Assembly (NCBI GenBank): GCA_040218145.1
Contig: JAVJQK010000109.1
Location: 62,001-126,000 of the forward strand
Direction: 5' to 3'
Source of the DNA: Sandaracinaceae bacterium
GTDB taxonomy: Bacteria; Myxococcota_A; Polyangia; Polyangiales; Sandaracinaceae
DNA length: 64,000 nt
In this document: positions 1-64,000 of the stretch, piece by piece
How the letters are laid out: each line of letters opens with the position of its first letter
How positions within the stretch are numbered: the first letter of the stretch is position 1
Notes under the pieces: generated by a model
The model's input: only the letters and a program-made list of their open reading frames with translations
The model's database searches: none
Told to the model about the DNA's origin: nothing
Translations under genes and position numbers: made by a program

Positions 1-1
1 G

Positions 2-166
2 CGTGGCGTCCGGGGCGGCCTCGCGGCCCTGGCCGTCTCCCGCACCCTCTCGGATCCCCGCGGCGAGAGCGCCGCGCTTCACACCCTCGCCGCCTGTTTC
101 CGGGCGCTCGGCCGCGACGAGGAGGCCGCGGGCCTCGACGCAGCGCGGCCACAGCCAGCCGAATAG
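2..166 (+). CDS. C-terminal fragment of a TPR-like protein (partial)
   Basis: An open frame enters from the left edge and ends at TAG 164-166. The 54 visible residues are helical and Ala/Leu/Arg-rich (for example ALHTLAACFRALGRDEEAAG), with the small/aromatic spacing of a tetratricopeptide helix pair, ending in a short Pro/Gln tail. The start and most of the gene lie outside the window, so only a TPR-like C-terminus can be suggested. No downstream gene is close enough to imply an operon. Confidence 0.5.
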   Translation, partial: RGVRGGLAALAVSRTLSDPRGESAALHTLAACFRALGRDEEAAGLDAARPQPAE

Positions 167-196
167 CCGATAGATTTCATGGCGTTCAGCGTCGGT

Positions 197-211
197 GTAC
201 CAACCTGGTAC
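197..211. promoter_or_regulatory. Inverted repeat in leader of KamA-family gene
   Basis: GTACCA and TGGTAC form perfect 6-bp arms around ACC. A second imperfect hairpin (CAGCCC / GGGCTG, about 258-271) follows. Both lie in the 249-base gap before the radical SAM gene. They could be an operator or leader hairpin; no regulator is identified, so this is only a candidate. Nothing else was recognised in 167-415. Confidence 0.3.
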
Positions 212-415
212 GGCGCTTGATCGGGCGGCCTCGTCCACTTATGGTTACCCTCCGGGCCAGCCCTCGGGCTGCCCAAGGCCCCCTCCGACCCCGCAGCGAT
301 CGCCACCCCCCTTTCGGCATCCTCGGGTCTCGACCGGGTCGCTCCTCACCTTCCCCTCGGGTCGCCCCCTCGGTGCGATCTCGCAGGCACACGTGCAACC
401 CCTCCCGGAGAGTCG

Positions 416-1801
416 ATGAACGGTTCGTTCCCTGCTCGGAAGCTCGAGATCTACAACTTCAATCGCATGGACGCGATCCCGCAGCTCGCGAAGCTGCCCG
501 CGGCGCAGCGCGACGCGATGAAGGCGGTCGCCGCGGTCCTCCCGTTCAAGGTCAACCAGTACGTGCTCGAGGAGCTGATCGACTGGGACCGCGTCCCGGA
601 CGACCCGATGTTCCGGCTGACCTTCCCCCAGCGCGGCATGCTGGCCGACGACGACTTCGCGGCGATGCTGAAGCTCGTGAAGGGCGGCGCCTCGAAGAAG
701 GAGCTCGTCGCGGCCGCGCGTCCGATCCAGATGCGCCTCAACCCGCACCCCGCGGGGCAGCTGGCGCACAACGTCCCGGACGCGGAGGGAGAGCCGCTCT
801 CGGGGATGCAGCACAAGTATCGCGAGACGGTGCTCTTCTTCCCGACGCAGGGTCAGACCTGTCACAGCTACTGCACCTACTGCTTCCGCTGGGCGCAGTT
901 CGTGGGGCTCGAGGACCTGAAGTTCGCGAGCAAGGAGCCCGAGCGGCTCGCCGAATACGTGCGCGCCCACCCCGAGGTGACGAGCGTGCTGTTCACCGGG
1001 GGCGACCCGATGGTGATGAAGACCAAGATCTTTCGCCGCTACGTCGAGCCGCTCCTCGAGATCGAGCACGTCCAGAGCATCCGCATCGGCACCAAGGCGC
1101 TCGCCTACTGGCCGCAGCGCTTCGTCGCGGGTGAGGACGCCGACGCGCTCATGCGGCTCTTCGAGGAGATCACCCAGGCGGGCAAGCACGTGGCGGTGAT
1201 GGGGCACTACAGCCACTGGAAGGAGCTCTCCACGCCGATCGCGGAGGAGGCGGTGCGCCGCTGCCGGAGCGCCGGCGCGACCGTGCGAACGCAAGCCCCG
1301 CTGATCCGCCACGTCAACGACGACCCGCAGATCTGGAACCGGATGTGGCGGACGCAGCTGCGGCTCGGCGCGGTCCCGTACTACTTCTTCGTCGAGCGCG
1401 ACACCGGGCCCAAGCAGTACTTCGAGGTCCCGCTCGCGCGCGCGCTCGAGATCTACGAAGGCGCCTACCGGAACATCTCCGGTCTCGGCCGGACGGCGCG
1501 CGGACCGAGCATGAGCTGCACGCCGGGCAAGGTGCTCGTCGACGGCGTGGCCGAGGTGGCGGGTGAGAAGGTCTTCGTCCTCAAGATGCTCCAGGCGCGG
1601 GATCCGAGCTGGGTCAACCGGCCGTTCTTCGCGCGCTTCGACCCGAACGCGACGTGGATGAACGACCTCAAGCCCGCCTTCGGGCAGAGCGAGTTCTTCT
1701 GGGAGGCGCCGCTCCGGGAGCTGCTGGCGTCCAAGAGCTGGCGCAAGAACGACTCGGGCGAGGTCCACCTCACGAGCTTCGGGCCCGTCGACGCGGAGTA
1801 G
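416..1801 (+). CDS. KamA-family radical SAM protein (lysine 2,3-aminomutase-like)
   Basis: Radical S-adenosylmethionine enzyme of the KamA/lysine 2,3-aminomutase family, 461 aa, expected to use a 4Fe-4S cluster, SAM and PLP. The cluster motif CxxxCxxC is at Cys149, Cys153 and Cys156 (CHSYCTYCFRW), followed by a GGDP SAM-binding stretch near residue 198. A Lys in TPGKVLVDG near residue 370 sits where the family carries its PLP lysine. The ATG start has GGAGAG five bases upstream. The substrate is uncertain: family members include EpmB and glutamate or arginine mutases, and no lysine-degradation genes are adjacent. The downstream lipoprotein is 43 bases away and probably unrelated. The family call is firm; the reaction is inferred. 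Confidence 0.85.
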   Translation: MNGSFPARKLEIYNFNRMDAIPQLAKLPAAQRDAMKAVAAVLPFKVNQYVLEELIDWDRVPDDPMFRLTFPQRGMLADDDFAAMLKLVKGGASKKELVAAARPIQMRLNPHPAGQLAHNVPDAEGEPLSGMQHKYRETVLFFPTQGQTCHSYCTYCFRWAQFVGLEDLKFASKEPERLAEYVRAHPEVTSVLFTGGDPMVMKTKIFRRYVEPLLEIEHVQSIRIGTKALAYWPQRFVAGEDADALMRLFEEITQAGKHVAVMGHYSHWKELSTPIAEEAVRRCRSAGATVRTQAPLIRHVNDDPQIWNRMWRTQLRLGAVPYYFFVERDTGPKQYFEVPLARALEIYEGAYRNISGLGRTARGPSMSCTPGKVLVDGVAEVAGEKVFVLKMLQARDPSWVNRPFFARFDPNATWMNDLKPAFGQSEFFWEAPLRELLASKSWRKNDSGEVHLTSFGPVDAE

Positions 1802-1844
1802 CCGTCCGTTCGACGGCGCGCCCCGCTCGTCGTACGACCCACGG

Positions 1845-2345
1845 GTGCGCCTCGTCGTTCTCCTGAGCGGGCTCGCGGTGGCCCTCCCCGGCTGCGCCGA
1901 TCGGTGCGCGGACCTCCCGGACACGCCGTCGCTGTCGATCGGCGGCGCGCCGGTCGACGGCGACCGCTTCGAGCCCTTCGCCGACGGCGCCGACCGCGCG
2001 CTGGTGCCCGGGACGCAAGGCGGCATGCACGTCTGGCTTCACGCGCGCATCCGCGGGATCTGCCCCGACACCGCGCGCCTGGATCGGCGCGTGACGGACG
2101 CGGACGGAGCGCTCGTGCAGCTCGGCCGCGGGCCGGTGGCCTGGGTCGACGCGGACGAGGGGTTCGAGCTCGCCGCGCCCCAAACGATGGTGCTCTGCCC
2201 CTCGATCGACGGCCGCGTGGTGGTCGACCGTCCGCACACCTTCGAGGTGAGCGTGGAGGACGAGGCGGGGCGCCGGGCCGAGGCCACGCTCGGCTTCGTC
2301 GCGATGTGCGAGGACCCCACGGTCTGCGACGCGTTCTGCCGTTGA
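1845..2345 (+). CDS. Hypothetical lipoprotein
   Basis: 166-aa protein starting at GTG, with a short hydrophobic signal (RLVVLLSGLAVALPGC) that ends in a lipobox-like cysteine, suggesting a lipid-anchored exported protein. Six or more further cysteines (for example CADRCADL near the N-terminus, CEDPTVCDAFC at the C-terminus) could form disulfides. The middle looks like a beta-rich, Ig-like domain. No family recognised. No clear Shine-Dalgarno precedes the GTG, so the start is tentative. Confidence 0.6.
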   Translation: MRLVVLLSGLAVALPGCADRCADLPDTPSLSIGGAPVDGDRFEPFADGADRALVPGTQGGMHVWLHARIRGICPDTARLDRRVTDADGALVQLGRGPVAWVDADEGFELAAPQTMVLCPSIDGRVVVDRPHTFEVSVEDEAGRRAEATLGFVAMCEDPTVCDAFCR

Positions 2346-2372
2346 CCTCGCTCCGAGATCGACGGAGGCGCG

Positions 2373-3131
2373 TCAGCCGCGGGCGACGACGAGGGCCGCG
2401 TCGAGCGCGTGCAGGCGGGCCCCGACGCTGAGATACGGCGCGCGCGCGATCCGCTCGATCTCGAGCTCGCCCAGCAGGCCCTCGCAGAGATCGACGAGCG
2501 CCTCCTCCCACGTCTCCCCGTAGCCGGCCATCGGCTCGTCGGGATCGACGGTCGCGCCGCCTCGGTCGACGTGCGGGCGCGCGGGCAAGGGCACGCTGAG
2601 CAGGAGGCGCCCGCCCGGGCCCAGCGCGGCGCGCGCGGCCCGCAGGAGCGAGCGCGGGCGATCGCAGCGATCGAGCACGTTGAGGAGCGCGACCGCGTCG
2701 AAAGGCGCCTCCTCCGCGGGGAGCGCGGCCCGAGACAGATCGACGCGGTGGCATCGGAAGCCGCGACGGCGGAGTCGCCGACCCATCGCGCGGGAGGTCT
2801 CGGTGGTCACGATCTCGTCGAAGAGCGCGCGGGCGTGCGCCGTGACGTCGCCGCTCCCCGCGCCGACGTCGAGCAGCCGCCCGCCGCGGCCGAGCAGGGC
2901 CTCCCAGGACGCCTCGCCGAGCAACGCCATCGGGTGCGTGCCCAGGAGCCCGTCCGCGTCGAAGTCGCTGACCACCCGTCGGAGCTGGCCGTGGAGCGCC
3001 GCGCGGAGCGCGCCGTGGGGGCGGGCGTGAGCGACGAACGCCTCGATGGCGGGATCGGGCGGGAGCGGACGGAAGCATCTCCGGAGCGCCGGGGGCAGCC
3101 GGTCTCGGTCGCAGTCGCGGGGATGCGTCAC
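2373..3131 (-). CDS. DREV/METTL9-like class I methyltransferase
   Basis: 252-aa SAM-dependent methyltransferase. Motif I is LLDVGAGSGDVTAHA, followed by an acidic ETS ribose-binding turn. The stretch NVLDRCDRPRSLLRAARAAL and the later GGRLLLSVPLPARPHV closely resemble the animal METTL9/DREV family (NLLDRCDQP, then ALVLPFHPYVE). The C-terminal APYLSVG...ALDAALVV also parallels the family's end. METTL9 methylates histidine in HxH motifs of proteins; whether this bacterial homologue does so is unknown. Its start overlaps the stop of the upstream DUF99 gene by four bases (ATGA), so the two are probably translated together. Confidence 0.8.
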   Translation of the reverse strand: MTHPRDCDRDRLPPALRRCFRPLPPDPAIEAFVAHARPHGALRAALHGQLRRVVSDFDADGLLGTHPMALLGEASWEALLGRGGRLLDVGAGSGDVTAHARALFDEIVTTETSRAMGRRLRRRGFRCHRVDLSRAALPAEEAPFDAVALLNVLDRCDRPRSLLRAARAALGPGGRLLLSVPLPARPHVDRGGATVDPDEPMAGYGETWEEALVDLCEGLLGELEIERIARAPYLSVGARLHALDAALVVARG

Positions 3132-3694
3132 GCGCCGCCCTTGCTGGTCCCGCGGCCGAGCGCGCCGGCGATGAGGTGGGCGAGGCGGATCGGCTCGGGG
3201 ATCTGTCCCTGCTCGCGGGCGTCGCGGATCAGCTGGGCCGCGCTCGGGAGGCTCAGCCCCGCCCGCTGGACCCAGACCCCTTCACAGGGCTCCATCGGGC
3301 CGGCCGCCTCGATGAGGCGCCACTTCCGCGCCCCGCCGGGCACGCGCCGCAGCAGCGCGCGCCGGATCGCGGGCAGGTCCGGCGCCTTTCGCGCGACGAC
3401 CAGGACCGGCCGGCCCACGCGCTCGTGGAGGGCCGCGAGATCGACCACGTTGAAGCCCGCGAGCGCGATCCCGTTGAGCACGATCGCCTGCACGTGCGCC
3501 TCGAACGGAGAGCCCAGCAGCATCTCGGCCACCCGCTCGGTCGCGTTCACGCCATCGCGGCGGACCTTGCTGGTGACGATCCCATCCAGCCTCCGGCGCG
3601 TGGTGACGGCCCCCACGATCGGCACGTCGCCCCGGTGCGACCGGGCGAAGGGGGCGTCGTCCACGCCGCAGAGGTTGGAGAGGCGACGACTCAT
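3128..3694 (-). CDS. DUF99 family protein (endonuclease V-like fold)
   Basis: 188-aa protein whose sequence (CGVDDAPFARSHRGDVPIVG, TSKVRRDGVNATERVAEML, VLNGIALAGFNVVDLAALHE, VLVVARKAPD) matches the DUF99 family, which is related in fold to endonuclease V and common in archaea. The conserved D in GVDDAPF and the NGIALAGFNVVD stretch are present. I chose the ATG at 3694 because the family starts just before this block; an upstream in-frame start would add 30 unrelated residues. It overlaps the methyltransferase gene and is divergent from the NtrC-type regulator 67 bases away. Biochemical role unknown. Confidence 0.8.
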   Translation of the reverse strand: MSRRLSNLCGVDDAPFARSHRGDVPIVGAVTTRRRLDGIVTSKVRRDGVNATERVAEMLLGSPFEAHVQAIVLNGIALAGFNVVDLAALHERVGRPVLVVARKAPDLPAIRRALLRRVPGGARKWRLIEAAGPMEPCEGVWVQRAGLSLPSAAQLIRDAREQGQIPEPIRLAHLIAGALGRGTSKGGA

Positions 3695-3761
3695 CAGGGG
3701 CTGGTTTAGCAGGATCCCCCTCAACCCGACGGCCCGTTGCGCCGTATGAATTCCCAGAAGC

Positions 3762-5177
3762 ATGAGCAGCCCTCCCACAACCACGGACTCCGCCGCCGTC
3801 GCCGTCGTCGACGACGACCCGGTGGTGCGCCGCCTGATGCGCCTCTGGCTCGAACAAGAGGGCTACACGGTGCGCGAGTTCGCCCGCGGAGCGCAGGCCC
3901 TCGCGGTGGAGGAGCTCCCCCACCTCGTCTGCCTGGATCTCGGGCTCGAGGACATGCCGGGCCTGCACGTGATGGAGCACTTCCTGGCCCTCGACGCCGA
4001 TCTGCCGGTGGTGGTCGTCACCGCCGAGCGCACGATCGAGACCGCGGTCAACGCGATGCGCGGCGGGGCCTACGACTTCGTGACCAAGCCGCTCGATCGG
4101 CAGCGCTTCCTGCTCGCGGTCGCCCGCGCGGCCGAGCGCCGCCGCCTCACCGAGCGGGTCCGCGGGCTCGAGAGCCAGCTCGGAGGCCGGCGCGCGATGG
4201 CCCGCCTCATCGGCGACAGCGCGCCCATGCAGGAGCTCGGCGGGCTCATCGAGCGCGTGCTCTCCAGCGACGTCGCGGTGGCGATCTTCGGCGAGTCCGG
4301 CACGGGCAAGGAGCTGGTCGCGCGCACCATTCACGAGCAAGGGCACCGCTCGAGCGGGCCGTTCGTGGCGGTGAACTGCGCGGCGATCCCCGAGTCCCTC
4401 CAGGAGTCCGAGCTCTTCGGGCACGAGAAGGGCGCGTTCACGGGCGCCTCGGCGCGACACCTCGGCCGCTTCGAGCAGGCGCAGGGGGGCACGCTCTTCC
4501 TCGACGAGGTCGGCGAGATGAGCCCCGCGACGCAGGCCGCGCTGCTCCGCACGCTGCAGGAGCGGACCATCCGCCGCGTCGGCGGCGCGAGCGACATCCC
4601 CGTGGACGTCCGCATCGTCTGCGCGACCCACCGCGATCTCGAGGGCGAGGTCGAGGCCGCGCGCTTCCGCCAGGACCTCTTCTACCGCCTCGTCGTCTAC
4701 CCGCTGCAGATGCCCGCGCTGCGCGACCGGACCGACGACGTGCCGGCCCTCGTGCGCCACTTCATCGAGAAGCTTGGCCCGGACGTCGGGCGCACGCCGA
4801 GCCGCGTGGACCCGGTCGCGATCGACGCGCTCATGCGACACGCCTGGCCGGGCAACGTGCGCGAGCTCCAGAACGTCGTGCACCGCGCGCTCCTCGCCTG
4901 CGAGAGCGACGAGATGAAGCTGGCGCACCTGCCGCCCGCCATCCGCGACCGCGCGCTCCCGTCGGTGCCGCCGCCCCTGAGCGACCGCCCGCGCAGCCGG
5001 CCGCCGCAGCTGCCGCTGATCCCGCTGCGAGAGCTCGAGAAGCGCGCCATCCGACGCGCCCTCGACGCGACCGAGGGCAACGTCTCCGAGGCGGCCCGCC
5101 TGCTCGGCATCGGCCGGGCCACCGTCTACCGCCGCCTGGCGGAGATGGACGAAGGCCGCGCCTCCAACGTCGCCTGA
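3762..5177 (+). CDS. Sigma-54-dependent response regulator (NtrC family)
   Basis: 471-aa transcriptional activator in three parts. A receiver domain (about 12-130) has the DDD acidic pocket and phospho-acceptor Asp in CLDLGLEDMPG. A sigma-54 AAA+ domain (about 145-385) has Walker A GESGTGKE, the sigma-54 contact loop GAFTGA and Walker B GGTLFLDEVGEM. A Fis-type helix-turn-helix (about 425-465) reads EGNVSEAARLLGIGRATVYR. When phosphorylated by a histidine kinase it should activate sigma-54 promoters. No partner kinase is next to it, so it is an orphan regulator. It converges on the ScfR-type gene with only 10 bases between stops. Confidence 0.95.
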   Translation: MSSPPTTTDSAAVAVVDDDPVVRRLMRLWLEQEGYTVREFARGAQALAVEELPHLVCLDLGLEDMPGLHVMEHFLALDADLPVVVVTAERTIETAVNAMRGGAYDFVTKPLDRQRFLLAVARAAERRRLTERVRGLESQLGGRRAMARLIGDSAPMQELGGLIERVLSSDVAVAIFGESGTGKELVARTIHEQGHRSSGPFVAVNCAAIPESLQESELFGHEKGAFTGASARHLGRFEQAQGGTLFLDEVGEMSPATQAALLRTLQERTIRRVGGASDIPVDVRIVCATHRDLEGEVEAARFRQDLFYRLVVYPLQMPALRDRTDDVPALVRHFIEKLGPDVGRTPSRVDPVAIDALMRHAWPGNVRELQNVVHRALLACESDEMKLAHLPPAIRDRALPSVPPPLSDRPRSRPPQLPLIPLRELEKRAIRRALDATEGNVSEAARLLGIGRATVYRRLAEMDEGRASNVA

Positions 5178-5187
5178 CGAGAAGCCT

Positions 5188-6678
5188 TCAGCGCCGCTCG
5201 GAGGCGTCCGGCTCCTGGTCGTCGTTGACGAGCGGTGAGAAGAAGTTGTCCTTCTTGATGTACTCGTCGACGCGGAAGGCGAACTTGTAGCTCGGCGCCG
5301 CGCGCTGGTTGCAGTCGGTGCGCTCGCAGAAGCGGCACGTCGTGCCCACGGGGACCGCCATCTTCGGCGGATCGACGAAGGGGATGTCGTCCGCGTAGGC
5401 GAGGTGCTTGGCGTGCTCGGCGTGGGTGCCGAGCCCGATGCTGTAGACGGTGCCGCGCGCGAGCGATCCGCGGTGCGGCTCGGCCTGCACCCTCGCGAAG
5501 CAGAAGTAGCGCGAGCCGTCCGGGAACTCCGAGTATTGGCGGTGGATCTCGTGCGGGGTGAGGAAGGCGGTGTGCACCACCCACTTGGGGCAGCTGCCCG
5601 TCCCATGCGGGAACTTCAGCCCCGTGGCCGAGTAGCGCTTGGAGATGTTCCCGGCCACGTCGACCCGCAGGAAGTGGAAGGGGACGCCGCGCCGCTTCGG
5701 GTCGCCCAGGTTGCAGATCCGGTGCGCGACCGTCTCGTAGCTGGCGGCGAAGATCGAGCCGAGGCGATCGACGTCGTAGCGGGTCCGCGTCACGTGGTCG
5801 AAGAAGGGCCCGTAGGGCAGCAGCAGCGCGCCCGCGAAGTAGTTCGCGAGGTGGATCTTGAGCAGCCGGTCCGTCTCGCTGTGCTGCGCCGCGTGGCCCT
5901 CGACGATCGGCTCGTGCAGCGACTCCTCGTCCAGGAGCCGGAGGCCGATCGCCACCGCGAGCTGGAACTTGCGGCGATGGTCGGGCACGTCGACCGACAG
6001 ACGCAGGCTGCGGCCGTCCGGGTCGAAGCGCCGGATCACGCTGCTGTCTCCGTCCGAGCCGACCAGCTCCACCGAGACGCCCTTCCCCTCGAGCGCGCCG
6101 ACGAGCTCCGCGCTCGTCACCTGCTCGCTCAACGAGGCGTCCCGGCGAAACGCGTCCGCCCGCTCCTCGAGCAACGGAAAGTAATTGCCGTGTCGCTCGA
6201 GGAAGTCGGTGACCTCGTCGAACGGGGAGTAGTCGAACGCGAGCTCGTCGCCTTGCCGCGCGTCGTCCCGCTCCCGCCGGGCGAGATCGGCGAGCAGGTG
6301 GTCGAGCTGCCCGCGCGTGTTCTTGTAGAGGTTGAAGAGCGCGGTGATGGTGGTCGCGACCTTCGGCTCCGCGCCGAGGCTGGCCAGATCCTCGCGGCTG
6401 AGGTTGAGCGTCTTGAGGAGCGGCTCGTCGAGCAGGCGGGCGAGCCCGTCGTCCACCCGCGACTCGCCCAGGCTCGCCATGAAGTCCTCCATGCCGACGC
6501 CGTAGATCTCGAGCGCCTTGAAGAGGAGCGGCAGCTGCACCGAGCGCTTCCCCTTCTCGATGAGGCTCATGTAGGCCGCGGAGACGCCGAGGCGGCGCGC
6601 CACCTCGCCCTGCTGCAGGCCGCGCTCCAGCCGGAGCTCGCGCAGCCTCCGGCCCATTTGTTCGTGGCTTTCCTTCAT
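5188..6678 (-). CDS. XRE/ScfR-type transcriptional regulator
   Basis: 496-aa regulator with an N-terminal HTH_XRE domain (RRLRELRLERGLQQGEVARR, then LGVSAAYMSLIEKGKR) and a long C-terminal part of the ScfR/RamB type: an IrrE-like segment (FQLAVAIGLRLLDEESLHEP, ...HLANYFAGALLLPYGPF) and a DUF2083 region with the Cys cluster TTCRFCERTDCNQR near the C-terminus. Relatives control short-chain fatty acid, acetate or glyoxylate metabolism and bind acyl-CoA-type ligands. I prefer ATG 6678; a TTG three codons upstream is also possible. It is divergent from sodB across 270 bases that contain a RamB-like palindrome. Confidence 0.85.
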   Translation of the reverse strand: MKESHEQMGRRLRELRLERGLQQGEVARRLGVSAAYMSLIEKGKRSVQLPLLFKALEIYGVGMEDFMASLGESRVDDGLARLLDEPLLKTLNLSREDLASLGAEPKVATTITALFNLYKNTRGQLDHLLADLARRERDDARQGDELAFDYSPFDEVTDFLERHGNYFPLLEERADAFRRDASLSEQVTSAELVGALEGKGVSVELVGSDGDSSVIRRFDPDGRSLRLSVDVPDHRRKFQLAVAIGLRLLDEESLHEPIVEGHAAQHSETDRLLKIHLANYFAGALLLPYGPFFDHVTRTRYDVDRLGSIFAASYETVAHRICNLGDPKRRGVPFHFLRVDVAGNISKRYSATGLKFPHGTGSCPKWVVHTAFLTPHEIHRQYSEFPDGSRYFCFARVQAEPHRGSLARGTVYSIGLGTHAEHAKHLAYADDIPFVDPPKMAVPVGTTCRFCERTDCNQRAAPSYKFAFRVDEYIKKDNFFSPLVNDDQEPDASERR

Positions 6679-6736
6679 GGGTGTCAATCGGCTCCAAGCC
6701 CTTGTGACGCGCTGATCCTCGCGCCGAAGGGTGTGG

Positions 6737-6748
6737 TCTGCAAACAGA
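6737..6748. promoter_or_regulatory. Candidate ScfR/RamB-type operator
   Basis: TCTG-CAAA-CAGA is a perfect 4-bp-arm inverted repeat whose core CTGCAAACAG resembles the TTTGCAAA-type sites of RamB/ScfR regulators. A related CTGTAAATCTG lies 20 bases on. It sits between the ScfR-type gene and sodB, so it may mediate autoregulation or affect sodB. Inferred from pattern only. Confidence 0.35.
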
Positions 6749-6794
6749 ACCGGCCCGATTCTGTAAATCTGTCAATCGAGCCGGAAAGGGGGCC

Positions 6795-6823
6795 TTTACC
6801 TCTGGAGGGAGCCGCCCTAGAGT
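6795..6823 (+). promoter_or_regulatory. Possible sodB promoter
   Basis: TTTACC and TAGAGT are separated by 17 bases and each matches four of six positions of the sigma-70 consensus. They lie about 125 bases before the sodB ATG. Weak evidence, listed because it has the right spacing in an otherwise GC-rich gap. Confidence 0.3.
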
Positions 6824-6948
6824 GGCGGCCCGCGCGGGGAGCGGGCCCCGTTGTGGGAAACGCCGCCCGCGTCTATCCCCCGAGCTCAACGACCGAGCCG
6901 CCGCCGCCCCCCGTCCGCACGGGGGCGCCGCGAAGAAGGAGAAGAACG

Positions 6949-7524
6949 ATGGCATTCACGCTACCCGAGCTGCCCTACGCCAAGGACGCCCTGGCCCCGC
7001 ACATCTCCAAGGAGACCTTGGAGTTCCACTACGGCAAGCACCACCAGGGCTACGTCAACAAGCTCAACAAGGCGGTCGAGGACGACGCGTCCCTGCAGGG
7101 CAAGAGCCTCGAGGACCTCATCAAGACCCAGAAGGGCGGCGTGTTCAACAACGCGGCCCAGGTGTGGAACCACACCTTCTACTGGAACAGCCTCAGCCCG
7201 AACGGCGGCGGGGAGCCCACGGGCAAGATCGCCGACGCGATCAAGAAGAGCTTCGGCAGCTTCTCCGACTTCAAGGAGCAGTTCAGCAAGGCGGCCTCGG
7301 GCCACTTCGCGAGCGGCTGGGCGTGGGTGGTCACGAGCGGCGACGGCCTCGACATCGTGGATCTGCACGACGCGGGCAACCCCCTGACCATGGGCAAGAC
7401 GCCGGTCCTCACCTGCGACGTCTGGGAGCACGCCTACTACATCGACTACCGCAACGCGCGCCCCGACTACATCGCCGCGTGGTGGAACCTGGTCAACTGG
7501 GATCACGCGAACAGCCAGCTCTGA
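6949..7524 (+). CDS. sodB: Superoxide dismutase, iron type
   Basis: 191-aa cytoplasmic Fe superoxide dismutase, converting superoxide to oxygen and hydrogen peroxide. Metal ligands are visible in the family motifs: His in FHYGKHHQGYV, His in QVWNHTFYWN, and Asp and His in CDVWEHAYYIDYRNARPDYI. GGGEPTGKI and FNNAAQVWNHTFYWN favour the iron rather than manganese subgroup. The ATG at 6949 has AAGGAG seven bases upstream; in-frame sequence before it is not conserved. Length is normal. A strong hairpin follows the stop. Confidence 0.97.
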   Translation: MAFTLPELPYAKDALAPHISKETLEFHYGKHHQGYVNKLNKAVEDDASLQGKSLEDLIKTQKGGVFNNAAQVWNHTFYWNSLSPNGGGEPTGKIADAIKKSFGSFSDFKEQFSKAASGHFASGWAWVVTSGDGLDIVDLHDAGNPLTMGKTPVLTCDVWEHAYYIDYRNARPDYIAAWWNLVNWDHANSQL

Positions 7525-7546
7525 GCTCGCTCGTCCCCGACGCATC

Positions 7547-7578
7547 GAGGCCGCGCTCCCGTCCGGGTGCGCGGCCTC
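7547..7578 (+). terminator. Hairpin after sodB, likely terminator
   Basis: GAGGCCGCG (7547-7555) and CGCGGCCTC (7570-7578) are perfect 9-bp arms, and the loop holds an inner CCCG/CGGG pair. No run of T follows, so it may be a GC-strong terminator or an mRNA-stabilising hairpin. Confidence 0.5.
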
Positions 7579-7650
7579 TCTGCGTTCGGGGTTCGGGTAT
7601 CGGCCGCGTGGGGTATCCGCGCGAGCGCCGGTCTGGGGTACCGTGCTGCG

Positions 7651-8553
7651 ATGCGAACGCGGGTCCTCCTCGTCCTCCTCGCCCTCCTGGTCGCGAGCGG
7701 CTCCCCCGGCCTCGCGGCGGCGGATCCTCCTACCGCGCAGCGAGAGGCGCGCCTCCGAGACCGCATCGCGCGGGCGGGTGGAGACGTCGACGCGCAGCTC
7801 GCCCTGGCGGAGCTGCGCCTCCGGAGCGGCGACGCGGAGGGCGCGCTGCGCGAGCTCGAGGTCACCACGGCGCTGTCGCCCAGCGCGCACCGGGCCCGGG
7901 TGCTGCGCGCGCAGGCCTTCCTCGCGCTGCGACGCCCGGAGGACGCGCTCGCCGAGCTCGACCGCTACGTGCGCCAGACCGGCGGCGACGCGCCCTCCCA
8001 CACCCTGAGGGCCAGCGTGCTGGAGTCGCTCGAGCGGTGGGAGCCGGCCCTCGCCGACGTGGAGGCCGCGCTCGAGACGGAGTCGACGGTGGACCTGCAT
8101 CTCGCTCGCGCGCGGCTGCTCGGCCGGCTCGATCGCGCGAGCGCCGCCGCGGCCGCGCTCGAGCTCGGCCTGACGCGCCACGAGGGAGCCGCGGTGCTGC
8201 GCGTCGCGCTGATCGACGCGCTCCGACGGCTCGGACGACCCGGGCCGGCCCTCCGCCACGTCGAGGCGCTCATCACGGACGCCTCGGTGGCGCCGCGTTG
8301 GCGCGTGACCCGGGCGGAGCTCCTCGACGAGCTCGGACGGCCCACCGAGGCGCGCGCCGAGCGAGCGCGCGCGCTCCGGGACGCGGAGCGGATGCTGACC
8401 CGACGGCGCTCGGCGCTCGCCCTGCTCGAGCGGGGCAGAGCGTTGCTCGCGCTGGGGCGCGAAGGCGAAGCGCGCGCGGATCTGGAGCAGGCGCTCCGTC
8501 GCGCGCCGAGCCTCACCGAAGCCCGGGTCTTGCTGGCGAGGAGCGCGCGATGA
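7651..8553 (+). CDS. Exported TPR protein
   Basis: 300-aa protein with a signal peptide (MRTRVLLVLLALLVASG, cleavage probably after LAAA) and then almost entirely tetratricopeptide repeats from about residue 30 (for example AQLALAELRLRSGDAEGALR, AQAFLALRRPEDALAELDRY, EALITDASVAPRWRVTRAEL). I chose ATG 7651 because it opens the signal peptide; an upstream in-frame GTG would add residues lacking any. Its stop overlaps the start of the secreted phosphatase (ATGA), so the pair is probably co-translated and the TPR protein may act on the envelope with it. The partner is unknown. Confidence 0.8.
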   Translation: MRTRVLLVLLALLVASGSPGLAAADPPTAQREARLRDRIARAGGDVDAQLALAELRLRSGDAEGALRELEVTTALSPSAHRARVLRAQAFLALRRPEDALAELDRYVRQTGGDAPSHTLRASVLESLERWEPALADVEAALETESTVDLHLARARLLGRLDRASAAAAALELGLTRHEGAAVLRVALIDALRRLGRPGPALRHVEALITDASVAPRWRVTRAELLDELGRPTEARAERARALRDAERMLTRRRSALALLERGRALLALGREGEARADLEQALRRAPSLTEARVLLARSAR

Positions 8554-10799
8554 GGCGTCCGCTGGCGCTCGCCCTCGCGCTCGCGGCGCTCGGCCCCCTC
8601 GTGGCCGAGGCGCAGAGCGTCCGCGCGCCCTACCTGCAGCAAGGCACGTCGGATGGCGTGACCGTCGTCTGGCGCACGGCCGCGCCCGAGGACTCGGTGG
8701 TGTGCTGGGGCGCCAGCCCCGACGCGCTGACCGTGACCGCGACCGGCCCAACGGGGCGTGACCACGTGGTGCGCATCGACGGCCTCGAGGCGGACACGCG
8801 CTGGTACTACGCCATCAGCCCGGGCGGCGCCTGCCCCGTCGCGGGCGACGCCGATCACTTCTTCCGGACCGCCCCCGCGCCGGGCACCCCCAGACCCTTC
8901 TCCATGTGGGTGGTCGGTGACTCGGGCACCGGGGGATCCCGACAGCGTGCCGTGTTCGCCGCGATGCGAGACGTCACCGGCGGCGCCTCCCCCGATCTCT
9001 TCCTCCACGTCGGCGACATGGCCTACTCGGACGGGACGACGAGCGAGTTCGATCGGAACTTCTTCGACGTCTACGCGCCGCTCTTGCGCAACACGGTCGT
9101 CTGGCCCGCGATGGGCAACCACGAGGGACACACGAGCGTGTCCGCCACGCAGTCCGGCCCCTACTACGAGGCGTACGTGCTGCCGGTCGACGGCGCGGCG
9201 GGAGGCCTCCCGTCCGGCACCGAGGCGTACTACGCGTTCGACTACGGCAACGTGCACTTCATCGTGCTCGACTCGCATCAGTCCGATCGCGCGATCGACG
9301 GGCCCATGCTTCGGTGGATGCAGATGGACCTCGCCGCCACCGCGGCCGACTGGATCGTCGCCTACTGGCATCACCCCGCCTACACCGACGGCAGCCACGA
9401 CTCCGATCGCGAGGGCGCGCTCATCGACATGCGCGAGAACGCGCTCCCGATCCTCGAGGCCGCGGGGGTGGACGTCGTCCTCGCGGGGCACTCCCACATC
9501 TACGAGCGCTCGTACCTGCTGCACGGCGCGTACGACACGCCGACCAGCGCGGCGGGGCACATCCTCGACATGGGCGATGGCCGCCCGGACGGCGACGGGG
9601 CCTACGACGCGAACGGCGACGGCGCGCTCTATGTCGTCGCCGGGCACGGCGGAACGGGGGTCAGCGGGGCCGGGAACCACCCGGTGATGTTCCACAGCGA
9701 GGTCGACCACGGCTCTTGCCTCATCGATGTCGCTGGCGGGTCGCTGACGCTGCGCAACATTCGGTGGGACGGGACGGAGACCGACCGCGTCTCACTGGTG
9801 AAGGGCGACGGGATCGCGGTGCTGGCGCCGGTCGGCGGCGAGACCTTCCTCGCGGGCTCGACCGTCGACGTGCTCTGGGCCTCGACCGGCACGAGCGGCG
9901 AGGTCCGCGTCGAGTACAGCCTCGATGACGGCGAGCGCTGGGCGGTGATCGCCGATCGCACCCCGGACGACGGCCGGCTGGCGTGGGAGACGCCGCGCCG
10001 ACAGAGCACGAGGGCGCGCGTCCGCGTGACCGACGTTGCCGACGCGACGCTGAGCGCGACCAGCCCCGCCTCCTTCGCGTTGTCGGCGTCGGCGGAGGTC
10101 GAGGTCCTACCCTTCGGCGGCACGTGGGAGTACCACGACCAACCGGAGGCCCCGCCGTCCGACTGGGACACCACGACGGGCGGATGGCCGTCCGGACCGG
10201 GCCAGCTCGGCTACGGCGACGGCGACGAGGCGACCACCCTGCTCGACGCCGATCCCAACATCGCGAGCGCCTACTTCCGCCGGACGATCACCGTCGACGG
10301 CGCCGTCACCAGCGCCCGGCTGCGCGTCCTCTTCGACGACGGCTTCGCGGCGTTCGTCAACGGCGCGCCGGTCCTGTCCCGGAACGTCGACGACCTCGCC
10401 CACGACGCCTACGCCTCCACCGGCTCCATGGACGACGAGCTCCTCGAGATGGACATCGATCCGGCGGCCTTCGTCGACGGCGAGAACGTGATCGCGGTCA
10501 TCGTGAAGCAGTCGAGCGGGTCGTCCAGCGACCTCTCGTTCGATCTGTCCCTCAGGCTCGGGCTCCGCGTGGACGTCGAGCCTCCCCCGACCGACGCCGG
10601 CGCACCGGACGACGACGGAGGCTCGGCGGGCGATGACGCCGCGGGCCCGGACCCGGATGGAGGCTCCACGTCGCCGCCCTCCTCCGACGGCTGCGGCTGT
10701 CGGGTGGCGCCGAGCCCTGCGGGCCCTGGCTTGGCGCTCGCGCTCCTCGCGCTCCTGGCCTTCGCGCGCCGTCGCCGCTCCATCAGAAGACCAGGCTGA
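8550..10799 (+). CDS. Purple acid phosphatase-like metallophosphoesterase with MYXO-CTERM tail
   Basis: 749-aa exported protein. Order: signal peptide (LALALALAALGPLVAEAQS); an FnIII-like PAP N-terminal domain (about 22-115); a calcineurin-type phosphoesterase domain (about 125-400) with VVGDSGTGG, HVGDMAYSDG, GNHEG, YWHHPAYTDG and AGHSHIYERSY, giving the usual two-metal site; beta-rich domains (about 425-670) including a probable carbohydrate/jelly-roll module; an Asp/Gly/Pro-rich linker; and a MYXO-CTERM signal at the end: GCGC, a hydrophobic segment (LALALLALLAFA) and an Arg cluster. It should be processed and surface-anchored or released. Start ATG 8550 overlaps the TPR gene stop. Its 3' end overlaps the convergent TusA-fusion gene by 17 bases. 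Confidence 0.88.
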   Translation: MRRPLALALALAALGPLVAEAQSVRAPYLQQGTSDGVTVVWRTAAPEDSVVCWGASPDALTVTATGPTGRDHVVRIDGLEADTRWYYAISPGGACPVAGDADHFFRTAPAPGTPRPFSMWVVGDSGTGGSRQRAVFAAMRDVTGGASPDLFLHVGDMAYSDGTTSEFDRNFFDVYAPLLRNTVVWPAMGNHEGHTSVSATQSGPYYEAYVLPVDGAAGGLPSGTEAYYAFDYGNVHFIVLDSHQSDRAIDGPMLRWMQMDLAATAADWIVAYWHHPAYTDGSHDSDREGALIDMRENALPILEAAGVDVVLAGHSHIYERSYLLHGAYDTPTSAAGHILDMGDGRPDGDGAYDANGDGALYVVAGHGGTGVSGAGNHPVMFHSEVDHGSCLIDVAGGSLTLRNIRWDGTETDRVSLVKGDGIAVLAPVGGETFLAGSTVDVLWASTGTSGEVRVEYSLDDGERWAVIADRTPDDGRLAWETPRRQSTRARVRVTDVADATLSATSPASFALSASAEVEVLPFGGTWEYHDQPEAPPSDWDTTTGGWPSGPGQLGYGDGDEATTLLDADPNIASAYFRRTITVDGAVTSARLRVLFDDGFAAFVNGAPVLSRNVDDLAHDAYASTGSMDDELLEMDIDPAAFVDGENVIAVIVKQSSGSSSDLSFDLSLRLGLRVDVEPPPTDAGAPDDDGGSAGDDAAGPDPDGGSTSPPSSDGCGCRVAPSPAGPGLALALLALLAFARRRRSIRRPG

Positions 10800-12120
10800 G
10801 GTCTGCGGCCTGCGCGCTCTCCACGAACGTCGCGACGCCGCCGTACTCGAGGGTCTCGTAGGGATGCAGGTCCCGCTTCGTGATCCCCATGACGTCCATG
10901 CTCATCGTGCAGGCGATGAACCGGACGCGCTGCTCCTGCGCCGCCTCGAGGAGCTCCGGCAGATCCATGATCTTCTTCTGGCGCATCAGCTGGTTGAGCA
11001 TCCCGGAGCCCATGCCGCCGAAGTTGAGCTTGCCCAGGCTCTGACGCCGTGGCCCCCGCGGCATCAGCCACTTGAAGAGCCGCTGCGCCCACGTGACGCG
11101 CTGGTGCGCGTGGACCGGGTTCGGGAGGTCTCCGCGCAGGAGGTTGAGGCCCCAGAACGTGAAGAACACCGTGACGTTCATGCCCTGCGCCGCCGCCCCG
11201 TTGGCCACCAGCATCGCAGCCAGGAGCGCCTCCTTGTCGTTGTGGAGCACGAGCAGCGCGGCCTCCTTCGGACCGACCCGGGCCGGGAGGTCAGCGCCTA
11301 CCGGTACGATCGCGTGGGACGGCGACGGGCGCGCCCGGCCCGCGAGCTCGATCTCGGCCAGGACCGGCCCACTCCCGCTCAAGCTCACCAGCTCGTGCTC
11401 GCCGTCGACGCACCACTGCGCGAGCCGCGCGTTGAACCGCCGGTCCGGCGACATGACCACGAGACGTGTGATGCTTGTATCCGCAGCGGTGCGATCCAGC
11501 TCCGCGACCCGGCGCTCTTCGGGGATCACTCCCAGGTCCAGCCTCGCCGTCTCATCGGCGCTCGGGCGGCTCGCCAGCGGGGTCGAGGGCGCCATGACGG
11601 GCGGGAGGCTGCCGGCCGGCGCGACGCCGACGGCTCCACCGGGACGGATGCGCGCCCGAAACACGCCACCCTCTCGCTCGAGCTCCACGAGCTCCGCCCT
11701 CGCGCTCCGGCACCAGCTGACGATGTCCAGCTCGAAGGCCTCGTCGTCGGCCAGCACCTCCAGCTCGGCGTTCGGCTCCCGGCGCGCCGCCCGGGCCACC
11801 TCCAGGATCGGCTGCGGGCACTCCATGCTCCGACAGTCCACACGCACGCAGAGGGATTCGACCGACACCTCGGGCTCGGAGGGCTGGGCGATCCGGACCA
11901 GCGCGCGATGCCCGCGGCCGTCGGCGGTGAGGGACAGCAGCTCGGAGCCCGAGCTCCGGCACCAGCTGCGGAGATCCAGCGGAAACGCCGCGTCGTCGGC
12001 GAGGACCTCGAGCGTACCGCCGGAGTCGGCCAGCTCGCGCACCGCGCGCGCGGTGGCGAGGATGGGCCCGGGGCACTGCTGGCCTCGGCAGTCGATGGTC
12101 TGAGAGATGGGCGCCGTCAT
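10783..12120 (-). CDS. TusA-TusA-TusA-like-DsrE2 fusion protein
   Basis: 445-aa protein of sulfur-carrier modules. TusA domain 1 (about 8-80) has the active-site motif with Cys16 in CPGPIL. TusA domain 2 (about 88-160) has Cys101 in CPQPIL. A third segment (about 195-262) keeps the TusA C-terminal half (FNARLAQWCVDGEHELVSL parallels domain 1) but has no CPxP. A DsrE2-type domain follows (about 285-445; LLVLHNDKEALLAAMLVANG, FFTFWGLNLLR, ACTMSMDVMGI with Cys404). TusA and DsrE proteins carry persulfide sulfur between Cys thiols, so the fusion could pass sulfur internally. No tus, dsr or hdr genes are nearby. It overlaps the upstream kinase gene by ATGA, suggesting joint regulation. Confidence 0.88.
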   Translation of the reverse strand: MTAPISQTIDCRGQQCPGPILATARAVRELADSGGTLEVLADDAAFPLDLRSWCRSSGSELLSLTADGRGHRALVRIAQPSEPEVSVESLCVRVDCRSMECPQPILEVARAARREPNAELEVLADDEAFELDIVSWCRSARAELVELEREGGVFRARIRPGGAVGVAPAGSLPPVMAPSTPLASRPSADETARLDLGVIPEERRVAELDRTAADTSITRLVVMSPDRRFNARLAQWCVDGEHELVSLSGSGPVLAEIELAGRARPSPSHAIVPVGADLPARVGPKEAALLVLHNDKEALLAAMLVANGAAAQGMNVTVFFTFWGLNLLRGDLPNPVHAHQRVTWAQRLFKWLMPRGPRRQSLGKLNFGGMGSGMLNQLMRQKKIMDLPELLEAAQEQRVRFIACTMSMDVMGITKRDLHPYETLEYGGVATFVESAQAADLSLVF

Positions 12121-13817
12121 CTTTCCCCCTGGCTGAAGTCAGTCGTCGGAAGGTCGCGAAGGATCGCGAGCAGCTGCTTGAACACCCGCTCGTATTCCTG
12201 TTCGAGCTCGGCCACGAAGGCGCCCGGGTCGGGCATCTCGCCGGCCTCGAGGAGCATCAGCAGAGACTTCGCGAGCCGCGCGAGGTGCAGCGCGCCCAGC
12301 GTCGTGGCCTGCGCCTCGATGGCGCGGCAGGCGTCGACGACCTCGGCCTCGATCGCGCCTCCATCGGGCACGTCGAGCCCGTCGAGCGACGCGATCGAGC
12401 TCGGCAGCACGCCGAGGAAGCGCTCGATGGCTCCCCGGAGCTCCGAGTTGGGTCGCTGGCGCCAGGAGTCCAGGATGGTGCGGCTGACCGCCTCGTGCGG
12501 GCGCAGGGTGTCGATCGGGGTGCCGTCTCCACCCCTCGAGCGCGTCTGGAGCGCGTGCAGGTAGTCGGCGAAGCGCAGCAGCTCTCCGGGGATCGTCAAC
12601 GAGAGATCGGCCCCGGCGTCGGCGGGGACGACCACCGGGTCGTCGTGGTTCGACACGAGGACGAGCCGCTGCGCCGGGAAGTGCTCGCGGAGGTGCTGGC
12701 CGACCCGCGCCGCGTCGACGCCGATCAGGTCGGTCCCCAGCACCGCCACGTCGTGCGCTCCAAGGAGCCCGCGGGTGGCCTCGCGGGGGTCGGAGGTCGC
12801 GGCGACGTGGCAGCCGAGGCGCTCGGTGAAGCCTCGAACCAGGCAGCGCTTGACGGGATCGGGGTCGATCACGAGGACGCGGAGCGTGCGCGTCACCGGC
12901 AGGTTCTGGGACGAGACGGCCCGGGTGCCTCGTCGACGCCTCCAGCGGCGCGCCTCCGCCACCAGCTGCGGCCAGCGCTCCCGCACGTCGTCGGCGCTCG
13001 GGCGGGCCTCCGGGCGCGGCGACAGGAGCTGCATCGCGAGCTCGGCCAGCCCGGGCGAGATCTCCTCGCGGATGGACCGCGGATCGGGCGCCGCGACCAT
13101 GGAGAGCTGATGGTCGACGAGCGCGCCGAGGTCCACGTGCTCCTCGAGGAAGGGGCGGCCGGTGAGCGCCCACCAGAGGATGGCGCCCAGGCTGTAGAGG
13201 TCGGACTGAGGCGACGCGCTGCCGCGGATCTGCTCGGGCGCGGCGTATCGAGGCGTGCCCATCGGCGCCATCATGTCTTGCGCCCCCTCCAGCTTCGCGA
13301 TCCCGAAGTCGAGGAGCTTCACCTTCGGCGTCGCGTCGTGGTCGCGCGTGACCATGACGTTGCGGGGAGACACGTCGCGGTGGACGACGCCGAAGCGATG
13401 GATGGTGGAGAGCACCGACGCGAGCTGACAGACGTACGCGAGCTCTCGCGTGCGCAGCGGCGCGCTCCGCTCGAGGCACGACTCCAGCGTGTCGCCCGGC
13501 ACGAACTCCATCGCGATGGCGGGGAGCCCGTCGGAGGTCTCGCCCGCCGTGTAGATCGTGGCGAGGTTCGGGTGCAGGACCCGCGCCGAGGCGCAGACCT
13601 CGTCCACGAAGCGCCGCTCGAGCCCCGCCCCGTCCGCGCGGCTGCGCAGGTGCTCGTGGGCGATCTTCACGACCGCGTGTCGCCCGGTCCCGATCTGGTC
13701 GGCGAGGTACGCCTCGGCGAAAGAGCCCCGCCCGAGCAGTCCGACGAGCTGAAAGTTGCCCAGCTCGATCGAGCCGACACGCCGCGACGCTTCGCGCCCC
13801 ATCGCAAGCCCCCCCAT
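12117..13817 (-). CDS. Ser/Thr protein kinase with degenerate receiver and HPt-like domains
   Basis: 566-aa cytoplasmic Hanks-type kinase (about 20-290): Gly loop LLGRGSFAEAYLAD, lysine in HAVVKIAHEHL, HRDVSPRNVMV, DFGIAKL and GTPRYAAPEQ, so it should be active. A receiver-like domain (about 310-430) begins TLRVLVIDPDP, but the phospho-acceptor position in HDVAVLGTDLIGVD reads Gly by my alignment and the conserved Lys is missing. The C-terminal helices (about 485-555, CRAIEAQATTLGALHLARLA) look like an HPt bundle without its His. No transmembrane segment. Either of two ATGs (13817 or 13802) could start it; the latter follows a G-rich tract. It is coupled to the TusA fusion. Confidence 0.85.
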   Translation of the reverse strand: MGGLAMGREASRRVGSIELGNFQLVGLLGRGSFAEAYLADQIGTGRHAVVKIAHEHLRSRADGAGLERRFVDEVCASARVLHPNLATIYTAGETSDGLPAIAMEFVPGDTLESCLERSAPLRTRELAYVCQLASVLSTIHRFGVVHRDVSPRNVMVTRDHDATPKVKLLDFGIAKLEGAQDMMAPMGTPRYAAPEQIRGSASPQSDLYSLGAILWWALTGRPFLEEHVDLGALVDHQLSMVAAPDPRSIREEISPGLAELAMQLLSPRPEARPSADDVRERWPQLVAEARRWRRRRGTRAVSSQNLPVTRTLRVLVIDPDPVKRCLVRGFTERLGCHVAATSDPREATRGLLGAHDVAVLGTDLIGVDAARVGQHLREHFPAQRLVLVSNHDDPVVVPADAGADLSLTIPGELLRFADYLHALQTRSRGGDGTPIDTLRPHEAVSRTILDSWRQRPNSELRGAIERFLGVLPSSIASLDGLDVPDGGAIEAEVVDACRAIEAQATTLGALHLARLAKSLLMLLEAGEMPDPGAFVAELEQEYERVFKQLLAILRDLPTTDFSQGER

Positions 13818-13981
13818 GGCGGCACCAGGTAGCCACGACCGCCGGCCCGGACAGCGCCTCGATGCTTGCGTTCATCTAGCCTTCGAGAAGGACGTATCAC
13901 GGGCTACCCCCGTCTCGGTCCGAGGCCTCGGAGCCGGGCGCTCGGTGGCACCCCGTCCCCCTCCGAGGCATGGTCGTCCGC

Positions 13982-15532
13982 ATGACTTCCGTTCGCTCCG
14001 AAGTGCCCTTGGGTGAGGCGTGGACGCTCGACGAGCTGGTCGCCCTCTCGCGCCGTGAGGCGAAGCTCATCTTCCCGGACCGCGCCCGCGAGCGCGTGGC
14101 CGCCGCCCGCGCGGTCATCGACCGCCTGGCGGACGCGGGGGACGAGGCGCCCAATGTGTACGGCGTGAACACGGGCTTCGGCGCCCTCGCGGAGACGCGC
14201 ATCCGCGCCGACCAGATCCGTACGCTCCAGCACAATCTCGTCCGCAGCCACGCGTGCGGCGTCGGCGCGCTGCTGCCCCACGACGCCGTGCGAGGCATGA
14301 TCGCGCTCCGCGCGCAGACGGTCGCCATGGGCTGCTCGGGCGCGCGGCCGGAGGTCGTCGACCTGCTCGTGGCGATGCTGGACCGAGGGGTGATCCCCCA
14401 CATCCCCTGCCAGGGCTCGGTGGGCGCGTCCGGCGACCTCGCCCCGCTCGCCCACCTCGCGCTCGTGCTCATCGGCGAGGGGACCGCGGACCTCGACGGC
14501 GCGGTGATGCCGGGCGGCGAGGCGCTCGCGAAGGTGGGCCTCGCGCCGCTGACGCTCCAGGCGAAGGAGGGGCTCGCCCTCATCAACGGGACGCAGCTCA
14601 TCCTGGCCGTGGGCGCGCTCGCCGTGGTGGAGGGGCAGAAGCTCTGCACCCAGGCGGACGTCGTCGGCGCGATGAGCCTCGAGGCCCTCCAGGGCAGCGT
14701 GCGCCCCTTCGACGCGCGCATCCAGGCCGTGCGCCCCCACCCCGGGCAAGCGGAGACGGCCGCGAACCTGCGCGCGCTCCTCGCGGACAGCGAGATCATG
14801 GAGAGCCACCGGGACTGCAAGAAGGTGCAGGACCCCTACTCGCTCCGCTGCATGCCGCAGATCCACGGCGCCTCGCGGGACGCCCTCGGCTGGGTGAGGC
14901 AGGTCCTGGAGCGCGAGATCGTCGCCGCGACGGACAACCCGCTCGTCTTCAGCGAGACCGGCGAGGTCATCAGCGGCGGCAACTTCCACGGCCAGCCGCT
15001 CGCGATCGCGCTCGACACCGCGGCCATCGCCATCGCGGAGCTGGCGAACGTGTCGGAGCGCCGCATCGAGCAGCTCGTGAACCCGGCCATGAGCAGCGGG
15101 CTGCCCCCGTTCCTCGCGCCCCACACCGGCCTGGACTCGGGCTTCATGATGGCGCAGGTCACGGCGGCCGCGCTGGTGAGCGAGAACAAGGTCCTCTGCC
15201 ACCCGTCGAGCGTCGACTCCATCCCGTCGTCCGCGGGCAAGGAGGACCACGTGTCGATGGGCAGCATCTCGGCCCGGAAGGCGCGCACCGTCGCCGACCA
15301 CGTCCGCCAGGTCCTGGCCATCGAGGGCATGGTCGCCGCGCAGGGGCTCGATCTGCGCGCGCCGCTGAGGCCGGGCTCGGGCGTCCGAGAGGCGCACACC
15401 GCGTTGCGCGCCGGGGTCCCGACGCTCGAGCGCGATCGGCCGCTGCACGTCGACATCGACGCGACCACCGAGATGCTGCGCGCGGGCACGCTGGTCCGCG
15501 CGGCGGAGACCGCCACCGGCCCGCTCGCGTGA
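13982..15532 (+). CDS. hutH: Histidine ammonia-lyase
   Basis: 516-aa enzyme converting L-histidine to trans-urocanate and ammonia, the first step of histidine catabolism. The MIO cofactor tripeptide Ala-Ser-Gly is in [19 protein letters not shown] (about 149-151). Other HAL landmarks are [49 protein letters not shown] and KEDHVSMGS. The full match to HAL rather than to tyrosine or phenylalanine lyases supports the name. No hutU, hutI or hutG is seen here. ATG 13982 is chosen; an in-frame start four codons upstream is less likely. The stop overlaps the GTG of the next gene (GTGA), so the two are translationally coupled. Confidence 0.93.
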
Positions 15533-16338
15533 AGCGCCCCGCGCCCATCCTCCCCAGCGCGATCACCGACGCCCTGGTCGAGCTCGGGCTGAGCCCGGGC
15601 GCGACCCTGCTCGCCCACACGTCGCTGTCGGCGATCAGCGGGCCGGACTCCATGGTGGTCGGGGGCGCGCTCGGCGTGGTCTCGGCGCTCCGCGCGGCGC
15701 TCGGCCCTGACGGCACCCTGGTCGTGCCGACGTTCAGTGCGGACTGCTCGGACCCCGAAGAGTGGACCAACCCGCCCGTGCCGCGGTCCTGGTGGGACGC
15801 GATCCGTGAGGAGATGCCGGCCTGGACCCCGGACGGGTGGGCGAGCTTCCGGGTCGGCGTGGTGCCGGAGCGCGTACGCGGCCTCGACGGCGCGCTTCGG
15901 AGCGAACACCCGCAGACGTCGTTCGCCGCGATCGGCCCGCGCGCCGAGGCCATCCTCGCCCCGCACCCGCTCGACGATCCGCTGGGGCCCTCCGGCCCCC
16001 TCGGACGCATGCGCGCGCTCGAGGCGTGGGTGTTGCTCCTGGGGTGTGGGTTCTCGTCCTGCACCGCCTTCCATCTGGCCGAGCACGAGGCGACCCGTCC
16101 GCGTCCAACGGTGACCCGACGCGCGCCGCTCGTGGTCGACGGCGCGCGCCGCTGGGTCCGCTGGACGGAGCCCGACTACGACAGCCGCCTGTTCCCCGAC
16201 ATCGGCCGCGCGTTCCGCCGCGAGCCGGCGTGTCGGCGCGGCCCGGTCGGGCGCACGGAGGCGCACCTCTTTCGCCTGGCCGACGGCGTGGAGCTCGCGA
16301 CGCGCTGGATGAACGGAGACGTGGCCCGCGAAGAGTGA
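15529..16338 (+). CDS. AAC(3)-family N-acetyltransferase
   Basis: 269-aa acetyl-CoA-dependent acetyltransferase of the aminoglycoside 3-N-acetyltransferase family. Recognisable blocks: [20 protein letters not shown] near the N-terminus, [19 protein letters not shown], the catalytic-His motif [13 protein letters not shown], and [16 protein letters not shown]. Family members acetylate aminoglycosides, but others (YokD, FrbF) act on different amines, and resistance cannot be concluded. The start is GTG overlapping the hutH stop, with no separate promoter, which suggests a shared metabolic role with hutH. It ends about 120 bases before the TPR operon. Confidence 0.82.
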
Positions 16339-16357
16339 GCTGGCGCCCTACTTACGG

Positions 16358-16386
16358 TTCAAAAAGTAGAATGACCTCGGTATAGT
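16358..16386 (+). promoter_or_regulatory. Sigma-70-like promoter of the TPR-nadD operon
   Basis: TTCAAA (16358-16363) and TATAGT (16381-16386, five of six consensus positions) are separated by 17 bases in a locally AT-rich patch about 70 bases before the ATG of the first giant TPR gene. It is the only good promoter-like sequence ahead of the five-gene operon. Confidence 0.5.
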
Positions 16387-16456
16387 GCGGCCCCGCCCGA
16401 GAACCGACGGGCCCACCCCGGTCCCTCGCTCCTCCGCGCACGGCTCACCCTACTTC

Positions 16457-19400
16457 ATGACCACCTCTTCGCCCCGTCCGAACGCACCCGGTGAGGCCGA
16501 CGCTGGCGCTGCGGAAGCGCAGATCGAAGCCCTGCGTCAGGAGCTCGAAGCCACCCCGGACCGGGGGCGCCAGGCCGTCATCCAGTACGAGATCGGGCAC
16601 CTCACGCAGCACGCGCTGGCCAACGAAGCCCAGGCCGTGCGCGAATACCTCGGGGCCTACAACCTCGATCCCCAGTTCCGCCCGCCGCTGATCGCGCTCG
16701 TGTCGATCTTCGAGCGGCGCCGCTCGAGCAAGAACCTCCTGCGCCTCTACGACGCCGAGGCGCGCAGCGCGACGACCCCCCGTGAGGCAGCGTCGGCGCT
16801 CGCGGACCGCGCGATCCTGACCGCGGACCAGATGGGCGACGTCGAGGAGGCGCGCGGCCTGCTCGAGGCGGCCTTCGAGCAGGCCGGCGAGGCGGGCGAC
16901 CTGGCCCTCCTGCTCGAGCAGCAGCGCCTGGTGGACGGAGACATCGAGGGCGCGCTCGAGGTCATCGAGGCGCGCGCCGGCCTCGTGCACGACCCGGTCC
17001 TGGCCACCCTGCTGCGGCTCGAGGTCGCGCGCGCCCGAGAAGAGGCGGGAGACCTCGAGGGGGCGCTCTCGATGCTCCGATCGGCGGTCACGACCCCGGC
17101 CGCCCGCTGGCGGGTCCTGACCCAGCTCGAGCGCGTGGCCCGCAAGGCCGAGCGCTACCCCGAGCTCATCGTCGCGCTCGAGGGCCGCGCGAAGCTGGCC
17201 GTGGCCGAGGCCAAGGGTGAGGACGCGGGCCAGGCGTCCGGCGCGTTCAGCGTGCAGCGCTTCGCGGACCAGGCGCGCGCGGCCTCGACGGCCGCGGCCC
17301 TCTACCGCGAGGCGGGCCGGCTCCGCCTGCAGAAGCTCAACGACGCGCCTGGCGCCCTGCGGGACTACGACGAGGCGACGCAGCTGCGTGAGGCGGACCC
17401 GCTCCTCGGCTACGAGCGGATGCTCGCCCAGGAGCTCGCGGGCGACCTGGAGGGCGCGGCGGCCGAGGCCGAGCGGCTGCTGGGCGCCGGCCTCGAGGGG
17501 CCGCCCGCGGCCGCGCTGCGCTTCCGCCTCGCGGAGCGCGCCCAGGCCGCGGGAGACGGCGAGGCCGCGCTGACCGAGATGCGCCGCGCGCTCGAGGCCG
17601 ACCCGAGCTCCGCGGTCGCCGCGGCCATGCTCGACGATCTGCTGCGGCTCGGCGGCGACCACGCGAGCGCGGCCGAGCAGCTCGAGACCCGCGCCGCGGA
17701 CGTGACCGGAGCGGCGCGCGCGCAGCGCCTCTGGGAGGCGGCCCACCTCGCGGCCCATCACCTCCAGGACGCGGAGAAGGCGCGCGCGCTCTACGCCGCC
17801 GCGGCCGAGGCCGCCCGCGCGGGCGAAGACGAGCGCGCGCCGGTGGACGCGATCCTGCGCGAGGGGCTCGCGGCCGCGATGAGCCTCGGCGACGCCGACG
17901 GCGCCGTGCGCCGCATCCGCGCGCTGCTGTCGACGGAGCTCGAAGACGAAGAGCGCAGCGCGATGCTCCGCGACCTGCACGAGCTGACGCGCGTCGTGCT
18001 CGAGGACGACGCGGCGGCAGACGCCGTCCTGGCGCAGGCGCTCGACACCCCGGCCGCGTCGGCGTGGGCGCCCGACCTCGCGCGGCTGCTCGCGGCGGCC
18101 CGCGGCGACGATGCCCTGCTCGCCAAGGCGCACCACCTGCTGGCGGACCGGGCCGCGGACGCGGAGACGGCGGCGGCGCATCTCTGCGCGGCGGCCCGCG
18201 CGGAGGCGCGCGCGTCGGACGAGGACGCGGCGGTCGAGTCCCTGCGCGCGGCGCTCGAGCGCTCGCCCACGCATCCCTACGCGGTCGCGTTGCTCGAGGA
18301 GGTGCTGCGCGCGCGCGGCGACGCGGACGAGCTGGTCCGACTCCTGCGCGAGGCGGCCGAGAAGGCCGACGCGCCGCGCGCGGCCGAGACGCGCCTCCTC
18401 CTCGCGGGGGCGGCCGCGGAGGCCGCCGATCGGTTCGACGACGCGGTCGCCGCCTACGAAGAGGCAGCCCAGCGCGACCCGACGTCGCTCGCCCCGCTGC
18501 TCGCCAAGCGCCGCCTCGCCGAGGCGCGTAAGTCGGAGGGGAACGAGCCGGATCCGAAGATGCTGCTCGAGGCGCTCGAGGCGCTGAGCCAGCGCGAGAT
18601 CGCGGCGGGAGAGCCGGGCCGCCATACGCTCGCGCTGGGCGAGCACTACGATCTGTTCAGCGGCCAGCCCGAGCGCGCCGAGGCGCCTCTCCGCACCGCG
18701 CTGGAGAGCGAAGCGGTCGGGCTGCACGCGGCCGTCGACCTCGCCCTCCTGCCGGCGACCGAGGGCGACCGCGAGGCACGCCTGATGGGCCTCTCCCACA
18801 TCCTCGGCCACACCCAGGACGAGGCGCGGCGCGGCATCCTCCGCGAAGCCGCGGGCGTGGCGCTCGACGGCGGCCTGGACCTGACGCGCGCCGAGGCGCT
18901 GCTGGACGAGCTCTCCGAGCGCGCCCCTGGGGATCGCTGGAGCCCGCTCGGCCGGCTGCAGCTGCTGGCCACGGACGACTCGCGCGCGACGGAGCGCGCC
19001 GACGCCTGGCTCGCGCTGGGCCGCGCGACCGACGACCCGGAGGTGGCGGCGGAGCTGCTGCTGCACGCGCTCCGAGGGCAGGTCTTCGGCGCCGGCGAGG
19101 ACGCGCTCGACGACGCCGTCATCCTCGCGCACGAGGTGCTCGGCGAGGCCCCCGACTCGCTGGCGGCCGCGGTCGCGATGGACGAAGCCCTCGGCGCGGG
19201 AGACGACCCTGAGGGGCGCGCGCGCGCGCTCGGGACCTGGACCACGCAGGCGGAGGGCAGCGCGACGCTCCGTTCGGCCCACGGCCGCGCGCTCGCCGCC
19301 GCGGGGCGACCGAGTGAAGCGCTCGGGGTCCTGCTCAAGATCGCGGCCAGCGAGCCGGACGATCTCGCGAGCTGGGAGGCCATCCGCGTCGCAGCGCGCG

Positions 19401-21271
19401 AGTGCGAGGCCTGGGAGCCGCTCGTCGAGGCGTGCGACCGACTCGCGCACCTCGTGACGGACGAGGAGCTGAAGATGCTCCTCCTCGAGGAGTCGGCGGC
19501 CACGCTGATGGACGCGCTCGGCCAGGACGCCCGGGCCGAGCGCCGCCTCCGCCGGATCCTCGCGATCGACGCGCGGCGCCCCATCGCCTACGGGCGCCTC
19601 CACGACCTGCTCGCCGAGCGCGACGACGACGCCGGCCTGCTCGAGCTGGTCAGCAACCGCATCGAGCTGGTCGACGATCCGAGCGAGCTCGTGAAGCTCT
19701 TCTACGAGCAGGCACGTTTGCTGCGCTCGGTCGGCCTGCGCGAAGAGGCGCTCTCCGCCCTCGACAACCTGCTGATGCTCGACGGCGCGCACGTCGGCGG
19801 CCTCGCGCTGCTCGTCGAGCTCCAGGTGCAGCAGGAGAACTTCGGCGGGGCGGTGCACGCGCTCCAGACCCTGGCCGCCGCGCCCGACGTGCCGGGGAGC
19901 CAGCGGCGGATCGCGCGCCTCGGAGCCGCGGACTTCCTCGAGAAGAAGCTCGACGACGCCGCGGGGGCGCTCGCCGAGCTCAGCGCCCTGCACGAGATCG
20001 GCCTCGCGGACCGCGAGATCTACGAGCGCATGGCCGACGTGGCGGTGAAGATCGAGCGGCACGACGACGCGGTCGAGGCGCTGGCCCACGCGGTCGAGCA
20101 CGCCAGCTCCGCCAAGGCCGTGGCCCGGCTCGAGCGTCGCGCAGGCGCCATTCACGCCGAGGAGCGCCTGGACCGGGACGCGGCCGTCGCGGCGTACGAG
20201 CGGGCGCTCGCGGCGTCCCCGACCGATCTCGAGGCATGCGAGGCGCTCGCCGCGCTGCTCGACGGCCCGGAGCGCGCCGCGGCGAGCCATCGCTTCGAGC
20301 AGGCGCTGCGGCCGCTGCTGGAGGACGACCCGACCGAGCCCCAGATCCTCCGCAAGCTGCGGCGCGCCGCGGCCTGGCGTGACGACCGCGGGTTCGACGC
20401 GGCGCTCCTCTCGGCGCTCGTCGTCCTCGGTGAAGCGGACGACGCGGAGCGGGAGGCGCTCGCCGCCCACACCCGGACAGGCCCGCCACGCGGCGCCCTG
20501 AGCGCCGAGGAGATCGACGCCATCCGCGTGCGCGGCGACGGCGGCGACGTCCTTCAGCTCGCGCGCGCGCTGTCCGAGAGCGCGGCCGAGATGGATGGCC
20601 TCGATCCGTCCGGGTACGGGCTCGGCCGCGGGGATCTGGTCAAGGGCGACGACCCGCTGAAGTCGGAGCTGGCCGCGCTCGGCGGCGTCTTCGGGCTCCC
20701 GGCCGCGGAGCTCTACCGCGGCGGCGACGACCCGGCGCGGCTGGACGTGCTGCCGCACTACAAGGGTCACCTCAGCTGGGTCGGAGGCGGGCAAGTGCAG
20801 CCGCCGCTCAGCCCGGATCGACGCTACACCTTCGGCTACCTCGCGGCCGGCGTCCGGATGGGCGTCGCGCCGTTCGTCCGCCGGGGCGCGGAGGGCGCGG
20901 CCCTCGCCGTGTTCGCCGCCGCCGCCGCCGCCGAGGCGCCGCTCGCCGCGGGCGCGGGGCGCGACCTCGAGGAGGCGACGCGGCGCATGTACAAGGCGAT
21001 GCCGCGTCGCGTGAGGAAGTCGCTGCCCGAGAAGCTCGCCTCCCTGGAGGGTGGACAGCGGGTGGACGAGTGGGCGCGACGCGTGGTCCGTACCGCGCAG
21101 CGCGCCGGCCTGCTCGCTTCTGATGACCTGCACGTCTCGATGACGCGCGTGCTCGGTCGACCGCCTTCCCGCGAAGCGGTCGTCTCGTCGATCGACGCAC
21201 GCGACCTGCTCCTGTTTTGGCTATCGCCGGTCGCCCTCGGGCTCCGGAAGAAGCTGGGCCTCGCCGAATGA
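16457..21271 (+). CDS. Giant TPR protein 1 (1604 aa)
   Basis: Very long Ala/Glu/Leu-rich protein made of tetratricopeptide-type helix pairs over about residues 20-1390, with no signal peptide or membrane segment, so presumably a cytoplasmic scaffold. Typical units read ALRDYDEATQLREADPLLGY and ALERSPTHPYAVALLEEVLR. The last 200 residues are a different domain (LPAAELYRGGDDPARLDVLP, LSPDRRYTFGYLAAGVRMG, SLPEKLASLEGGQRVDEWAR, LLLFWLSPVALGL) that aligns with the end of the next gene. ATG 16457 is preferred over an in-frame GTG 24 codons upstream that would overlap the promoter. The stop overlaps the next ATG. Function unknown; a scaffold or regulator working with its neighbour is an inference. 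Confidence 0.75.
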   Translation: MTTSSPRPNAPGEADAGAAEAQIEALRQELEATPDRGRQAVIQYEIGHLTQHALANEAQAVREYLGAYNLDPQFRPPLIALVSIFERRRSSKNLLRLYDAEARSATTPREAASALADRAILTADQMGDVEEARGLLEAAFEQAGEAGDLALLLEQQRLVDGDIEGALEVIEARAGLVHDPVLATLLRLEVARAREEAGDLEGALSMLRSAVTTPAARWRVLTQLERVARKAERYPELIVALEGRAKLAVAEAKGEDAGQASGAFSVQRFADQARAASTAAALYREAGRLRLQKLNDAPGALRDYDEATQLREADPLLGYERMLAQELAGDLEGAAAEAERLLGAGLEGPPAAALRFRLAERAQAAGDGEAALTEMRRALEADPSSAVAAAMLDDLLRLGGDHASAAEQLETRAADVTGAARAQRLWEAAHLAAHHLQDAEKARALYAAAAEAARAGEDERAPVDAILREGLAAAMSLGDADGAVRRIRALLSTELEDEERSAMLRDLHELTRVVLEDDAAADAVLAQALDTPAASAWAPDLARLLAAARGDDALLAKAHHLLADRAADAETAAAHLCAAARAEARASDEDAAVESLRAALERSPTHPYAVALLEEVLRARGDADELVRLLREAAEKADAPRAAETRLLLAGAAAEAADRFDDAVAAYEEAAQRDPTSLAPLLAKRRLAEARKSEGNEPDPKMLLEALEALSQREIAAGEPGRHTLALGEHYDLFSGQPERAEAPLRTALESEAVGLHAAVDLALLPATEGDREARLMGLSHILGHTQDEARRGILREAAGVALDGGLDLTRAEALLDELSERAPGDRWSPLGRLQLLATDDSRATERADAWLALGRATDDPEVAAELLLHALRGQVFGAGEDALDDAVILAHEVLGEAPDSLAAAVAMDEALGAGDDPEGRARALGTWTTQAEGSATLRSAHGRALAAAGRPSEALGVLLKIAASEPDDLASWEAIRVAARECEAWEPLVEACDRLAHLVTDEELKMLLLEESAATLMDALGQDARAERRLRRILAIDARRPIAYGRLHDLLAERDDDAGLLELVSNRIELVDDPSELVKLFYEQARLLRSVGLREEALSALDNLLMLDGAHVGGLALLVELQVQQENFGGAVHALQTLAAAPDVPGSQRRIARLGAADFLEKKLDDAAGALAELSALHEIGLADREIYERMADVAVKIERHDDAVEALAHAVEHASSAKAVARLERRAGAIHAEERLDRDAAVAAYERALAASPTDLEACEALAALLDGPERAAASHRFEQALRPLLEDDPTEPQILRKLRRAAAWRDDRGFDAALLSALVVLGEADDAEREALAAHTRTGPPRGALSAEEIDAIRVRGDGGDVLQLARALSESAAEMDGLDPSGYGLGRGDLVKGDDPLKSELAALGGVFGLPAAELYRGGDDPARLDVLPHYKGHLSWVGGGQVQPPLSPDRRYTFGYLAAGVRMGVAPFVRRGAEGAALAVFAAAAAAEAPLAAGAGRDLEEATRRMYKAMPRRVRKSLPEKLASLEGGQRVDEWARRVVRTAQRAGLLASDDLHVSMTRVLGRPPSREAVVSSIDARDLLLFWLSPVALGLRKKLGLAE

Positions 21272-24200
21272 GTGAGAACGACGACAAGTCTCCCCCCGAG
21301 GAGATCGATCTCGAAGAGCTCGAGTGGGATGACGCGCTCGCCGACTGGGAGACCGAGCTGGACGACAGCGCGGAGGCCAAGGCGCCGCCCCTGCCCCAGG
21401 GCAGCGGGGAGCCGTCCCGCGCCCTCTACCGGCCGCCTTCCCCGGACGAGAAGTTCGCGCAGCGCGCCCCGCGCGCGCCGGTGGCGCCCAAGCCCTCCCC
21501 CAAGCCCGTCGATCTCGCGGACTTCCCCTCCTTCGACGAGGAGGACGACGAGGAGATGGAGTCGACGCGGATCGCCTCGATCCCGCAGGAGCTGATCAAC
21601 TCGCTGGTCGAGAAGAGCGACGAGGCGCGCGGCTCCATGCCGACGAAGCCGCCGCCGCCCCTGCCCACCTCCGGCCGCAAGCCCGGCCCGGGCGCGTCCG
21701 CACCCGACGCGAGCGCGGCGAAGCCGGCCCCGTCCAAGCCCGCGAAGGTCGCCCCGCCGGTCGACCTCGACCTCGACGGGCTGCTCGAGGGGCTCGACCA
21801 GGAGACGCGCGCGTACCCCGACGCGGTGCGCGCCACGCCGGCTCCGCGGCGCCCGTCGACCCCGGCTCCGGAGCGGCCGCTCGGCGCGAGCGAAGCCGAG
21901 GCAGACTTCTTCGGGAGCGCGCCGCCGCCGCCGGCCACGCCCGAGGAGGCCTTCTTCGGAGAGGCGACCCTGGACGCCGACGCGGGCGAACACCGCTCGA
22001 AGGCAGCGGACGAGACGTTCGACCCGTTCGCCCCCGCCGACGAGGCGCCCGGCGCGCAGGCCCCCGCCGACGAAGGGGTGGTCAGCAGCTTCGGCGACGA
22101 CGCAGGAGCCTCCGACGCCGGCGACGACGCAGACGAGGACGCCCGCGACGATGCGTTCACGCCGCCCCGAACCCGCATGGCCGATCTCTCCGGCCTCGCG
22201 AAGGCGTCGGCCGAGGATCGAGCCGAGGCGGACGACACCTCCGACGCCGATCGAGGCTCACGACCCACCCGCCCCCCGGTCCCTGGCCTTCCGGGCGCCG
22301 AGGCCGGGAGCAAGCCCGCGTTCCGCCCCCCGTCGATCCCGAAGCCGTCGCTCCTGAAGCCTCGCGCGCCGAAGCTGGGCATCCCGAAACCCGGCGGCGC
22401 GGCCAAGGGCCGGATCCCGAAGCCGGGCATCCCCAAACCTGGCATCCCCAGGCCCGGCATCCCCAAGCCCGGCGGCATCCCGCGCCCCGGCGCCGGCTTG
22501 CCCAAGCCCGCCCTGCCGAGGCCGGGCATCCCCAAGCCGAAGCTGCCGCGCCCGGGTGCGTCGCTGCCCAAGCCTCCGTTCCCGATCGGCGCGCCCGGCG
22601 ACGAAGCCGAGGAGGCGTCGGACGCGGAGGCGCTCGACGCCGGGGACCGCCCCACGCCCGTCCCTGGAGGTCCCGCCGCGGCGGAGCCCACCGCCAGAGA
22701 GGCCGGCGATCGCCCGACGCCGGTCCCGGGCGAGCCCTCGCCCGAGGCGCCCGCCGAGGAGGCCGCCGAAGCCGTCGAGATCGGTGACCGCCCGACTCCC
22801 GTGCCGAGCTCCGAGGCGCCGGCCAAGCCGGCCAAGCCGGCGACGCCGACCGGCCCGCGCGGCCCCGCCTTCGCGTCGGCCGAGCTCGACCTGGGCCTGG
22901 CGGAGCTCGACGCGCTGCTCGAGTCCGAGGTCCCCCCGCCGCCGCTCCCCACCGAGGACGCCCCGGTCGAGGCGGCGCCGCGGGAGCCGGCCATCGACGA
23001 CGCGCCCGAGCTGGCCGTCGAGTCCGAGGACGAGCCCCCCTCCGACGCGGAGGCCTCCGAAGACGCGCTCGTGGCCGAGGTCGAAGCCCCGGCCGACGGG
23101 GAGCGCGACGAGGACGGAGACGAGCCCGAGCTCGCCGTCGCCGAGGAAGACGCCGAGGAAGACGAGGAAGACGAGCTCGTCATCGAGGCGGGCGAGGTCG
23201 ACGACGAGGACTGGGCGGAGATCGCCGAGACCGCCGAGATCGACGACGAGGAGTGGGCCGAGATCGAGGCCGCCGAGGCGGCCCAGGAAGAGGTCGTCGT
23301 CGAGGCCGAGCCCGACCGGGGCGCCCTCGCCGCGCGGAGATCCGTTCGGTCGCGCAAGCCGCGTCAAGAGAGCTTCCCCATGGTCGGGAGCGGCCCGGAC
23401 GCGCTGCGCCTGCGGGTCCGTCTCCTGCGTGACCTCGCCGAGAGCAAGCAGGGCGCGGTGCGGGCGCGGCTCCTCGTGGGCGCGGCCGAGCTCGCCGAGC
23501 AGCTCGGAGAGGTGGAAGACGCCCGCGCCGCGTACCGCGCCGCCCTCGAGGCCGATCCCCAGGACGTCGTCGCCACGCGCGCGCTCCGGCGGGACGCGGT
23601 GCAGCGGGGCGCGTGGGAGGAGCTGGCGACGCTCTTCGAGGCGGAGGCGAAGCTCCCCCTCGGCGCCTGGGAGCGCGCGCACGCGTGGACGGGGCTCGCC
23701 GAGCTGCGGCTGGGTCGGCTGAAGGACGTGGCCGGCGCCGAGGCGGCGGCGCGCCTCGCGCTGGAGGCCCAGCCGGCCTCGGTCACGGCGGCGCTCCTGC
23801 TCGCCGAAGCCCGCTGGCGGCTCGGCAAGACGGCCGAGGCGGTGGAGGCCTTCGCCGGCGCGCGCGACGTCTGGGACGACCCCGACGCGCGCGCCGCGCT
23901 CGCGGTCGAAGAGGCGCGGGTCAAGGAGCGGGCCGGCGACGAGGCCGGCGCGAGAGAGATCTTCGCCTGGGCCAACGAGGTGGACCCCGAGGCGCTCGAC
24001 GCGTGGTTCGGACGCGCGCGGACCGGCAGCCGCGCGGACGCCGATCCGCGCGGCACGGTGGAGGCCCTCGCCACCCTCGCCGCCTACTGCGGCGGCGCGC
24101 TCGGCGAGGCCGTGCTCACCCGGGCGAGTCGAGTCGCGACCCGGCTCGCGCGCGACCCGCAGCTCGGCGTGCGGCTCCTCGGACAGGCGACGGGCGTCGT

Positions 24201-27200
24201 GCCGCTGCAGGCCCGCGCCGAGGCCGCCGCCGCGACCGGCGACGCGGAGCTCGAGCAGCGCGCCCTCGAGGCGTGGGCGGGCGCGGCGGGCGGGACCGAT
24301 CGCGCCCTCGCCCTCGTGCGCATGGCGGAGGTCAAGGCGGCGGCGGGAGACCTCGACGGAGCGGACGCGGCGCTGCGCGACGCGGCGCTCGCCGACGGGA
24401 GCCTCGGCACCATCCGGGTCGTGCGCGAGGTCATCGCGCGCCGCAGCGGCGACGTGTCGCGCCTCGTGGACGCCACGCAGGCGGGCGGCGCGCTGGCGTC
24501 CGCGGCGCGGGTGGCCCGCGATCGCAGCGCGGTGAGCCGCGAGCGAGAGCTGCTCGAGCAGGCCAGCCAGGACGGCGTGGCCCTCGTCAGCGTCGACGTG
24601 CTGACCCTGGACGCGGCCGCCAACGAGAACGATGACGCGGCCCTCGACCTGTCGCTGCGACGTCAGGCGGATCGCGTCCCGCCCGAGCAGCGCGCCGGCT
24701 CGCTCCTGGCGCTGACCGATCGCGCGATCGCGCGTCAGGATCTGACGGCGGCGGAGGCGCTGCTCGAGGAGGCGCGCCAGGCCGCGGCGGGCGATCCCCT
24801 CGCGCTCCGGCCGCTCGGTCGCCTCGCGCTCCAGCGAGACCCGACCGTCGCGGCGGCGCTCTGGATGGAGGAAGCGTCGGTGTCGGACGGGACGCGCTCG
24901 GCGTTCTGCGCGACGCAGGCTGGGCGGATCCTGGCCGCCTCGGGCGGCGACGCGCTGGGCGCGTTCCGCCGCGCTCTCGACGCGGTGGCGGGCTACGGGC
25001 CCGCCGCGTGGGCGCTCAAGCCGCACGCGATCGACATGGGCGACCCGCTGACGCTCGGCGAAGCACACGAGCAGCTCGCGGAGGGCGCGGTCGATCCGAC
25101 CGACGCTGCAAGTCACCTCGTCCGGGGCGCGCTCCTGAGGGCCGACGCCGATCCCTCGGGCGCCGGCGCCCTCCTCGACCGGGCGCGCCAGCTCGCCCCC
25201 GGGGACGCGGTGCTGCAGAGCCTCCTGATGCGCCTCGCGGGCTCGACCTCGCCCGCCGAGCGCGCGGCGATGCTGAAGGAGTCGGCCGCGTCCGCGCCCG
25301 CAGAGCTCGCGCGCGTCTATCGCCTCCAGGCCGCCGCCGCCTTCGAGGACGCGGGAGACCCGGCCGCCGCCGCCGCGGAGCTCACCGCGGTCGCTGCGGA
25401 GCACGAGGACGACCCGATCGTACGCGTCGCCCTCGACCGCGTGCAGATCGCCTCGGGCGCGGTCGCGCGGGTGGCGGAGCGACGCTTCGCGGCCGTCAAG
25501 GAGGCCGAGGGCGACGACGCGCGCGTCTTCGCGCTGGAGCAGCTCGCCGAGCTGGACCTGCTCGAGCGAAAGGACCCGGCGAGCGCTGTCCTGTCGCTCC
25601 AGTCCATCCTCGAGACCGCGCCGGGCCACCTGCCGAGCCTTCGCGCGCTCTACCGCTACTTCGCGGAGCAGGGTCGGCTCGAGGATCTCGGGCGCGTGGT
25701 CGAGGCCCTCGCCCTGCACGTCCAGGAGGGTGCCGACGTCAGCGCCCACCTCCGGCTCGCGCGCCGGCTCGCGCACGCCGACCCCGAGGCGGCCGGCGAG
25801 TCCGCGGACGAGATCCTCGTCAGCGCGGGCGCGCGCGCCGAGCTCGACCTCTGGCTGGCCCCGCGCGTCCTCGCCGCGGCCCGCGAGCGCGGCGACATCA
25901 AGCTCGCCCGGAGCGCGGCGACCGCCCTGGCCGCCGCCCTCAGCTCCGCCGACGAGCGGGCCTCCGCCCGCGTGCGCGCCGCGGAGCTGACCAAGGACTT
26001 GGAGACCAAGGAGGCGACGCTCCGCGAGGCGGTGCAGGCGTCTCCACAACACCCCACGGCGGCCGAGGCGCTCGCGCGGCACTGCGTGGAGCGCGGCGAC
26101 GACGCGGCCGCGGCGGAGGCGCTCGAGGCGGCCGCGAAGGCCACCGAGGTGCGCGTGCGCGCCGCGGCGCTCCTCGACGAGGCCGCGAAGCTCTGGGAAG
26201 GCCTGAACGACTCCAAGCGCGCGCGCGCCGCGCTCGAGCTCGCCAGCGAGCGCGACGTGACGCACGGGGACATCTTCGCGCGGCTGCAGAGCATGCTCCA
26301 GGTCGACGGCGACCAGGAGCGCCTCGCGGACCTCTATGGCGCGCGCCTGGCCGCAGGCGGCGAGCCCGACGAGCTGGTCTCGCTCTACCTCGAACAAGCC
26401 TCGTTGCGCACTGCGATCTCCGACTCGGCGGGCGCCAAGGCGTCCCTCCGATCGGCGCTCGGCATCGAGCCCGAGCGCATCGAGGCGCTGCGCGACCTGG
26501 CGCAGCTCTGCCTCGACGACGAGGACTGGCGCGGCGCGGCCGAGGTGCTCATCCGCATCGCGCGCATCCGCAAGGAGCGCGAGGAGCTGCGCTGGGTGTT
26601 CTTCACCCTCGGTGACATCTACGACCAGCACATGCCCGATCCGCGGCGCGCCGAGGCGGCGTTCCGCCGGGTGCTCAAGCTCCTCCCCCGCGACGTCCCC
26701 GCGATGGAGCGCCTCGCGAAGCTCTACGAGCGCGAGGGGCAGCTGGAGAACGCCGCGCAGATGCTCGCGCAGCTCGCGCAGCTCGACGTCGACCCCGACA
26801 GCAACCGCGGCCACCGCCTGCAGCTCGCCGCCGTGCACGAGCGGCTCGGAGACGCGCGCAAGGCGGAGCAGGTGCTCGAGGAGGCGCGGAAGAACGCGCC
26901 CACGGATCTCGGCGTGCTCAAGGGGCTCGCCGACTTCTACGAGCGACAGGGCGCCTCGAACGCGCTCGCGATGCACCTCGGGCGCGCGGTGAACGACTAC
27001 CGACACGCGCTCGAGGCGGACCTCGCGGACGCCGCGGCGTGGCCCGGGCTGGTCGAGGTGCTGCAGTGGCGTGAGCAGACGGACGCGGCGGCGTGCGCGG
27101 CCTCGGCGGCGCAGGCCATCGGCGTGATGGACGTCGAGATGTCCAAGCTGGTCGACGCCCGCGGCGCCGCGCAGGGCGTCGGGCAGGCGGCGGCGAAGTC

Positions 27201-27996
27201 GGATCTCGACGAGCTGCTGGCGCCTTCCGCCCTCAACGCGCCCACCCGCGCGGTGTTCAAGCTCGCGGGTGACGCGCTCGAGAAGGCGCTGCCCTTCGAC
27301 GTCGCGGCGTACCGCGCCCAGAAGGTCGACGGCCGCGACACGAGCATTCGCCCGCTCGCCAACGAGGTCAGCCGCTGGTTCGGCTTCGGCACCTACGAGC
27401 TCTACGTCACGAGCGCGGCGCCGCGCGTCTGCGTCCCCGTGCACAGCAACCCGTGCACGCTGTTGATCGGCAGCGAGCTGATCGGCATCACCGACGACCG
27501 CGAGAAGCTCTTCGTGCTCGCGCGCGCGTTCCGCATCGCCAAGGCGCAGCTCTCCGTCGTCGTGCGCGCGCAGCCGCACGAGGTCAACGCGCTCCTGGGC
27601 GGCCTCGTGCAGAGCTACGACCCGCACCACAGCCCCGCTGGCGTGGACCCCGCGCACGTCGCGGAGGCCGCCCGTCGCGTCACCAAACACATCAACCGGA
27701 AGGCGCGCGACGAGCTGGGTCCCCTGGTCTACGAGATGGCGGGTCGACCGGGCCACGATCCCTCGGGTCTGGCGATGGCCGCGTCCGAGTGGGGCAACCG
27801 GGTCGGGCTGCTGGCCAGCGGCTCGGCGCCCGCGGGCATCAGCGCGCTGGCCAAGCTGAGCGGCGAGCGCGAGCTGCCGACGGACACGGCCTCGCGGCTG
27901 GCCCTCGTCACGCGCTTCCCGGAGGCCTCGGCGCTGCTGGAGTTCGCCATCAGCGACGCGCACTTCGAGGCGCGGCGCCGCTCCGGGATCGGGTGA
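21268..27996 (+). CDS. Giant TPR protein 2 (2242 aa) with Pro-rich linker
   Basis: The N-terminal 700 residues are low-complexity: acidic (EEIDLEELEWDDALADWETE), then Pro/Lys repeats of the type GIPKPG/GIPRPG, then repeats of GDRPTPVPG and a long Glu/Asp/Ala stretch. Residues about 710-2000 are TPR-type helices (AAYRAALEADPQDVVATRAL, AAFRRVLKLLPRDVPAMERL). A C-terminal domain of about 230 residues (DTSIRPLANEVSRWFGFG, LIGSELIGITDDREKLFVLA, HINRKARDELGPLVYEMAG) is homologous to the end of protein 1 and resembles an M48 peptidase fold that has lost HExxH. ATG 21268 overlaps the preceding stop. The next gene starts three bases after its stop. Likely forms a complex with protein 1. Confidence 0.75.
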   Translation: MSENDDKSPPEEIDLEELEWDDALADWETELDDSAEAKAPPLPQGSGEPSRALYRPPSPDEKFAQRAPRAPVAPKPSPKPVDLADFPSFDEEDDEEMESTRIASIPQELINSLVEKSDEARGSMPTKPPPPLPTSGRKPGPGASAPDASAAKPAPSKPAKVAPPVDLDLDGLLEGLDQETRAYPDAVRATPAPRRPSTPAPERPLGASEAEADFFGSAPPPPATPEEAFFGEATLDADAGEHRSKAADETFDPFAPADEAPGAQAPADEGVVSSFGDDAGASDAGDDADEDARDDAFTPPRTRMADLSGLAKASAEDRAEADDTSDADRGSRPTRPPVPGLPGAEAGSKPAFRPPSIPKPSLLKPRAPKLGIPKPGGAAKGRIPKPGIPKPGIPRPGIPKPGGIPRPGAGLPKPALPRPGIPKPKLPRPGASLPKPPFPIGAPGDEAEEASDAEALDAGDRPTPVPGGPAAAEPTAREAGDRPTPVPGEPSPEAPAEEAAEAVEIGDRPTPVPSSEAPAKPAKPATPTGPRGPAFASAELDLGLAELDALLESEVPPPPLPTEDAPVEAAPREPAIDDAPELAVESEDEPPSDAEASEDALVAEVEAPADGERDEDGDEPELAVAEEDAEEDEEDELVIEAGEVDDEDWAEIAETAEIDDEEWAEIEAAEAAQEEVVVEAEPDRGALAARRSVRSRKPRQESFPMVGSGPDALRLRVRLLRDLAESKQGAVRARLLVGAAELAEQLGEVEDARAAYRAALEADPQDVVATRALRRDAVQRGAWEELATLFEAEAKLPLGAWERAHAWTGLAELRLGRLKDVAGAEAAARLALEAQPASVTAALLLAEARWRLGKTAEAVEAFAGARDVWDDPDARAALAVEEARVKERAGDEAGAREIFAWANEVDPEALDAWFGRARTGSRADADPRGTVEALATLAAYCGGALGEAVLTRASRVATRLARDPQLGVRLLGQATGVVPLQARAEAAAATGDAELEQRALEAWAGAAGGTDRALALVRMAEVKAAAGDLDGADAALRDAALADGSLGTIRVVREVIARRSGDVSRLVDATQAGGALASAARVARDRSAVSRERELLEQASQDGVALVSVDVLTLDAAANENDDAALDLSLRRQADRVPPEQRAGSLLALTDRAIARQDLTAAEALLEEARQAAAGDPLALRPLGRLALQRDPTVAAALWMEEASVSDGTRSAFCATQAGRILAASGGDALGAFRRALDAVAGYGPAAWALKPHAIDMGDPLTLGEAHEQLAEGAVDPTDAASHLVRGALLRADADPSGAGALLDRARQLAPGDAVLQSLLMRLAGSTSPAERAAMLKESAASAPAELARVYRLQAAAAFEDAGDPAAAAAELTAVAAEHEDDPIVRVALDRVQIASGAVARVAERRFAAVKEAEGDDARVFALEQLAELDLLERKDPASAVLSLQSILETAPGHLPSLRALYRYFAEQGRLEDLGRVVEALALHVQEGADVSAHLRLARRLAHADPEAAGESADEILVSAGARAELDLWLAPRVLAAARERGDIKLARSAATALAAALSSADERASARVRAAELTKDLETKEATLREAVQASPQHPTAAEALARHCVERGDDAAAAEALEAAAKATEVRVRAAALLDEAAKLWEGLNDSKRARAALELASERDVTHGDIFARLQSMLQVDGDQERLADLYGARLAAGGEPDELVSLYLEQASLRTAISDSAGAKASLRSALGIEPERIEALRDLAQLCLDDEDWRGAAEVLIRIARIRKEREELRWVFFTLGDIYDQHMPDPRRAEAAFRRVLKLLPRDVPAMERLAKLYEREGQLENAAQMLAQLAQLDVDPDSNRGHRLQLAAVHERLGDARKAEQVLEEARKNAPTDLGVLKGLADFYERQGASNALAMHLGRAVNDYRHALEADLADAAAWPGLVEVLQWREQTDAAACAASAAQAIGVMDVEMSKLVDARGAAQGVGQAAAKSDLDELLAPSALNAPTRAVFKLAGDALEKALPFDVAAYRAQKVDGRDTSIRPLANEVSRWFGFGTYELYVTSAAPRVCVPVHSNPCTLLIGSELIGITDDREKLFVLARAFRIAKAQLSVVVRAQPHEVNALLGGLVQSYDPHHSPAGVDPAHVAEAARRVTKHINRKARDELGPLVYEMAGRPGHDPSGLAMAASEWGNRVGLLASGSAPAGISALAKLSGERELPTDTASRLALVTRFPEASALLEFAISDAHFEARRRSGIG
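22371..22590 (+). repeat. Pro/Lys repeat (GIPKPG-type) in giant TPR protein 2
   Basis: Imperfect tandem 15-18-base units encode GIPKPG, GIPRPG, GLPKPA, KLPRPG and variants, about ten copies. The minus-strand complement also stays open because of the repeat bias; that is not a gene. The peptide should be an extended, basic polyproline-like linker between the acidic N-terminus and the TPR array. Confidence 0.8.
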
Positions 27997-27999
27997 GGC

Positions 28000-28596
28000 A
28001 TGCGCATCGGTCTCCTCGGACCCTCGGACGGCGATGCCGAGACGCTGCGCGAGGCCATCGAGTTCCTGCTCGACGACATGGAGGTCGACCAGGCCGTCTA
28101 CCTCGGCCTCGACGAGGAGGTCCTCGACGCGGTGATCCGTGACTGGGTGGGCGGCGATCCCTCCGACGAGGCGTTCCTGACCCAGGCGGTGGAGGCCGCG
28201 ATGGGCGGCACGCCCGAGCACATCGAGGCGCTGCTGGAGCAACGCGAGCTGGTCGAGCGGCTGGCGAAGGTCCGGAAGCTGCCCGAGCCGCCCGCGCGCG
28301 CGGTGGAGATGCTCGCCGACCGCATCCTCCTCTTCGTCAACGACAAGTCCATCCTCGACGAAGAGGACATCGCCAACGCGAACCTCGTCGCCTACGGCAG
28401 GAGCAGCTCCGCCGAGCTCCGCCGCTTCGGCCCCCGCTACTTCCTGACCCCCGGACCGCTGTCGAAGGAGCAGGTGGCCGTCGTCGAGCTCGAGCCCGAC
28501 GGGCAGGTGTCGCTCGCCCTCTTCGACATCAGCGGCGTCCCGGTGTGGCGCGAGACGATGGCCCGCCGCACGAGCAAGGTGAAGCTGGCCCGATGA
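28000..28596 (+). CDS. Degenerate YfcE/MJ0936-like phosphodiesterase-fold protein
   Basis: 198 aa. The start (MRIGLLGPSDGDAETLREAI) has the shape of YfcE-type calcineurin-like phosphodiesterases, whose first motif is normally SDTHGN, but the metal-binding D and H are replaced. The C-terminal part (LVAYGRSSSAELRRFGPRYF, LTPGPLSKEQVAVVELEPDG) parallels the family's GHTHxP...NPGSxG...vleid end, again without the His pair. I read it as a catalytically dead member; alternatively an unrelated alpha/beta protein. It lies three bases after giant TPR protein 2 and overlaps nadD by four bases, in the middle of the operon. Role unknown. Confidence 0.55.
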   Translation: MRIGLLGPSDGDAETLREAIEFLLDDMEVDQAVYLGLDEEVLDAVIRDWVGGDPSDEAFLTQAVEAAMGGTPEHIEALLEQRELVERLAKVRKLPEPPARAVEMLADRILLFVNDKSILDEEDIANANLVAYGRSSSAELRRFGPRYFLTPGPLSKEQVAVVELEPDGQVSLALFDISGVPVWRETMARRTSKVKLAR

Positions 28597-29135
28597 CCAC
28601 GCTCGCCGTGTTCGGAGGCAGCTTCGATCCCCCGCACGTGGGGCACGTGCTCGCCGCCGCGTGGGTCCTCAGCACGGGGGAGGTCGACGGGCTCGTCGTC
28701 GTGCCTTGCGGCAGCCACGCCTTCGGCAAGGCGCTGACACCCTTCCCTCACCGCCTCCGCATGGCGGAGCTCGCCTTCGCGCCGATCCGCGGCGCCCACG
28801 TCAGCGACATCGAGGCGCGCCGCGTGGGCCCCAGCTACACCGTCGACACGCTCGAGGCGCTGCGAACAAAGCAAGTCAAACTGCGGCTGGTCATCGGATC
28901 GGATCTGGTCGACGAGATCCCGCGATGGCACGAGGGCCACCGCGTGCCTTCGCTCGCGCCGCCGCTCGTGGTGGGGCGCGGCGGGCACGGCGACGGGAGC
29001 GAGGACATCTCCATGCCCGCCGTCAGCAGCACCGAGGTGCGGCGCCGGCTGCGCGCGGGTGAGTCGGTGGAGGCGCTGGTTCCGCGCGCGGTGCGTCGCT
29101 ACGTGACGCGCCATGGGCTCTACCGTGGCGCCTGA
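28593..29135 (+). CDS. nadD: Nicotinate-nucleotide adenylyltransferase
   Basis: 180-aa NAD biosynthesis enzyme that joins nicotinate mononucleotide with ATP to make deamido-NAD. The nucleotidyltransferase signature GGSFDPPHVGHVLAA is at residues 7-21, RLVIGSDLVDEIPRWHEGH gives the substrate loop, and VSSTEVRRRLRAGE is the C-terminal ATP motif. Slightly shorter than usual, but all motifs are present. ATG 28593 overlaps the previous stop (ATGA). In many bacteria nadD sits with rsfS or obgE; here it is inside a TPR operon, which is unusual. Confidence 0.9.
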   Translation: MTTLAVFGGSFDPPHVGHVLAAAWVLSTGEVDGLVVVPCGSHAFGKALTPFPHRLRMAELAFAPIRGAHVSDIEARRVGPSYTVDTLEALRTKQVKLRLVIGSDLVDEIPRWHEGHRVPSLAPPLVVGRGGHGDGSEDISMPAVSSTEVRRRLRAGESVEALVPRAVRRYVTRHGLYRGA

Positions 29136-29150
29136 GCACGGGAGACGCGG

Positions 29151-29918
29151 ATGCGAGTGACGATCGTCGGGCGGGGCCGCGTGGGCCGAGGGCTGGCGAG
29201 CGCCGCGAAGCGCGCCGACCTCGACGTGAAGCTCGTACGCGGAGGCACCGAGGGGCGCGTGCGCGGCGCGCTGGTCGTGCTGGCGGTGCCGGATCCGGTC
29301 GTGGCCGACGTGGCCGCGAAGCTCGAGGTGAGAGGCGCGCTCGTGCACTGCTCGGGGAGCCTCGGCGTGGAGGTCCTGCGAGGGCGCGCGCCCTCCGTCG
29401 GCGTGATGCACCCCCTCGTCTCCTTCGCGGACCCCGAGCGCCCACCGAGCCTGCGCGACGCGACCTTCGTCCTCGACGGGGACGACGAGGCCGTCAAGCG
29501 CGCAAGGAAACTGGCCCGCCGCCTCGGGGCCCGCCCGGTGCGCGCGCAGGTCCACGGCCCCGCCTATCACGCGGCCGCGGCGCTCGGGGCGAACGGCGCG
29601 GCCGCGCTCGCCGCGGTGGCGGTCCGCGTGCTCGAAGCGCAGGGAATGACCCGGCGGGACGCCGAGCGCGCGATGGGGGCCTTGCTCCGCACGGTGGGTG
29701 AGAACGTCGAGACGGTGGGCGTCCCGACCGCCCTGAGCGGGCCCGTGATCCGGGGTGACGCCGGCACGGTGCGGCGACATCGCGAGGCGCTCGAGGCCCT
29801 CGATCCGGGCGCGCGGCGCGCGTACGACGCGGTCGGCCCCGCCATCCTGGAGTGCGCACGCGAGGCTGGCCTCGACCCCGAGCGCGCGGCCGAGGTGGCG
29901 CGCGCCCTGACCGAGTGA
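29151..29918 (+). CDS. Rossmann-like DUF2520 protein
   Basis: 255 aa. The N-terminal NAD(P)-binding Rossmann fold has VGRGRVGRGLASAAKRA. The rest matches the Rossmann-like/DUF2520 family: ALVHCSGSLGVEVL, VMHPLVSFADPERPPSLRDA, and HGPAYHAAAALGANGAAALA, where the family's conserved His and Ala/Asn are visible, followed by an all-helical domain (ALSGPVIRGDAGTVRRHREA). Relatives are annotated as F420- or NADP-dependent oxidoreductases of unknown substrate, sometimes next to pantothenate genes. It starts 15 bases after nadD and probably ends this operon; the convergent kinase gene ends 12 bases away. Confidence 0.82.
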   Translation: MRVTIVGRGRVGRGLASAAKRADLDVKLVRGGTEGRVRGALVVLAVPDPVVADVAAKLEVRGALVHCSGSLGVEVLRGRAPSVGVMHPLVSFADPERPPSLRDATFVLDGDDEAVKRARKLARRLGARPVRAQVHGPAYHAAAALGANGAAALAAVAVRVLEAQGMTRRDAERAMGALLRTVGENVETVGVPTALSGPVIRGDAGTVRRHREALEALDPGARRAYDAVGPAILECAREAGLDPERAAEVARALTE

Positions 29919-29930
29919 CCGCGGCCCCGG

Positions 29931-31220
29931 TCAGCGGAGCGCGGCCCAGACCACCAGCAGGACGAGCACCACCGCGAAGGCGAGCCCGATCAGCACCATC
30001 GGCGCGCGGGAGGTGGGCTCGGCGTCCGAGGCGGTGAGTCGCTTCGTCGTCTCCTCGGCGAGCGGCCGCCCGGACGGCGACGTCGGCTCCGGGCTGCTCA
30101 GCGCCACGATCTCCACCGGCGGCCCCGCCTCGAGCGCCTCCGCGGCGCGCTCGCGCTCGCGCCGGAGCAGCACGACGTCCGACTCGAAGTGATCGCTGAG
30201 GAAGCTGCCGAACCGGATCTGCGAGACGAAGAGCTTGGCCTTCATCGCGTAGTCGTCGAGCGCCCGGAGCATCTCGGCCGCGCTCGGGAAGCGAGCCTCG
30301 GGATCGGGGGCGAGCGCGCGGTCCAGGATCGCCTGCAGCTCGCCCTGCTCGGGCAGACCACGGTCGGGCAGCGGCGGCACCTCGCCTCGCTTGGCGAGCG
30401 CCAGCATCTCGGCCTCGGTCCCCTTGTAGAGCCGACGCCCCGCGCAGAGCTCCCAGAGGACGATCCCGGCCGCGAAGACGTCGGCCCGACCGTCGAGCTC
30501 CTCGCCTCGCGCGTGCTCCGGCGACATGTACGCCGCCTTGCCCGCGACGCGCGAGCGCTCCCCCGTGCTCTCGGTGTCGTCGTCTCGGTCGTCGTCTCGG
30601 GCGTCGGGGGCGCGCACGGAGCCCCCGAGCGCCTTGGCGATGCCGAAGTCACAGAGCTTCACCTCGCCCTCGAAGCTGATCAGCACGTTCGAGGGGGAGA
30701 CGTCGCGGTGCACGATGCCGAGCGGCTCGCCCTCGTCGTCCTTCTTCCGATGCGCGAAGTCGAGGGCGGCGAGCGCCTCTCGGACCACGAAGAGGGCGAA
30801 CTCGGCCGGGAGCGGGATGCGGCGCTTGCTCAGGCGGCGGAGGAGCTGGTTGAGGTCGTAGCCCTCGACGTACTCCATCGTGATGTAGAGACGGTCGCCC
30901 TCACGGCCGAGGTCGAGGACCTGCACCACGTTGGCGTGACGCAGGCCGGCGACGAGCTTGGCCTCGTCGATGAGCATCTTGGCGAACTGCGGATCCCCGC
31001 CGAGCTCGGGGAGGATCTGCTTGACCACCACGCGGCGGGCGCCACCGAGCTCGGTGTGGGCGCGCGCGAGGTAGATGTCCGCCATGCCCCCACGACCGAT
31101 GCGATCGAAGAGGTGATAGCGCCCGAAGCGTCGCGGGAGGTGGTCCGTCTCGGCCGCGCCGTCCCCCTGTGCCCGGGCCCCGCGTTCATCCGCACGCAGG
31201 GTGCTCGCGTCGGTCCCCAA
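29931..31220 (-). CDS. Membrane Ser/Thr protein kinase with C-terminal anchor
   Basis: 429-aa Hanks-type kinase: Gly loop IGRGGMADIYLARA, ATP Lys in RVVVKQILPEL, catalytic IVHRDVSPSNVLI, CDFGIAKALGG and MSPEHARGEELDGRADV. All catalytic residues are visible. After a Pro/Glu-rich linker it ends in one membrane helix (APMVLIGLAFAVVLVLLVVW), so the kinase faces the cytoplasm with almost no extracytoplasmic part. No ATG fits; I chose TTG 31220, with GGGAGAG six bases upstream and only 35 residues before the kinase domain. A longer frame would overlap the neighbouring gene. It is last in the six-gene minus-strand run. Confidence 0.85.
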   Translation of the reverse strand: MGTDASTLRADERGARAQGDGAAETDHLPRRFGRYHLFDRIGRGGMADIYLARAHTELGGARRVVVKQILPELGGDPQFAKMLIDEAKLVAGLRHANVVQVLDLGREGDRLYITMEYVEGYDLNQLLRRLSKRRIPLPAEFALFVVREALAALDFAHRKKDDEGEPLGIVHRDVSPSNVLISFEGEVKLCDFGIAKALGGSVRAPDARDDDRDDDTESTGERSRVAGKAAYMSPEHARGEELDGRADVFAAGIVLWELCAGRRLYKGTEAEMLALAKRGEVPPLPDRGLPEQGELQAILDRALAPDPEARFPSAAEMLRALDDYAMKAKLFVSQIRFGSFLSDHFESDVVLLRRERERAAEALEAGPPVEIVALSSPEPTSPSGRPLAEETTKRLTASDAEPTSRAPMVLIGLAFAVVLVLLVVWAALR

Positions 31221-31296
31221 TTTCCGCTCTCCCGCCGCGCTTTTGCCAGGGACGCCGGAGAAACGCAAGCGTGGCGGTTCTCGCCGTGGCGGCGAG

Positions 31297-31665
31297 TCAG
31301 TCCTCCGGGTCGAGCTTGCCCCTCGCGGATTTGAGGATCTGCACCGTGCGACCGAAGCGGCGCTTGCCCCACTGGGTCTCGTCGTCGCCCTGCTGCCCGG
31401 CCGGCGTGGGGGCGACCGCGCCGCCGCGCGCCTCGACGCCACCGAGGAAGGTCTCGATCTTCTTGAGGCGCGCCGCCGCGTCGTCCTCCGAGACGTAGAC
31501 CTCGAGCCGCCGCTTCAGGGCGGGGAGCGCGGCGCGGTACGCCTCGGGCCCGCCGTCCGCCTCCTGGCCCGCCTCGGCCAGCGCGCGGCGCACGGCACCG
31601 GGGCCGACGTACGCGGAGAATCCGCAGAGCTCGACGATGCGGTCGAAGAGCGCGTCCTGACTCAC
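31297..31665 (-). CDS. Hypothetical 122-aa protein between kinase and SBP genes
   Basis: Small, probably cytoplasmic protein. The N-terminal two thirds is helical (LFDRIVELCGFSAYVGPGAV, AYRAALPALKRRLEVYVSED, AARLKKIETFLGG), followed by a Gly/Ala/Pro linker and a basic tail ending RTVQILKSARGKLDPED. I recognise no family. It starts 10 bases after the substrate-binding-protein gene and sits before the kinase, so it could be a kinase partner or substrate; that is positional inference only. Confidence 0.6.
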   Translation of the reverse strand: MSQDALFDRIVELCGFSAYVGPGAVRRALAEAGQEADGGPEAYRAALPALKRRLEVYVSEDDAAARLKKIETFLGGVEARGGAVAPTPAGQQGDDETQWGKRRFGRTVQILKSARGKLDPED

Positions 31666-31675
31666 AGCTCACCTC

Positions 31676-32851
31676 TCATGGACAAGTCACACCGGCCCCC
31701 TCGAGCACCTCGGGTCGGAGAAGATCGTCCCCCGAGCCCTCCCGGACGAAGCCGACGTCGCGTAGCAGCCTCAGGGTATCGTCGTACGCGGCGCGGTCCA
31801 GGCAGCCGGGCGTGACCTCGGCCTCGCCGAGGAGCCCTGGCTGGACCAGCTCGGACACCCGCTCCAGCTGCCACGTCTGGTGCACGCGCGGATCCTGACG
31901 CGACCCGGAGCCGTCGCAGGTGTCGCCGCACAGCGCGAGCACCAGCTCCGTCGCCTGCTCGCGGTTGCCCTCCTCGAGGACCCAGCGCCAGCCGCGGAGG
32001 GTGGCGCGGATGAAGCGCTCGGCGATCTCGCGGCCCGTGATCCCCGTGCCCTCGAAGTCCGGGTCGTCGAGCAGCGCCTGGGTCGTGAAGATGAAGTCCT
32101 CGAGGAGGCCGCAGCCGTGCTCCGCCGTGGGCAGCCGCACGAGCGTGTCGAGCGGGTGGCCGAGGCCGACGATCTGGTCGAGCTCGTTGTAGACCATCGC
32201 GCTCGCCAAGGTGACGTCGTCGGGGAACACGAGGGCCGGGTCGAACGCGTACGACACGGTCGTGACGTCGGGCTCCTGTCCGGGCGGCAGGTCGCTGTCG
32301 AGGTCGCTCGTGATGCCGTGACTTCGCAAACACACCTGCACCGGGAACTCGTTGCCGAAGTCCCACACGCCGAGGGTCGTCCCGGGCAGGTCGTCGAAGC
32401 TCGCCACGCCGCTGTCGGCCAGGCCCACCATCTCGAAGCCGGGGCGCTGGAAGATCTGGGCGATGTGGCGCAGCTGATGATCGTTCTCCTCGACCTCGCG
32501 CACCATGTTGGCGATCCAGTCGGTGCCGAAGTGAGCCTCGCCGGTGGCGACCGCCTGGGACGGGTTCACGCCGCCGCCGTCCAGCACGACGACGTCCAGG
32601 CCCTCCTGCTCGTAGAAGGTGAAGCCGTCGTCGCGGGGCACCATCGGCCCGGCCGAGGCGCCGTCCGCGTGCCCTCCGGCCGCGTAGTATCCGGCGAACT
32701 GGGCCTGCGGGAACCACTTGGACTGGAACACGATCCGCACCGGATTCTCCGGGGTGCCGACCGCCCCGCCGCCGCCGTCACACCCGATCGCCCCGCACGC
32801 GACCACGAACATCACCGACGACGACCACAAACCGCTTCTGAACATCCTCAT
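31676..32851 (-). CDS. NMT1/THI5-like substrate-binding lipoprotein
   Basis: 391-aa periplasmic-binding-type protein. The signal ends in a lipobox (VVACGAIGCDGGG). The mature part begins VRIVFQSKWFPQAQFAGYYA, typical of NMT1/THI5/SsuA-like binding proteins, with EQEGLDVVVLDGGGVNPSQA and GEAHFGTDW as further landmarks. Relatives bind pyrimidine precursors of thiamine, riboflavin or aliphatic sulfonates, but no permease or ATPase genes follow, so it is an orphan and might be a ligand sensor. I chose ATG 32851, preceded by GGGGG; an in-frame TTG upstream is possible. It lies between the DUF4215 lipoprotein and the 122-aa gene. Confidence 0.8.
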   Translation of the reverse strand: MRMFRSGLWSSSVMFVVACGAIGCDGGGGAVGTPENPVRIVFQSKWFPQAQFAGYYAAGGHADGASAGPMVPRDDGFTFYEQEGLDVVVLDGGGVNPSQAVATGEAHFGTDWIANMVREVEENDHQLRHIAQIFQRPGFEMVGLADSGVASFDDLPGTTLGVWDFGNEFPVQVCLRSHGITSDLDSDLPPGQEPDVTTVSYAFDPALVFPDDVTLASAMVYNELDQIVGLGHPLDTLVRLPTAEHGCGLLEDFIFTTQALLDDPDFEGTGITGREIAERFIRATLRGWRWVLEEGNREQATELVLALCGDTCDGSGSRQDPRVHQTWQLERVSELVQPGLLGEAEVTPGCLDRAAYDDTLRLLRDVGFVREGSGDDLLRPEVLEGAGVTCP

Positions 32852-32869
32852 CCCCCACAACTGCCCGGC

Positions 32870-33880
32870 CTACCCGGCCGTGAGCTCCAACACCAGGTGG
32901 TAGTCCAGCGTGGGCACGCCACGCGCCGCCGAGAGCACCACGAAATAGACGCCCGGCTCGAGGCCCTCCGCGAAGGCGTCGCCCGCTTCGATGCTCGGAC
33001 AGCCGCCGCCTGCACGACCGATCTCACCCGTGCCACGGCGCACGAGCCCGTCCTCGCCGAGCAGCGTCATCGTGACCTCGGGCGTCTCGTCGCCGCACGG
33101 CAGCTCCGCTCCGTCGAGCATCGTCGCGCGCAGGCTCGCCGTCTCCGTCACGCGCACCGCGAACACGTCCACGTCGCACGCGCCACCCAGCCGCCCGACG
33201 AGCGACCGCGTCGAGCCCATTTCGGCCGGCGCGACGTTCGCCTCCGAGCGCTCGTTGTTGGGCTCGATCTCCCGCAGCCGCTCCAGCGAGATCTCGAGCC
33301 GGCAGTCCGCGTCGCAGCCGTCGCCGTCGATCTCGTTGCCGTCGTCACAACCCTCGCCCGGCTCGCGCCGTCTATCTCCACATGTCGTCTTGACCACGGT
33401 CAGGTCCAGCTCGCCGCCCCCGCGGTAGCTGTCGAAGCCGATGATGTGCTCGCCGGCGACCTCGGGCTCGAAGACGAACGACTCCAGGATCCCGGGACCG
33501 CAGCGATCGATGAGCGCGGTGCAGCTGCCGGGGTCGCAGACCGGCATCGTGTAGAGCACCACGTCGGACTGCGTGTCGAGCGGCTCCGCGATGATGGTCC
33601 ATCGCTCCCCGGGCCCGGCCTGGATGGCCACGAAGCCATCGGCGCCGCTGAGCCCGCGTCCGTCGCAGCCGGTCAGCGCGCGCTCGTCGTCCTCGAACAG
33701 AGAGAGGTCGACCCGGACGCTCCCGCCCGTGTCGTCCAGGACCATCAGCTCGCCGGGGCCGCAGTGGTCCGAGACCGCGAGGGTCGGCTCGACGCCCGCG
33801 TCGAGCGCCGCGAGGGCGGGGCCGATGTCGTAGATGTCGCAGCCGAGTAAGAGCAGCGCGAAGAGGCAGCCACGGCGCAT
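32870..33880 (-). CDS. Cys-rich lipoprotein with DUF4215 repeat
   Basis: 336 aa. The short signal ends in LFALLLLGC, a lipobox. Several beta domains follow, each with paired cysteines (for example SDHCGPGEL and VCDPGSCTALIDRCGPG). A Myxococcus-type Cys-rich repeat reads EGCDDGNEIDGDGCDADCRL (about 185-205). The C-terminal domain (FAVRVTETASLRATML, GVYFVVLSA) looks like a pre-peptidase C-terminal beta sandwich. Probably displayed on the outer membrane. The ATG overlaps the stop of the TPR gene upstream. The DUF4215 repeat is common in myxobacterial surface proteins. Confidence 0.82.
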   Translation of the reverse strand: MRRGCLFALLLLGCDIYDIGPALAALDAGVEPTLAVSDHCGPGELMVLDDTGGSVRVDLSLFEDDERALTGCDGRGLSGADGFVAIQAGPGERWTIIAEPLDTQSDVVLYTMPVCDPGSCTALIDRCGPGILESFVFEPEVAGEHIIGFDSYRGGGELDLTVVKTTCGDRRREPGEGCDDGNEIDGDGCDADCRLEISLERLREIEPNNERSEANVAPAEMGSTRSLVGRLGGACDVDVFAVRVTETASLRATMLDGAELPCGDETPEVTMTLLGEDGLVRRGTGEIGRAGGGCPSIEAGDAFAEGLEPGVYFVVLSAARGVPTLDYHLVLELTAG

Positions 33881-34893
33881 CAGAAGCGACCTCCCGAGAC
33901 GAGACCGACCTCGCCCGGAGCGAGCGTGGGGACGACGAACGCCACCGCGTCCGTGGCTTCGCCTCCCGACCAGTCGGTGAGCAGCAACGCCCAGGCCACG
34001 CTGGCCGCGCCGAGCACGGAGGTGGTGACGATGAGCACGTTCGTGCGGGTCTGGAGATCGAGGCCCGCGTAGTAGCCATCGAGCGTGGGCGCCGCGAGGT
34101 ACGCGTCGTGCGACTCGAGCACGTCGACGGTCGACCAGGTCAGCAGCGCCGCCGACACGAGGGTGAGCCCGGCCGGCACGGTCAGCCATACGGGCGCCAG
34201 GCGCCACTCGCCGCCGGCGATCGGCCGCCTCGGCGTGTCCACGTCCGCGACCGCGGCCTGCCCCTCGAACGACTCGGGATCGATCTCGCTGCCCAGCTCG
34301 AGCAGGTGGTTGCCGTGCTGGTCGAGCACCTCGACGTGGTACTCGACCGCCGCCTCGGCGGTGAGGCCGGTCACGGGCACGGCGAGCTCGTCCTGCGCCT
34401 CGAGCTCCACCCGCTCGAAGGCGGCCGCGCCCCGGACGCGGACGAACGCCACGACCCGCGCCGCCATCCCGAGCGGGTCCTGGAGCTGCAGGCCGACACC
34501 GCGCGACTGACGGAGCCTTCGCGCGTCCACCTCGAACGCGCCGTTGCGCGCGGCCCACTCGCCTCGCGCTTCGAGCAGCGGCTGGCGGAGGCGCGGAGAG
34601 AGGTCGGCGCCATCTTCGGGCGAGCCGAGGGCGATCATGCGCGCGAACGCGTCGCGCGCCGCCTCCTCGTCTCCATCCGCCGCCGCGGCGATCCCCATCA
34701 GCCGGTACATGCGCGCCACGTCGCCGGGCTCGTGGCCGCCCTCGGAGAGCGCCTGCTGCGCGAGCTCGCGCGCGCGTGGGAAGTCGACCTCGAGGTACGC
34801 CTCCTCCGCCTGGGCCAGCCGATCCTGGGCCCACGCCGGCGATGCCAGCGAGAACCCCGAGACGATGATCCAAGAAGCGAAGAGAGCCCTCAA
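33880..34893 (-). CDS. Exported TPR-containing envelope protein
   Basis: 337 aa. I chose TTG 34893, which overlaps the kinase stop (TTGA) and puts a good signal peptide at the N-terminus (RALFASWIIVSGFSLASP, then AWAQ); longer frames would have no signal and overlap the kinase gene. TPR-like helices follow (DRLAQAEEAYLEVDFPRARE), then a beta-rich domain (VEYHVEVLDQHGNHLLELG), and two hydrophobic segments near the C-terminus (LAPVWLTVPAGLTLVSAALL and TNVLIVTTSVLGAASVAWAL). Proteins of this layout often accompany PEGA kinases in myxobacteria. Co-translated with both neighbours. Function unknown. Confidence 0.72.
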   Translation of the reverse strand: MRALFASWIIVSGFSLASPAWAQDRLAQAEEAYLEVDFPRARELAQQALSEGGHEPGDVARMYRLMGIAAAADGDEEAARDAFARMIALGSPEDGADLSPRLRQPLLEARGEWAARNGAFEVDARRLRQSRGVGLQLQDPLGMAARVVAFVRVRGAAAFERVELEAQDELAVPVTGLTAEAAVEYHVEVLDQHGNHLLELGSEIDPESFEGQAAVADVDTPRRPIAGGEWRLAPVWLTVPAGLTLVSAALLTWSTVDVLESHDAYLAAPTLDGYYAGLDLQTRTNVLIVTTSVLGAASVAWALLLTDWSGGEATDAVAFVVPTLAPGEVGLVSGGRF

Positions 34894-36653
34894 CGAAGCC
34901 CCACCCGCCGACGCAGCGTCTCGCCCGCCTGAATCTCCACCGTGTACCTCTCCTCGATCCCTTGCTCGGCGTTGCGCAGCAACAAGACGTGCCGTCCTGC
35001 GGGCAGCTCGACGCGCATCAGAGGGGTGTTCCCGAGCGACCGACCGCCGAGGCTGACCTCGGTCCACGGCGTCGTGTCGAGGAAGAGGAGCCCTGGCTCC
35101 GCGCGAGGCGCGGGAGCGGTCTCCTGGGTCTGCGCAGGCCGGCGCCGGCGGCGGCTCCTCCGCGGCGCGGTGGCGACGGCCTCCGCCTCCGCCTCGGCGG
35201 GCTCTTCCTCCGCGTCCGCCGCGCGCGCGTCTGCTCCTTCGGCCTGTTCGCTCTCCGCGTCCGGCTCCGGCGGCGCGCCTCCCGGCGCGTCAGCCTCCGT
35301 CGGCTCGACGGCCGGCGGGGCGGCGGCCTCCACGTCTGCGCCCTCGGCGGCGGCGGGGGCCGCCGAGGCGACCGCGGGCGCGCTCGGCGAGGCGTCGGAC
35401 GCGAGCGCGGCGGGCGTGTGATCGCGCGACGCGATCCACACCACCGCGCCCGTGAGCCCGAGCGCGAGCAGCACGACGAGCGCCATCAGCCACGGGTTCG
35501 CCCGCGACGGCAGGGCCTCGGTGCCGGTGGCCGAGTACGAGAAGGAGCCCTCCCCCGACAGCGCGAAGGCCTGCGAGACGTCTCCCATCTCGCCCTTGAC
35601 GCACGCGGAGATGGCCTCGCGCCGATGGGTGATCGCCTGCTCGAACATGCCGTGGAGGTGCTTGCCCACGTCACGGTGACGGGTCGCCGCGGACAGGCCG
35701 CGCAGATAGGTCTCGAGATCGTCCCGCATCTCGGCCGCGCTCGCGTAGCGCTCGGACAGGTCACGCCGCAGCGCGCGCTCGGCCACCGCGGCGAGCTCCT
35801 CCGGGGCGTCGATCGCGACCGAGCGCACGGACGGAATCTCGTCCGTGGTCACCGCGCGCAGGGTCGCCACCTCGGTGTCTCGCTTGAACAGCCGTCGACC
35901 CGTGAGGCACTCCCAGAGCACGACGCCCATGCCCCACACGTCCGAGCGGCCGTCCACGTCTCGCTGCTCGGCCTGCTCGGGCGAGAGGTACGCGTACTTG
36001 CCCTTGATGGCCCCGTGCTCGGTGCGCGCGACCTGCATCGCGGCCTTCGCCACGCCGAAGTCGAGCACCTTGGTGACGCCGTTGTAGCCGACGAAGAGGT
36101 TGTGGGGCGAGACGTCGCGGTGGACCACGTGGAGGGGGTTGCCCTCGAGGTCGCGGAGGTCGTGCGCGTGCTGCAGCCCCTCGAGCGAGTCGGCCACCAT
36201 CCGGGCCAGCAGGGGGGCGGGGACCGGCTCGCCCAGCTCCTTGCAGCGAGCCAGCACCAGCGAGAGGGGCTGCCCCTCGAGGTACTCCATGGCCATGAAC
36301 GGCAGCCCCTGGACCTCGCCGACCTCGTTCGTCTGGACGACGTTGGGGTGGGCGAGCAGGGCGGCGAGGCGCGCCTCGTCCATGAACATCTCGCGCACGC
36401 CGCTCTCGTCCAGGAGATGGGCGTGCATCCGCTTGATGACGACGAGCTTCTGGAACCCGCCCTGGCCGACCCGCAGGGCGAGGAAGACCTCGGCCATCGC
36501 GCCCTGACCCAGCTTGGCGACCAGCGTGTAGCCACCGAAGCGAGTGGCGTCGATCGCCCTCACTGCTCCCGGAAGCTCTAGCTCGTCTTGGGGATCCACC
36601 GAGGAGGGCACAAACGGATTCTCTGTGGCGATCCTGAACCTGTCAACGAACAC
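34890..36653 (-). CDS. Ser/Thr protein kinase with PEGA domain
   Basis: 587 aa. The cytoplasmic Hanks kinase domain (about 42-300) has LGQGAMAEVFLAL, KLVVIKRMHAHL, VVHRDVSPHNLFVG, DFGVAKAAM and YLSPEQAEQRDVDGRSDVWG. A regulatory helical segment follows, then a membrane helix (NPWLMALVVLLALGLTGAVV), an extracytoplasmic Ala/Glu/Pro-rich spacer, and a C-terminal PEGA beta domain (GLLFLDTTPWTEVSLGG, TPLMRVELPAGRHVLLLR) that may sense surface carbohydrate or envelope state. The start at GTG 36653 is uncertain because a promoter-like pair lies just inside it; GTG 36611 or 36599 are alternatives. First of the six-gene run. Confidence 0.88.
   Translation of the reverse strand: MFVDRFRIATENPFVPSSVDPQDELELPGAVRAIDATRFGGYTLVAKLGQGAMAEVFLALRVGQGGFQKLVVIKRMHAHLLDESGVREMFMDEARLAALLAHPNVVQTNEVGEVQGLPFMAMEYLEGQPLSLVLARCKELGEPVPAPLLARMVADSLEGLQHAHDLRDLEGNPLHVVHRDVSPHNLFVGYNGVTKVLDFGVAKAAMQVARTEHGAIKGKYAYLSPEQAEQRDVDGRSDVWGMGVVLWECLTGRRLFKRDTEVATLRAVTTDEIPSVRSVAIDAPEELAAVAERALRRDLSERYASAAEMRDDLETYLRGLSAATRHRDVGKHLHGMFEQAITHRREAISACVKGEMGDVSQAFALSGEGSFSYSATGTEALPSRANPWLMALVVLLALGLTGAVVWIASRDHTPAALASDASPSAPAVASAAPAAAEGADVEAAAPPAVEPTEADAPGGAPPEPDAESEQAEGADARAADAEEEPAEAEAEAVATAPRRSRRRRRPAQTQETAPAPRAEPGLLFLDTTPWTEVSLGGRSLGNTPLMRVELPAGRHVLLLRNAEQGIEERYTVEIQAGETLRRRVGLR
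36618..36646 (-). promoter_or_regulatory. Candidate promoter of the kinase operon
   Basis: On the minus strand a perfect TTGACA (36646-36641) is followed after 17 bases by GAGAAT (36623-36618, four of six positions). If real, transcription begins near 36610 and the PEGA kinase starts at a GTG downstream of 36653. Confidence 0.4.
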
Positions 36654-36703
36654 TTAGGCTGAAAAGGGCCCACTTGTAGGACATCGACCTACGTCGCGAA
36701 GGG

Positions 36704-36979
36704 TCAGAACTCGAGCGGGGCGGGGGCCTCCTCCCGCGGTGACTCCAATCCGGATACGACCGCGTAGGCGATGATGGCCCCGATGCCCGCCAGTCCGAGC
36801 CCCAGGCCGTAGATGGCGCCCTGCCCGGCGCCGCCCACGGCGGCGAGCACGACGCCGGTCAGCTCGCCGGCGATCCAGAGCCCGACGCCCAGGCCCCCCC
36901 ACGACCGCGAGCGGCCCTTGCCCTGGGCGGCGTCGGCGAGGTGGCGGTAGAACCAGCGCAGGAAGAAGAGCTCGATCAT
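36704..36979 (-). CDS. Small glycine-rich membrane protein
   Basis: 91 aa. An amphipathic N-terminus (MIELFFLRWFYRHLADAAQG) with a basic stretch is followed by two or three Gly-rich hydrophobic segments (WIAGELTGVVLAAVGGAG, AIYGLGLGLAGIGAIIAYAV) and a short acidic/Pro tail. It is an inner-membrane protein by prediction; no family recognised. It lies 40 bases after the Clp ATPase gene and 50 before the PEGA kinase gene, on the same strand. Confidence 0.65.
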   Translation of the reverse strand: MIELFFLRWFYRHLADAAQGKGRSRSWGGLGVGLWIAGELTGVVLAAVGGAGQGAIYGLGLGLAGIGAIIAYAVVSGLESPREEAPAPLEF

Positions 36980-37019
36980 GCCCGTCGTACGGCTCGGGCC
37001 GGCGGCTCTTCCCCGCGCC

Positions 37020-39509
37020 TCACTCGGCCGCGTCGGCGGTGGGCCGCGGCTCGAGGAGCACCCGCGCCCCGTCGCCGCGGAGGACCAGCACCGAGCCGCT
37101 GGTGACCTGGCCCGCGAGCACCGCGCTCGCGAGCGGCGCCTCGACCAGCCTGCCGATGCAGCGCCGCATCGGCCGCGCGCCCAGCTCCGGGTCGAAGCCC
37201 CCGGCCGCGACCAGCGCGTCGATGCAGCTCGGCTCGATCTCGAGAGCCACCCGGTGCTCCTTGCGCATCACGTCGGCCACGTCCTCGAGCAGCTTGAGCG
37301 CGATGGCCTGGATCTCCTCGGCGCCGAGGGCGGCGAAGTAGAGCGGCTCGTCGATGCGGTTCCACAGCTCGGGCGGCAGCGCGCGCCGCGCCGACATCAG
37401 CGCGCGGTCGCGCTCGCCGTGACGCGTCTCCACCGGCGCGGCGCCGAAGCCCACCCGTCGCGCGGGCCCCGCCGCGGCGGACGCGCCGAGGTTGCTCGTC
37501 ATGACGATCACCGTGTTGGTGAAGTCGACGGTGCGGCCGCGCCCGTCCGTGAGGCGCCCCTCGTCGAGGAGCGGCAGCAGCGCGAGCAGCACCTCGGGGT
37601 GCGCCTTCTCGATCTCGTCGAGCAGGATCAGCTGGTAGGGGCGTCGACGGACCGCCTCGGTGAGCTGGCCGCCCTCCTCGTGACCGACGTAGCCGGGCGG
37701 GGCGCCGACGAGGCGCGCGACCGCGTGGGGCTCGCTGAACTCGCTCATGTCGAAGCGGGTCACCCCGCTCGTCGGGAAGAGCAGATCGCTGATCGCCTTG
37801 GCGGTCTCCGTCTTGCCCACGCCGGTCGGGCCGAGCAGGAGGAACGTGCCCAGCGGCCGCGCCCCACGGAAGCCCGCCGCGCCCTTGCGGAGCGCGTCGG
37901 CGATGCGCCCGATCGGCTCGCGCTGCCCGACCACCCGCGCGTGCAGGTGCTCCTCGAGGCGCAGCAGACGATCGGCGTCGCGCATGAGCAGCCGGTCCAC
38001 CGGCACGTGCGCCTGCTCCGCCACGACGCGCGCGACCGAGGCGGGCTCGACCACGCTGCCGCCGCGGCGCCGGACGCGCGCGGCGGCCAGATCGAGCGCG
38101 GCGATCGCCTTGTCGGGCAGGAAGCCCTCGGTGACGAAGCGGACCGTCAGCTCGACCGCGGCCTCGAGGGCGCGGGGGTCGTACACGACCGCGTGGTGCA
38201 GCTCGTACTTCGGCACGATGCCGCGCAGGATCTCGACCGCCTCGCTGGGCGTGGGCTCCCCGACGTCGATGCGCGAGAAGCGCCGCACGAGCGCCGCGTC
38301 CTTCTCGAAGTGACGGCGGTACTCCGCGTCGGTCGTCGCGCCGATGCAGGGCAGCGCGCCCCGCGCGAGCGACGCCTTGAGCTCGTTGGCCAGGTCGTCC
38401 GGGCCCTCGCCGCCGACGATCGCGTGGATCTCGTCGAGGAAGAGCAGGACCTTGTTGCCCGCCTTGTCGACCTCCTTCTGGAGGAGACGCAGCTTCTCGG
38501 CCAGCGCGCCGCGCACGCCCGTTCCGCTGACGAGCGCGCCGGCGGAGATCTCGATCAGCACGCGATCCGCGAGGCGACCGCAGCTGCTGCCGTCCTTGAC
38601 CAGGCGGAGCGCGAGCCCCTCGACGATGGCGGTCTTGCCGACGCCGGGCGGGCCCACGAGCACGGGGTTGTTCGCGCGGCGACGCCCGAGCACGTCGAGC
38701 AGCCGATCCAGCTCGTGCGCGCGCCCGATGACGGGATCGATCTCGCCGCGCGCGGCGGCCGCGGTGAGGTTGCGCCCGAGGCGGCACAGGAGCGGGAAGC
38801 GCCCCGGATCGAGATCGTACGGGCCGATGTCGGCCGGCTTCTCGTTCTCGGTGGTCGTGATCGAGGGGCGCCGCGCGGCGCTCGGCCGCTTGCGGGGGGC
38901 GCGCGTCTCCGGCGGCTTGCCGTTGCCGCTGCGCGCCACGGGGCGCAGCGGGGTCTCGGGGATGCTGTCGTCCTCGGGCTTGCGCGGCGGCGGCGCCTTG
39001 CGGCGGTTCTTGGGAGGCTCCTCGCGGCGGGCCCGGGTGCGCGGCACGGGGGGGACGGTCGGCCGCGAGCGGGCCGGCGCCAGGCCCGGGGCACGGGTCA
39101 GCGAGCGATCGTCCTCGACCCCCAGCACGCCGCCCACGTCATCGCGCAGGCGCGTCGGGTTCGCCCCCGCCGCCTCGAGGCAACGATATCCGGCCGTCCG
39201 CGGCTCCCGCACGATGGCGGCGAGCAAGTGCACCGGCCGCGCGACTCCGTCGCCCACGTTCTCGGCGATGCGGGCCGCGCGCTCGACGGCGACCTCCATC
39301 GCGCTCGTGGGCTCTTCGTTCGCGATCTTCAGCGCGCTGATCAGGTCCATCTCGCGAACCCCGCGCTGGGTCAGCACGCGGGACGTCTCTTCGTCGGACC
39401 TCAACATCACGAGCAGCGCGTACGCCGTGGTCGGCCGCTGCTTTCGTCGCAGCGCCGTGCGCCGCGCGTTGGCCATCAGGCCGCTGAGGGTTCCGGTGAT
39501 CGTGGCCAT
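37020..39509 (-). CDS. ClpA/ClpC-type double AAA+ unfoldase
   Basis: 829-aa Hsp100 ATPase. The Clp N-domain (about 1-145) has the repeat pattern RPTTAYALLVMLRSDEETSR and ARPVHLLAAIVREPRTAGYR. A basic Pro-rich linker of about 90 residues follows. AAA+ domain 1 has GPPGVGKTAIVEGLA and VLLFLDEIHAI; domain 2 has GPTGVGKTETAKAI and LILLDEIEKAHPEV. There is no long coiled-coil middle domain, as in ClpA rather than ClpB. RRVGFGAAP in domain 2 is where ClpA carries the IGL/IGF loop that docks ClpP, so protease partnership is possible. ATG 39509 is preceded by GGAGGAAG. No clpP or clpS is adjacent. Confidence 0.88.
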   Translation of the reverse strand: MATITGTLSGLMANARRTALRRKQRPTTAYALLVMLRSDEETSRVLTQRGVREMDLISALKIANEEPTSAMEVAVERAARIAENVGDGVARPVHLLAAIVREPRTAGYRCLEAAGANPTRLRDDVGGVLGVEDDRSLTRAPGLAPARSRPTVPPVPRTRARREEPPKNRRKAPPPRKPEDDSIPETPLRPVARSGNGKPPETRAPRKRPSAARRPSITTTENEKPADIGPYDLDPGRFPLLCRLGRNLTAAAARGEIDPVIGRAHELDRLLDVLGRRRANNPVLVGPPGVGKTAIVEGLALRLVKDGSSCGRLADRVLIEISAGALVSGTGVRGALAEKLRLLQKEVDKAGNKVLLFLDEIHAIVGGEGPDDLANELKASLARGALPCIGATTDAEYRRHFEKDAALVRRFSRIDVGEPTPSEAVEILRGIVPKYELHHAVVYDPRALEAAVELTVRFVTEGFLPDKAIAALDLAAARVRRRGGSVVEPASVARVVAEQAHVPVDRLLMRDADRLLRLEEHLHARVVGQREPIGRIADALRKGAAGFRGARPLGTFLLLGPTGVGKTETAKAISDLLFPTSGVTRFDMSEFSEPHAVARLVGAPPGYVGHEEGGQLTEAVRRRPYQLILLDEIEKAHPEVLLALLPLLDEGRLTDGRGRTVDFTNTVIVMTSNLGASAAAGPARRVGFGAAPVETRHGERDRALMSARRALPPELWNRIDEPLYFAALGAEEIQAIALKLLEDVADVMRKEHRVALEIEPSCIDALVAAGGFDPELGARPMRRCIGRLVEAPLASAVLAGQVTSGSVLVLRGDGARVLLEPRPTADAAE

Positions 39510-39662
39510 GCTTCCTCCGCCTCCCCCCGCGATACCGGGGCCGATCCGAGGGGCCAAGTTTTCGGCATGGAACGTGGGTGAATATCGAGGTGGCCTGCCC
39601 GTCGACGACGAACCGCCCCCCTGATAGGCTCCCCCCTCGATTTCCGGCCCCGAAGGACGACG

Positions 39663-40223
39663 ATGGCGCGCAGGACCCAGCCCCGAATCCCCCTCCTCCT
39701 CTCGATCGCCGCGACGGCGCTGTTCGCGCTCGCGATCGCCTTTCCCCAGCTGAAGGCCGAGGCCCAGCGCGTGCGCTGCCAGGTCTACGTGACCCAGGCG
39801 CGGGTCCCGGGAAACCTGAGCGAGCGTGGTCTCATCGGCTTCGCGCGACGCCACCGAGCGCGTCGCCTCCGCGAGACCAGCCACGAGCAGCTCAACGAGC
39901 GATCGTGGATCGCCAACGCGGTCTTCGCGTTCAACCGCCCGCCGGGCGATCTCGAGTTCCACGCCCTCTTCTACGACGTCACGGACGGCCCGCGGAACTT
40001 CATCCGCGAGATGAGCGTGTTTACGAGCGACCGCAGCCAGCGCACCGTGCTGCACCGGCTGCAGCTGCCGCGCCCGACCTTCCAGCCCAACAAGCGCATC
40101 GAGATGGTGGTGACCCTCCGCCGTGAGGAGCTGGGTCGGACCCGCTTCGAGATCCAGGGCGAAGAGGTCCGCCACAGCGGGCAGGTCGACTTCACGGACG
40201 AGCAGGCGCGCGGGAGAAACTAG
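39663..40223 (+). CDS. Hypothetical exported or anchored protein
   Basis: 186 aa with an N-terminal hydrophobic segment (RIPLLLSIAATALFALAIAF) that is either a signal peptide (site after AEA) or an anchor. The rest is a mixed, beta-rich domain with many basic residues (GLIGFARRHRARRLRETSHE, RPPGDLEFHALFYDVTDGPR, KRIEMVVTLRREELGRTRFE). I recognise no family. It lies three bases before holA, so the two are probably co-transcribed. Confidence 0.7.
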   Translation: MARRTQPRIPLLLSIAATALFALAIAFPQLKAEAQRVRCQVYVTQARVPGNLSERGLIGFARRHRARRLRETSHEQLNERSWIANAVFAFNRPPGDLEFHALFYDVTDGPRNFIREMSVFTSDRSQRTVLHRLQLPRPTFQPNKRIEMVVTLRREELGRTRFEIQGEEVRHSGQVDFTDEQARGRN

Positions 40224-40226
40224 CCC

Positions 40227-41300
40227 ATGGCCGCCCGCGGGGGCTCTCGTCACCCCGAGATCCAGCGCCTGATCGCGAAGGTGCAGAAGGACGGCGTCGC
40301 CCCGCCGGTGGCGCTGCTGCTCGGGCCCGAGCGCTTCCTCGTGGAGCGCGCGATCTCGCTCCTGCGCTCGGTCTCGCTCGGCGACGGCCCCGCGGGCTTC
40401 AACGACGATCTCTTCCACGGCGCGACGTCGCTGAGCGGCCAGAAGGTCGTCAGCGCGGCGCGGACGCTGCCCATGATGGCGCAGGCGCGCTTCGTCCTCG
40501 TGCGATCCGTCGAGGGCATGTCCAACGACGAGCTGAAGCCGCTCGCCGAGTACGTCGCGGCGCCCAGCGAGTCGACGTGCCTGGTCATGACGGCGGAGAA
40601 GCTCAACGCCAGCCTCTCGCTGGCGAAGGCGGCGGCCAAGGCCAAGGCCACCTTCGCGGCGCAGCCCTTGAAGGGCCAGGCGGTCCGGCGCTTCGCGGTC
40701 GACGAGGCGAGCCGGCGCGGCCACAGCCTCACGCCCAAGGCGGCCGAGGCGCTCATCGAGGCGCTCGGCGAAGACCTCGCCGCGGTGGACGACGCGCTCG
40801 AGCGGCTGAGCCTCTACGTGGGCAGCGGCCAGCGGATCGACGACGGCGCGGTCGAAGCCTGCGTGAGCCGGATCGCGGCCGACACCATCTGGCAGCTGGT
40901 GGACAGCGTGGCGGTGCGGGACACCAAGAACGCGCTGCACGCCGCCGGCTCCCTGCTCGCCGATCGCGAGCCGCCGCTGCGGATCCTGGCCATGGTCGCG
41001 CGCCAGCTGCGGATCGTGGCCAAGATGCGCGAGGCGCTCGCGGCCCGGCTGAGCGACGAGGAGGCCGCTCGCGCCGCGGGCGCGCCGCCGTTCAAGGCCC
41101 GTCAGCTGCGCAACGCCGCCAAGCGCTTCACCGCGCGCCAGCTGGGCGCGGCGTTCCAGACCCTCGCGGAGGCCGACCTCGCGCTCAAGGGCGCCAAACG
41201 GGGCGACGCGCTCATCCTCGAGGAGGCGATCCTCGAGCTCTGCACGGGTCGGCCGCGGGTGCGCGAGCGCATCCCCCGTCAGGTCCGCACGTATCGCTGA
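40227..41300 (+). CDS. holA: DNA polymerase III delta subunit
   Basis: 357-aa clamp-loader subunit that opens the sliding clamp. The N-terminal AAA-like domain starts with ALLLGPERFLVERAISLLR, the family's degenerate nucleotide site. Other landmarks are AARTLPMMAQARFVLVRSVE, ALIEALGEDLAAVDDALERL and the C-terminal collar helices (LRILAMVARQLRIVAKMREA, EADLALKGAKRGDALILEEA). Length fits. The holA-rpsT-murJ neighbourhood is common in bacteria, which supports the call. It converges on rpsT. Confidence 0.88.
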   Translation: MAARGGSRHPEIQRLIAKVQKDGVAPPVALLLGPERFLVERAISLLRSVSLGDGPAGFNDDLFHGATSLSGQKVVSAARTLPMMAQARFVLVRSVEGMSNDELKPLAEYVAAPSESTCLVMTAEKLNASLSLAKAAAKAKATFAAQPLKGQAVRRFAVDEASRRGHSLTPKAAEALIEALGEDLAAVDDALERLSLYVGSGQRIDDGAVEACVSRIAADTIWQLVDSVAVRDTKNALHAAGSLLADREPPLRILAMVARQLRIVAKMREALAARLSDEEAARAAGAPPFKARQLRNAAKRFTARQLGAAFQTLAEADLALKGAKRGDALILEEAILELCTGRPRVRERIPRQVRTYR

Positions 41301-41345
41301 GCCCTGCTCCCGACGAGGAGTGGCCGGGCGGCGGGACGGAACGCC

Positions 41346-41378
41346 AAAACGCCGCCGCGGAGCGAGTCCGGGGCGGCG
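41346..41378 (-). terminator. Intrinsic terminator of rpsT
   Basis: On the minus strand, arms CGCCGCC and GGCGGCG (41378-41372 and 41356-41350) with inner CGGA/TCCG pairs form a strong hairpin, followed by TTTT (41349-41346). It lies about 20 bases past the rpsT stop and could also slow holA transcription from the other side. Confidence 0.65.
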
Positions 41379-41398
41379 CGGGCAGAAGAGCGCGCGAG

Positions 41399-41659
41399 CT
41401 AGATCGCGTCGACCTGGCGGCTCAGGCGGCTGATGTACCGCGAGGCCGTCTTGGCGTGGTAGACGCCCTTGGAGGAGGCGGCGTCGATCTGCGAGATCGC
41501 GACCTTGAGGGCCTCCTGCGCGGCGGCCTTGTCCTCGGCGTCGATCGCCGTCCGGACACGCTTGACGTAGGTGCGGACGGTGGTGCGGACGTGCTTGTTG
41601 CGCTCGGTGCGCTTGTGCGTCTGACGGATGCGCTTCTTGGCGGATGCGTGATTGGCCAC
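41399..41659 (-). CDS. rpsT: 30S ribosomal protein S20
   Basis: 86-aa basic protein that binds 16S rRNA early in 30S assembly. The sequence is canonical: MANHASAKKRIRQTHKRTER at the N-terminus, then VRTTVRTYVKRVRTAI, and the conserved C-terminal GVYHAKTASRYISRLSRQV. Length is exactly that of the family. Convergent with holA and divergent from the AGAD-repeat lipoprotein gene. Confidence 0.98.
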   Translation of the reverse strand: MANHASAKKRIRQTHKRTERNKHVRTTVRTYVKRVRTAIDAEDKAAAQEALKVAISQIDAASSKGVYHAKTASRYISRLSRQVDAI

Positions 41660-41794
41660 GGGAATGCTCCAAAAGCCCCGAATTTCGGGGGAGCGGACTT
41701 CTAGCCGGGCCCCCTGAGGTTGTCAAGCGCACCCCCGCCCCGCGTCGCCTCGTCAGCGTCGCCGCTGGCCCGCCCCCTGCGATAGGCTCCCCCC

Positions 41795-42436
41795 ATGCGA
41801 ACGGCGCTGTGGGCGACGGCTCTCCTCAATCTGCTCCTCCTGCAAGCCTGCGGCGAGCCCCCACCCGCCGCAGACGCGGACGTCGATACCGACGCGGGAG
41901 CGGATGCGGACGCGGGAGCGGATGCGGGAGCGGAAGCGGACGCGGGAGCGGACGCGGGAGCGGACGCGGGAGCGGATGCGGGAGCGGATGCGGACGCGGG
42001 AGCGGATGCGGGAGCGGATGCGGACGCGGGAGCGGATGCGGGAGCAGACGCGGGAGCGGATGCGGGAGCAGACGCGGGAGCGGATGCGGGAGCAGACGCG
42101 GGAGCGGACGCCGGCGCCGACGCGGGCCCCCCGCCCGTGACGTGCACCGAGCCGGGCCTCGTCACCCGGACCATTCGCGACAGAGCCTCGAGCGGCACCC
42201 CCGACACCTACTTCTTCGACGTCCGCCCCGGGGACCCGTTCTGCGCCGAGATCACCGGCGGCGGCTCGGGCCGCTGGGGTGTCACCGTGTCGAACGGGAC
42301 GAGCGCGGGCGTGTACTGCTCGAACGTCACCCCGTGCCGGATCCGGGTCCCGCCCGGCGAGACGACCCTCCTCGTCACCGCGCAGACCACCGACATCGGG
42401 TCGTACACGCTGACGGTGCGCTCGATCCCCCCCTGA
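41795..42436 (+). CDS. Lipoprotein with long Ala-Gly-Ala-Asp repeat
   Basis: 213 aa. Signal and lipobox LWATALLNLLLLQACGEPPP. Residues about 33-112 are almost entirely A/G/D, made of AGAD and ADAD units. The C-terminal 100 residues form a compact beta domain (CTEPGLVTRTIRDRASSGTP, FCAEITGGGSGRWGVTVSNG, TTDIGSYTLTVRSIP) resembling a pre-peptidase C-terminal or lectin-like sandwich, with two or three cysteine pairs. The repeat should be a flexible acidic stalk lifting the domain off the outer membrane. Function unknown. Confidence 0.7.
   Translation: MRTALWATALLNLLLLQACGEPPPAADADVDTDAGADADAGADAGAEADAGADAGADAGADAGADADAGADAGADADAGADAGADAGADAGADAGADAGADAGADAGADAGPPPVTCTEPGLVTRTIRDRASSGTPDTYFFDVRPGDPFCAEITGGGSGRWGVTVSNGTSAGVYCSNVTPCRIRVPPGETTLLVTAQTTDIGSYTLTVRSIPP
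41891..42130 (+). repeat. Tandem 12-base repeat coding AGAD
   Basis: Units of the type GCGGGAGCGGAT or GCGGGAGCGGAC, with occasional GCGGAC insertions, repeat about 18 times inside the lipoprotein gene. Near-identical copies imply recent slippage, so length probably varies between strains. The minus strand stays open only because of the repeat. Confidence 0.9.
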
Positions 42437-42481
42437 GCCCGCGCCGGGACTTCGAGCCGCGCCCGTTTTGTTGGAAGCCGG

Positions 42482-44149
42482 ATGCGCGCACCGAATACTC
42501 CGACCGTGAGCGAAGACGAGACGGTCCCAGACGCGACCGGGCCCGGCGAGCCGCGCACAGACGACGGGCGCGACGGGGAGCGAGCCAGCGGCGCCATCGC
42601 GCGGCGCGCGGGGCTGGTGGCCGCGGGGACTCTGACCTCGCGCGCTCTGGGGTTCTTGCGGGACGTCGTGCTCGCCGCCGTCTTCCCCAAGGCGGCCACC
42701 GACCTGTTCTTCGTGGCGTTCACCATCCCGAACGCGCTGCGGGTGCTCCTCGGCGAGGGCGCCGTGTCCTCGGCCGTCGTGCCCGTGTTCAGCGAGGTGC
42801 GCGCCGAGGAGGGCGAGGAGGCGGCCCGTCGCTACTTCGCGAAGCTGACCGGTCTGCTCGGCCTCACCCTGCTCGTGGTCAGCGTGCTCGGCGTGCTCGC
42901 CGCGCCCGCCCTCGCCAGCCTCTACGCGACCGGCTACCTCGACGACCCGGAGCGCTTCCAGACCACGGTCGAGCTCACGCGCTGGGTCTTCCCCTACCTG
43001 TTCTTCATCGGGCTCGCCGCGCTCGGCATGGGCGGCCTCAACGCGCTGAGGCGCTTCGCGGTCCCCGCGTTCGCGCCCGCGCTGCTCAACGTCGCCCTCA
43101 TCGCGGCCGCCTTCTTCCTCGTCGGCCCCGCCACCGGGCTCGGCCTGCCGCCGATCGGCGCGCTCGCCCTCGGCGCGCTCGTCGGCGGGGCGCTGCAGGT
43201 GATCGCCCAGTGGCCGGCCCAGCGGCGCGCCGGCCTCCTCCGGTGGCCGCGCCTCGATCTGAAGGATCCGCGCGTCAAGAAGACGCTCCGGCTCATGGTG
43301 CCGCTCCTGGCCGGGTTCGGTGTCTATCAGCTGAACACGATGCTCGGGCGCAGCTTCGCGACCTTCCTCCCGACGGGGGCGCAGAGCTACATCTACTACG
43401 GGCAGCGGGTGGTCGAGATCCCGCAGGGCATGTTCGCCCTCGCGATCGCGGCGGCCGCCCTGCCCACCCTCTCGGATCTCCGCGCGCGCGGCGACGACGT
43501 CGAGGTCCGCAGGCTCTTCGGCTACGCGCTCCGGCTGACCCTGTTCCTCGCCATCCCGTCCTCGATCGCGCTCGGCGTGCTGGCGGAGCCCATCGTGGCC
43601 GTCGGCTTCGGCCGGGGCGAGTTCGGCCGGACCGAGGTGATCGAGACCGCGGCGTCGCTCCGCTGGCAGGCGGCCGGGGTCTGGGCCATCGCCTCGGTGC
43701 GCACGGTGGTGCCGATGTTCTTCGCGTACCAGGACACGCGCAGCCCGGTCATCGCGAGCGCCGCCAACCTGGTCTTCTTCGCCGCGGTCTCCCTCCTCCT
43801 GATGGGCCCGTTCGAGCACGTCGGCATCGCGATGGGGCTGAGCGCGGCGGGGGCGGCGCAGCTCCTGGTCCTGCTCGTGCTGCTGCGCCGCCGCGTGGGG
43901 CGGCTCGGGTTGCGCGCGGTCGTGGTCGGGGCGGCCCGCATCTCGCTCGCGGCCGCGGCGATGGGCGGCGCGCTGTGGGGCGTCGCGCGCCTCGGCGCCT
44001 GGAACCATGGCGCGACCTGGCCGAACGTGGGCGTGCTGGCCTCAGCCATCGCGGCCGGAGTCCTCACGTTCGTCGCCGTCGCGGCCGCGCTCCGGAGCCC
44101 GGAGCTGAAGGAGCTGCTCGACGCGGTTCGCCGCCGAGTGAAGCGCTGA
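42482..44149 (+). CDS. murJ: Lipid II flippase MurJ
   Basis: 555-aa inner-membrane protein of the MviN/MurJ (MOP) family, which flips lipid-linked peptidoglycan precursor. After a 38-residue acidic N-terminal extension comes RRAGLVAAGTLTSRALGFLR, DVVLAAVFPKAATDLFFVAF and PNALRVLLGEGAVSSAVVPV, all strongly conserved. About 14 hydrophobic segments follow (for example LFFIGLAALGMGGLNALRRF, VEIPQGMFALAIAAAALPTL). The C-terminus is short and basic (VRRRVKR). Located near holA and rpsT as in many genomes. Confidence 0.95.
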   Translation: MRAPNTPTVSEDETVPDATGPGEPRTDDGRDGERASGAIARRAGLVAAGTLTSRALGFLRDVVLAAVFPKAATDLFFVAFTIPNALRVLLGEGAVSSAVVPVFSEVRAEEGEEAARRYFAKLTGLLGLTLLVVSVLGVLAAPALASLYATGYLDDPERFQTTVELTRWVFPYLFFIGLAALGMGGLNALRRFAVPAFAPALLNVALIAAAFFLVGPATGLGLPPIGALALGALVGGALQVIAQWPAQRRAGLLRWPRLDLKDPRVKKTLRLMVPLLAGFGVYQLNTMLGRSFATFLPTGAQSYIYYGQRVVEIPQGMFALAIAAAALPTLSDLRARGDDVEVRRLFGYALRLTLFLAIPSSIALGVLAEPIVAVGFGRGEFGRTEVIETAASLRWQAAGVWAIASVRTVVPMFFAYQDTRSPVIASAANLVFFAAVSLLLMGPFEHVGIAMGLSAAGAAQLLVLLVLLRRRVGRLGLRAVVVGAARISLAAAAMGGALWGVARLGAWNHGATWPNVGVLASAIAAGVLTFVAVAAALRSPELKELLDAVRRRVKR

Positions 44150-44210
44150 CAAAGGACGTCATCCACAAGCCGTCACGACATTGGGACAGAAACAGAAGTT
44201 TCATATTGGT

Positions 44211-44251
44211 TCAATTTGACAACCACAGGGTTCTGTCAATATGACGGCGAG
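44211..44251 (+). promoter_or_regulatory. Promoter/operator region of the NRPS gene
   Basis: This is the most AT-rich patch in the window. TTGACA (44216-44221) is followed by TATGAC (44240-44245) at 18 bases. TTGACA and TGTCAA (44234-44239) form an inverted repeat; ACAG-GGTT-CTGT nests inside it, and GTCA-ATA-TGAC (44235-44245) overlaps the end. Overlap of -35 and -10 with palindromes suggests control by a dimeric repressor. If transcription starts near 44252, the NRPS would have to start at a later GTG such as 44311. Confidence 0.5.
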
Positions 44252-47200
44252 TGCACGTGGAGGGCGCACGACAGAGGAGGTCGGCACGCGGAATCCGTCT
44301 GGACCGACGGGTGCGCGCGACGCCGACCCAGCGCGACTTCTGGTCGCTGGCCGCGATGCGGCCGGGCGCCGGCAACGAGGTGGTCGCGCTCTCCGTGACG
44401 GGCGCGCTCGACGTCGACCGGCTCTCGCGGGTCCTCGACCAGCTGGAGGCGAGGCTCGACGCCTGGAGGACGCGCTTCTTCCTGGAGGAGGACACGCTCG
44501 TCGTGGAGGTCGGCCCCCCACGAGGCGCGCGCATGCAGGTGGAGGACGTGTCCGCGGCGGAGCTCGCCGCGCGCGCGGAGGCCCTCGCGAGGGAGCCCTT
44601 CGACCTCGCGGCGGGGCGCCCGATCCGCGCGACGCTCCTGCGGGCGGGCGACGAGCGCGCGGAGCTCGTCCTGGTCGCGCACCACGCCATCATCGACGGC
44701 AGCAGTCTCTTCGTCTTGCTCCCGCGCGCCATCGGGGCGCTGTACCGAGGCGAGCCCGCAGACCTCGAGCCATTCGCGCCGTGGGCCGAAGCGCAGGAGG
44801 AGGCGCGGCGTGGCGCCCCCGGGCAGGCGGCGCGCCGCTTCTGGAACGAGGTCTTGCGGGACGCACCACCTTCGCTCTCGCTCCCGACGGACCGTCCGCG
44901 CCCGGCGACGCCCAGCCTGTCGGGGCGACGGATGGGTCGACGCGTGGACGTGGACGTGGACGTGCTGCGCGCCCTGGGCCGTCCGGTCGACTTCGCGCTC
45001 ACCGCGCTCGCCACCTTGCTGCATCGAATGGCCGACGCGGACGATATGATGGTGGGCGTCACCCACGCGAACCGACGCGCCGAAGGGGCCGAGACCGCCT
45101 TCGGCTGCCTCGTCCGCACGCTCCCGCTCCGGGTGTCCCCGGGCGAGGCGTCGACGGTGGGCGAGCTGGCGGCGCAGATCCACACGCGCCGGCGCCGCGC
45201 GTTCGAGCACCTGACGGATGTCGACGAGCTCGGAGGGGACGCAGGCGGCCCCGGCCACCGCGTGATCCTGAACTACATGCCCTTCTCCGAGCGCGACGCG
45301 GCCGACTTCGGAGAGGGCCTCGGCGTTCGCGGCTGGCGCCCCGACCCGGGCTGGACGAGCACCGACCTCGCCTTCGACGTCATCGAAGAGGCCGACGGAC
45401 TCCGCTGCGTGCTCGAGTACGACGCGGCGCTGTTCGACGCGGAGACCGCCGACAGCTGGCTCGACGCCTTCGCCACCGCCCTCTCCGCCGTCCCGGCGCA
45501 CCTCGACGTGGGGCTCGGTGCCCTCCCCCTGCTCGGTCCCGAGGCGCGCGCGGCGCTGGGTCAGCTCGGCCACGGAGGTGGGCCAGCGTCGCGACCCGCG
45601 CGGGTCTACGACCTGATGGAGCTCGGGGCGGCGCACGCCGACCGAGCGCCGGCCCTGGTCCGCGAGGATCGCGCGATGGACTACCGGACGCTCTGGCGCC
45701 GGGCCGGAGCGCTCGCCGACCGGCTCGGTAGCCTCCCCATGGGCGCGCCGCCGCGGCTCGTCGGGCTCGCGACGCGCGATCCCGTCGACACCCTCGTGGC
45801 CCTCGTGGGGATCCTGCGCGCGGGCGCCGCCTACGTGCCGCTCGATCCACACCTCCCGGAAGGCCGGCTCGCTCAGATGCTGGAGGACGCGAGGCCCATC
45901 GCGGTGGTGGGAGACACCCCGCGCGAGTACGGGGCGCCGCTGCTGCGCCTCGACGAAGGCGAGTCCGACGGCCCGGGTGAGCGGGGCACCCCGTCGAGCG
46001 CCGCCTACGTCATCTTCACCAGCGGCTCGACCGGGCGGCCCAAGGGGGTGGTGGTCGCTCATCAGAACGTCGTGCACCAGATCGAGGCGAGGCAGGCGTT
46101 CTACGGCGGACGCCCCGGCGTCACGCTCAGCGCGCACTCTTACGCGTTCGACTCGGCCGTGGCCTGCGTCTTCTGGGCGCTCGTGTCGGGAGATCCGCTG
46201 GTGGTGGTGGACGAGAACGAGCGGCGCGACCCGGCGCTGCTCCGGGCCTGCATCGCGCGCCACCGCGTCGAGACCCTCGACGTTCCCCCCGCGCTCTGGG
46301 GTGAGGTGATCGCGGGCGGGGTCGAGGGCCTGTCCTCGCTGCGGACGGTGATCGTCGGCGGCGAGGCGCTCCCTCCCGCGCTCGCGCGCCGACACCTCGC
46401 GGCCCTCCCGCACGCGCGCCTCGTCAACGAGTATGGCCCAACGGAGACCACGGTGTTCTGCACCGCGCACGAGGTCGAGGAGATCTCGGAGGCGAGCGTC
46501 CCGATCGGTCGCCCGATCCACCGCACGCGCTGCCGGATCGTCGATCGCTACGGCGAGCCCGTGCCCCGGGGTGGCCGCGGAGAGCTCTGGATCGGCGGCG
46601 CCGGCGTCACGGCCGGGTACCTGCGCGACGACGCGCGCACCCGGGAGCGGTTCCTCGACGATCCGCAGCTGGGGCGCGCCTATCGCACGGGCGACAAGGC
46701 CCGCTGGGACACGCGTGGCCGGCTCCGCTTCGAGGGGCGCGTCGACGCGCAGGTCCAGATCCGGGGGCACCGCGTCGAGCCGCAGGAGGTCGTGGCCGCG
46801 CTCGAGGCCATCGACGCGGTCTCGCAGGCGCTCGTCCTGCCGATCGACGGGCCCCTCGGGCTGCGCCTCCACGCGTGGGTGGTGCCCGCGCATGGCGCGA
46901 CCTTCGACCCGGCGTGGCTGCGCGACGCGCTGCGCGCCACCCTGCCCGAGCCGATGATGCCCGCGACGATCGACCGGATCGGGACGCTGCCGCGCGCGGC
47001 GTCCGGCAAGGTGGACGCCTCCCAGCTCCCTCCCCCCGAGGCGCCGCGCGCCCACACCGACGACGCCGCGCGCTGGCGCACGGAGCCACGCACCCAGGCG
47101 GAGGACGCGATCGCCAAGGTGTTCCGCGACGTGCTCGGACTCCAGCTCCTGGACGTGCACGCGAGCTTCTTCGATCTCGGCGGCACCTCGCTCACCGCCG

Positions 47201-48129
47201 TGCGCGCGCTCTCTCGGATCCACGACGCGCTCGGCGTGCGCGTGCCGCTGAGCGCCTTCGTGCGTTCGCCCAGCGTGGCCGCCCTGGCCGAGCACCTCCA
47301 CGGCGAGGGCGTGCTGGCCGAGGAGCCGCTCGTCGTGCGGATCCGAGAGGGTGAGGGGCCCCCGCTGTGGCTGCTGCACCCGGTCGGAGGGCACGTGGTC
47401 TACGGCGAAGAGATCGCCAAACGCCTGGACGCGTCCATCCCGCTCTACGGGATCCAGGCGCGAGGGCTGGACGGCCATCAGCCGCCGCTCTCGCGGATGG
47501 GCGAGATCGCGTCGCTCTACGTCTCGCTGATCCGCGAAGCGCAGCCCGAGGGCCCGTACTTCATCGCGGGTCCGTCGCAGGGCGGGCTGGCCGCGCTCGA
47601 GATCGCCCAGCGGCTCCGCGCGGCGGGACAAGACGTGCGGCTCCTGGCGATGCTCGACTGCTGGGCGCCTGGCTTCCCCCGCAGGACGGGGCTCGGACGC
47701 AGGGTGCTCGACCACGCGGCGGCGATGCGAGCGCGCCCCTGGACCGAGCGCCTCGGCTATCTACGCGAGAAGGCGGAGCGGCGCTGGAAGAAGCTGGAGC
47801 ACGAGGTGTGGCGCTATCGCTACCGCGAGCGCGGCGACGAGGGCGCGATCTACGACACGCTGCTCGAGGTCCAGAGCGCCTACGAGGCCGCGGCGGACGC
47901 CTACGAAGTGCGGCCCTATCCCGGCCGCGTCCACGTCTTCCGCGCGCTGCGCGTGCCGGTCAGCCCCGGCCTCCGCTTCGACGATCCCACCTGCGGCTGG
48001 GCCGCGTTCGCGCGCGGCGGCGTGGAGGTCATCGACGTCGACGCCGAGCACAAGGACATGCTCGACCCGCCCCACGTCGAGCGGGTGGCCGAGGCGTTCG
48101 AGAGGCTCGTCACCACCCTGCGCGGCTGA
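44251..48129 (+). CDS. Single-module nonribosomal peptide synthetase (C-A-T-TE)
   Basis: 1292 aa. Condensation domain (about 22-440) with HHAIIDG at 144-150. Adenylation domain (about 450-930) with IFTSGSTGRPKG, NEYGPTETTV, YRTGDKARW, GRVDAQVQIRGHR and LPRAASGKVD. Thiolation domain with Ser980 in DLGGTSLTAV. Type I thioesterase with Ser1109 in GPSQGG and a late His in DAEHKDM. All catalytic residues look intact. By alignment to GrsA the specificity positions read D, S, A, A, I, G, E, V, F, K; I cannot assign an amino acid. With no other module it may condense a carrier-bound or free acyl donor with one amino acid. The start is unclear: GTG 44251 gives the longest frame, GTG 44311 suits the domain and promoter. 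No MbtH or carrier gene nearby. Confidence 0.92.
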   Translation: MHVEGARQRRSARGIRLDRRVRATPTQRDFWSLAAMRPGAGNEVVALSVTGALDVDRLSRVLDQLEARLDAWRTRFFLEEDTLVVEVGPPRGARMQVEDVSAAELAARAEALAREPFDLAAGRPIRATLLRAGDERAELVLVAHHAIIDGSSLFVLLPRAIGALYRGEPADLEPFAPWAEAQEEARRGAPGQAARRFWNEVLRDAPPSLSLPTDRPRPATPSLSGRRMGRRVDVDVDVLRALGRPVDFALTALATLLHRMADADDMMVGVTHANRRAEGAETAFGCLVRTLPLRVSPGEASTVGELAAQIHTRRRRAFEHLTDVDELGGDAGGPGHRVILNYMPFSERDAADFGEGLGVRGWRPDPGWTSTDLAFDVIEEADGLRCVLEYDAALFDAETADSWLDAFATALSAVPAHLDVGLGALPLLGPEARAALGQLGHGGGPASRPARVYDLMELGAAHADRAPALVREDRAMDYRTLWRRAGALADRLGSLPMGAPPRLVGLATRDPVDTLVALVGILRAGAAYVPLDPHLPEGRLAQMLEDARPIAVVGDTPREYGAPLLRLDEGESDGPGERGTPSSAAYVIFTSGSTGRPKGVVVAHQNVVHQIEARQAFYGGRPGVTLSAHSYAFDSAVACVFWALVSGDPLVVVDENERRDPALLRACIARHRVETLDVPPALWGEVIAGGVEGLSSLRTVIVGGEALPPALARRHLAALPHARLVNEYGPTETTVFCTAHEVEEISEASVPIGRPIHRTRCRIVDRYGEPVPRGGRGELWIGGAGVTAGYLRDDARTRERFLDDPQLGRAYRTGDKARWDTRGRLRFEGRVDAQVQIRGHRVEPQEVVAALEAIDAVSQALVLPIDGPLGLRLHAWVVPAHGATFDPAWLRDALRATLPEPMMPATIDRIGTLPRAASGKVDASQLPPPEAPRAHTDDAARWRTEPRTQAEDAIAKVFRDVLGLQLLDVHASFFDLGGTSLTAVRALSRIHDALGVRVPLSAFVRSPSVAALAEHLHGEGVLAEEPLVVRIREGEGPPLWLLHPVGGHVVYGEEIAKRLDASIPLYGIQARGLDGHQPPLSRMGEIASLYVSLIREAQPEGPYFIAGPSQGGLAALEIAQRLRAAGQDVRLLAMLDCWAPGFPRRTGLGRRVLDHAAAMRARPWTERLGYLREKAERRWKKLEHEVWRYRYRERGDEGAIYDTLLEVQSAYEAAADAYEVRPYPGRVHVFRALRVPVSPGLRFDDPTCGWAAFARGGVEVIDVDAEHKDMLDPPHVERVAEAFERLVTTLRG

Positions 48130-48157
48130 CCCCGCGCAAGCGTGGTAGAGCTGGGCG

Positions 48158-48808
48158 ATGGAGGTCCTCGACGCATCGTTCGTCGCCGCGGCGACTCGCC
48201 AAGAAGCGCTCCCCGCGCCCGCGTTCGCCGAGATCGCGTTCGCGGGTCGCTCGAACGTCGGCAAGTCGAGCCTGATCAACAAGCTCGTCGGGCGTCGAAA
48301 GCTCGTCCGCACCAGCTCCACCCCGGGCGCCACGCGCGGGCTCGCGCTCTTCCGCGCGCGGCTCCGGCTGGACGAGGACGAGGCGCTGCTCGACCTCGTG
48401 GATCTCCCTGGCTACGGCTACGCGAAGCGCAGCAAGACCGAGCGGCGCTCGTGGGGCCCGATGATCGAGAGCTTCCTGACCGATCGCGTCGGGCTGCGCG
48501 CGGTCGTGGTCATCATGGACATCCGGCGCGGGCCCGAGGACGACGACGCGCAGCTCCTCGAGTTCCTGGCCCACATCGGCGTGCCCGCCATCCTCGTGGC
48601 CACCAAGCTCGACAAGCTCCCGGCGAACAAGCGCAAGCCGGAGCTGGCCAAGCTCAAGGGCGTGCTCGGCCAGAAGCCGGTCGGGTTCTCCGCCGTGAGC
48701 GGGGACGGAGTCGACGCGCTCTGGACGCGCATCCTCTACGCGGCGTCCATCCTCGGCCCCACCCTCGAAGGCGCGCCCCGCGAAGACGAGCCTCAGCGAG
48801 ACGCGTAG
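48158..48808 (+). CDS. engB: Ribosome biogenesis GTPase EngB/YsxC
   Basis: 216-aa TrmE-Era-EngA-EngB-Septin-type GTPase needed for 50S assembly and cell division. G1 is FAGRSNVGKSSLINKLVGR, G2 STPGATRG, G3 LDLVDLPGYGYAKRSKTER, G4 VATKLDKLP and G5 FSAVSGDG. The GYGYAKRSK stretch is diagnostic. Length is normal with a short Glu/Pro tail. Its end overlaps the convergent SRPBCC gene by 16 bases. Confidence 0.95.
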   Translation: MEVLDASFVAAATRQEALPAPAFAEIAFAGRSNVGKSSLINKLVGRRKLVRTSSTPGATRGLALFRARLRLDEDEALLDLVDLPGYGYAKRSKTERRSWGPMIESFLTDRVGLRAVVVIMDIRRGPEDDDAQLLEFLAHIGVPAILVATKLDKLPANKRKPELAKLKGVLGQKPVGFSAVSGDGVDALWTRILYAASILGPTLEGAPREDEPQRDA

Positions 48809-49473
48809 GCGCGGCCGCCCGAGCCGTGCATGTAGGTGCGGATGGTCTCGGGGACGCGGAGCATCCAGTCGTGGATCTCCCCGCGCACGAGGCCGCCCAG
48901 CATGCCGCCGCCCGGATCGGCCATGACGCCGAAGCTCACGAGCGATCGATCTTCGTCGTCCTCGAAGGGCGCCACGGAGAGGAAGCCCCACGCGGCCCGC
49001 AGATCGTTGGGGCGCTGCCGATCGAGCCGGAACGTGATGTCGCGCCGGTCGTGGTCGTAGCGCATGCGCAGGTGGTAGCTCGCGCTGGTGAAGCCCATCG
49101 CGTGGCGGAAGCGCACGGTGCGCTGCCCCGGGGCGTGAGAGACGACGCGCGCGGACTCGACCGCGGGCAGCATGCGGCGGTAGCTCGCCTCGTCACACAT
49201 CGCGCGCCAGGTCACCTCGACCGGCTGATCGACGACCTGCCAGCTGTTGCCGCCGATGAGCCGGAGTTGCCCGCGGCGGCGCTGGCTGCGGCGCACCACG
49301 AGCCGCCCGTCGGCGAGGCGCTGACGCTCGTCGGCGCTGAAACCCTCGGCCTGCTGCGCGCCCGAACGGGAGAGCAGGCCCGGCGAGACCAGCACGGCCC
49401 CGAGCGCGAAGAGCGCGCCCATCGCCAGGACCGAGGTCCGGACGAAGCCGCTGCGCCGTAGATGCGTGCTCAT
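48793..49473 (-). CDS. SRPBCC/START-like exported protein
   Basis: 226 aa. A basic N-terminus and hydrophobic segment (VRTSVLAMGALFALGAVLVS) form a signal or anchor. The rest resembles a polyketide-cyclase/START fold: RRGQLRLIGGNSWQVVDQPV, EVTWRAMCDEASYRRMLPAV, then VRFRHAMGFTSASYHLRMRY and EDRSLVSFGVMADPGG. The fold normally binds a lipid or aromatic in a cavity. I chose ATG 49473, because upstream in-frame sequence is the G-rich repeat described separately. Function unknown. Confidence 0.6.
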   Translation of the reverse strand: MSTHLRRSGFVRTSVLAMGALFALGAVLVSPGLLSRSGAQQAEGFSADERQRLADGRLVVRRSQRRRGQLRLIGGNSWQVVDQPVEVTWRAMCDEASYRRMLPAVESARVVSHAPGQRTVRFRHAMGFTSASYHLRMRYDHDRRDITFRLDRQRPNDLRAAWGFLSVAPFEDDEDRSLVSFGVMADPGGGMLGGLVRGEIHDWMLRVPETIRTYMHGSGGRAYASR

Positions 49474-49523
49474 CCCTTCGGCAAGCATGTCATGTGCGGA
49501 TGCTCCATGCACGGCGAGCCTCT

Positions 49524-49550
49524 GGCAGGCTGCTGCCGCAGCAGCCTGCC
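49524..49550. repeat. Perfect 13-bp inverted repeat
   Basis: GGCAGGCTGCTGC and GCAGCAGCCTGCC flank a single C. On the minus strand it lies after mepA and before the SRPBCC gene. No T-run follows, so it may be an mRNA-end hairpin, a REP-like element or a protein site. Confidence 0.75.
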
Positions 49551-49551
49551 A

Positions 49552-49584
49552 CCCTTGCCCCTGCCCTTGCCCGTGCCCATGCCC
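49552..49584 (-). other. Predicted G-quadruplex motif
   Basis: On the minus strand six runs of GGG are separated by three-base loops (GGGCATGGGCACGGGCAAGG and on), the ideal pattern for a parallel G-quadruplex. It sits one base from the 13-bp hairpin, between mepA and the SRPBCC gene. Confidence 0.6.
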
Positions 49585-49629
49585 GCGGCTTCCTGGCAAG
49601 ATCAGGCGCGCCAAAGAGGCAGAAGCCTC

Positions 49630-50412
49630 CTACCGACGCGGCGGACGACCCGGGTACCACGGATGAAACGGTCCGCGGTCTTCGCAGCGGGGGCGCTCGC
49701 GCGGGTTGCAGTACACGCGCACGTGGAAGTGGTTGTCGTGGGGATGGCCGCTCGGCTGGCCCATCACGCGTGACGCCCGGTCGAGCAGCACCCGCGGCGC
49801 GCCCCGTCGGCGGCCTTCGCGGAGCAGCCGGCGGCGCAGCGCGTTCGAGACGAAGATGTGCTGCACGCGGGCGTCGCCGTCGGCCACCAGCTTCGCGACC
49901 AGCTCCCAGTTCCGGGCGTCGTCGAAGCGGAGCATCGCGTTCGGGCCGCGCCCGACCCCATCGGCGCCGAAGCGGGCGAAGGCGAACGCGTCGTAGGGGC
50001 GGCCGTTCGCGTCGGTCATGTAGAAGCCGATGTCGACGTCACGCCCCGACTGGTGGCTGCGGTGGCCATCGATGTGTCCGCCTTCGCGGGCGCTGATCTC
50101 GCCGATCGACAGCTTCGCGCCCGGGAGGCGCTGCTCGACCCGGGCCGCCGCGCGCTCGAGGAGCTGCACGAGCTGCCACGTGCCCCAGTGGTTGCCGGCC
50201 TCTGCGTATTCGCCGACGTACCGCACGCGCGCGCTCTCGCGGAGCTTCACGCCTCGCGCCAGGCGGCCGCGCCAGGCCAGGCCGATCGAGCGGCTCCGGT
50301 GCGCGCGCGGGCTCCTCGCCTCGCGTCCCCCCTCGCCCCGCGGGGTCGCCGAAGCGACCGAAGCGAGCGAAGCCACGGAGAGGAGCACGAGCAGGACGGC
50401 GAAGCGGCGCAT
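49630..50412 (-). CDS. MepA-like penicillin-insensitive murein endopeptidase
   Basis: 260-aa periplasmic LAS-type zinc peptidase that cuts D-Ala-meso-DAP cross-links in peptidoglycan. Signal peptide MRRFAVLLVLLSVASLASVA. Zinc and catalytic motifs: HRSHQSGRDVDIGFY, and the C-terminal GHPHDNHFHVRVYC. RYVGEYAEAGNHWGTWQLVQ and KLSIGEISAREGGHIDGHRS also fit the family. The C-terminus has a short Pro/Arg tail. ATG 50412 opens the signal peptide. Divergent from the ASPIC lipoprotein. Confidence 0.88.
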   Translation of the reverse strand: MRRFAVLLVLLSVASLASVASATPRGEGGREARSPRAHRSRSIGLAWRGRLARGVKLRESARVRYVGEYAEAGNHWGTWQLVQLLERAAARVEQRLPGAKLSIGEISAREGGHIDGHRSHQSGRDVDIGFYMTDANGRPYDAFAFARFGADGVGRGPNAMLRFDDARNWELVAKLVADGDARVQHIFVSNALRRRLLREGRRRGAPRVLLDRASRVMGQPSGHPHDNHFHVRVYCNPRERPRCEDRGPFHPWYPGRPPRR

Positions 50413-50503
50413 GGCTCCCATCTCCCGGACGGAGGGCCCTGGGGGCAAGAAATCCGCAAGTCGGCGCTGAAAACATCCGCTGTCGTGGCGCGAGCGGTCG
50501 CGG

Positions 50504-52216
50504 GTGCCCTACCCTGTCTTCGTGAACCGTGCGCCGATCTCGCCGATCGGGGCGGCCTTCGCGGTCTTGGCTTGTTGGTCTCTCGCGTGCGGGTCCCCCA
50601 CCCCGCCGCCGCCCGTCGACGCGGGCAGCGGGGAGGACGCGTTCACCCCGCCGCCCACTCCAGACGCGGGGCCGGCGTACGTGCGGAGGCCGCCGCCGGA
50701 CGCGGTCACCGTCGCCGAGCTCGCGGGCGTCGAGGTCGAGGTGCCGGACGCCCTCTTCGATCATCTGCCCGACCGCATGGGCGGTGGCGTGTGCCCCCTC
50801 GATCTCGACGGGGTGCCGCCGATGGATCTCGCCTTCGCGCTGCGGACCGGGGTGAGGCTCTACGCGGCGTCCGCGCCGCTGGCGTACGTCGACGTGACCG
50901 AGGCGTACGCGCTCGACGCGGACAGCGCGATGGGCTGCCTCGCCTTCGACGCCGAGGGGGACGGGGACACGGACCTCCTGGTGACGGACCGCGGCGCGAT
51001 CCGGCTCTTCGAGCGAGAGGGAGGCGGCTTCACGGAGCACACCGAGCGGCTCGGGCTGACCCTGGACCCGCGCGACGTCTACACCTCGGCCGCCGCGGGC
51101 GACGTGGACGGAGACGGCGACATCGACCTGCTCGTCGCGGGCAACATCCGCTACGACACCGCGAACTTCGACGCGCTCTGCGAGCCCTACTGCGGCAGCA
51201 TGCTCACCATTCACGACGCCATCCCGAACCTGCTGCTGGCGCGGGACGGGGACGGCTACGAGGACGTGACCTGGGAGCTGGCCCCCGAGCTGACGGTGGC
51301 GGAGATGACGCTCGTCGTCGCGATCACCGACCTGAACGGCGACGACGCCGTCGACCTCTACGTGGGCAATGATCTGGGCGGGACGTACCACGACCGCGCG
51401 TTGAGCCGGGAGGCGGACGGCGTCTACCGCGACCACTACCTCCGCATCGGGCTCGGCCACGACGCGCGCGGCTTCGGCAACTGCACGATGGGGTTCTCGA
51501 GCGCCGACGTGGACGGCGACGGTCGGATCGACCACGTCGTGACGAGCTTCGCCAACGACCCGACCACGCTCTTCCTGTGCGGCGACGACGGCTGGTGCGA
51601 GCCGCAGCGCGCCGAGGTCTCGGGCACCGACGCCACCCGCGCCTCCTTCCGGTGGGGCGCGATGCTCGTCGACCTCGATCTCGACGGCCGCCCGGAGCTC
51701 TTCGAGGCCACGGGCCACATCTTCAGCGACGCGGAGCTCGAGAGCTCGGGGGAGCTGCGCGACCAGCCCGCGAACCTGATGTGGAACGTCGATGGCGCCT
51801 TCGAGCCCGTCGAGGCGAGCGCGGAGGACGGACGCGCCACGCCCCGGAGCACGCGCGGCGTCGCCTACACCGACGTCGATCTCGACGGCCGGCCGGACGT
51901 GGTGCTCGCCCCCGCGGTCGGGCGGCCGGCGATCCTGCGGAACACCTGGGAGTCCGCGGGCCGGGCCCTGTGGGTGAGCCTCCGAGGCCGCGCGCCCAAC
52001 GCCGACGCGCTCGGCGCGCGCGTGCGAGTGCACACCTCGGAGGGGGTGCTGGTCCAGGATCGCCGCGCGGGTGAGGGCTACCTCGGGAGCTTCGATCCGC
52101 GGCTCGTCTTCGGGGTCCCGCGCGGGCGCCCGGTCGACGTCGAGGTGCGGTGGCCGAGCGGAGAGACCTCCTGGACGCGCGACGTGCGAGGAGGCGACGT
52201 GACGATCCGCGAGTGA
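50504..52216 (+). CDS. FG-GAP/ASPIC-UnbV (CRTAC1-like) lipoprotein
   Basis: 570 aa, GTG start. The signal ends in a lipobox (FAVLACWSLACGSP), then a Pro/Asp-rich linker. The body is a beta-propeller of VCBS/FG-GAP blades with calcium-loop signatures (DAEGDGDTDLLVTD, GDVDGDGDIDLLVAG, ADVDGDGRIDHVV, DVDLDGRPDVVLAP). The last 75 residues are an ASPIC/UnbV domain (NADALGARVRVHTSEGVLVQ, GEGYLGSFDPRLVFGVPRG, VEVRWPSGET). Relatives are CRTAC1-type secreted proteins; likely surface-exposed, calcium-binding and adhesive, though no specific role is known. Confidence 0.88.
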   Translation: MPYPVFVNRAPISPIGAAFAVLACWSLACGSPTPPPPVDAGSGEDAFTPPPTPDAGPAYVRRPPPDAVTVAELAGVEVEVPDALFDHLPDRMGGGVCPLDLDGVPPMDLAFALRTGVRLYAASAPLAYVDVTEAYALDADSAMGCLAFDAEGDGDTDLLVTDRGAIRLFEREGGGFTEHTERLGLTLDPRDVYTSAAAGDVDGDGDIDLLVAGNIRYDTANFDALCEPYCGSMLTIHDAIPNLLLARDGDGYEDVTWELAPELTVAEMTLVVAITDLNGDDAVDLYVGNDLGGTYHDRALSREADGVYRDHYLRIGLGHDARGFGNCTMGFSSADVDGDGRIDHVVTSFANDPTTLFLCGDDGWCEPQRAEVSGTDATRASFRWGAMLVDLDLDGRPELFEATGHIFSDAELESSGELRDQPANLMWNVDGAFEPVEASAEDGRATPRSTRGVAYTDVDLDGRPDVVLAPAVGRPAILRNTWESAGRALWVSLRGRAPNADALGARVRVHTSEGVLVQDRRAGEGYLGSFDPRLVFGVPRGRPVDVEVRWPSGETSWTRDVRGGDVTIRE

Positions 52217-52235
52217 TCGCCACGTCGCCGCGCTT

Positions 52236-53606
52236 CTACGCCACCGCGATCGTCAGCCTGGACTCCTCTCGCTGGCGCGCCCGCGAGCGACGCGCGTGCG
52301 GGAGCCAGCCCAGCCGCTCGAGGCGCCACCAGAACAAGATCGCCGCGGCGGAGATCTCGAAGCAGAGGCCGATCCAGCCGCCGAGCGCCCCGAGGCCGAG
52401 CACGCTCCCGAGCAGCCACGCGGCCGGAGGCGTGCACACCCACGCGGCCACGATGCCGATCAGGGCGGGGTAGCGCACGTCCCCCGTCCCGCGGAGCACG
52501 CCCCGCGCGATCACCGCCGCGCCGTCCGCGATCTGGAAGAGCGCGCCCGCCCAGAGCAAGCCGACGGTGACGGCCCGAAGCGCGGGATCCTCGGTGAAGA
52601 CGGAGGCGATGAACGGCGCGCCGACGACGAGCCCCACCGTGCAAGCCGTCATGTAGACGAGCCCGACGGTGCCCGCGAGCCTCGCGACCCGCCTGACGAG
52701 ACGCACCTCGCCCGCGCCGACCGCGTGCCCGGTGAGCACGCCCGCCGCCTCCGCCAGCGCCACCGTGGGCAAGAAGCAGAAGTGCACGACCTGCAGCGCG
52801 ATCTGATGCGCCGCGAGCTGAAGCTCACCCGTGGTCGAGATGATCGTGGTCAGCAGCGCGAACGAGCCCACCTCGAGCCAGAACTGGAGCGCGGTGGGCA
52901 GGCCGACCGTCCACAGCGCGCGGAGATCCGCGACGCGCACGGGCGAGAGGGTCCACGGCACGCGGAGCGCGAGGACCGACAGCTCCACCGAGTGCCCCAC
53001 CAGGGTCGACCAGGCGGCGCCCGCCACCCCCCAGCCGAGGTGCACGATGAGCACGTAGTCGAGCGCGACGTTGACGAGGTTGCCCGCGATCGAGGCGACC
53101 ATCGGTTTGCGCGTGTCGCCGAGCCCGTAGCGGTGCTCGCGGAGCGCGACGTAGGTCAGCACGATCGGCGCCGCGAGCATGCGGATCGCGAGGTAGGTCT
53201 CGGCCGCGTCCGCCGCCGCCAGGCTCGCGGTCAGGTGGTGCAGCTGGCCCGCGACGAGTCGACCGACGCCGAGCATCACCACGCCGAGCGCGACGGCGAA
53301 GACGAGCCCGCCGCTCAGCCAGGTCGCGGCGCGCCCGGGACGGCCCGCGCCCACCGCCTGGCTCGCGAGGATCTTCACGCCCCGCATCAGCCCGAACCCG
53401 AAGCACATGATCGTGAAGGCGGCGACGCCGCCCAGCCCGACGCCCGCGAGCGCCGACGCCCCGAGCCGACCGACGAAGAGCGTGTCGGAGAGCGTCATGA
53501 CGCTGTAGCTCAGCGTCGAGACGACGATCGGCCACGCCAGCCGCATCAGCTCGGGGAAGGGTCTGTGCCTCCATTGCGAGGTTCCGCTCGGTGTCGCGCT
53601 CTCCAC
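52236..53606 (-). CDS. MATE family efflux transporter
   Basis: 456-aa inner-membrane protein with 12 hydrophobic segments in two similar halves. The N-terminal block LAWPIVVSTLSYSVMTLSDT, LFVGRLGASALAGVGLGG and the second-half block LQFWLEVGSFALLTTIISTT mark the MatE domains, which export cationic drugs or metabolites using Na+ or H+. The GTG start is preceded by GGAGG seven bases upstream. No regulator is adjacent. Substrate unknown. Convergent with the ASPIC gene, 19 bases apart. Confidence 0.9.
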   Translation of the reverse strand: MESATPSGTSQWRHRPFPELMRLAWPIVVSTLSYSVMTLSDTLFVGRLGASALAGVGLGGVAAFTIMCFGFGLMRGVKILASQAVGAGRPGRAATWLSGGLVFAVALGVVMLGVGRLVAGQLHHLTASLAAADAAETYLAIRMLAAPIVLTYVALREHRYGLGDTRKPMVASIAGNLVNVALDYVLIVHLGWGVAGAAWSTLVGHSVELSVLALRVPWTLSPVRVADLRALWTVGLPTALQFWLEVGSFALLTTIISTTGELQLAAHQIALQVVHFCFLPTVALAEAAGVLTGHAVGAGEVRLVRRVARLAGTVGLVYMTACTVGLVVGAPFIASVFTEDPALRAVTVGLLWAGALFQIADGAAVIARGVLRGTGDVRYPALIGIVAAWVCTPPAAWLLGSVLGLGALGGWIGLCFEISAAAILFWWRLERLGWLPHARRSRARQREESRLTIAVA

Positions 53607-53926
53607 GACGTCCTCCAGGGCTCTGCCGCGATCGGCTCGAAAGAAAGAAAAAGAAGCGAACGAGAGAGAAGAAGAAGAAAAAACGAAAAAGGCCGCGGGA
53701 CGAATCCCACGGCCTCTCCGAGCGCTCTGATGACGCGACTATCGATCGCGTCGATCGTCGAGGGCTCCAGCGCAGGCCGCGGGCGCGCAGCTCCGACCGT
53801 CTGCCGGGAGACAGACATTGGAGCTGACGTGCATGGACTCGCGGCGCTTCATGGAGATCACCTCGGACTCTCTTCGTGCATGAACGGGGCGCGCGACGCG
53901 GTCAAGCGAGAACGCCTCTCAGCGCG
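53607..53926. other. 320-base intergenic region with terminator and A-rich tract
   Basis: Apart from the minus-strand terminator I see only a purine-rich tract (53636-53692), a GATCG-rich segment (about 53740-53760), and a 16-codon open frame on the plus strand (53833-53883) with no downstream gene. The MATE gene's promoter is expected near 53620-53690 on the minus strand but no clear box is visible. Confidence 0.6.
53679..53714 (-). terminator. Intrinsic terminator of the HCCA-isomerase/Cys-cluster operon
   Basis: On the minus strand, GGCCGTGGG (53714-53706) and CCCGCGGCC (53699-53691) form a stem with one mismatch and a six-base loop, followed directly by TTTTTCGTTTTTT (53690-53678). It is the best rho-independent terminator in the window and lies about 210 bases past the Cys-cluster gene. 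Confidence 0.8.
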
Positions 53927-54250
53927 CTATCGGGAGACGCCGAAGTCGCGTCGGAACTCGAGGCACTGACGCGAGCCGCGCTCGAACTCGCGGCAGGTCG
54001 TGCCGCGGATCTCGTAGATCTGACACGCGTTGACGCTCTCGGGGGTGCCGAGGTGCACGCAGGTTCCGTCCGCGTGGGTGGCGAAGGCGCGCTCCCCGAA
54101 ATGGCCGGGCTGGGTGGCCTGGACGAGGTCCTCGCGGCCGAGCCGACGCCATCGCACGAGATCGTCCGCGGGCACGAGGATGCGTCCGTCGTGACCCGTG
54201 CGGCAGCAGGCGCCGCAGGTGAGACAGTCGAGCTCGACCGGCTCGCTCAC
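53927..54250 (-). CDS. YkgJ-family cysteine-cluster protein
   Basis: 107-aa cytoplasmic protein with the Zn/Fe-chelating motif CLTCGACCRTGHDGRI at residues 9-24 and later cysteines in TCVHLGTP, NACQIYEIRGTTCREFERGS and RQCLEF, typical of the UPF0153/YkgJ family. Some relatives act with Fe-S or ribosomal proteins; function is not settled. The ATG overlaps the stop of the HCCA-isomerase gene by four bases, so the pair is co-translated. Confidence 0.85.
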   Translation of the reverse strand: MSEPVELDCLTCGACCRTGHDGRILVPADDLVRWRRLGREDLVQATQPGHFGERAFATHADGTCVHLGTPESVNACQIYEIRGTTCREFERGSRQCLEFRRDFGVSR

Positions 54251-54855
54251 GCCTGGGGCTTCAGGTGTCGCTCGAGCAGATCGAGCCGGTCGTTGCCGAA
54301 GAACAGCCGCTCACCGACGAAGAACGACGGCGAGCCGAAGGCGCCGCGATCGACCGCCTCCTGGGTGACGTCCTTCAGCTTCTGCTTCAGCTCGTCCTCT
54401 CCGACGCGGCGCATGAGCTTCCCCGCGTCCCCGCCCGCGCGGTTGACGCGGAAGGCCAGCTCGTCCCCGTCGGACATGTCGGCGCGCTCCACCCACATGC
54501 CGTCCATGAAGACGCGGGCGAGCTTCTGCATCGCCTCCTGCCCGTGCAGCTCCTCCGCCGCGGTCAGCGCCCGCTGGGCCGAGAGCGTGTTGACGGGGAA
54601 GTGCGGGTTCATGTGGAACGGCACCCCGTAGCGCTCCGCCCAGAGCGACAGGTCCGAGAGCATCCACTTGCCCTTGGCGGCCACCCGCGCGGGTGGCGCG
54701 TTCCCCGTCAGCTGGAAGACCCCGCCCAGGAGCATCGGCTTCCACACGACGGTGGCCCCCGTGCGCTCCACCAGCCCGTCGATCTGGGTGGCGGCGAGGT
54801 AGGTGTAGGGGCTGCCGACGTCGAAGTAGAAGTCGACCGTGGAGGACTCGCTCAT
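54247..54855 (-). CDS. HCCA isomerase/DsbA-like oxidoreductase
   Basis: 202-aa thioredoxin-fold protein of the 2-hydroxychromene-2-carboxylate isomerase (GST kappa) group. The N-terminus DFYFDVGSPYTYLAATQIDG carries the catalytic Ser in SPYTY in place of a CxxC, so it is unlikely to be a disulfide oxidase. VWKPMLLGGVFQLTGNAPP, NPHFPVNTLSAQRAL and FGSPSFFVGERLFFGNDRLD are further family marks. In naphthalene degraders the enzyme uses glutathione; here no aromatic pathway is near, so the substrate is unknown. Confidence 0.85.
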   Translation of the reverse strand: MSESSTVDFYFDVGSPYTYLAATQIDGLVERTGATVVWKPMLLGGVFQLTGNAPPARVAAKGKWMLSDLSLWAERYGVPFHMNPHFPVNTLSAQRALTAAEELHGQEAMQKLARVFMDGMWVERADMSDGDELAFRVNRAGGDAGKLMRRVGEDELKQKLKDVTQEAVDRGAFGSPSFFVGERLFFGNDRLDLLERHLKPQA

Positions 54856-54964
54856 GTCACCTCTGACCAGGGACTCGCCTGGGAAACGGGGCGGGGCGTC
54901 GAAGAATCCGGGCGGGTGAAGGGTTGCAGCCCGGAGACATACGGTTTAGCAGCTTGGAGCGCCC

Positions 54965-56701
54965 ATGAAATATCTCTGCGTCCACTGCGACAAGACGTTC
55001 GAGCACGATGACGAGGACGCGAAGCCGCGTTGCCCGGAGTGCTTGCGCAAGAACGGCCTCGAGCCGGTGGCCGAGCCGAAGAAGGGCGCGGCGCAGCGCC
55101 CCACGTGGCTGCCGTGGGCGGCCGCGGGCGGCGTGCTCGTGGCGGCCGCGATCGGCTACGCCTGGTGGCAGAGTCAGGCCGCCGACGCGGTCGGCGAGGA
55201 GGTGCCCCTCGCGCCGCTCGACCGCTCCGCCGCGCTCGGGCACCTGCGCCGGCTCGGCATCGACGCCCGCCAGCTCAACACGATGCTCGTGCCGAGCGAC
55301 GCGGTGGAGGCCTGGGCGGAGGCCGAGGCGGGGGACGAGAGCGGCGCCCAGGCGAAGGCCGCCGCGCTCCAGGAGGCGATCCGGGCGCGCGCCGAGGCCG
55401 GCTCGTTCCAGCGGTGGTCGTTCGGGGTCCCACGCGACACGCCGATCTCCCCGCCCGAGACCGTGCTCGAGCGCATCGGCGAAGAGGACGGCCATCACCA
55501 CCTCTACCCGCTGGAGGTCGCGTCGCTGATGGCGAGCGGCCTGCGCGCCCTCGACGTCGACGCCATGGTGGCCGAGGCGGTGCGCTTCCCCGGGGACCGC
55601 ACGCCGCCCGACCCGTCGGGGCAGCTCGGCTACTACGTGGTGGCCGTGTACGACGGCGAGGCCGGCGAAGGAGAGCCCACCGTCTACGACCCCTACCAGG
55701 GTCGCGAGGTCGCGCCGGAGGAGCTGCGCGTGCTCGACGACACCCAGGCGATCGGCGCCGCGCTCGCGACGCGCGCGCTCTACCTGCTCTCGCGGGAGAG
55801 CGACCCGGAGCGCGCGATGGAGGGCGCGTCGCAGGCCACGCGCCTCGATCCCCGCTCGCCCTCGAGCCGCGCGGTGCTCGGCGCGGTGCTGCTCGCGGGG
55901 GGCCAGGGCGAGCGCGGGCTCGACGAGCTGGTGGCGGCCAAGCAGCTGCGCGCCGACGCGCCGCGCCGCAACCTGCTCGCGGGCGTGCATCTGCAGCTGG
56001 GGGAGCTCGACGCGGCCTCCCGCGAGATCTCGGCCGCGCTCGAGGAGTACCCCGACTTCGCGCCGGGCCGCGCGACGCTGGCCGCGATCCACCTGACGCA
56101 GCAGGAGACGGACCTCGCGCTCACCGAGCTCGAAGAGGCGGAGCGCATCGACCCGCAGCTCCACATCCTCGACCAGCTCTGGGCGGGCTACTTCGCCACG
56201 ATCGGCGATCTCGACCGCGCGGTGGAGCGGGCGCAGCGCGCGGTGGAGCGCAACCCCGACATCCAGACCCGGCTCATGGCCGCGCGCGTCTACCGACAGG
56301 CGTCCCGCTACACGCTGATGCGCCAGGAGGCCCACGCGGTGATGGACCGCACCCCTCCGCAGCGTCACGACGAGATGCGGCAGCTCATCCAGCGCATGCT
56401 CGGTCCCACCGCGCTCGAGCCGGTCGACGACCCGGCCGACTGGGCCGACGAGCCGCTCGACGACGAGGAGCTGGACGACGATCTGGAGCTCGGGGACGAC
56501 GGGCTGGAGCTCGAGTCGCCGCTCCTGGGTGACGACGACGGCCTGCAGCTCGGCGGCGGTGGCGGCCCGAGCTTGCTCGGCGACGAGGACCGACTCGGCG
56601 GCGGGGGTGGCGGCCTCCAGCTGGGCGGCGGCGGCGGCGGCCTCCAGCTGGGCGGCGGCGGCGGCGGAGGCGGAGGCCTGCGCCTCAACCTGAACGAGTG
56701 A
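54965..56701 (+). CDS. Zinc-ribbon, membrane and TPR protein with Gly-rich tail
   Basis: 578 aa. An N-terminal zinc ribbon (CVHC at residues 5-8, CPEC about 23-26), then one membrane helix (LPWAAAGGVLVAAAIGYAWW), then a globular domain (about 75-265) and four or more TPRs (about 265-455; RALYLLSRESDPERAMEGAS, ARVYRQASRYTLMRQEAHAV). The tail is acidic (LDDEELDDDLELGDDG) and then repeats of LQLGGGGG, ending LRLNLNE. The zinc ribbon before a membrane segment resembles myxobacterial AgmX/GltJ proteins. Two further envelope genes follow at 43 and 17 bases. Confidence 0.72.
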   Translation: MKYLCVHCDKTFEHDDEDAKPRCPECLRKNGLEPVAEPKKGAAQRPTWLPWAAAGGVLVAAAIGYAWWQSQAADAVGEEVPLAPLDRSAALGHLRRLGIDARQLNTMLVPSDAVEAWAEAEAGDESGAQAKAAALQEAIRARAEAGSFQRWSFGVPRDTPISPPETVLERIGEEDGHHHLYPLEVASLMASGLRALDVDAMVAEAVRFPGDRTPPDPSGQLGYYVVAVYDGEAGEGEPTVYDPYQGREVAPEELRVLDDTQAIGAALATRALYLLSRESDPERAMEGASQATRLDPRSPSSRAVLGAVLLAGGQGERGLDELVAAKQLRADAPRRNLLAGVHLQLGELDAASREISAALEEYPDFAPGRATLAAIHLTQQETDLALTELEEAERIDPQLHILDQLWAGYFATIGDLDRAVERAQRAVERNPDIQTRLMAARVYRQASRYTLMRQEAHAVMDRTPPQRHDEMRQLIQRMLGPTALEPVDDPADWADEPLDDEELDDDLELGDDGLELESPLLGDDDGLQLGGGGGPSLLGDEDRLGGGGGGLQLGGGGGGLQLGGGGGGGGGLRLNLNE

Positions 56702-56744
56702 TCGCCTGGCCGCTCCCGGTGTACTGTCCGTCCGGGGACCCATC

Positions 56745-57386
56745 ATGAGCGACGATCCGAACCTGAACCTCGGCGTGGGCGGCGGTCAGCCTCCCTTCCT
56801 CCAGCGCGGCCCCTCCCTCGAGGAGGAAGAGAAGGCGATGCGCAAGGGCAACACCGGCGTGCTCATCGGGGGCGCGGTCGCGGCCCTGCTCGCCGTCGTG
56901 GGCCTCGCGGTGCTGCTGTTGAGCGGCGACGACGGCGGCGAGTACCGCGCGATCGGCCAGCAGATCAACGGCATGAAGACCGAGCACTTCGACGGCTTCT
57001 GGACGTGCGCCCTCCCCGGCGAGGCGCTCTCCGGGCTGCGGAGCGACCAGGATCTGCGCTACGCGATCACCAAGCGCGCGCGCAGCAACCCGAGGCGCTA
57101 CGCCGAGCACGTGCGGCAGGACTGCATGGTGAAGCTCAACGAGCACGGGCCCGCGCTGCAGCAGCTCATCCCGCCGCCGGACCTCGCCGACCAGCTGGTG
57201 TCGCTCGAGACCGCGCTGAACGACCTGCGGACCGGCTGGACCGAGTACCTGGGCGAGATCGAGAGCGCCGAGGGCTACGAAGAGGACACGTACCGCACCG
57301 AGATGAACAAGATCGCCAAGGGCTGGTACGACTACCGGAACGTGCACGGCGACCTGAACGACGCGATCCGCGAGAAGATCCAGTAG
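56745..57386 (+). CDS. Bitopic membrane protein
   Basis: 213 aa. A short cytoplasmic N-terminus (MSDDPNLNLGVGGGQPPFLQ) that repeats the NLN and GGG features of the preceding protein's tail, one membrane helix (TGVLIGGAVAALLAVVGLAV), and a helical periplasmic domain with two cysteines (DGFWTCALPGEALSG and VRQDCMVKLNEHGPALQQLI). I recognise no family. Its position between the zinc-ribbon TPR protein and a TonB-like lipoprotein suggests a trans-envelope complex. Confidence 0.65.
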   Translation: MSDDPNLNLGVGGGQPPFLQRGPSLEEEEKAMRKGNTGVLIGGAVAALLAVVGLAVLLLSGDDGGEYRAIGQQINGMKTEHFDGFWTCALPGEALSGLRSDQDLRYAITKRARSNPRRYAEHVRQDCMVKLNEHGPALQQLIPPPDLADQLVSLETALNDLRTGWTEYLGEIESAEGYEEDTYRTEMNKIAKGWYDYRNVHGDLNDAIREKIQ

Positions 57387-57403
57387 CGACTCGCGACGCG
57401 CCC

Positions 57404-58519
57404 ATGTCTCGCCTTCGCGCGCCGGATCTCCTCGCGCTCCTCGCCGCGGCCGCGCTGATCGGCTGCGGCCCGAGCGCGCCCCCGGACGACCCCACCGACG
57501 TCGCGCACGGTCGCGACGATGAGGCCATCGACCGCGAGCCAACCGAGCGGGCCGATCTGCGGGCGCTCGGACCGACGGCGCGCTTCTCGGACCTCGCCGG
57601 GGCGGCGCGTCAGCTCGACGATCTGCGGGACCAGGAGTCCGACCGGGGCTGCCTGCTCGCGCGCGGATGGCGCCTCGAGGCCGACCTCGCCGTCGCCGTG
57701 CGGCCCCTCCCCACGCCGCCCGACGATCTCGACGCGCGGCTCGCCGAGGATCCGGGCCCCGTCACCGTGCTCAGCCGCTGGGGCGCGTACGGCTCGGGTG
57801 ATCCCTCGCATCTCTCGTCGAGCTCGGTCACCGCGACCCTCCCCCCTCGCCGCGAGCCCGCGGTGCTGTGGGTGGTGACCGACCAGGGAGTCTACGTCCG
57901 CTCGACCGAGGGGGCGGCGACCGCGAACGGGCCGCGCGGCGCGGAGGAGGCGGCGTCTGCGCTGGGGGATCCGGCCGCGGTCGGCGCGCTCTTCGTGACC
58001 GCGGAGGCGGGCGTCTCGCTCGAGCGCCTGAGCGAGGTGCTCTCCCGGATCCCGTCCGCGCTCGCGGGGCGGGTCGGGCTCGCGGTGACGCTCGCGGAGG
58101 GCACGCGCCTGCCCGACCGTCCGGCGCCCGAGCCTCCGCGCGACGACGCGCATTGCCCCGACGGGCTGCCGTCGCTGCCCGAAGACGCGCCGGTCGGCCA
58201 GCTCCGCCCTCAGGCCATCGTGGGGAGCCTCGGGCCCCTCCGGCAGGCCGCCGCGAGCTGCGTGAGCGCGGCCGAGGGCGCGGGCGCCGGCGGCGGTCGG
58301 GTCAGCCTCGCGATCCGGATCGGGCCGGACGGGATCGTCCAGGAGGCGTGCGCTGTCGAGGACTCGACGGACGACGCCACGCTGCGCGCCTGCCTCGCGC
58401 GCGCCGCGCGGACGACGGCGTTCCCGGCGCCCGATCCCTCCGGGTCCGTAGACGTGCAGCTCCCGCTCGCGCTCGTCCCGCCCGAGTCGCAGCGCCAGCG
58501 TCCGCTCTGCGCGGATTGA
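57404..58519 (+). CDS. Lipoprotein with AgmX/TonB-like C-terminal domain
   Basis: 371 aa. Lipobox at LLAAAALIGCGPS. A middle domain resembles biopolymer-transport periplasmic parts (AVLWVVTDQGVYVRSTEG, VGALFVTAEAGVSLERLSEV). The C-terminal 90 residues (RQAAASCVSAAEGAGAGGGR, VSLAIRIGPDGIVQEACAVE, ATLRACLARAARTTAFPAPD) match the AgmX/PglI/TonB-C type, seen in gliding motility and TonB-like proteins of myxobacteria. Third gene of the envelope module. Function inferred only from the domain. Confidence 0.75.
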   Translation: MSRLRAPDLLALLAAAALIGCGPSAPPDDPTDVAHGRDDEAIDREPTERADLRALGPTARFSDLAGAARQLDDLRDQESDRGCLLARGWRLEADLAVAVRPLPTPPDDLDARLAEDPGPVTVLSRWGAYGSGDPSHLSSSSVTATLPPRREPAVLWVVTDQGVYVRSTEGAATANGPRGAEEAASALGDPAAVGALFVTAEAGVSLERLSEVLSRIPSALAGRVGLAVTLAEGTRLPDRPAPEPPRDDAHCPDGLPSLPEDAPVGQLRPQAIVGSLGPLRQAAASCVSAAEGAGAGGGRVSLAIRIGPDGIVQEACAVEDSTDDATLRACLARAARTTAFPAPDPSGSVDVQLPLALVPPESQRQRPLCAD

Positions 58520-58593
58520 GATCTACGCCGACGGATCGACGCAGCCCTGGCGCGCGGGCGCATCTCCTTCGCGAGCCCGGCGCTCAGGGGCGC

Positions 58594-58989
58594 TCAGGAG
58601 GCGCGCGCCTCTGCGGCCCGGTGCACGTGCACCACCTCGAGCCCGCGCGCGTCGGCCTCGTGCGCGGCGCGACCGGCCATGCCGATCGCGATGTCCGCGC
58701 TGCCCTCGTCGATGTCGCTCTCCGGCACGAAGGTGAAGATGTCGGGATCGTGGCTCGCCACCACCCAGCCCGGCCCTTCGTCGACGCGGATCACCGAAGC
58801 GTCGCCCGCGGCCGAGCCGGGGCGGCGGTTCTCGTCGGCCTCGAGCTTCATGCGCGCGTACCCGCCGAGATCGCGGACGGCCGAATCCGGCGCCACCACC
58901 ACGGTGCCGTGCTCGAAGAGGACCCAGCTGCGCTCGTGCTTCAGGAAGCGGGAGAGCGCGCGGACGAGGCTGTCTCGGGGAATGGTCAT
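58594..58989 (-). CDS. Hypothetical 131-aa protein
   Basis: Soluble alpha/beta protein: TIPRDSLVRALSRFLKHERS, WVLFEHGTVVVAPDSAVRDL, VIRVDEGPGWVVASHDPDIF and ADIAIGMAGRAAHEADARGL. No signal or membrane segment. I recognise no family. ATG 58989 is chosen; upstream in-frame sequence is basic and Pro-rich and looks non-coding. It is followed by no close gene on its strand. Confidence 0.6.
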   Translation of the reverse strand: MTIPRDSLVRALSRFLKHERSWVLFEHGTVVVAPDSAVRDLGGYARMKLEADENRRPGSAAGDASVIRVDEGPGWVVASHDPDIFTFVPESDIDEGSADIAIGMAGRAAHEADARGLEVVHVHRAAEARAS

Positions 58990-59126
58990 GCGGCAGGAGC
59001 GTGCAAGCGCGGGGCCGGGCGGCGGCGCACGGGCCTCGGAGGCGCTCGGACGTGCCAGCGGACCACGCCGAGGCAGCGCGCCTCGGTGTGCCTTCGTCCC
59101 GGCGAGCTCGACCTCACTCGGAGACC

Positions 59127-59993
59127 TCACTCGGTCACCTGGCTCGCGAACCCGAGCGCCAGGTGATCGACCAGGGCGCGGACCTTGGCCGGCGCGCGTC
59201 GCCCGGGTCCGTAGAGCGCCCAGTAGCTGGCGGTGGGCAGGGTCCGCCCCCGCTCGACGCGCACGAGCCGCCCCGCGCGCAGGTCGCGCGCGACGAGCAG
59301 CTCGCTCAGGACGCCCACCGCGCGGCCGCTCAGGATCACGCGCCGCATGGCCAGGTAGTCGTTCACCCTGAAGCGACGCGAGGCCCGTGGCTCGCCCGGG
59401 AAGGCCTCGCGCACCGTCCCGTCGGGCATCGAGAAATCCACCAGCGGGATGGGGGACGAGCCGTCGAGGGCGGCGGCGCGCTCCGGCGTGGCGACCGCGA
59501 CGATGCGACAGCGAGCCAGCCGACGCGCGCTGAGATCCGAGTCCGGCAGCTCGCGCCCGGCCCGGATCGCCACGTCGACGTTCTCCGTCGAGAAGCGCAC
59601 GAGGTCGTCGCTGAGCGCGAGCTCCACCGACACCTGAGGGTGGCGATCGAGGAACGCGCCGAGCATCTCCGCGACGCAGACCTCGCCGAGGGCGCGCGGC
59701 GCCGACACGCGCAGCGTGCCGCGAATGGTCCCGCTGGACGCCTCGACCGCCCGCTCGCCTTCGTCCAGCGCCGCCGCCGCCGCCGCCGCGAAGGCCCGAT
59801 ACTCGAGCCCGGCCTCCGTGAGACGCAGGGCGCGCTGATCCCGGACGAAGAGCGGAGCGCCGAGATGCGCCTCGAGCCTCGCGACGGCGCGGCTCACCGT
59901 CGACTTGGTGACCTCGAGGCGATGAGCGGCTTGCCGGAACGAGCCCGCGCTCGCCACCGCGAGGAAGACGTCGACGTCAGAGAAGCGCGCCAT
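59127..59993 (-). CDS. LysR-family transcriptional regulator
   Basis: 288 aa. The N-terminal winged HTH (FLAVASAGSFRQAAHRLEVT, KSTVSRAVARLEAHLGAPLF, VRDQRALRLTEAGLEYR) and the C-terminal substrate-binding domain (GTLRVSAPRALGEVCVAEML, VSVELALSDDLVRFSTENVD) are typical of the LysR group. The ATG at 59993 is chosen over a TTG two codons upstream. Divergent from the NmrA gene across about 125 bases with a palindrome; such regulators usually control the divergent gene. Confidence 0.93.
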   Translation of the reverse strand: MARFSDVDVFLAVASAGSFRQAAHRLEVTKSTVSRAVARLEAHLGAPLFVRDQRALRLTEAGLEYRAFAAAAAAALDEGERAVEASSGTIRGTLRVSAPRALGEVCVAEMLGAFLDRHPQVSVELALSDDLVRFSTENVDVAIRAGRELPDSDLSARRLARCRIVAVATPERAAALDGSSPIPLVDFSMPDGTVREAFPGEPRASRRFRVNDYLAMRRVILSGRAVGVLSELLVARDLRAGRLVRVERGRTLPTASYWALYGPGRRAPAKVRALVDHLALGFASQVTE

Positions 59994-60020
59994 CGCCAAT
60001 GTCCTGCATACGGCTCATGT

Positions 60021-60032
60021 CCCGCATGCGGG
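60021..60032. promoter_or_regulatory. Palindrome in LysR-NmrA divergent region
   Basis: CCCGCATGCGGG is a perfect 12-bp palindrome, flanked by CATGT and GCCATA. It lies 28 bases before the LysR ATG and about 90 before the NmrA ATG, a suitable place for the LysR protein to repress itself and switch the divergent gene. Confidence 0.45.
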
Positions 60033-60119
60033 CCATACTGTCCCAAACTCGTCCCTTGAGCTAGACCCCTCGGAGGCGCAGGCTCCGACTCGGCCGAAGG
60101 TGGCCGGGAAGGAGCCGAC

Positions 60120-60998
60120 ATGACGACGAGAGTCCTTGTCTCGGGCGCGACCGGAAACGTGGGAGGGGCGGCGGCGCGAAGCCTCCTCGAGCGAGGTCAC
60201 GCCGTGCGCGCGCTCGTCCGAGACCCCGAGAAGCCCGGAGCGCGGGCGCTCGCAGACGCGGGCGCGGAGCTCTTCCGAGGCGACTTCTCGGATCGGGCTG
60301 CGTGCGTCGACGCGGCGCGTGACATGGACGCGGTGATCGTCGTGACGAGCCCCGCGGCCGGCGTCGACGTCGAGATCGAGCTGGGCCGCGCGATGTGCGA
60401 GTCCGCGGCGAAGGCGGGCGCGGGTCACGTCATCCTCTCCTCGGTGGCCGACGCGCAGAACGCCACGGGCATCCCGCACTTCGACAGCAAGGCGGCCATC
60501 GAGACCCACCTGCAGACCCTCGGGGTGCCGTGGACCGCGGTGGCGCCGGTGTTCTTCTACGAGAACGTGCTCTTCCCGTGGAACGTCGCGGCGCTGCGGG
60601 ACGGCGAGTACCGTCAGGCGCTGGCGTCCGATGTGCCGCTGAAGATGATCGGCCTCGACACCATCGGCGCCTTCTTCGCGCACGCCGTCGAGCGGCGGCA
60701 GGCGCACGCTGGACGGCACGTCGACATCGCGGCCGACGCGCTCACCGGCCCGCAGGTCGCCGCCGCGCTGAGCCAGGCGACGGGCCGGCCGGTGCGGTAC
60801 GTCGCGCAGGACCTCGAGGAGGTTCGGGACCAGTTCGAGGAGATGGCCGTGATGTACGAGTGGTTCCGGGACGTGGGCTTCAGCGCGGACATCCCCGCCC
60901 TGCGCGCGGCCTACCCCGAGCTCGCGTGGACCTCGTTCGCCGACTGGGCCCGTTCGGTGGACTGGGACGCCGCGCTGCGCCTCGGAGGCCCGTCATGA
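60120..60998 (+). CDS. NmrA-like NAD(P)-binding protein
   Basis: 292-aa atypical short-chain dehydrogenase. The N-terminal Rossmann motif is VLVSGATGNVGGAAARSLLE, then HAVRALVRDPEKPGARALAD. VIVVTSPAAGVDVEIELGRA, GAGHVILSSVADAQNATGIP and VPWTAVAPVFFYENVLFPWN match NmrA/NAD(P)H-quinone-oxidoreductase-2-like proteins. Catalysis is not certain, since the YxxxK motif is not evident. AAGGAG lies six bases before the ATG. The stop overlaps the VOC gene (ATGA). Likely under the LysR protein. Confidence 0.88.
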   Translation: MTTRVLVSGATGNVGGAAARSLLERGHAVRALVRDPEKPGARALADAGAELFRGDFSDRAACVDAARDMDAVIVVTSPAAGVDVEIELGRAMCESAAKAGAGHVILSSVADAQNATGIPHFDSKAAIETHLQTLGVPWTAVAPVFFYENVLFPWNVAALRDGEYRQALASDVPLKMIGLDTIGAFFAHAVERRQAHAGRHVDIAADALTGPQVAAALSQATGRPVRYVAQDLEEVRDQFEEMAVMYEWFRDVGFSADIPALRAAYPELAWTSFADWARSVDWDAALRLGGPS

Positions 60999-61450
60999 TC
61001 GACATCCGCAAGGTGGATCACGTGGGCATCCGCGTCCGGGACAAGGCGCGCTCCGTCGCGTTCTACGAGGCGCTCGGCTTCGTGACCCTCGCCGACGGCG
61101 GCTTCGAGCAGGGGCACCCCATCATCATGGAGCACCCGAGCGGCGTGGTGCTCAACCTCCTCGGCCCGGCCACGGGCGAGCCCGGCCCCAACGTCCTGAT
61201 GGACGTGGAGACGAAGCATCCGGGCTACACCCACGTCTCCTTCCGCGTCGGGTCGCTGGCCGCGGTCCGCGCGTTCCTGGAGGCGCGCGAGATCCCCATC
61301 ACGGGTCAGTTCTCGTTCGGGGATCTGAGCGCCATCTTCATTCGCGACCCGGACGGGAGCGTGATCGAGCTCGACGAGTACGCCGGCGAGGAGCCGACGA
61401 CCCGCGCGAAGCCCGACGACGACTTCGCCGCCTATCGCGACCACGAGTGA
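60995..61450 (+). CDS. Glyoxalase/VOC-family protein
   Basis: 151-aa vicinal-oxygen-chelate protein made of two beta-alpha-beta modules: VDHVGIRVRDKARSVAFYEA, LGFVTLADG, then HPGYTHVSFRVGSLAAVRAF and FIRDPDGSVIELDEY. His in DHVGI, Glu near EHPSG, His in YTHVSF and Glu in VIELDEY could be metal ligands. The reaction is unknown (glyoxalase, dioxygenase or resistance protein). Co-translated with the NmrA gene. Confidence 0.88.
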   Translation: MIDIRKVDHVGIRVRDKARSVAFYEALGFVTLADGGFEQGHPIIMEHPSGVVLNLLGPATGEPGPNVLMDVETKHPGYTHVSFRVGSLAAVRAFLEAREIPITGQFSFGDLSAIFIRDPDGSVIELDEYAGEEPTTRAKPDDDFAAYRDHE

Positions 61451-61507
61451 CGGCGCGCTCTCTGCCGATTTCTTCGCCTCGGAGGAGCCGCCCCCTACGC
61501 TGCTCCG

Positions 61508-61918
61508 ATGGCCCTCCTCCTCCCTCATCGCCGCCGGGGCTGCATCCGGCGTGGCTGGTCCACGGCGTGTGAAGCGGTGCGCCTCGACGGCTTCGTGCGC
61601 GTCAGCGACCGCATCGTCGATCTGTCTCACCGCGGCGCGTCGCTCATCGCGGACGGCCTGGTGCGCGAAGGGGACGAGATCGTCCTGACGTTCCGCGCGC
61701 CGCGATCGCGCGCGTGGATCGACGCCCTGGCGGAGGTGCGCCGGGTCGAGCGCGACGGCACCTTCGGCGTCCGCTTCACCGAGCTCGAGTGGGAGGCCCG
61801 CGCCGCGCTCTTCGTCGAGCTGGCCGGGGTCCCGCCTCGCGTGCCGAGGGCGCGCATCCTCCCCGACTACGCGGCCTCCGTGCGCCGCATCGCCGCCTCT
61901 TCTCGCGCGAGGCTGTGA
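61508..61918 (+). CDS. PilZ-domain protein
   Basis: 136 aa. The c-di-GMP-binding signature [DN]xSxxG is seen as RIVDLSHRGASLIADG, and the RRGWSTACEAV segment near the N-terminus may supply the RxxxR arginines in degenerate form. FRAPRSRAWIDALAEVRRVE and TFGVRFTELEWEARAALFVE give the rest of the beta barrel. It may regulate motility or polysaccharide in response to c-di-GMP, but binding is not certain because the Arg motif is weak. Confidence 0.72.
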   Translation: MALLLPHRRRGCIRRGWSTACEAVRLDGFVRVSDRIVDLSHRGASLIADGLVREGDEIVLTFRAPRSRAWIDALAEVRRVERDGTFGVRFTELEWEARAALFVELAGVPPRVPRARILPDYAASVRRIAASSRARL

Positions 61919-61937
61919 GCGCGTCCATCATGGGCCG

Positions 61938-62870
61938 ATGAGGTGGACGACCCCGCTGGCGTGGGCGCTCGCGCTCGCTGGCTGCGGCGCCCCGCTGGAC
62001 GTCCCACCCGAGGGCGGCATGGACGGTGGCATGGACGCCTCCCGCGCCCGCGAGGCCGGGATCGACTTCGACGCCGCCGCCTGCGAGCGCGACGCGCGCT
62101 GCCTCCCGCCGCTCGGCCCTCCGCCCGTCGCGGGCTGCAACCCCGAGCTCGGCGTCGAGTGCGACGGGGACTGGACGGGCTCGGACCCGCGCACGGGCGA
62201 GCTGTATTGCGATCCCGCGTGCGCGGCGGCGGAGTGCTGCGCACCGCGAGACGGGCGGTTCCAGTGCGTGGCGCGCGGCGCCGACGGCGCGTGTCCCGCC
62301 GCGGACGTGTTCGTCGACGCCCGCGTGATCGATGGGCTCTACACCATCGAGGAGCAGACCTTCGCCGAGTCCGACTGCGCGATCGCGGAGGGGTGCGTGG
62401 GAGGCTCGCGCGGCCGGCGGCTCCTGCGCTTCGAGGTCGCGACGCCGAACCACGGGGACGCCGACGTCTTCCTCGGCGCGGCGCCCGAGCTGGGGGTGAG
62501 CACGCCCCTGTTCGAGTGGAGCGCGTGCCACGCGCATCACCACTTCCCCGGCTACGCCGACTACGAGCTGCTCACCGCCGACGGCTGCTGCGCGGTGGTG
62601 CGTGGACGAAAGCAGTCTTTCTGTCTCACGGATCTCCTGCGCGATCGACCGGACATGGGCGCCGAGGAGCCCGCCTACGACTGCGGCTACCAGGGGATCC
62701 AGCGCGGCTGGCGCGACGTCTACGCGGCCGGGCTCGACTGCCAGTGGCTCGACATCACGGGCGTCCCGTCGGGCGAGTACGTGCTGCGCGTTCGGCTCAA
62801 CACCGATCACGCGCTGCTCGAGTCGGACTACCAGAACAACGAGGCCCTCGTCCCCGTCACGATCCCTTGA
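61938..62870 (+). CDS. Lysyl-oxidase homologue (secreted lipoprotein)
   Basis: 310 aa. Lipobox-like signal (WALALAGCGAP), a Cys-rich segment (about 50-120), then a lysyl-oxidase catalytic domain (about 125-310). The copper ligands HxHxH are His198, His200 and His202 in WSACHAHHHFPGY, matching human LOX WHSCHQHYH. Lys225 in GRKQSFC and Tyr262 in DVYAAGLDCQWLDITG match human Lys320 and Tyr355, which form the LTQ cofactor. ESDYQNNEALV also fits. So it should be an active copper amine oxidase of peptidyl lysine or other amines. No obvious partner gene. Confidence 0.9.
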   Translation: MRWTTPLAWALALAGCGAPLDVPPEGGMDGGMDASRAREAGIDFDAAACERDARCLPPLGPPPVAGCNPELGVECDGDWTGSDPRTGELYCDPACAAAECCAPRDGRFQCVARGADGACPAADVFVDARVIDGLYTIEEQTFAESDCAIAEGCVGGSRGRRLLRFEVATPNHGDADVFLGAAPELGVSTPLFEWSACHAHHHFPGYADYELLTADGCCAVVRGRKQSFCLTDLLRDRPDMGAEEPAYDCGYQGIQRGWRDVYAAGLDCQWLDITGVPSGEYVLRVRLNTDHALLESDYQNNEALVPVTIP

Positions 62871-62889
62871 GGTCTCGCGACAGCGGGAC

Positions 62890-64000
62890 TCAGGAGAAGA
62901 GGTCGTCGATGTCGGCCTTGGTCAGGCCCTTGAGCGGTGTCGACTCCGTGGTCAGCACGTTGCTCACCAGCTCGCGCTTCTTCGCGCTCAGCTTGAGGAT
63001 CTTCTCCTCCACCGAGTCGCGCGCGATGAGCTTGTAGACCGTGACCACCCGCGTCTGCCCGATGCGGTGCGCGCGGTCCGTCGCCTGATCCTCGACCGCC
63101 GGGTTCCACCACGGATCGAAGTGCACGACCGTGTCGGCGCCCGTGAGGTTGAGGCCCGTGCCGCCCGCCTTCAGCGAGATGAGGAAGGCGTTGTAGCTCT
63201 CGTCCTCGTTGAAGCGATCGACGCGGTCCTGGCGGTCCTTGGTGGAGCCGTCGAGGTACTCGTACTTCACGCCGAGCCCGTCGAGCATCTCGCGGATGTG
63301 CCCGAGCATGGTCACGAACTGGCTGAAGATCAGCAGCCGGTGACCGCCCGCGACCGCCTCTTGCACGATCTCCTCGAGCGCCTGGAGCTTGCCGCTCGTC
63401 TCGTCGCTCCACTCGCCGCTCAGCTTGGTCAGCCGCGGATCGCAGGCCACCTGTCGCATGCGGGTCAGCGCGGCGAGGATCTGGATCTGCGCCTTGGCCA
63501 CGCCCTGCTTCTGCACGGCGCTCATGACGCTGTCCCGGACCTCCTTGAGCATCTGCTTGTAGAGCTTGCTCTGCTCGTCGGCCATCGGGACGACGATCTC
63601 CTGCTCGATCTTCTCGGGCAGCTCCGGCGCGACCTCGATCTTGGTCCGACGCATCACCAGCGGGTGGATGATGGTGCGGAGCTTCTGCGCGGTCTCCATG
63701 TCGCCTCGCTCGATGGGGCGCGAGTAGCGCTCCTCGAACGACTTGAGCGTGCCGAGCAGGCCGGGGGAGACGAAGTCGATGATCGACCAGATCTCGCTCA
63801 GACGGTTCTCGATCGGCGTGCCGGTCAGCGCGAGCCGACGCTCGCTCGGGAGCGCCTTGGCCGCCCGCGCGGTCGCGCTCATCGGGTTCTTGATGTGCTG
63901 CGCCTCGTCGAGCACGACGTAGCGGAGGTCGAGCGCGTGCAGCAGCTCCTCGTCGCGACGCAAGAGCGCGTAGCTGGTGATCATGATGTCGGCGTCGTCG
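62890..64000 (-). CDS. SNF2-family helicase, C-terminal part
   Basis: The frame runs past the right edge; about 370 C-terminal residues are visible. SF2 motifs: II DEAQHIKN, III LTGTPIENRLSE, then IV-VI in the second RecA lobe: LLIFSQFVTMLGHIREML, FLISLKAGGTGLNLTGAD, VHFDPWWNPAVEDQATDRAH and RIGQTRVVTVYKLIA. This is the bacterial SNF2/HepA-like DNA-dependent ATPase; family members remodel RNA polymerase or DNA-protein complexes. The N-terminus, often with a SWIM zinc finger, is outside the window. Convergent with the lysyl-oxidase gene, 19 bases apart. Confidence 0.93.
   Translation of the reverse strand, partial: DDADIMITSYALLRRDEELLHALDLRYVVLDEAQHIKNPMSATARAAKALPSERRLALTGTPIENRLSEIWSIIDFVSPGLLGTLKSFEERYSRPIERGDMETAQKLRTIIHPLVMRRTKIEVAPELPEKIEQEIVVPMADEQSKLYKQMLKEVRDSVMSAVQKQGVAKAQIQILAALTRMRQVACDPRLTKLSGEWSDETSGKLQALEEIVQEAVAGGHRLLIFSQFVTMLGHIREMLDGLGVKYEYLDGSTKDRQDRVDRFNEDESYNAFLISLKAGGTGLNLTGADTVVHFDPWWNPAVEDQATDRAHRIGQTRVVTVYKLIARDSVEEKILKLSAKKRELVSNVLTTESTPLKGLTKADIDDLFS

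Follow-up and report, generated by a model that had tools for sequence, protein, structure and literature searches.

The proteins of two adjacent giant genes, p1 and p2, in a genome of the Sandaracinaceae end in one and the same domain, and the comparison of their sequence families leaves no doubt on this point. It is well supported that the domain descends from M48 metallopeptidases and that its zinc site is dead, so that the domain seems to be a former peptidase that has taken on a structural role. An earlier look at this DNA, hereafter the first-pass annotation, had already remarked on the likeness of the two tails; the extent of the family, its link with GltI of the gliding machinery and the presence of a second dead enzyme, p3, in the same gene block are new.

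The p1-p2 gene pair

The window, i.e. the whole stretch of 64,000 nucleotides that was analysed, is part of an 11.06-Mb genome in 148 contigs, and its near relatives are Sandaracinaceae and other Myxococcota MAGs. With a narrower alignment of the domain as the query, 13 related loci were collected. The genes p1 and p2 lie in tandem, the ATG of p2 at 21268 overlapping the stop codon of p1 as ATGA (Table 1). A four-nucleotide overlap of this kind, ATGA or GTGA, is present at all six loci examined (the window and five relatives), which is a sign of coupled translation.

The TPR nature of p2 is established by a match to TPR_19 of Pfam (E 2.1e-14, 54 bits for a curated cut-off of 25). For p1, the best Pfam TPR match has 20.4 bits, below the cut-off of 27.8, and a TPR-type NCBIfam model matches with E 6.4e-13, also below its own cut-off. 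Hydropathy revealed no signal peptide and no transmembrane segment in p1, p2 or p3, and from their sequences p1 and p2 are probably cytoplasmic proteins. The first 680 or so residues of p2 (21268-23310), in which Pro, Ala and acidic residues abound and repeats of the PKPGIPKPG type occur, are poorly conserved across relatives.

Table 1. Genes, domains and motifs of the p1-p2 block, in positions of the window
Feature	Coordinates	Strand	Description	Basis
p1	16457..21271	+	1604 aa, repeat (TPR-like) protein with C-terminal pseudo-M48 domain	ORF
T1	20519..21268	+	pseudo-M48 domain of p1	hhalign; AF2 (pLDDT 94.3); VIA-align matches to M48/M56
LAAGV	20840..20854	+	site of the former HExxH in p1	family alignment in the M48 hhalign register
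RAGLLAS	21101..21121	+	in p1, same M48 remnant as SEWGNRVGLLAS in p2	hhalign; family alignment
p2	21268..27996	+	2242-aa TPR protein with C-terminal pseudo-M48 domain	ORF
T2	27214..27990	+	pseudo-M48 domain of p2	hhalign; AF2 (pLDDT 94.0); VIA-align matches to M48/M56
RAFRI	27523..27537	+	site of the former HExxH in p2	hhalign register; counts in 98 members
SEWGNRVGLLAS	27784..27819	+	in p2, what is left of M48 'E-I-T-C-D-R-A-G-L-L-C'; the Glu ligand is gone, the Arg retained in 98 % of family members	
p3	28000..28596	+	198-aa degenerate calcineurin-like phosphoesterase directly behind p2	hhalign; synteny
Nucleotidyltransferase (CTP_transf_like, NadD-like)	28593..29135	+	fourth gene of the block	Pfam E 1.5e-13; synteny
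DUF2520/Rossmann-like protein	29151..29918	+	fifth gene of the block	Pfam E 7.6e-27; synteny

One domain at the end of both proteins

Taken as a pair, T1 and T2 make a weak case for a shared tail, since blastp aligns them with an E-value of 0.015 and 26 % identity over 170 residues. The family alignments (29 homologues of T2, A1, and 30 of T1, A2) match each other with an hhalign probability of 99.5 % and an E-value of 4.4e-23 over 246 columns that reach the C-terminus, at an identity of about 16-17 %. The blocks lined up in the first-pass annotation, ELY with ELY, PDRRYTFGYLAAGVRMG with DDREKLFVLARAFRIAK and RAGLLAS with RVGLLAS, are all in register in this alignment, and its wording, diverged paralogues or a fused domain, agrees with the match between the tail families. 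It had put the shared part at about 200 residues; the sharing stands, and the length is slightly greater, about 250 residues.

Matches to T2 and T1 occur in 128 and 129, respectively, of 144 genomes of the order, some of these matches being paralogues. In a tree of 109 domain sequences, T1 and T2 form separate groups (support 0.999 and 1.0), and the T2 group clusters with other paralogues, not with the tails of p1. As the two groups are well supported and not each other's nearest relatives, the tree speaks for an old paralogy rather than a recent tandem duplication. On this phylogenetic evidence, p1 and p2 are ancient paralogues, each kept as an orthologous group of its own.

Origin of the domain from M48 peptidases

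The relation to M48 is visible only by profiles and fold, as no single member of the family reaches Pfam M48 in hmmscan, even at E 1. The search of all members against Pfam returned just scattered weak, unrelated matches, and a sequence-profile search of the PDB chance matches only. The profile search of the organism's own genome yielded nine clear members and a tenth, weakest match (E 0.008) on contig C83, which sits at 'AEITCDRAGLLCCGDLEAA' in a genuine M48 peptidase (PF01435, E 9.5e-28). As a query, this peptidase finds its own orthologues first and then, in many genomes, the ends of family proteins of 3,400-4,000 residues, with E-values of about 1e-4 to 1e-3 and on the same motif; hmmsearch with an M48 model confirms the matches to giant proteins, up to E 2e-6.

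Sequence homology of the tails to M48 proteins is established by hhalign of the family profile (98 sequences) against a single-domain Myxococcota subfamily of M48 (97.0 %, E 9.2e-11, 183 columns). A profile comparison with M48, the kind of check that the first-pass annotation had proposed, reveals the relation that Pfam M48 passes over with single sequences. The placing of DDRE..FVLA where HExxH should be also proved right: FVLARAFRIA falls exactly on the HExxH helix, FlvaRal on fVIGHEcGH, and ta.RagLLa.GDL on TcDRAGLLC..D. The controls remain at or below 0.3 % when reversed or column-shuffled, and unrelated families at or below 0.8 %, and against a mixed set of M48 proteins the match is weaker, in register, with E-values of 1.2e-5 to 7.5e-5.

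The tails share with M48 peptidases (HtpX, BepA, ZMPSTE24/Ste24p) the fold core, the order of its elements and, in register, the motifs 'DRAGLL.C.DL' and 'LRxFAxSxxYR'. The closest M48 proteins are of the single-domain Myxococcota form with HExxH and 'RRAEITCDRAGLLCC.D', such as that encoded on C83 (locus L158). Unlike these enzymes, the tails are fused to long TPR arms and do not stand alone, and HExxH, the catalytic Glu and the third ligand are lost. Behind the intact single-domain M48 gene of L158 lies a gene that, from its start (FNHGKTTFVNALLG), resembles those of dynamin-like GTPases; L161 has the same pair.

AlphaFold2, given alignments of 20 rows, returned confident models of both tails (pTM 0.92 each; pLDDT in Table 1), with a helix, three strands, a helix matching the HExxH helix and a long helix that carries RVGLLAS or RAGLLAS. 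Plain Foldseek found no match under E 0.7 and 0.56, respectively, for the two models among solved structures, and its top rows include M48/M56 chains at non-significant values. The candidates were re-aligned with VIA-align 2. For T2, the top 15 rows are all M48/M56-type metallopeptidases, followed by M1 enzymes; they comprise BlaR1 (Z 8.6, 161 residues, 4.5 Å), 3c37 (Z 8.3, 172 residues, 4.7 Å), BepA (Z 8.1-8.2, the row of Z 8.2 with 152 residues at 5.1 Å), HtpX (Z 8.1, 94 residues, 2.5 Å) and ZMPSTE24 and Ste24p (Z about 8). For T1, M48/M56 peptidases and MATCAP fill the first nine rows, and the best Z is 6.0. Z-scores of about 8 (T2) and 6 (T1) are moderate, in a range that the tool warns may reflect a common arrangement, and the case for the fold hence rests on the consistency of the lists together with the sequence profiles. 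A single Z of this size can be chance; lists as uniform as these would be harder to explain in that manner. The models thus predict an M48-type fold core in T1 and T2, and predicted structures, the other check that had been proposed, bring up M48/M56 peptidases as the best VIA-align partners of both tails.

Loss of the zinc site

None of 98 family members has a His at either His position of HExxH. The position of the first His is occupied by Arg in 69 % of them and that of the catalytic Glu mostly by Ala (44 %); in RAFRI of p2, the two are Arg and Ala, and the second His is replaced by Ile. The Glu that serves as the third zinc ligand (E-x-x-x-D) is present in 13 % of 97 members and is Ser in p2. 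Conservation is found elsewhere, in the Arg after the third-ligand motif (98 %) and in the Ser and the Arg of 'FAxSxxxxxxR' (97 % each), and these conserved residues are those of the C-terminal part of M48. With HExxH, the catalytic Glu and the Glu of the third-ligand position gone, catalytic zinc binding and peptide cleavage should be absent. We name it a pseudo-M48 domain; it is not an M48 peptidase, because the motif that defines these enzymes was looked for and is absent. The suggestion of the first-pass annotation that it may be a dead zincin is thus supported by the predicted fold and its VIA-align partners, by the profile match to M48, by the matches between family and M48 in both search directions and by the missing histidines.

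Two HExxH strings turned out to be irrelevant to the active site: that of L027 is a chance occurrence, the active-site position having no His, and that of L129 lies 390 residues before the domain. We also considered M48 open frames of 700-960 codons as TPR-M48 fusions with an intact site, and their N-terminal part reads as run-through of the frame. No intact giant TPR-M48 fusion was found among long M48 open frames.

A family of giant proteins that includes GltI-like ones

The pseudo-M48 domain occurs in 145 of the 282 genomes that were sampled across the phylum, at the end of open frames or close to it, and most of these frames are long. The genome of the window has nine copies. One of these copies ends a GltI-like TPR protein of 3386 residues on contig C35 (L118, 491-10648, minus strand). 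The family profile matches this protein with an E-value of 2.6e-15 and other giant proteins with 1e-51 to 1e-83, so that a homologous C-terminal domain is common to p1, p2 and giant TPR proteins, including those at the position of GltI. The C35 gene adjoins two full-length matches, one to GltG (E 7.5e-135) and one to GltC (E 1.6e-82), each under its curated cut-off; further TPR proteins are encoded nearby. The search for GltJ gave partial matches only, none of which adjoins the giant gene. In 12 of 18 genomes tested, a giant protein is encoded only a few kb from the best GltG match; its link to the family is a match of the family profile, run on the giant protein itself, in seven of the 12 and a weaker match of the M48 query in the other five.

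GltI (AgmK) of Myxococcus xanthus is a TPR protein of 4132 residues without a signal peptide or transmembrane segment, its gene belongs to the same cluster as gltG, and the published domain table gives only TPRs (PMC3169522). It is described as a large intracellular scaffold that links the motor and the MreB track (PMC13104615). Judged by size, repeats and synteny, the TPR proteins of 3,400-4,000 residues beside gltG appear to be GltI, and we take them as such. GltI is a giant TPR protein without a signal peptide, as p2 and, with its TPR-like repeats, p1 are, and the GltI-position proteins of this and other genomes have the same end domain as p1 and p2. Nevertheless, p1 and p2 form their own groups in the tree, and we discarded them as orthologues of GltI, as with 1604 and 2242 residues they are shorter and they are not located beside glt genes; the C35 protein fits instead.

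An M48-type domain and TPRs also occur in one protein in BepA. In BepA the peptidase domain comes first, unlike in p1 and p2, where the domain is dead, last and probably cytoplasmic and the arm is far longer. BepA of Escherichia coli is an active periplasmic enzyme (PMC7950410, PMC8423444). In the openly licensed literature that we searched for dead M48 domains and giant myxobacterial TPR proteins, the domain is undescribed.

Other members of the family are found in diverse surroundings. About 10 kb from the GltI-like gene of C35 is a gene for an Arf-family small GTPase, MglA-like by eye (L266, 1792-2562, minus strand). Genes resembling murC and murD flank another paralogue that carries the domain (L115, L270 and L271, contig C31, 125500-143000). 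Two shorter members with open frames of 756 and 452 codons (L120 on C104 and L119, near a contig end, on C2) lack the giant arm or have just part of the domain.

A dead phosphoesterase behind p2

The gene order p1-p2-p3-nadD-DUF2520 is conserved, and at seven related loci p3 comes directly after p2. For p3, neither Pfam nor NCBIfam gave a credible match. In a comparison with 14 phosphoesterase references, it matched myxobacterial Metallophos_2 with an hhalign probability of 96.1 % and an E-value of 3.7e-9 over 161 columns (reversed control, 0.1 %), i.e. p3 is homologous over nearly its whole length to calcineurin-like phosphoesterases of the YfcE/MJ0936 type (PF12850). Unlike Metallophos_2 proteins, it has lost the metal-binding residues, the ligands of the D-x-H, GNH and GHxH motifs not being kept in the p3 alignment. 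In a phylum-wide sample of 140 genomes it was found in 16, all of its own order.

Discussion

We consider it probable that p1 and p2 are cytoplasmic TPR scaffolds with dead heads derived from a single-domain M48 peptidase. Each would combine a long solenoid arm of TPRs with a pseudopeptidase head at the C-terminus. By homology and predicted fold, this head stems from a single-domain metallopeptidase that the same genome still encodes, and it keeps the M48 core and the C-terminal motifs. The same head caps a family of giant Myxococcota TPR proteins that, by synteny, includes GltI beside gltG. We infer that p1 and p2 work as a scaffold pair with coupled translation, in which partner proteins are held by the TPR arms and by the dead heads, the head serving as a protein-binding or dimerisation module. 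As for p3, the dead phosphoesterase, it is a likely third subunit of their complex. By analogy with GltI, p1 and p2 would organise a membrane-associated machine or a polarity complex from the cytoplasmic side.

This account presupposes homology of the tails, their descent from M48 and the loss of their activity, each of which could be read otherwise. The tandem position of p1 and p2 would fit a recent duplication or even an artefact of assembly, and we regard this as virtually impossible, given tails that have diverged so far, supported T1 and T2 groups that each extend across the order, and the same tandem in independent assemblies. The tails might be homologous to each other and resemble M48 merely by a generic helix-sheet-helix arrangement, as the silence of Pfam M48, the non-significant E-values of plain Foldseek and the moderate Z of VIA-align would allow; this is very improbable in view of a profile match that has the active-site helix in register and far exceeds all controls, and of direct matches between the family and M48, obtained in both directions and on the same motif. 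It is also improbable, if somewhat less so, that the tail is still an enzyme with a new metal site or other chemistry in the old cleft, for instance by way of the Arg at the position of the first His and that after the third-ligand motif. Such an activity would be consistent with the frequent Arg at the first His position and with the kept residues R267 (98 %), S318 and R325 (97 % each) and G157 (83 %). These could equally be structural, however, the positions of the two His, the catalytic Glu and the third ligand vary widely, and no conserved cluster of His, Cys, Asp or Glu was found that could bind a metal or supply a nucleophile.

What the putative scaffolds serve is a separate matter. One possibility, which we put forward tentatively, is that p1, p2 and p3 together make up a dedicated cytoplasmic platform whose parts are all former enzymes, namely the pseudo-M48 heads on the TPR arms of p1 and p2 and the pseudo-phosphoesterase p3. 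It would be a sister to the platform of GltI, which couples the gliding motors to the cytoskeleton, and would serve a second, unrecognised envelope machine of the order. Alternatively, p1 and p2 may act for their metabolic neighbours and not in motility or polarity; they might, for instance, regulate cofactor metabolism. The conservation of the block with the nadD-like and DUF2520 genes in related loci speaks in favour of such a role, yet some genomes have p3 on another contig than p2 or at a great distance from it, and other paralogues are found in unrelated neighbourhoods, one of them in a gliding cluster; we deem it rather unlikely.

A widespread, multi-copy domain of Myxococcota that has no M48 assignment in Pfam or NCBIfam gains an origin, namely M48 minus the zinc site. 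A former peptidase became the head of giant TPR proteins which, as judged from synteny, include GltI, a core and poorly understood part of the gliding motor. GltI thereby offers a defined piece for testing by deletion, and several giant 'TPR proteins' would be explained together. The coupled pair p1/p2 and the dead phosphoesterase p3 are marked as a likely new complex.
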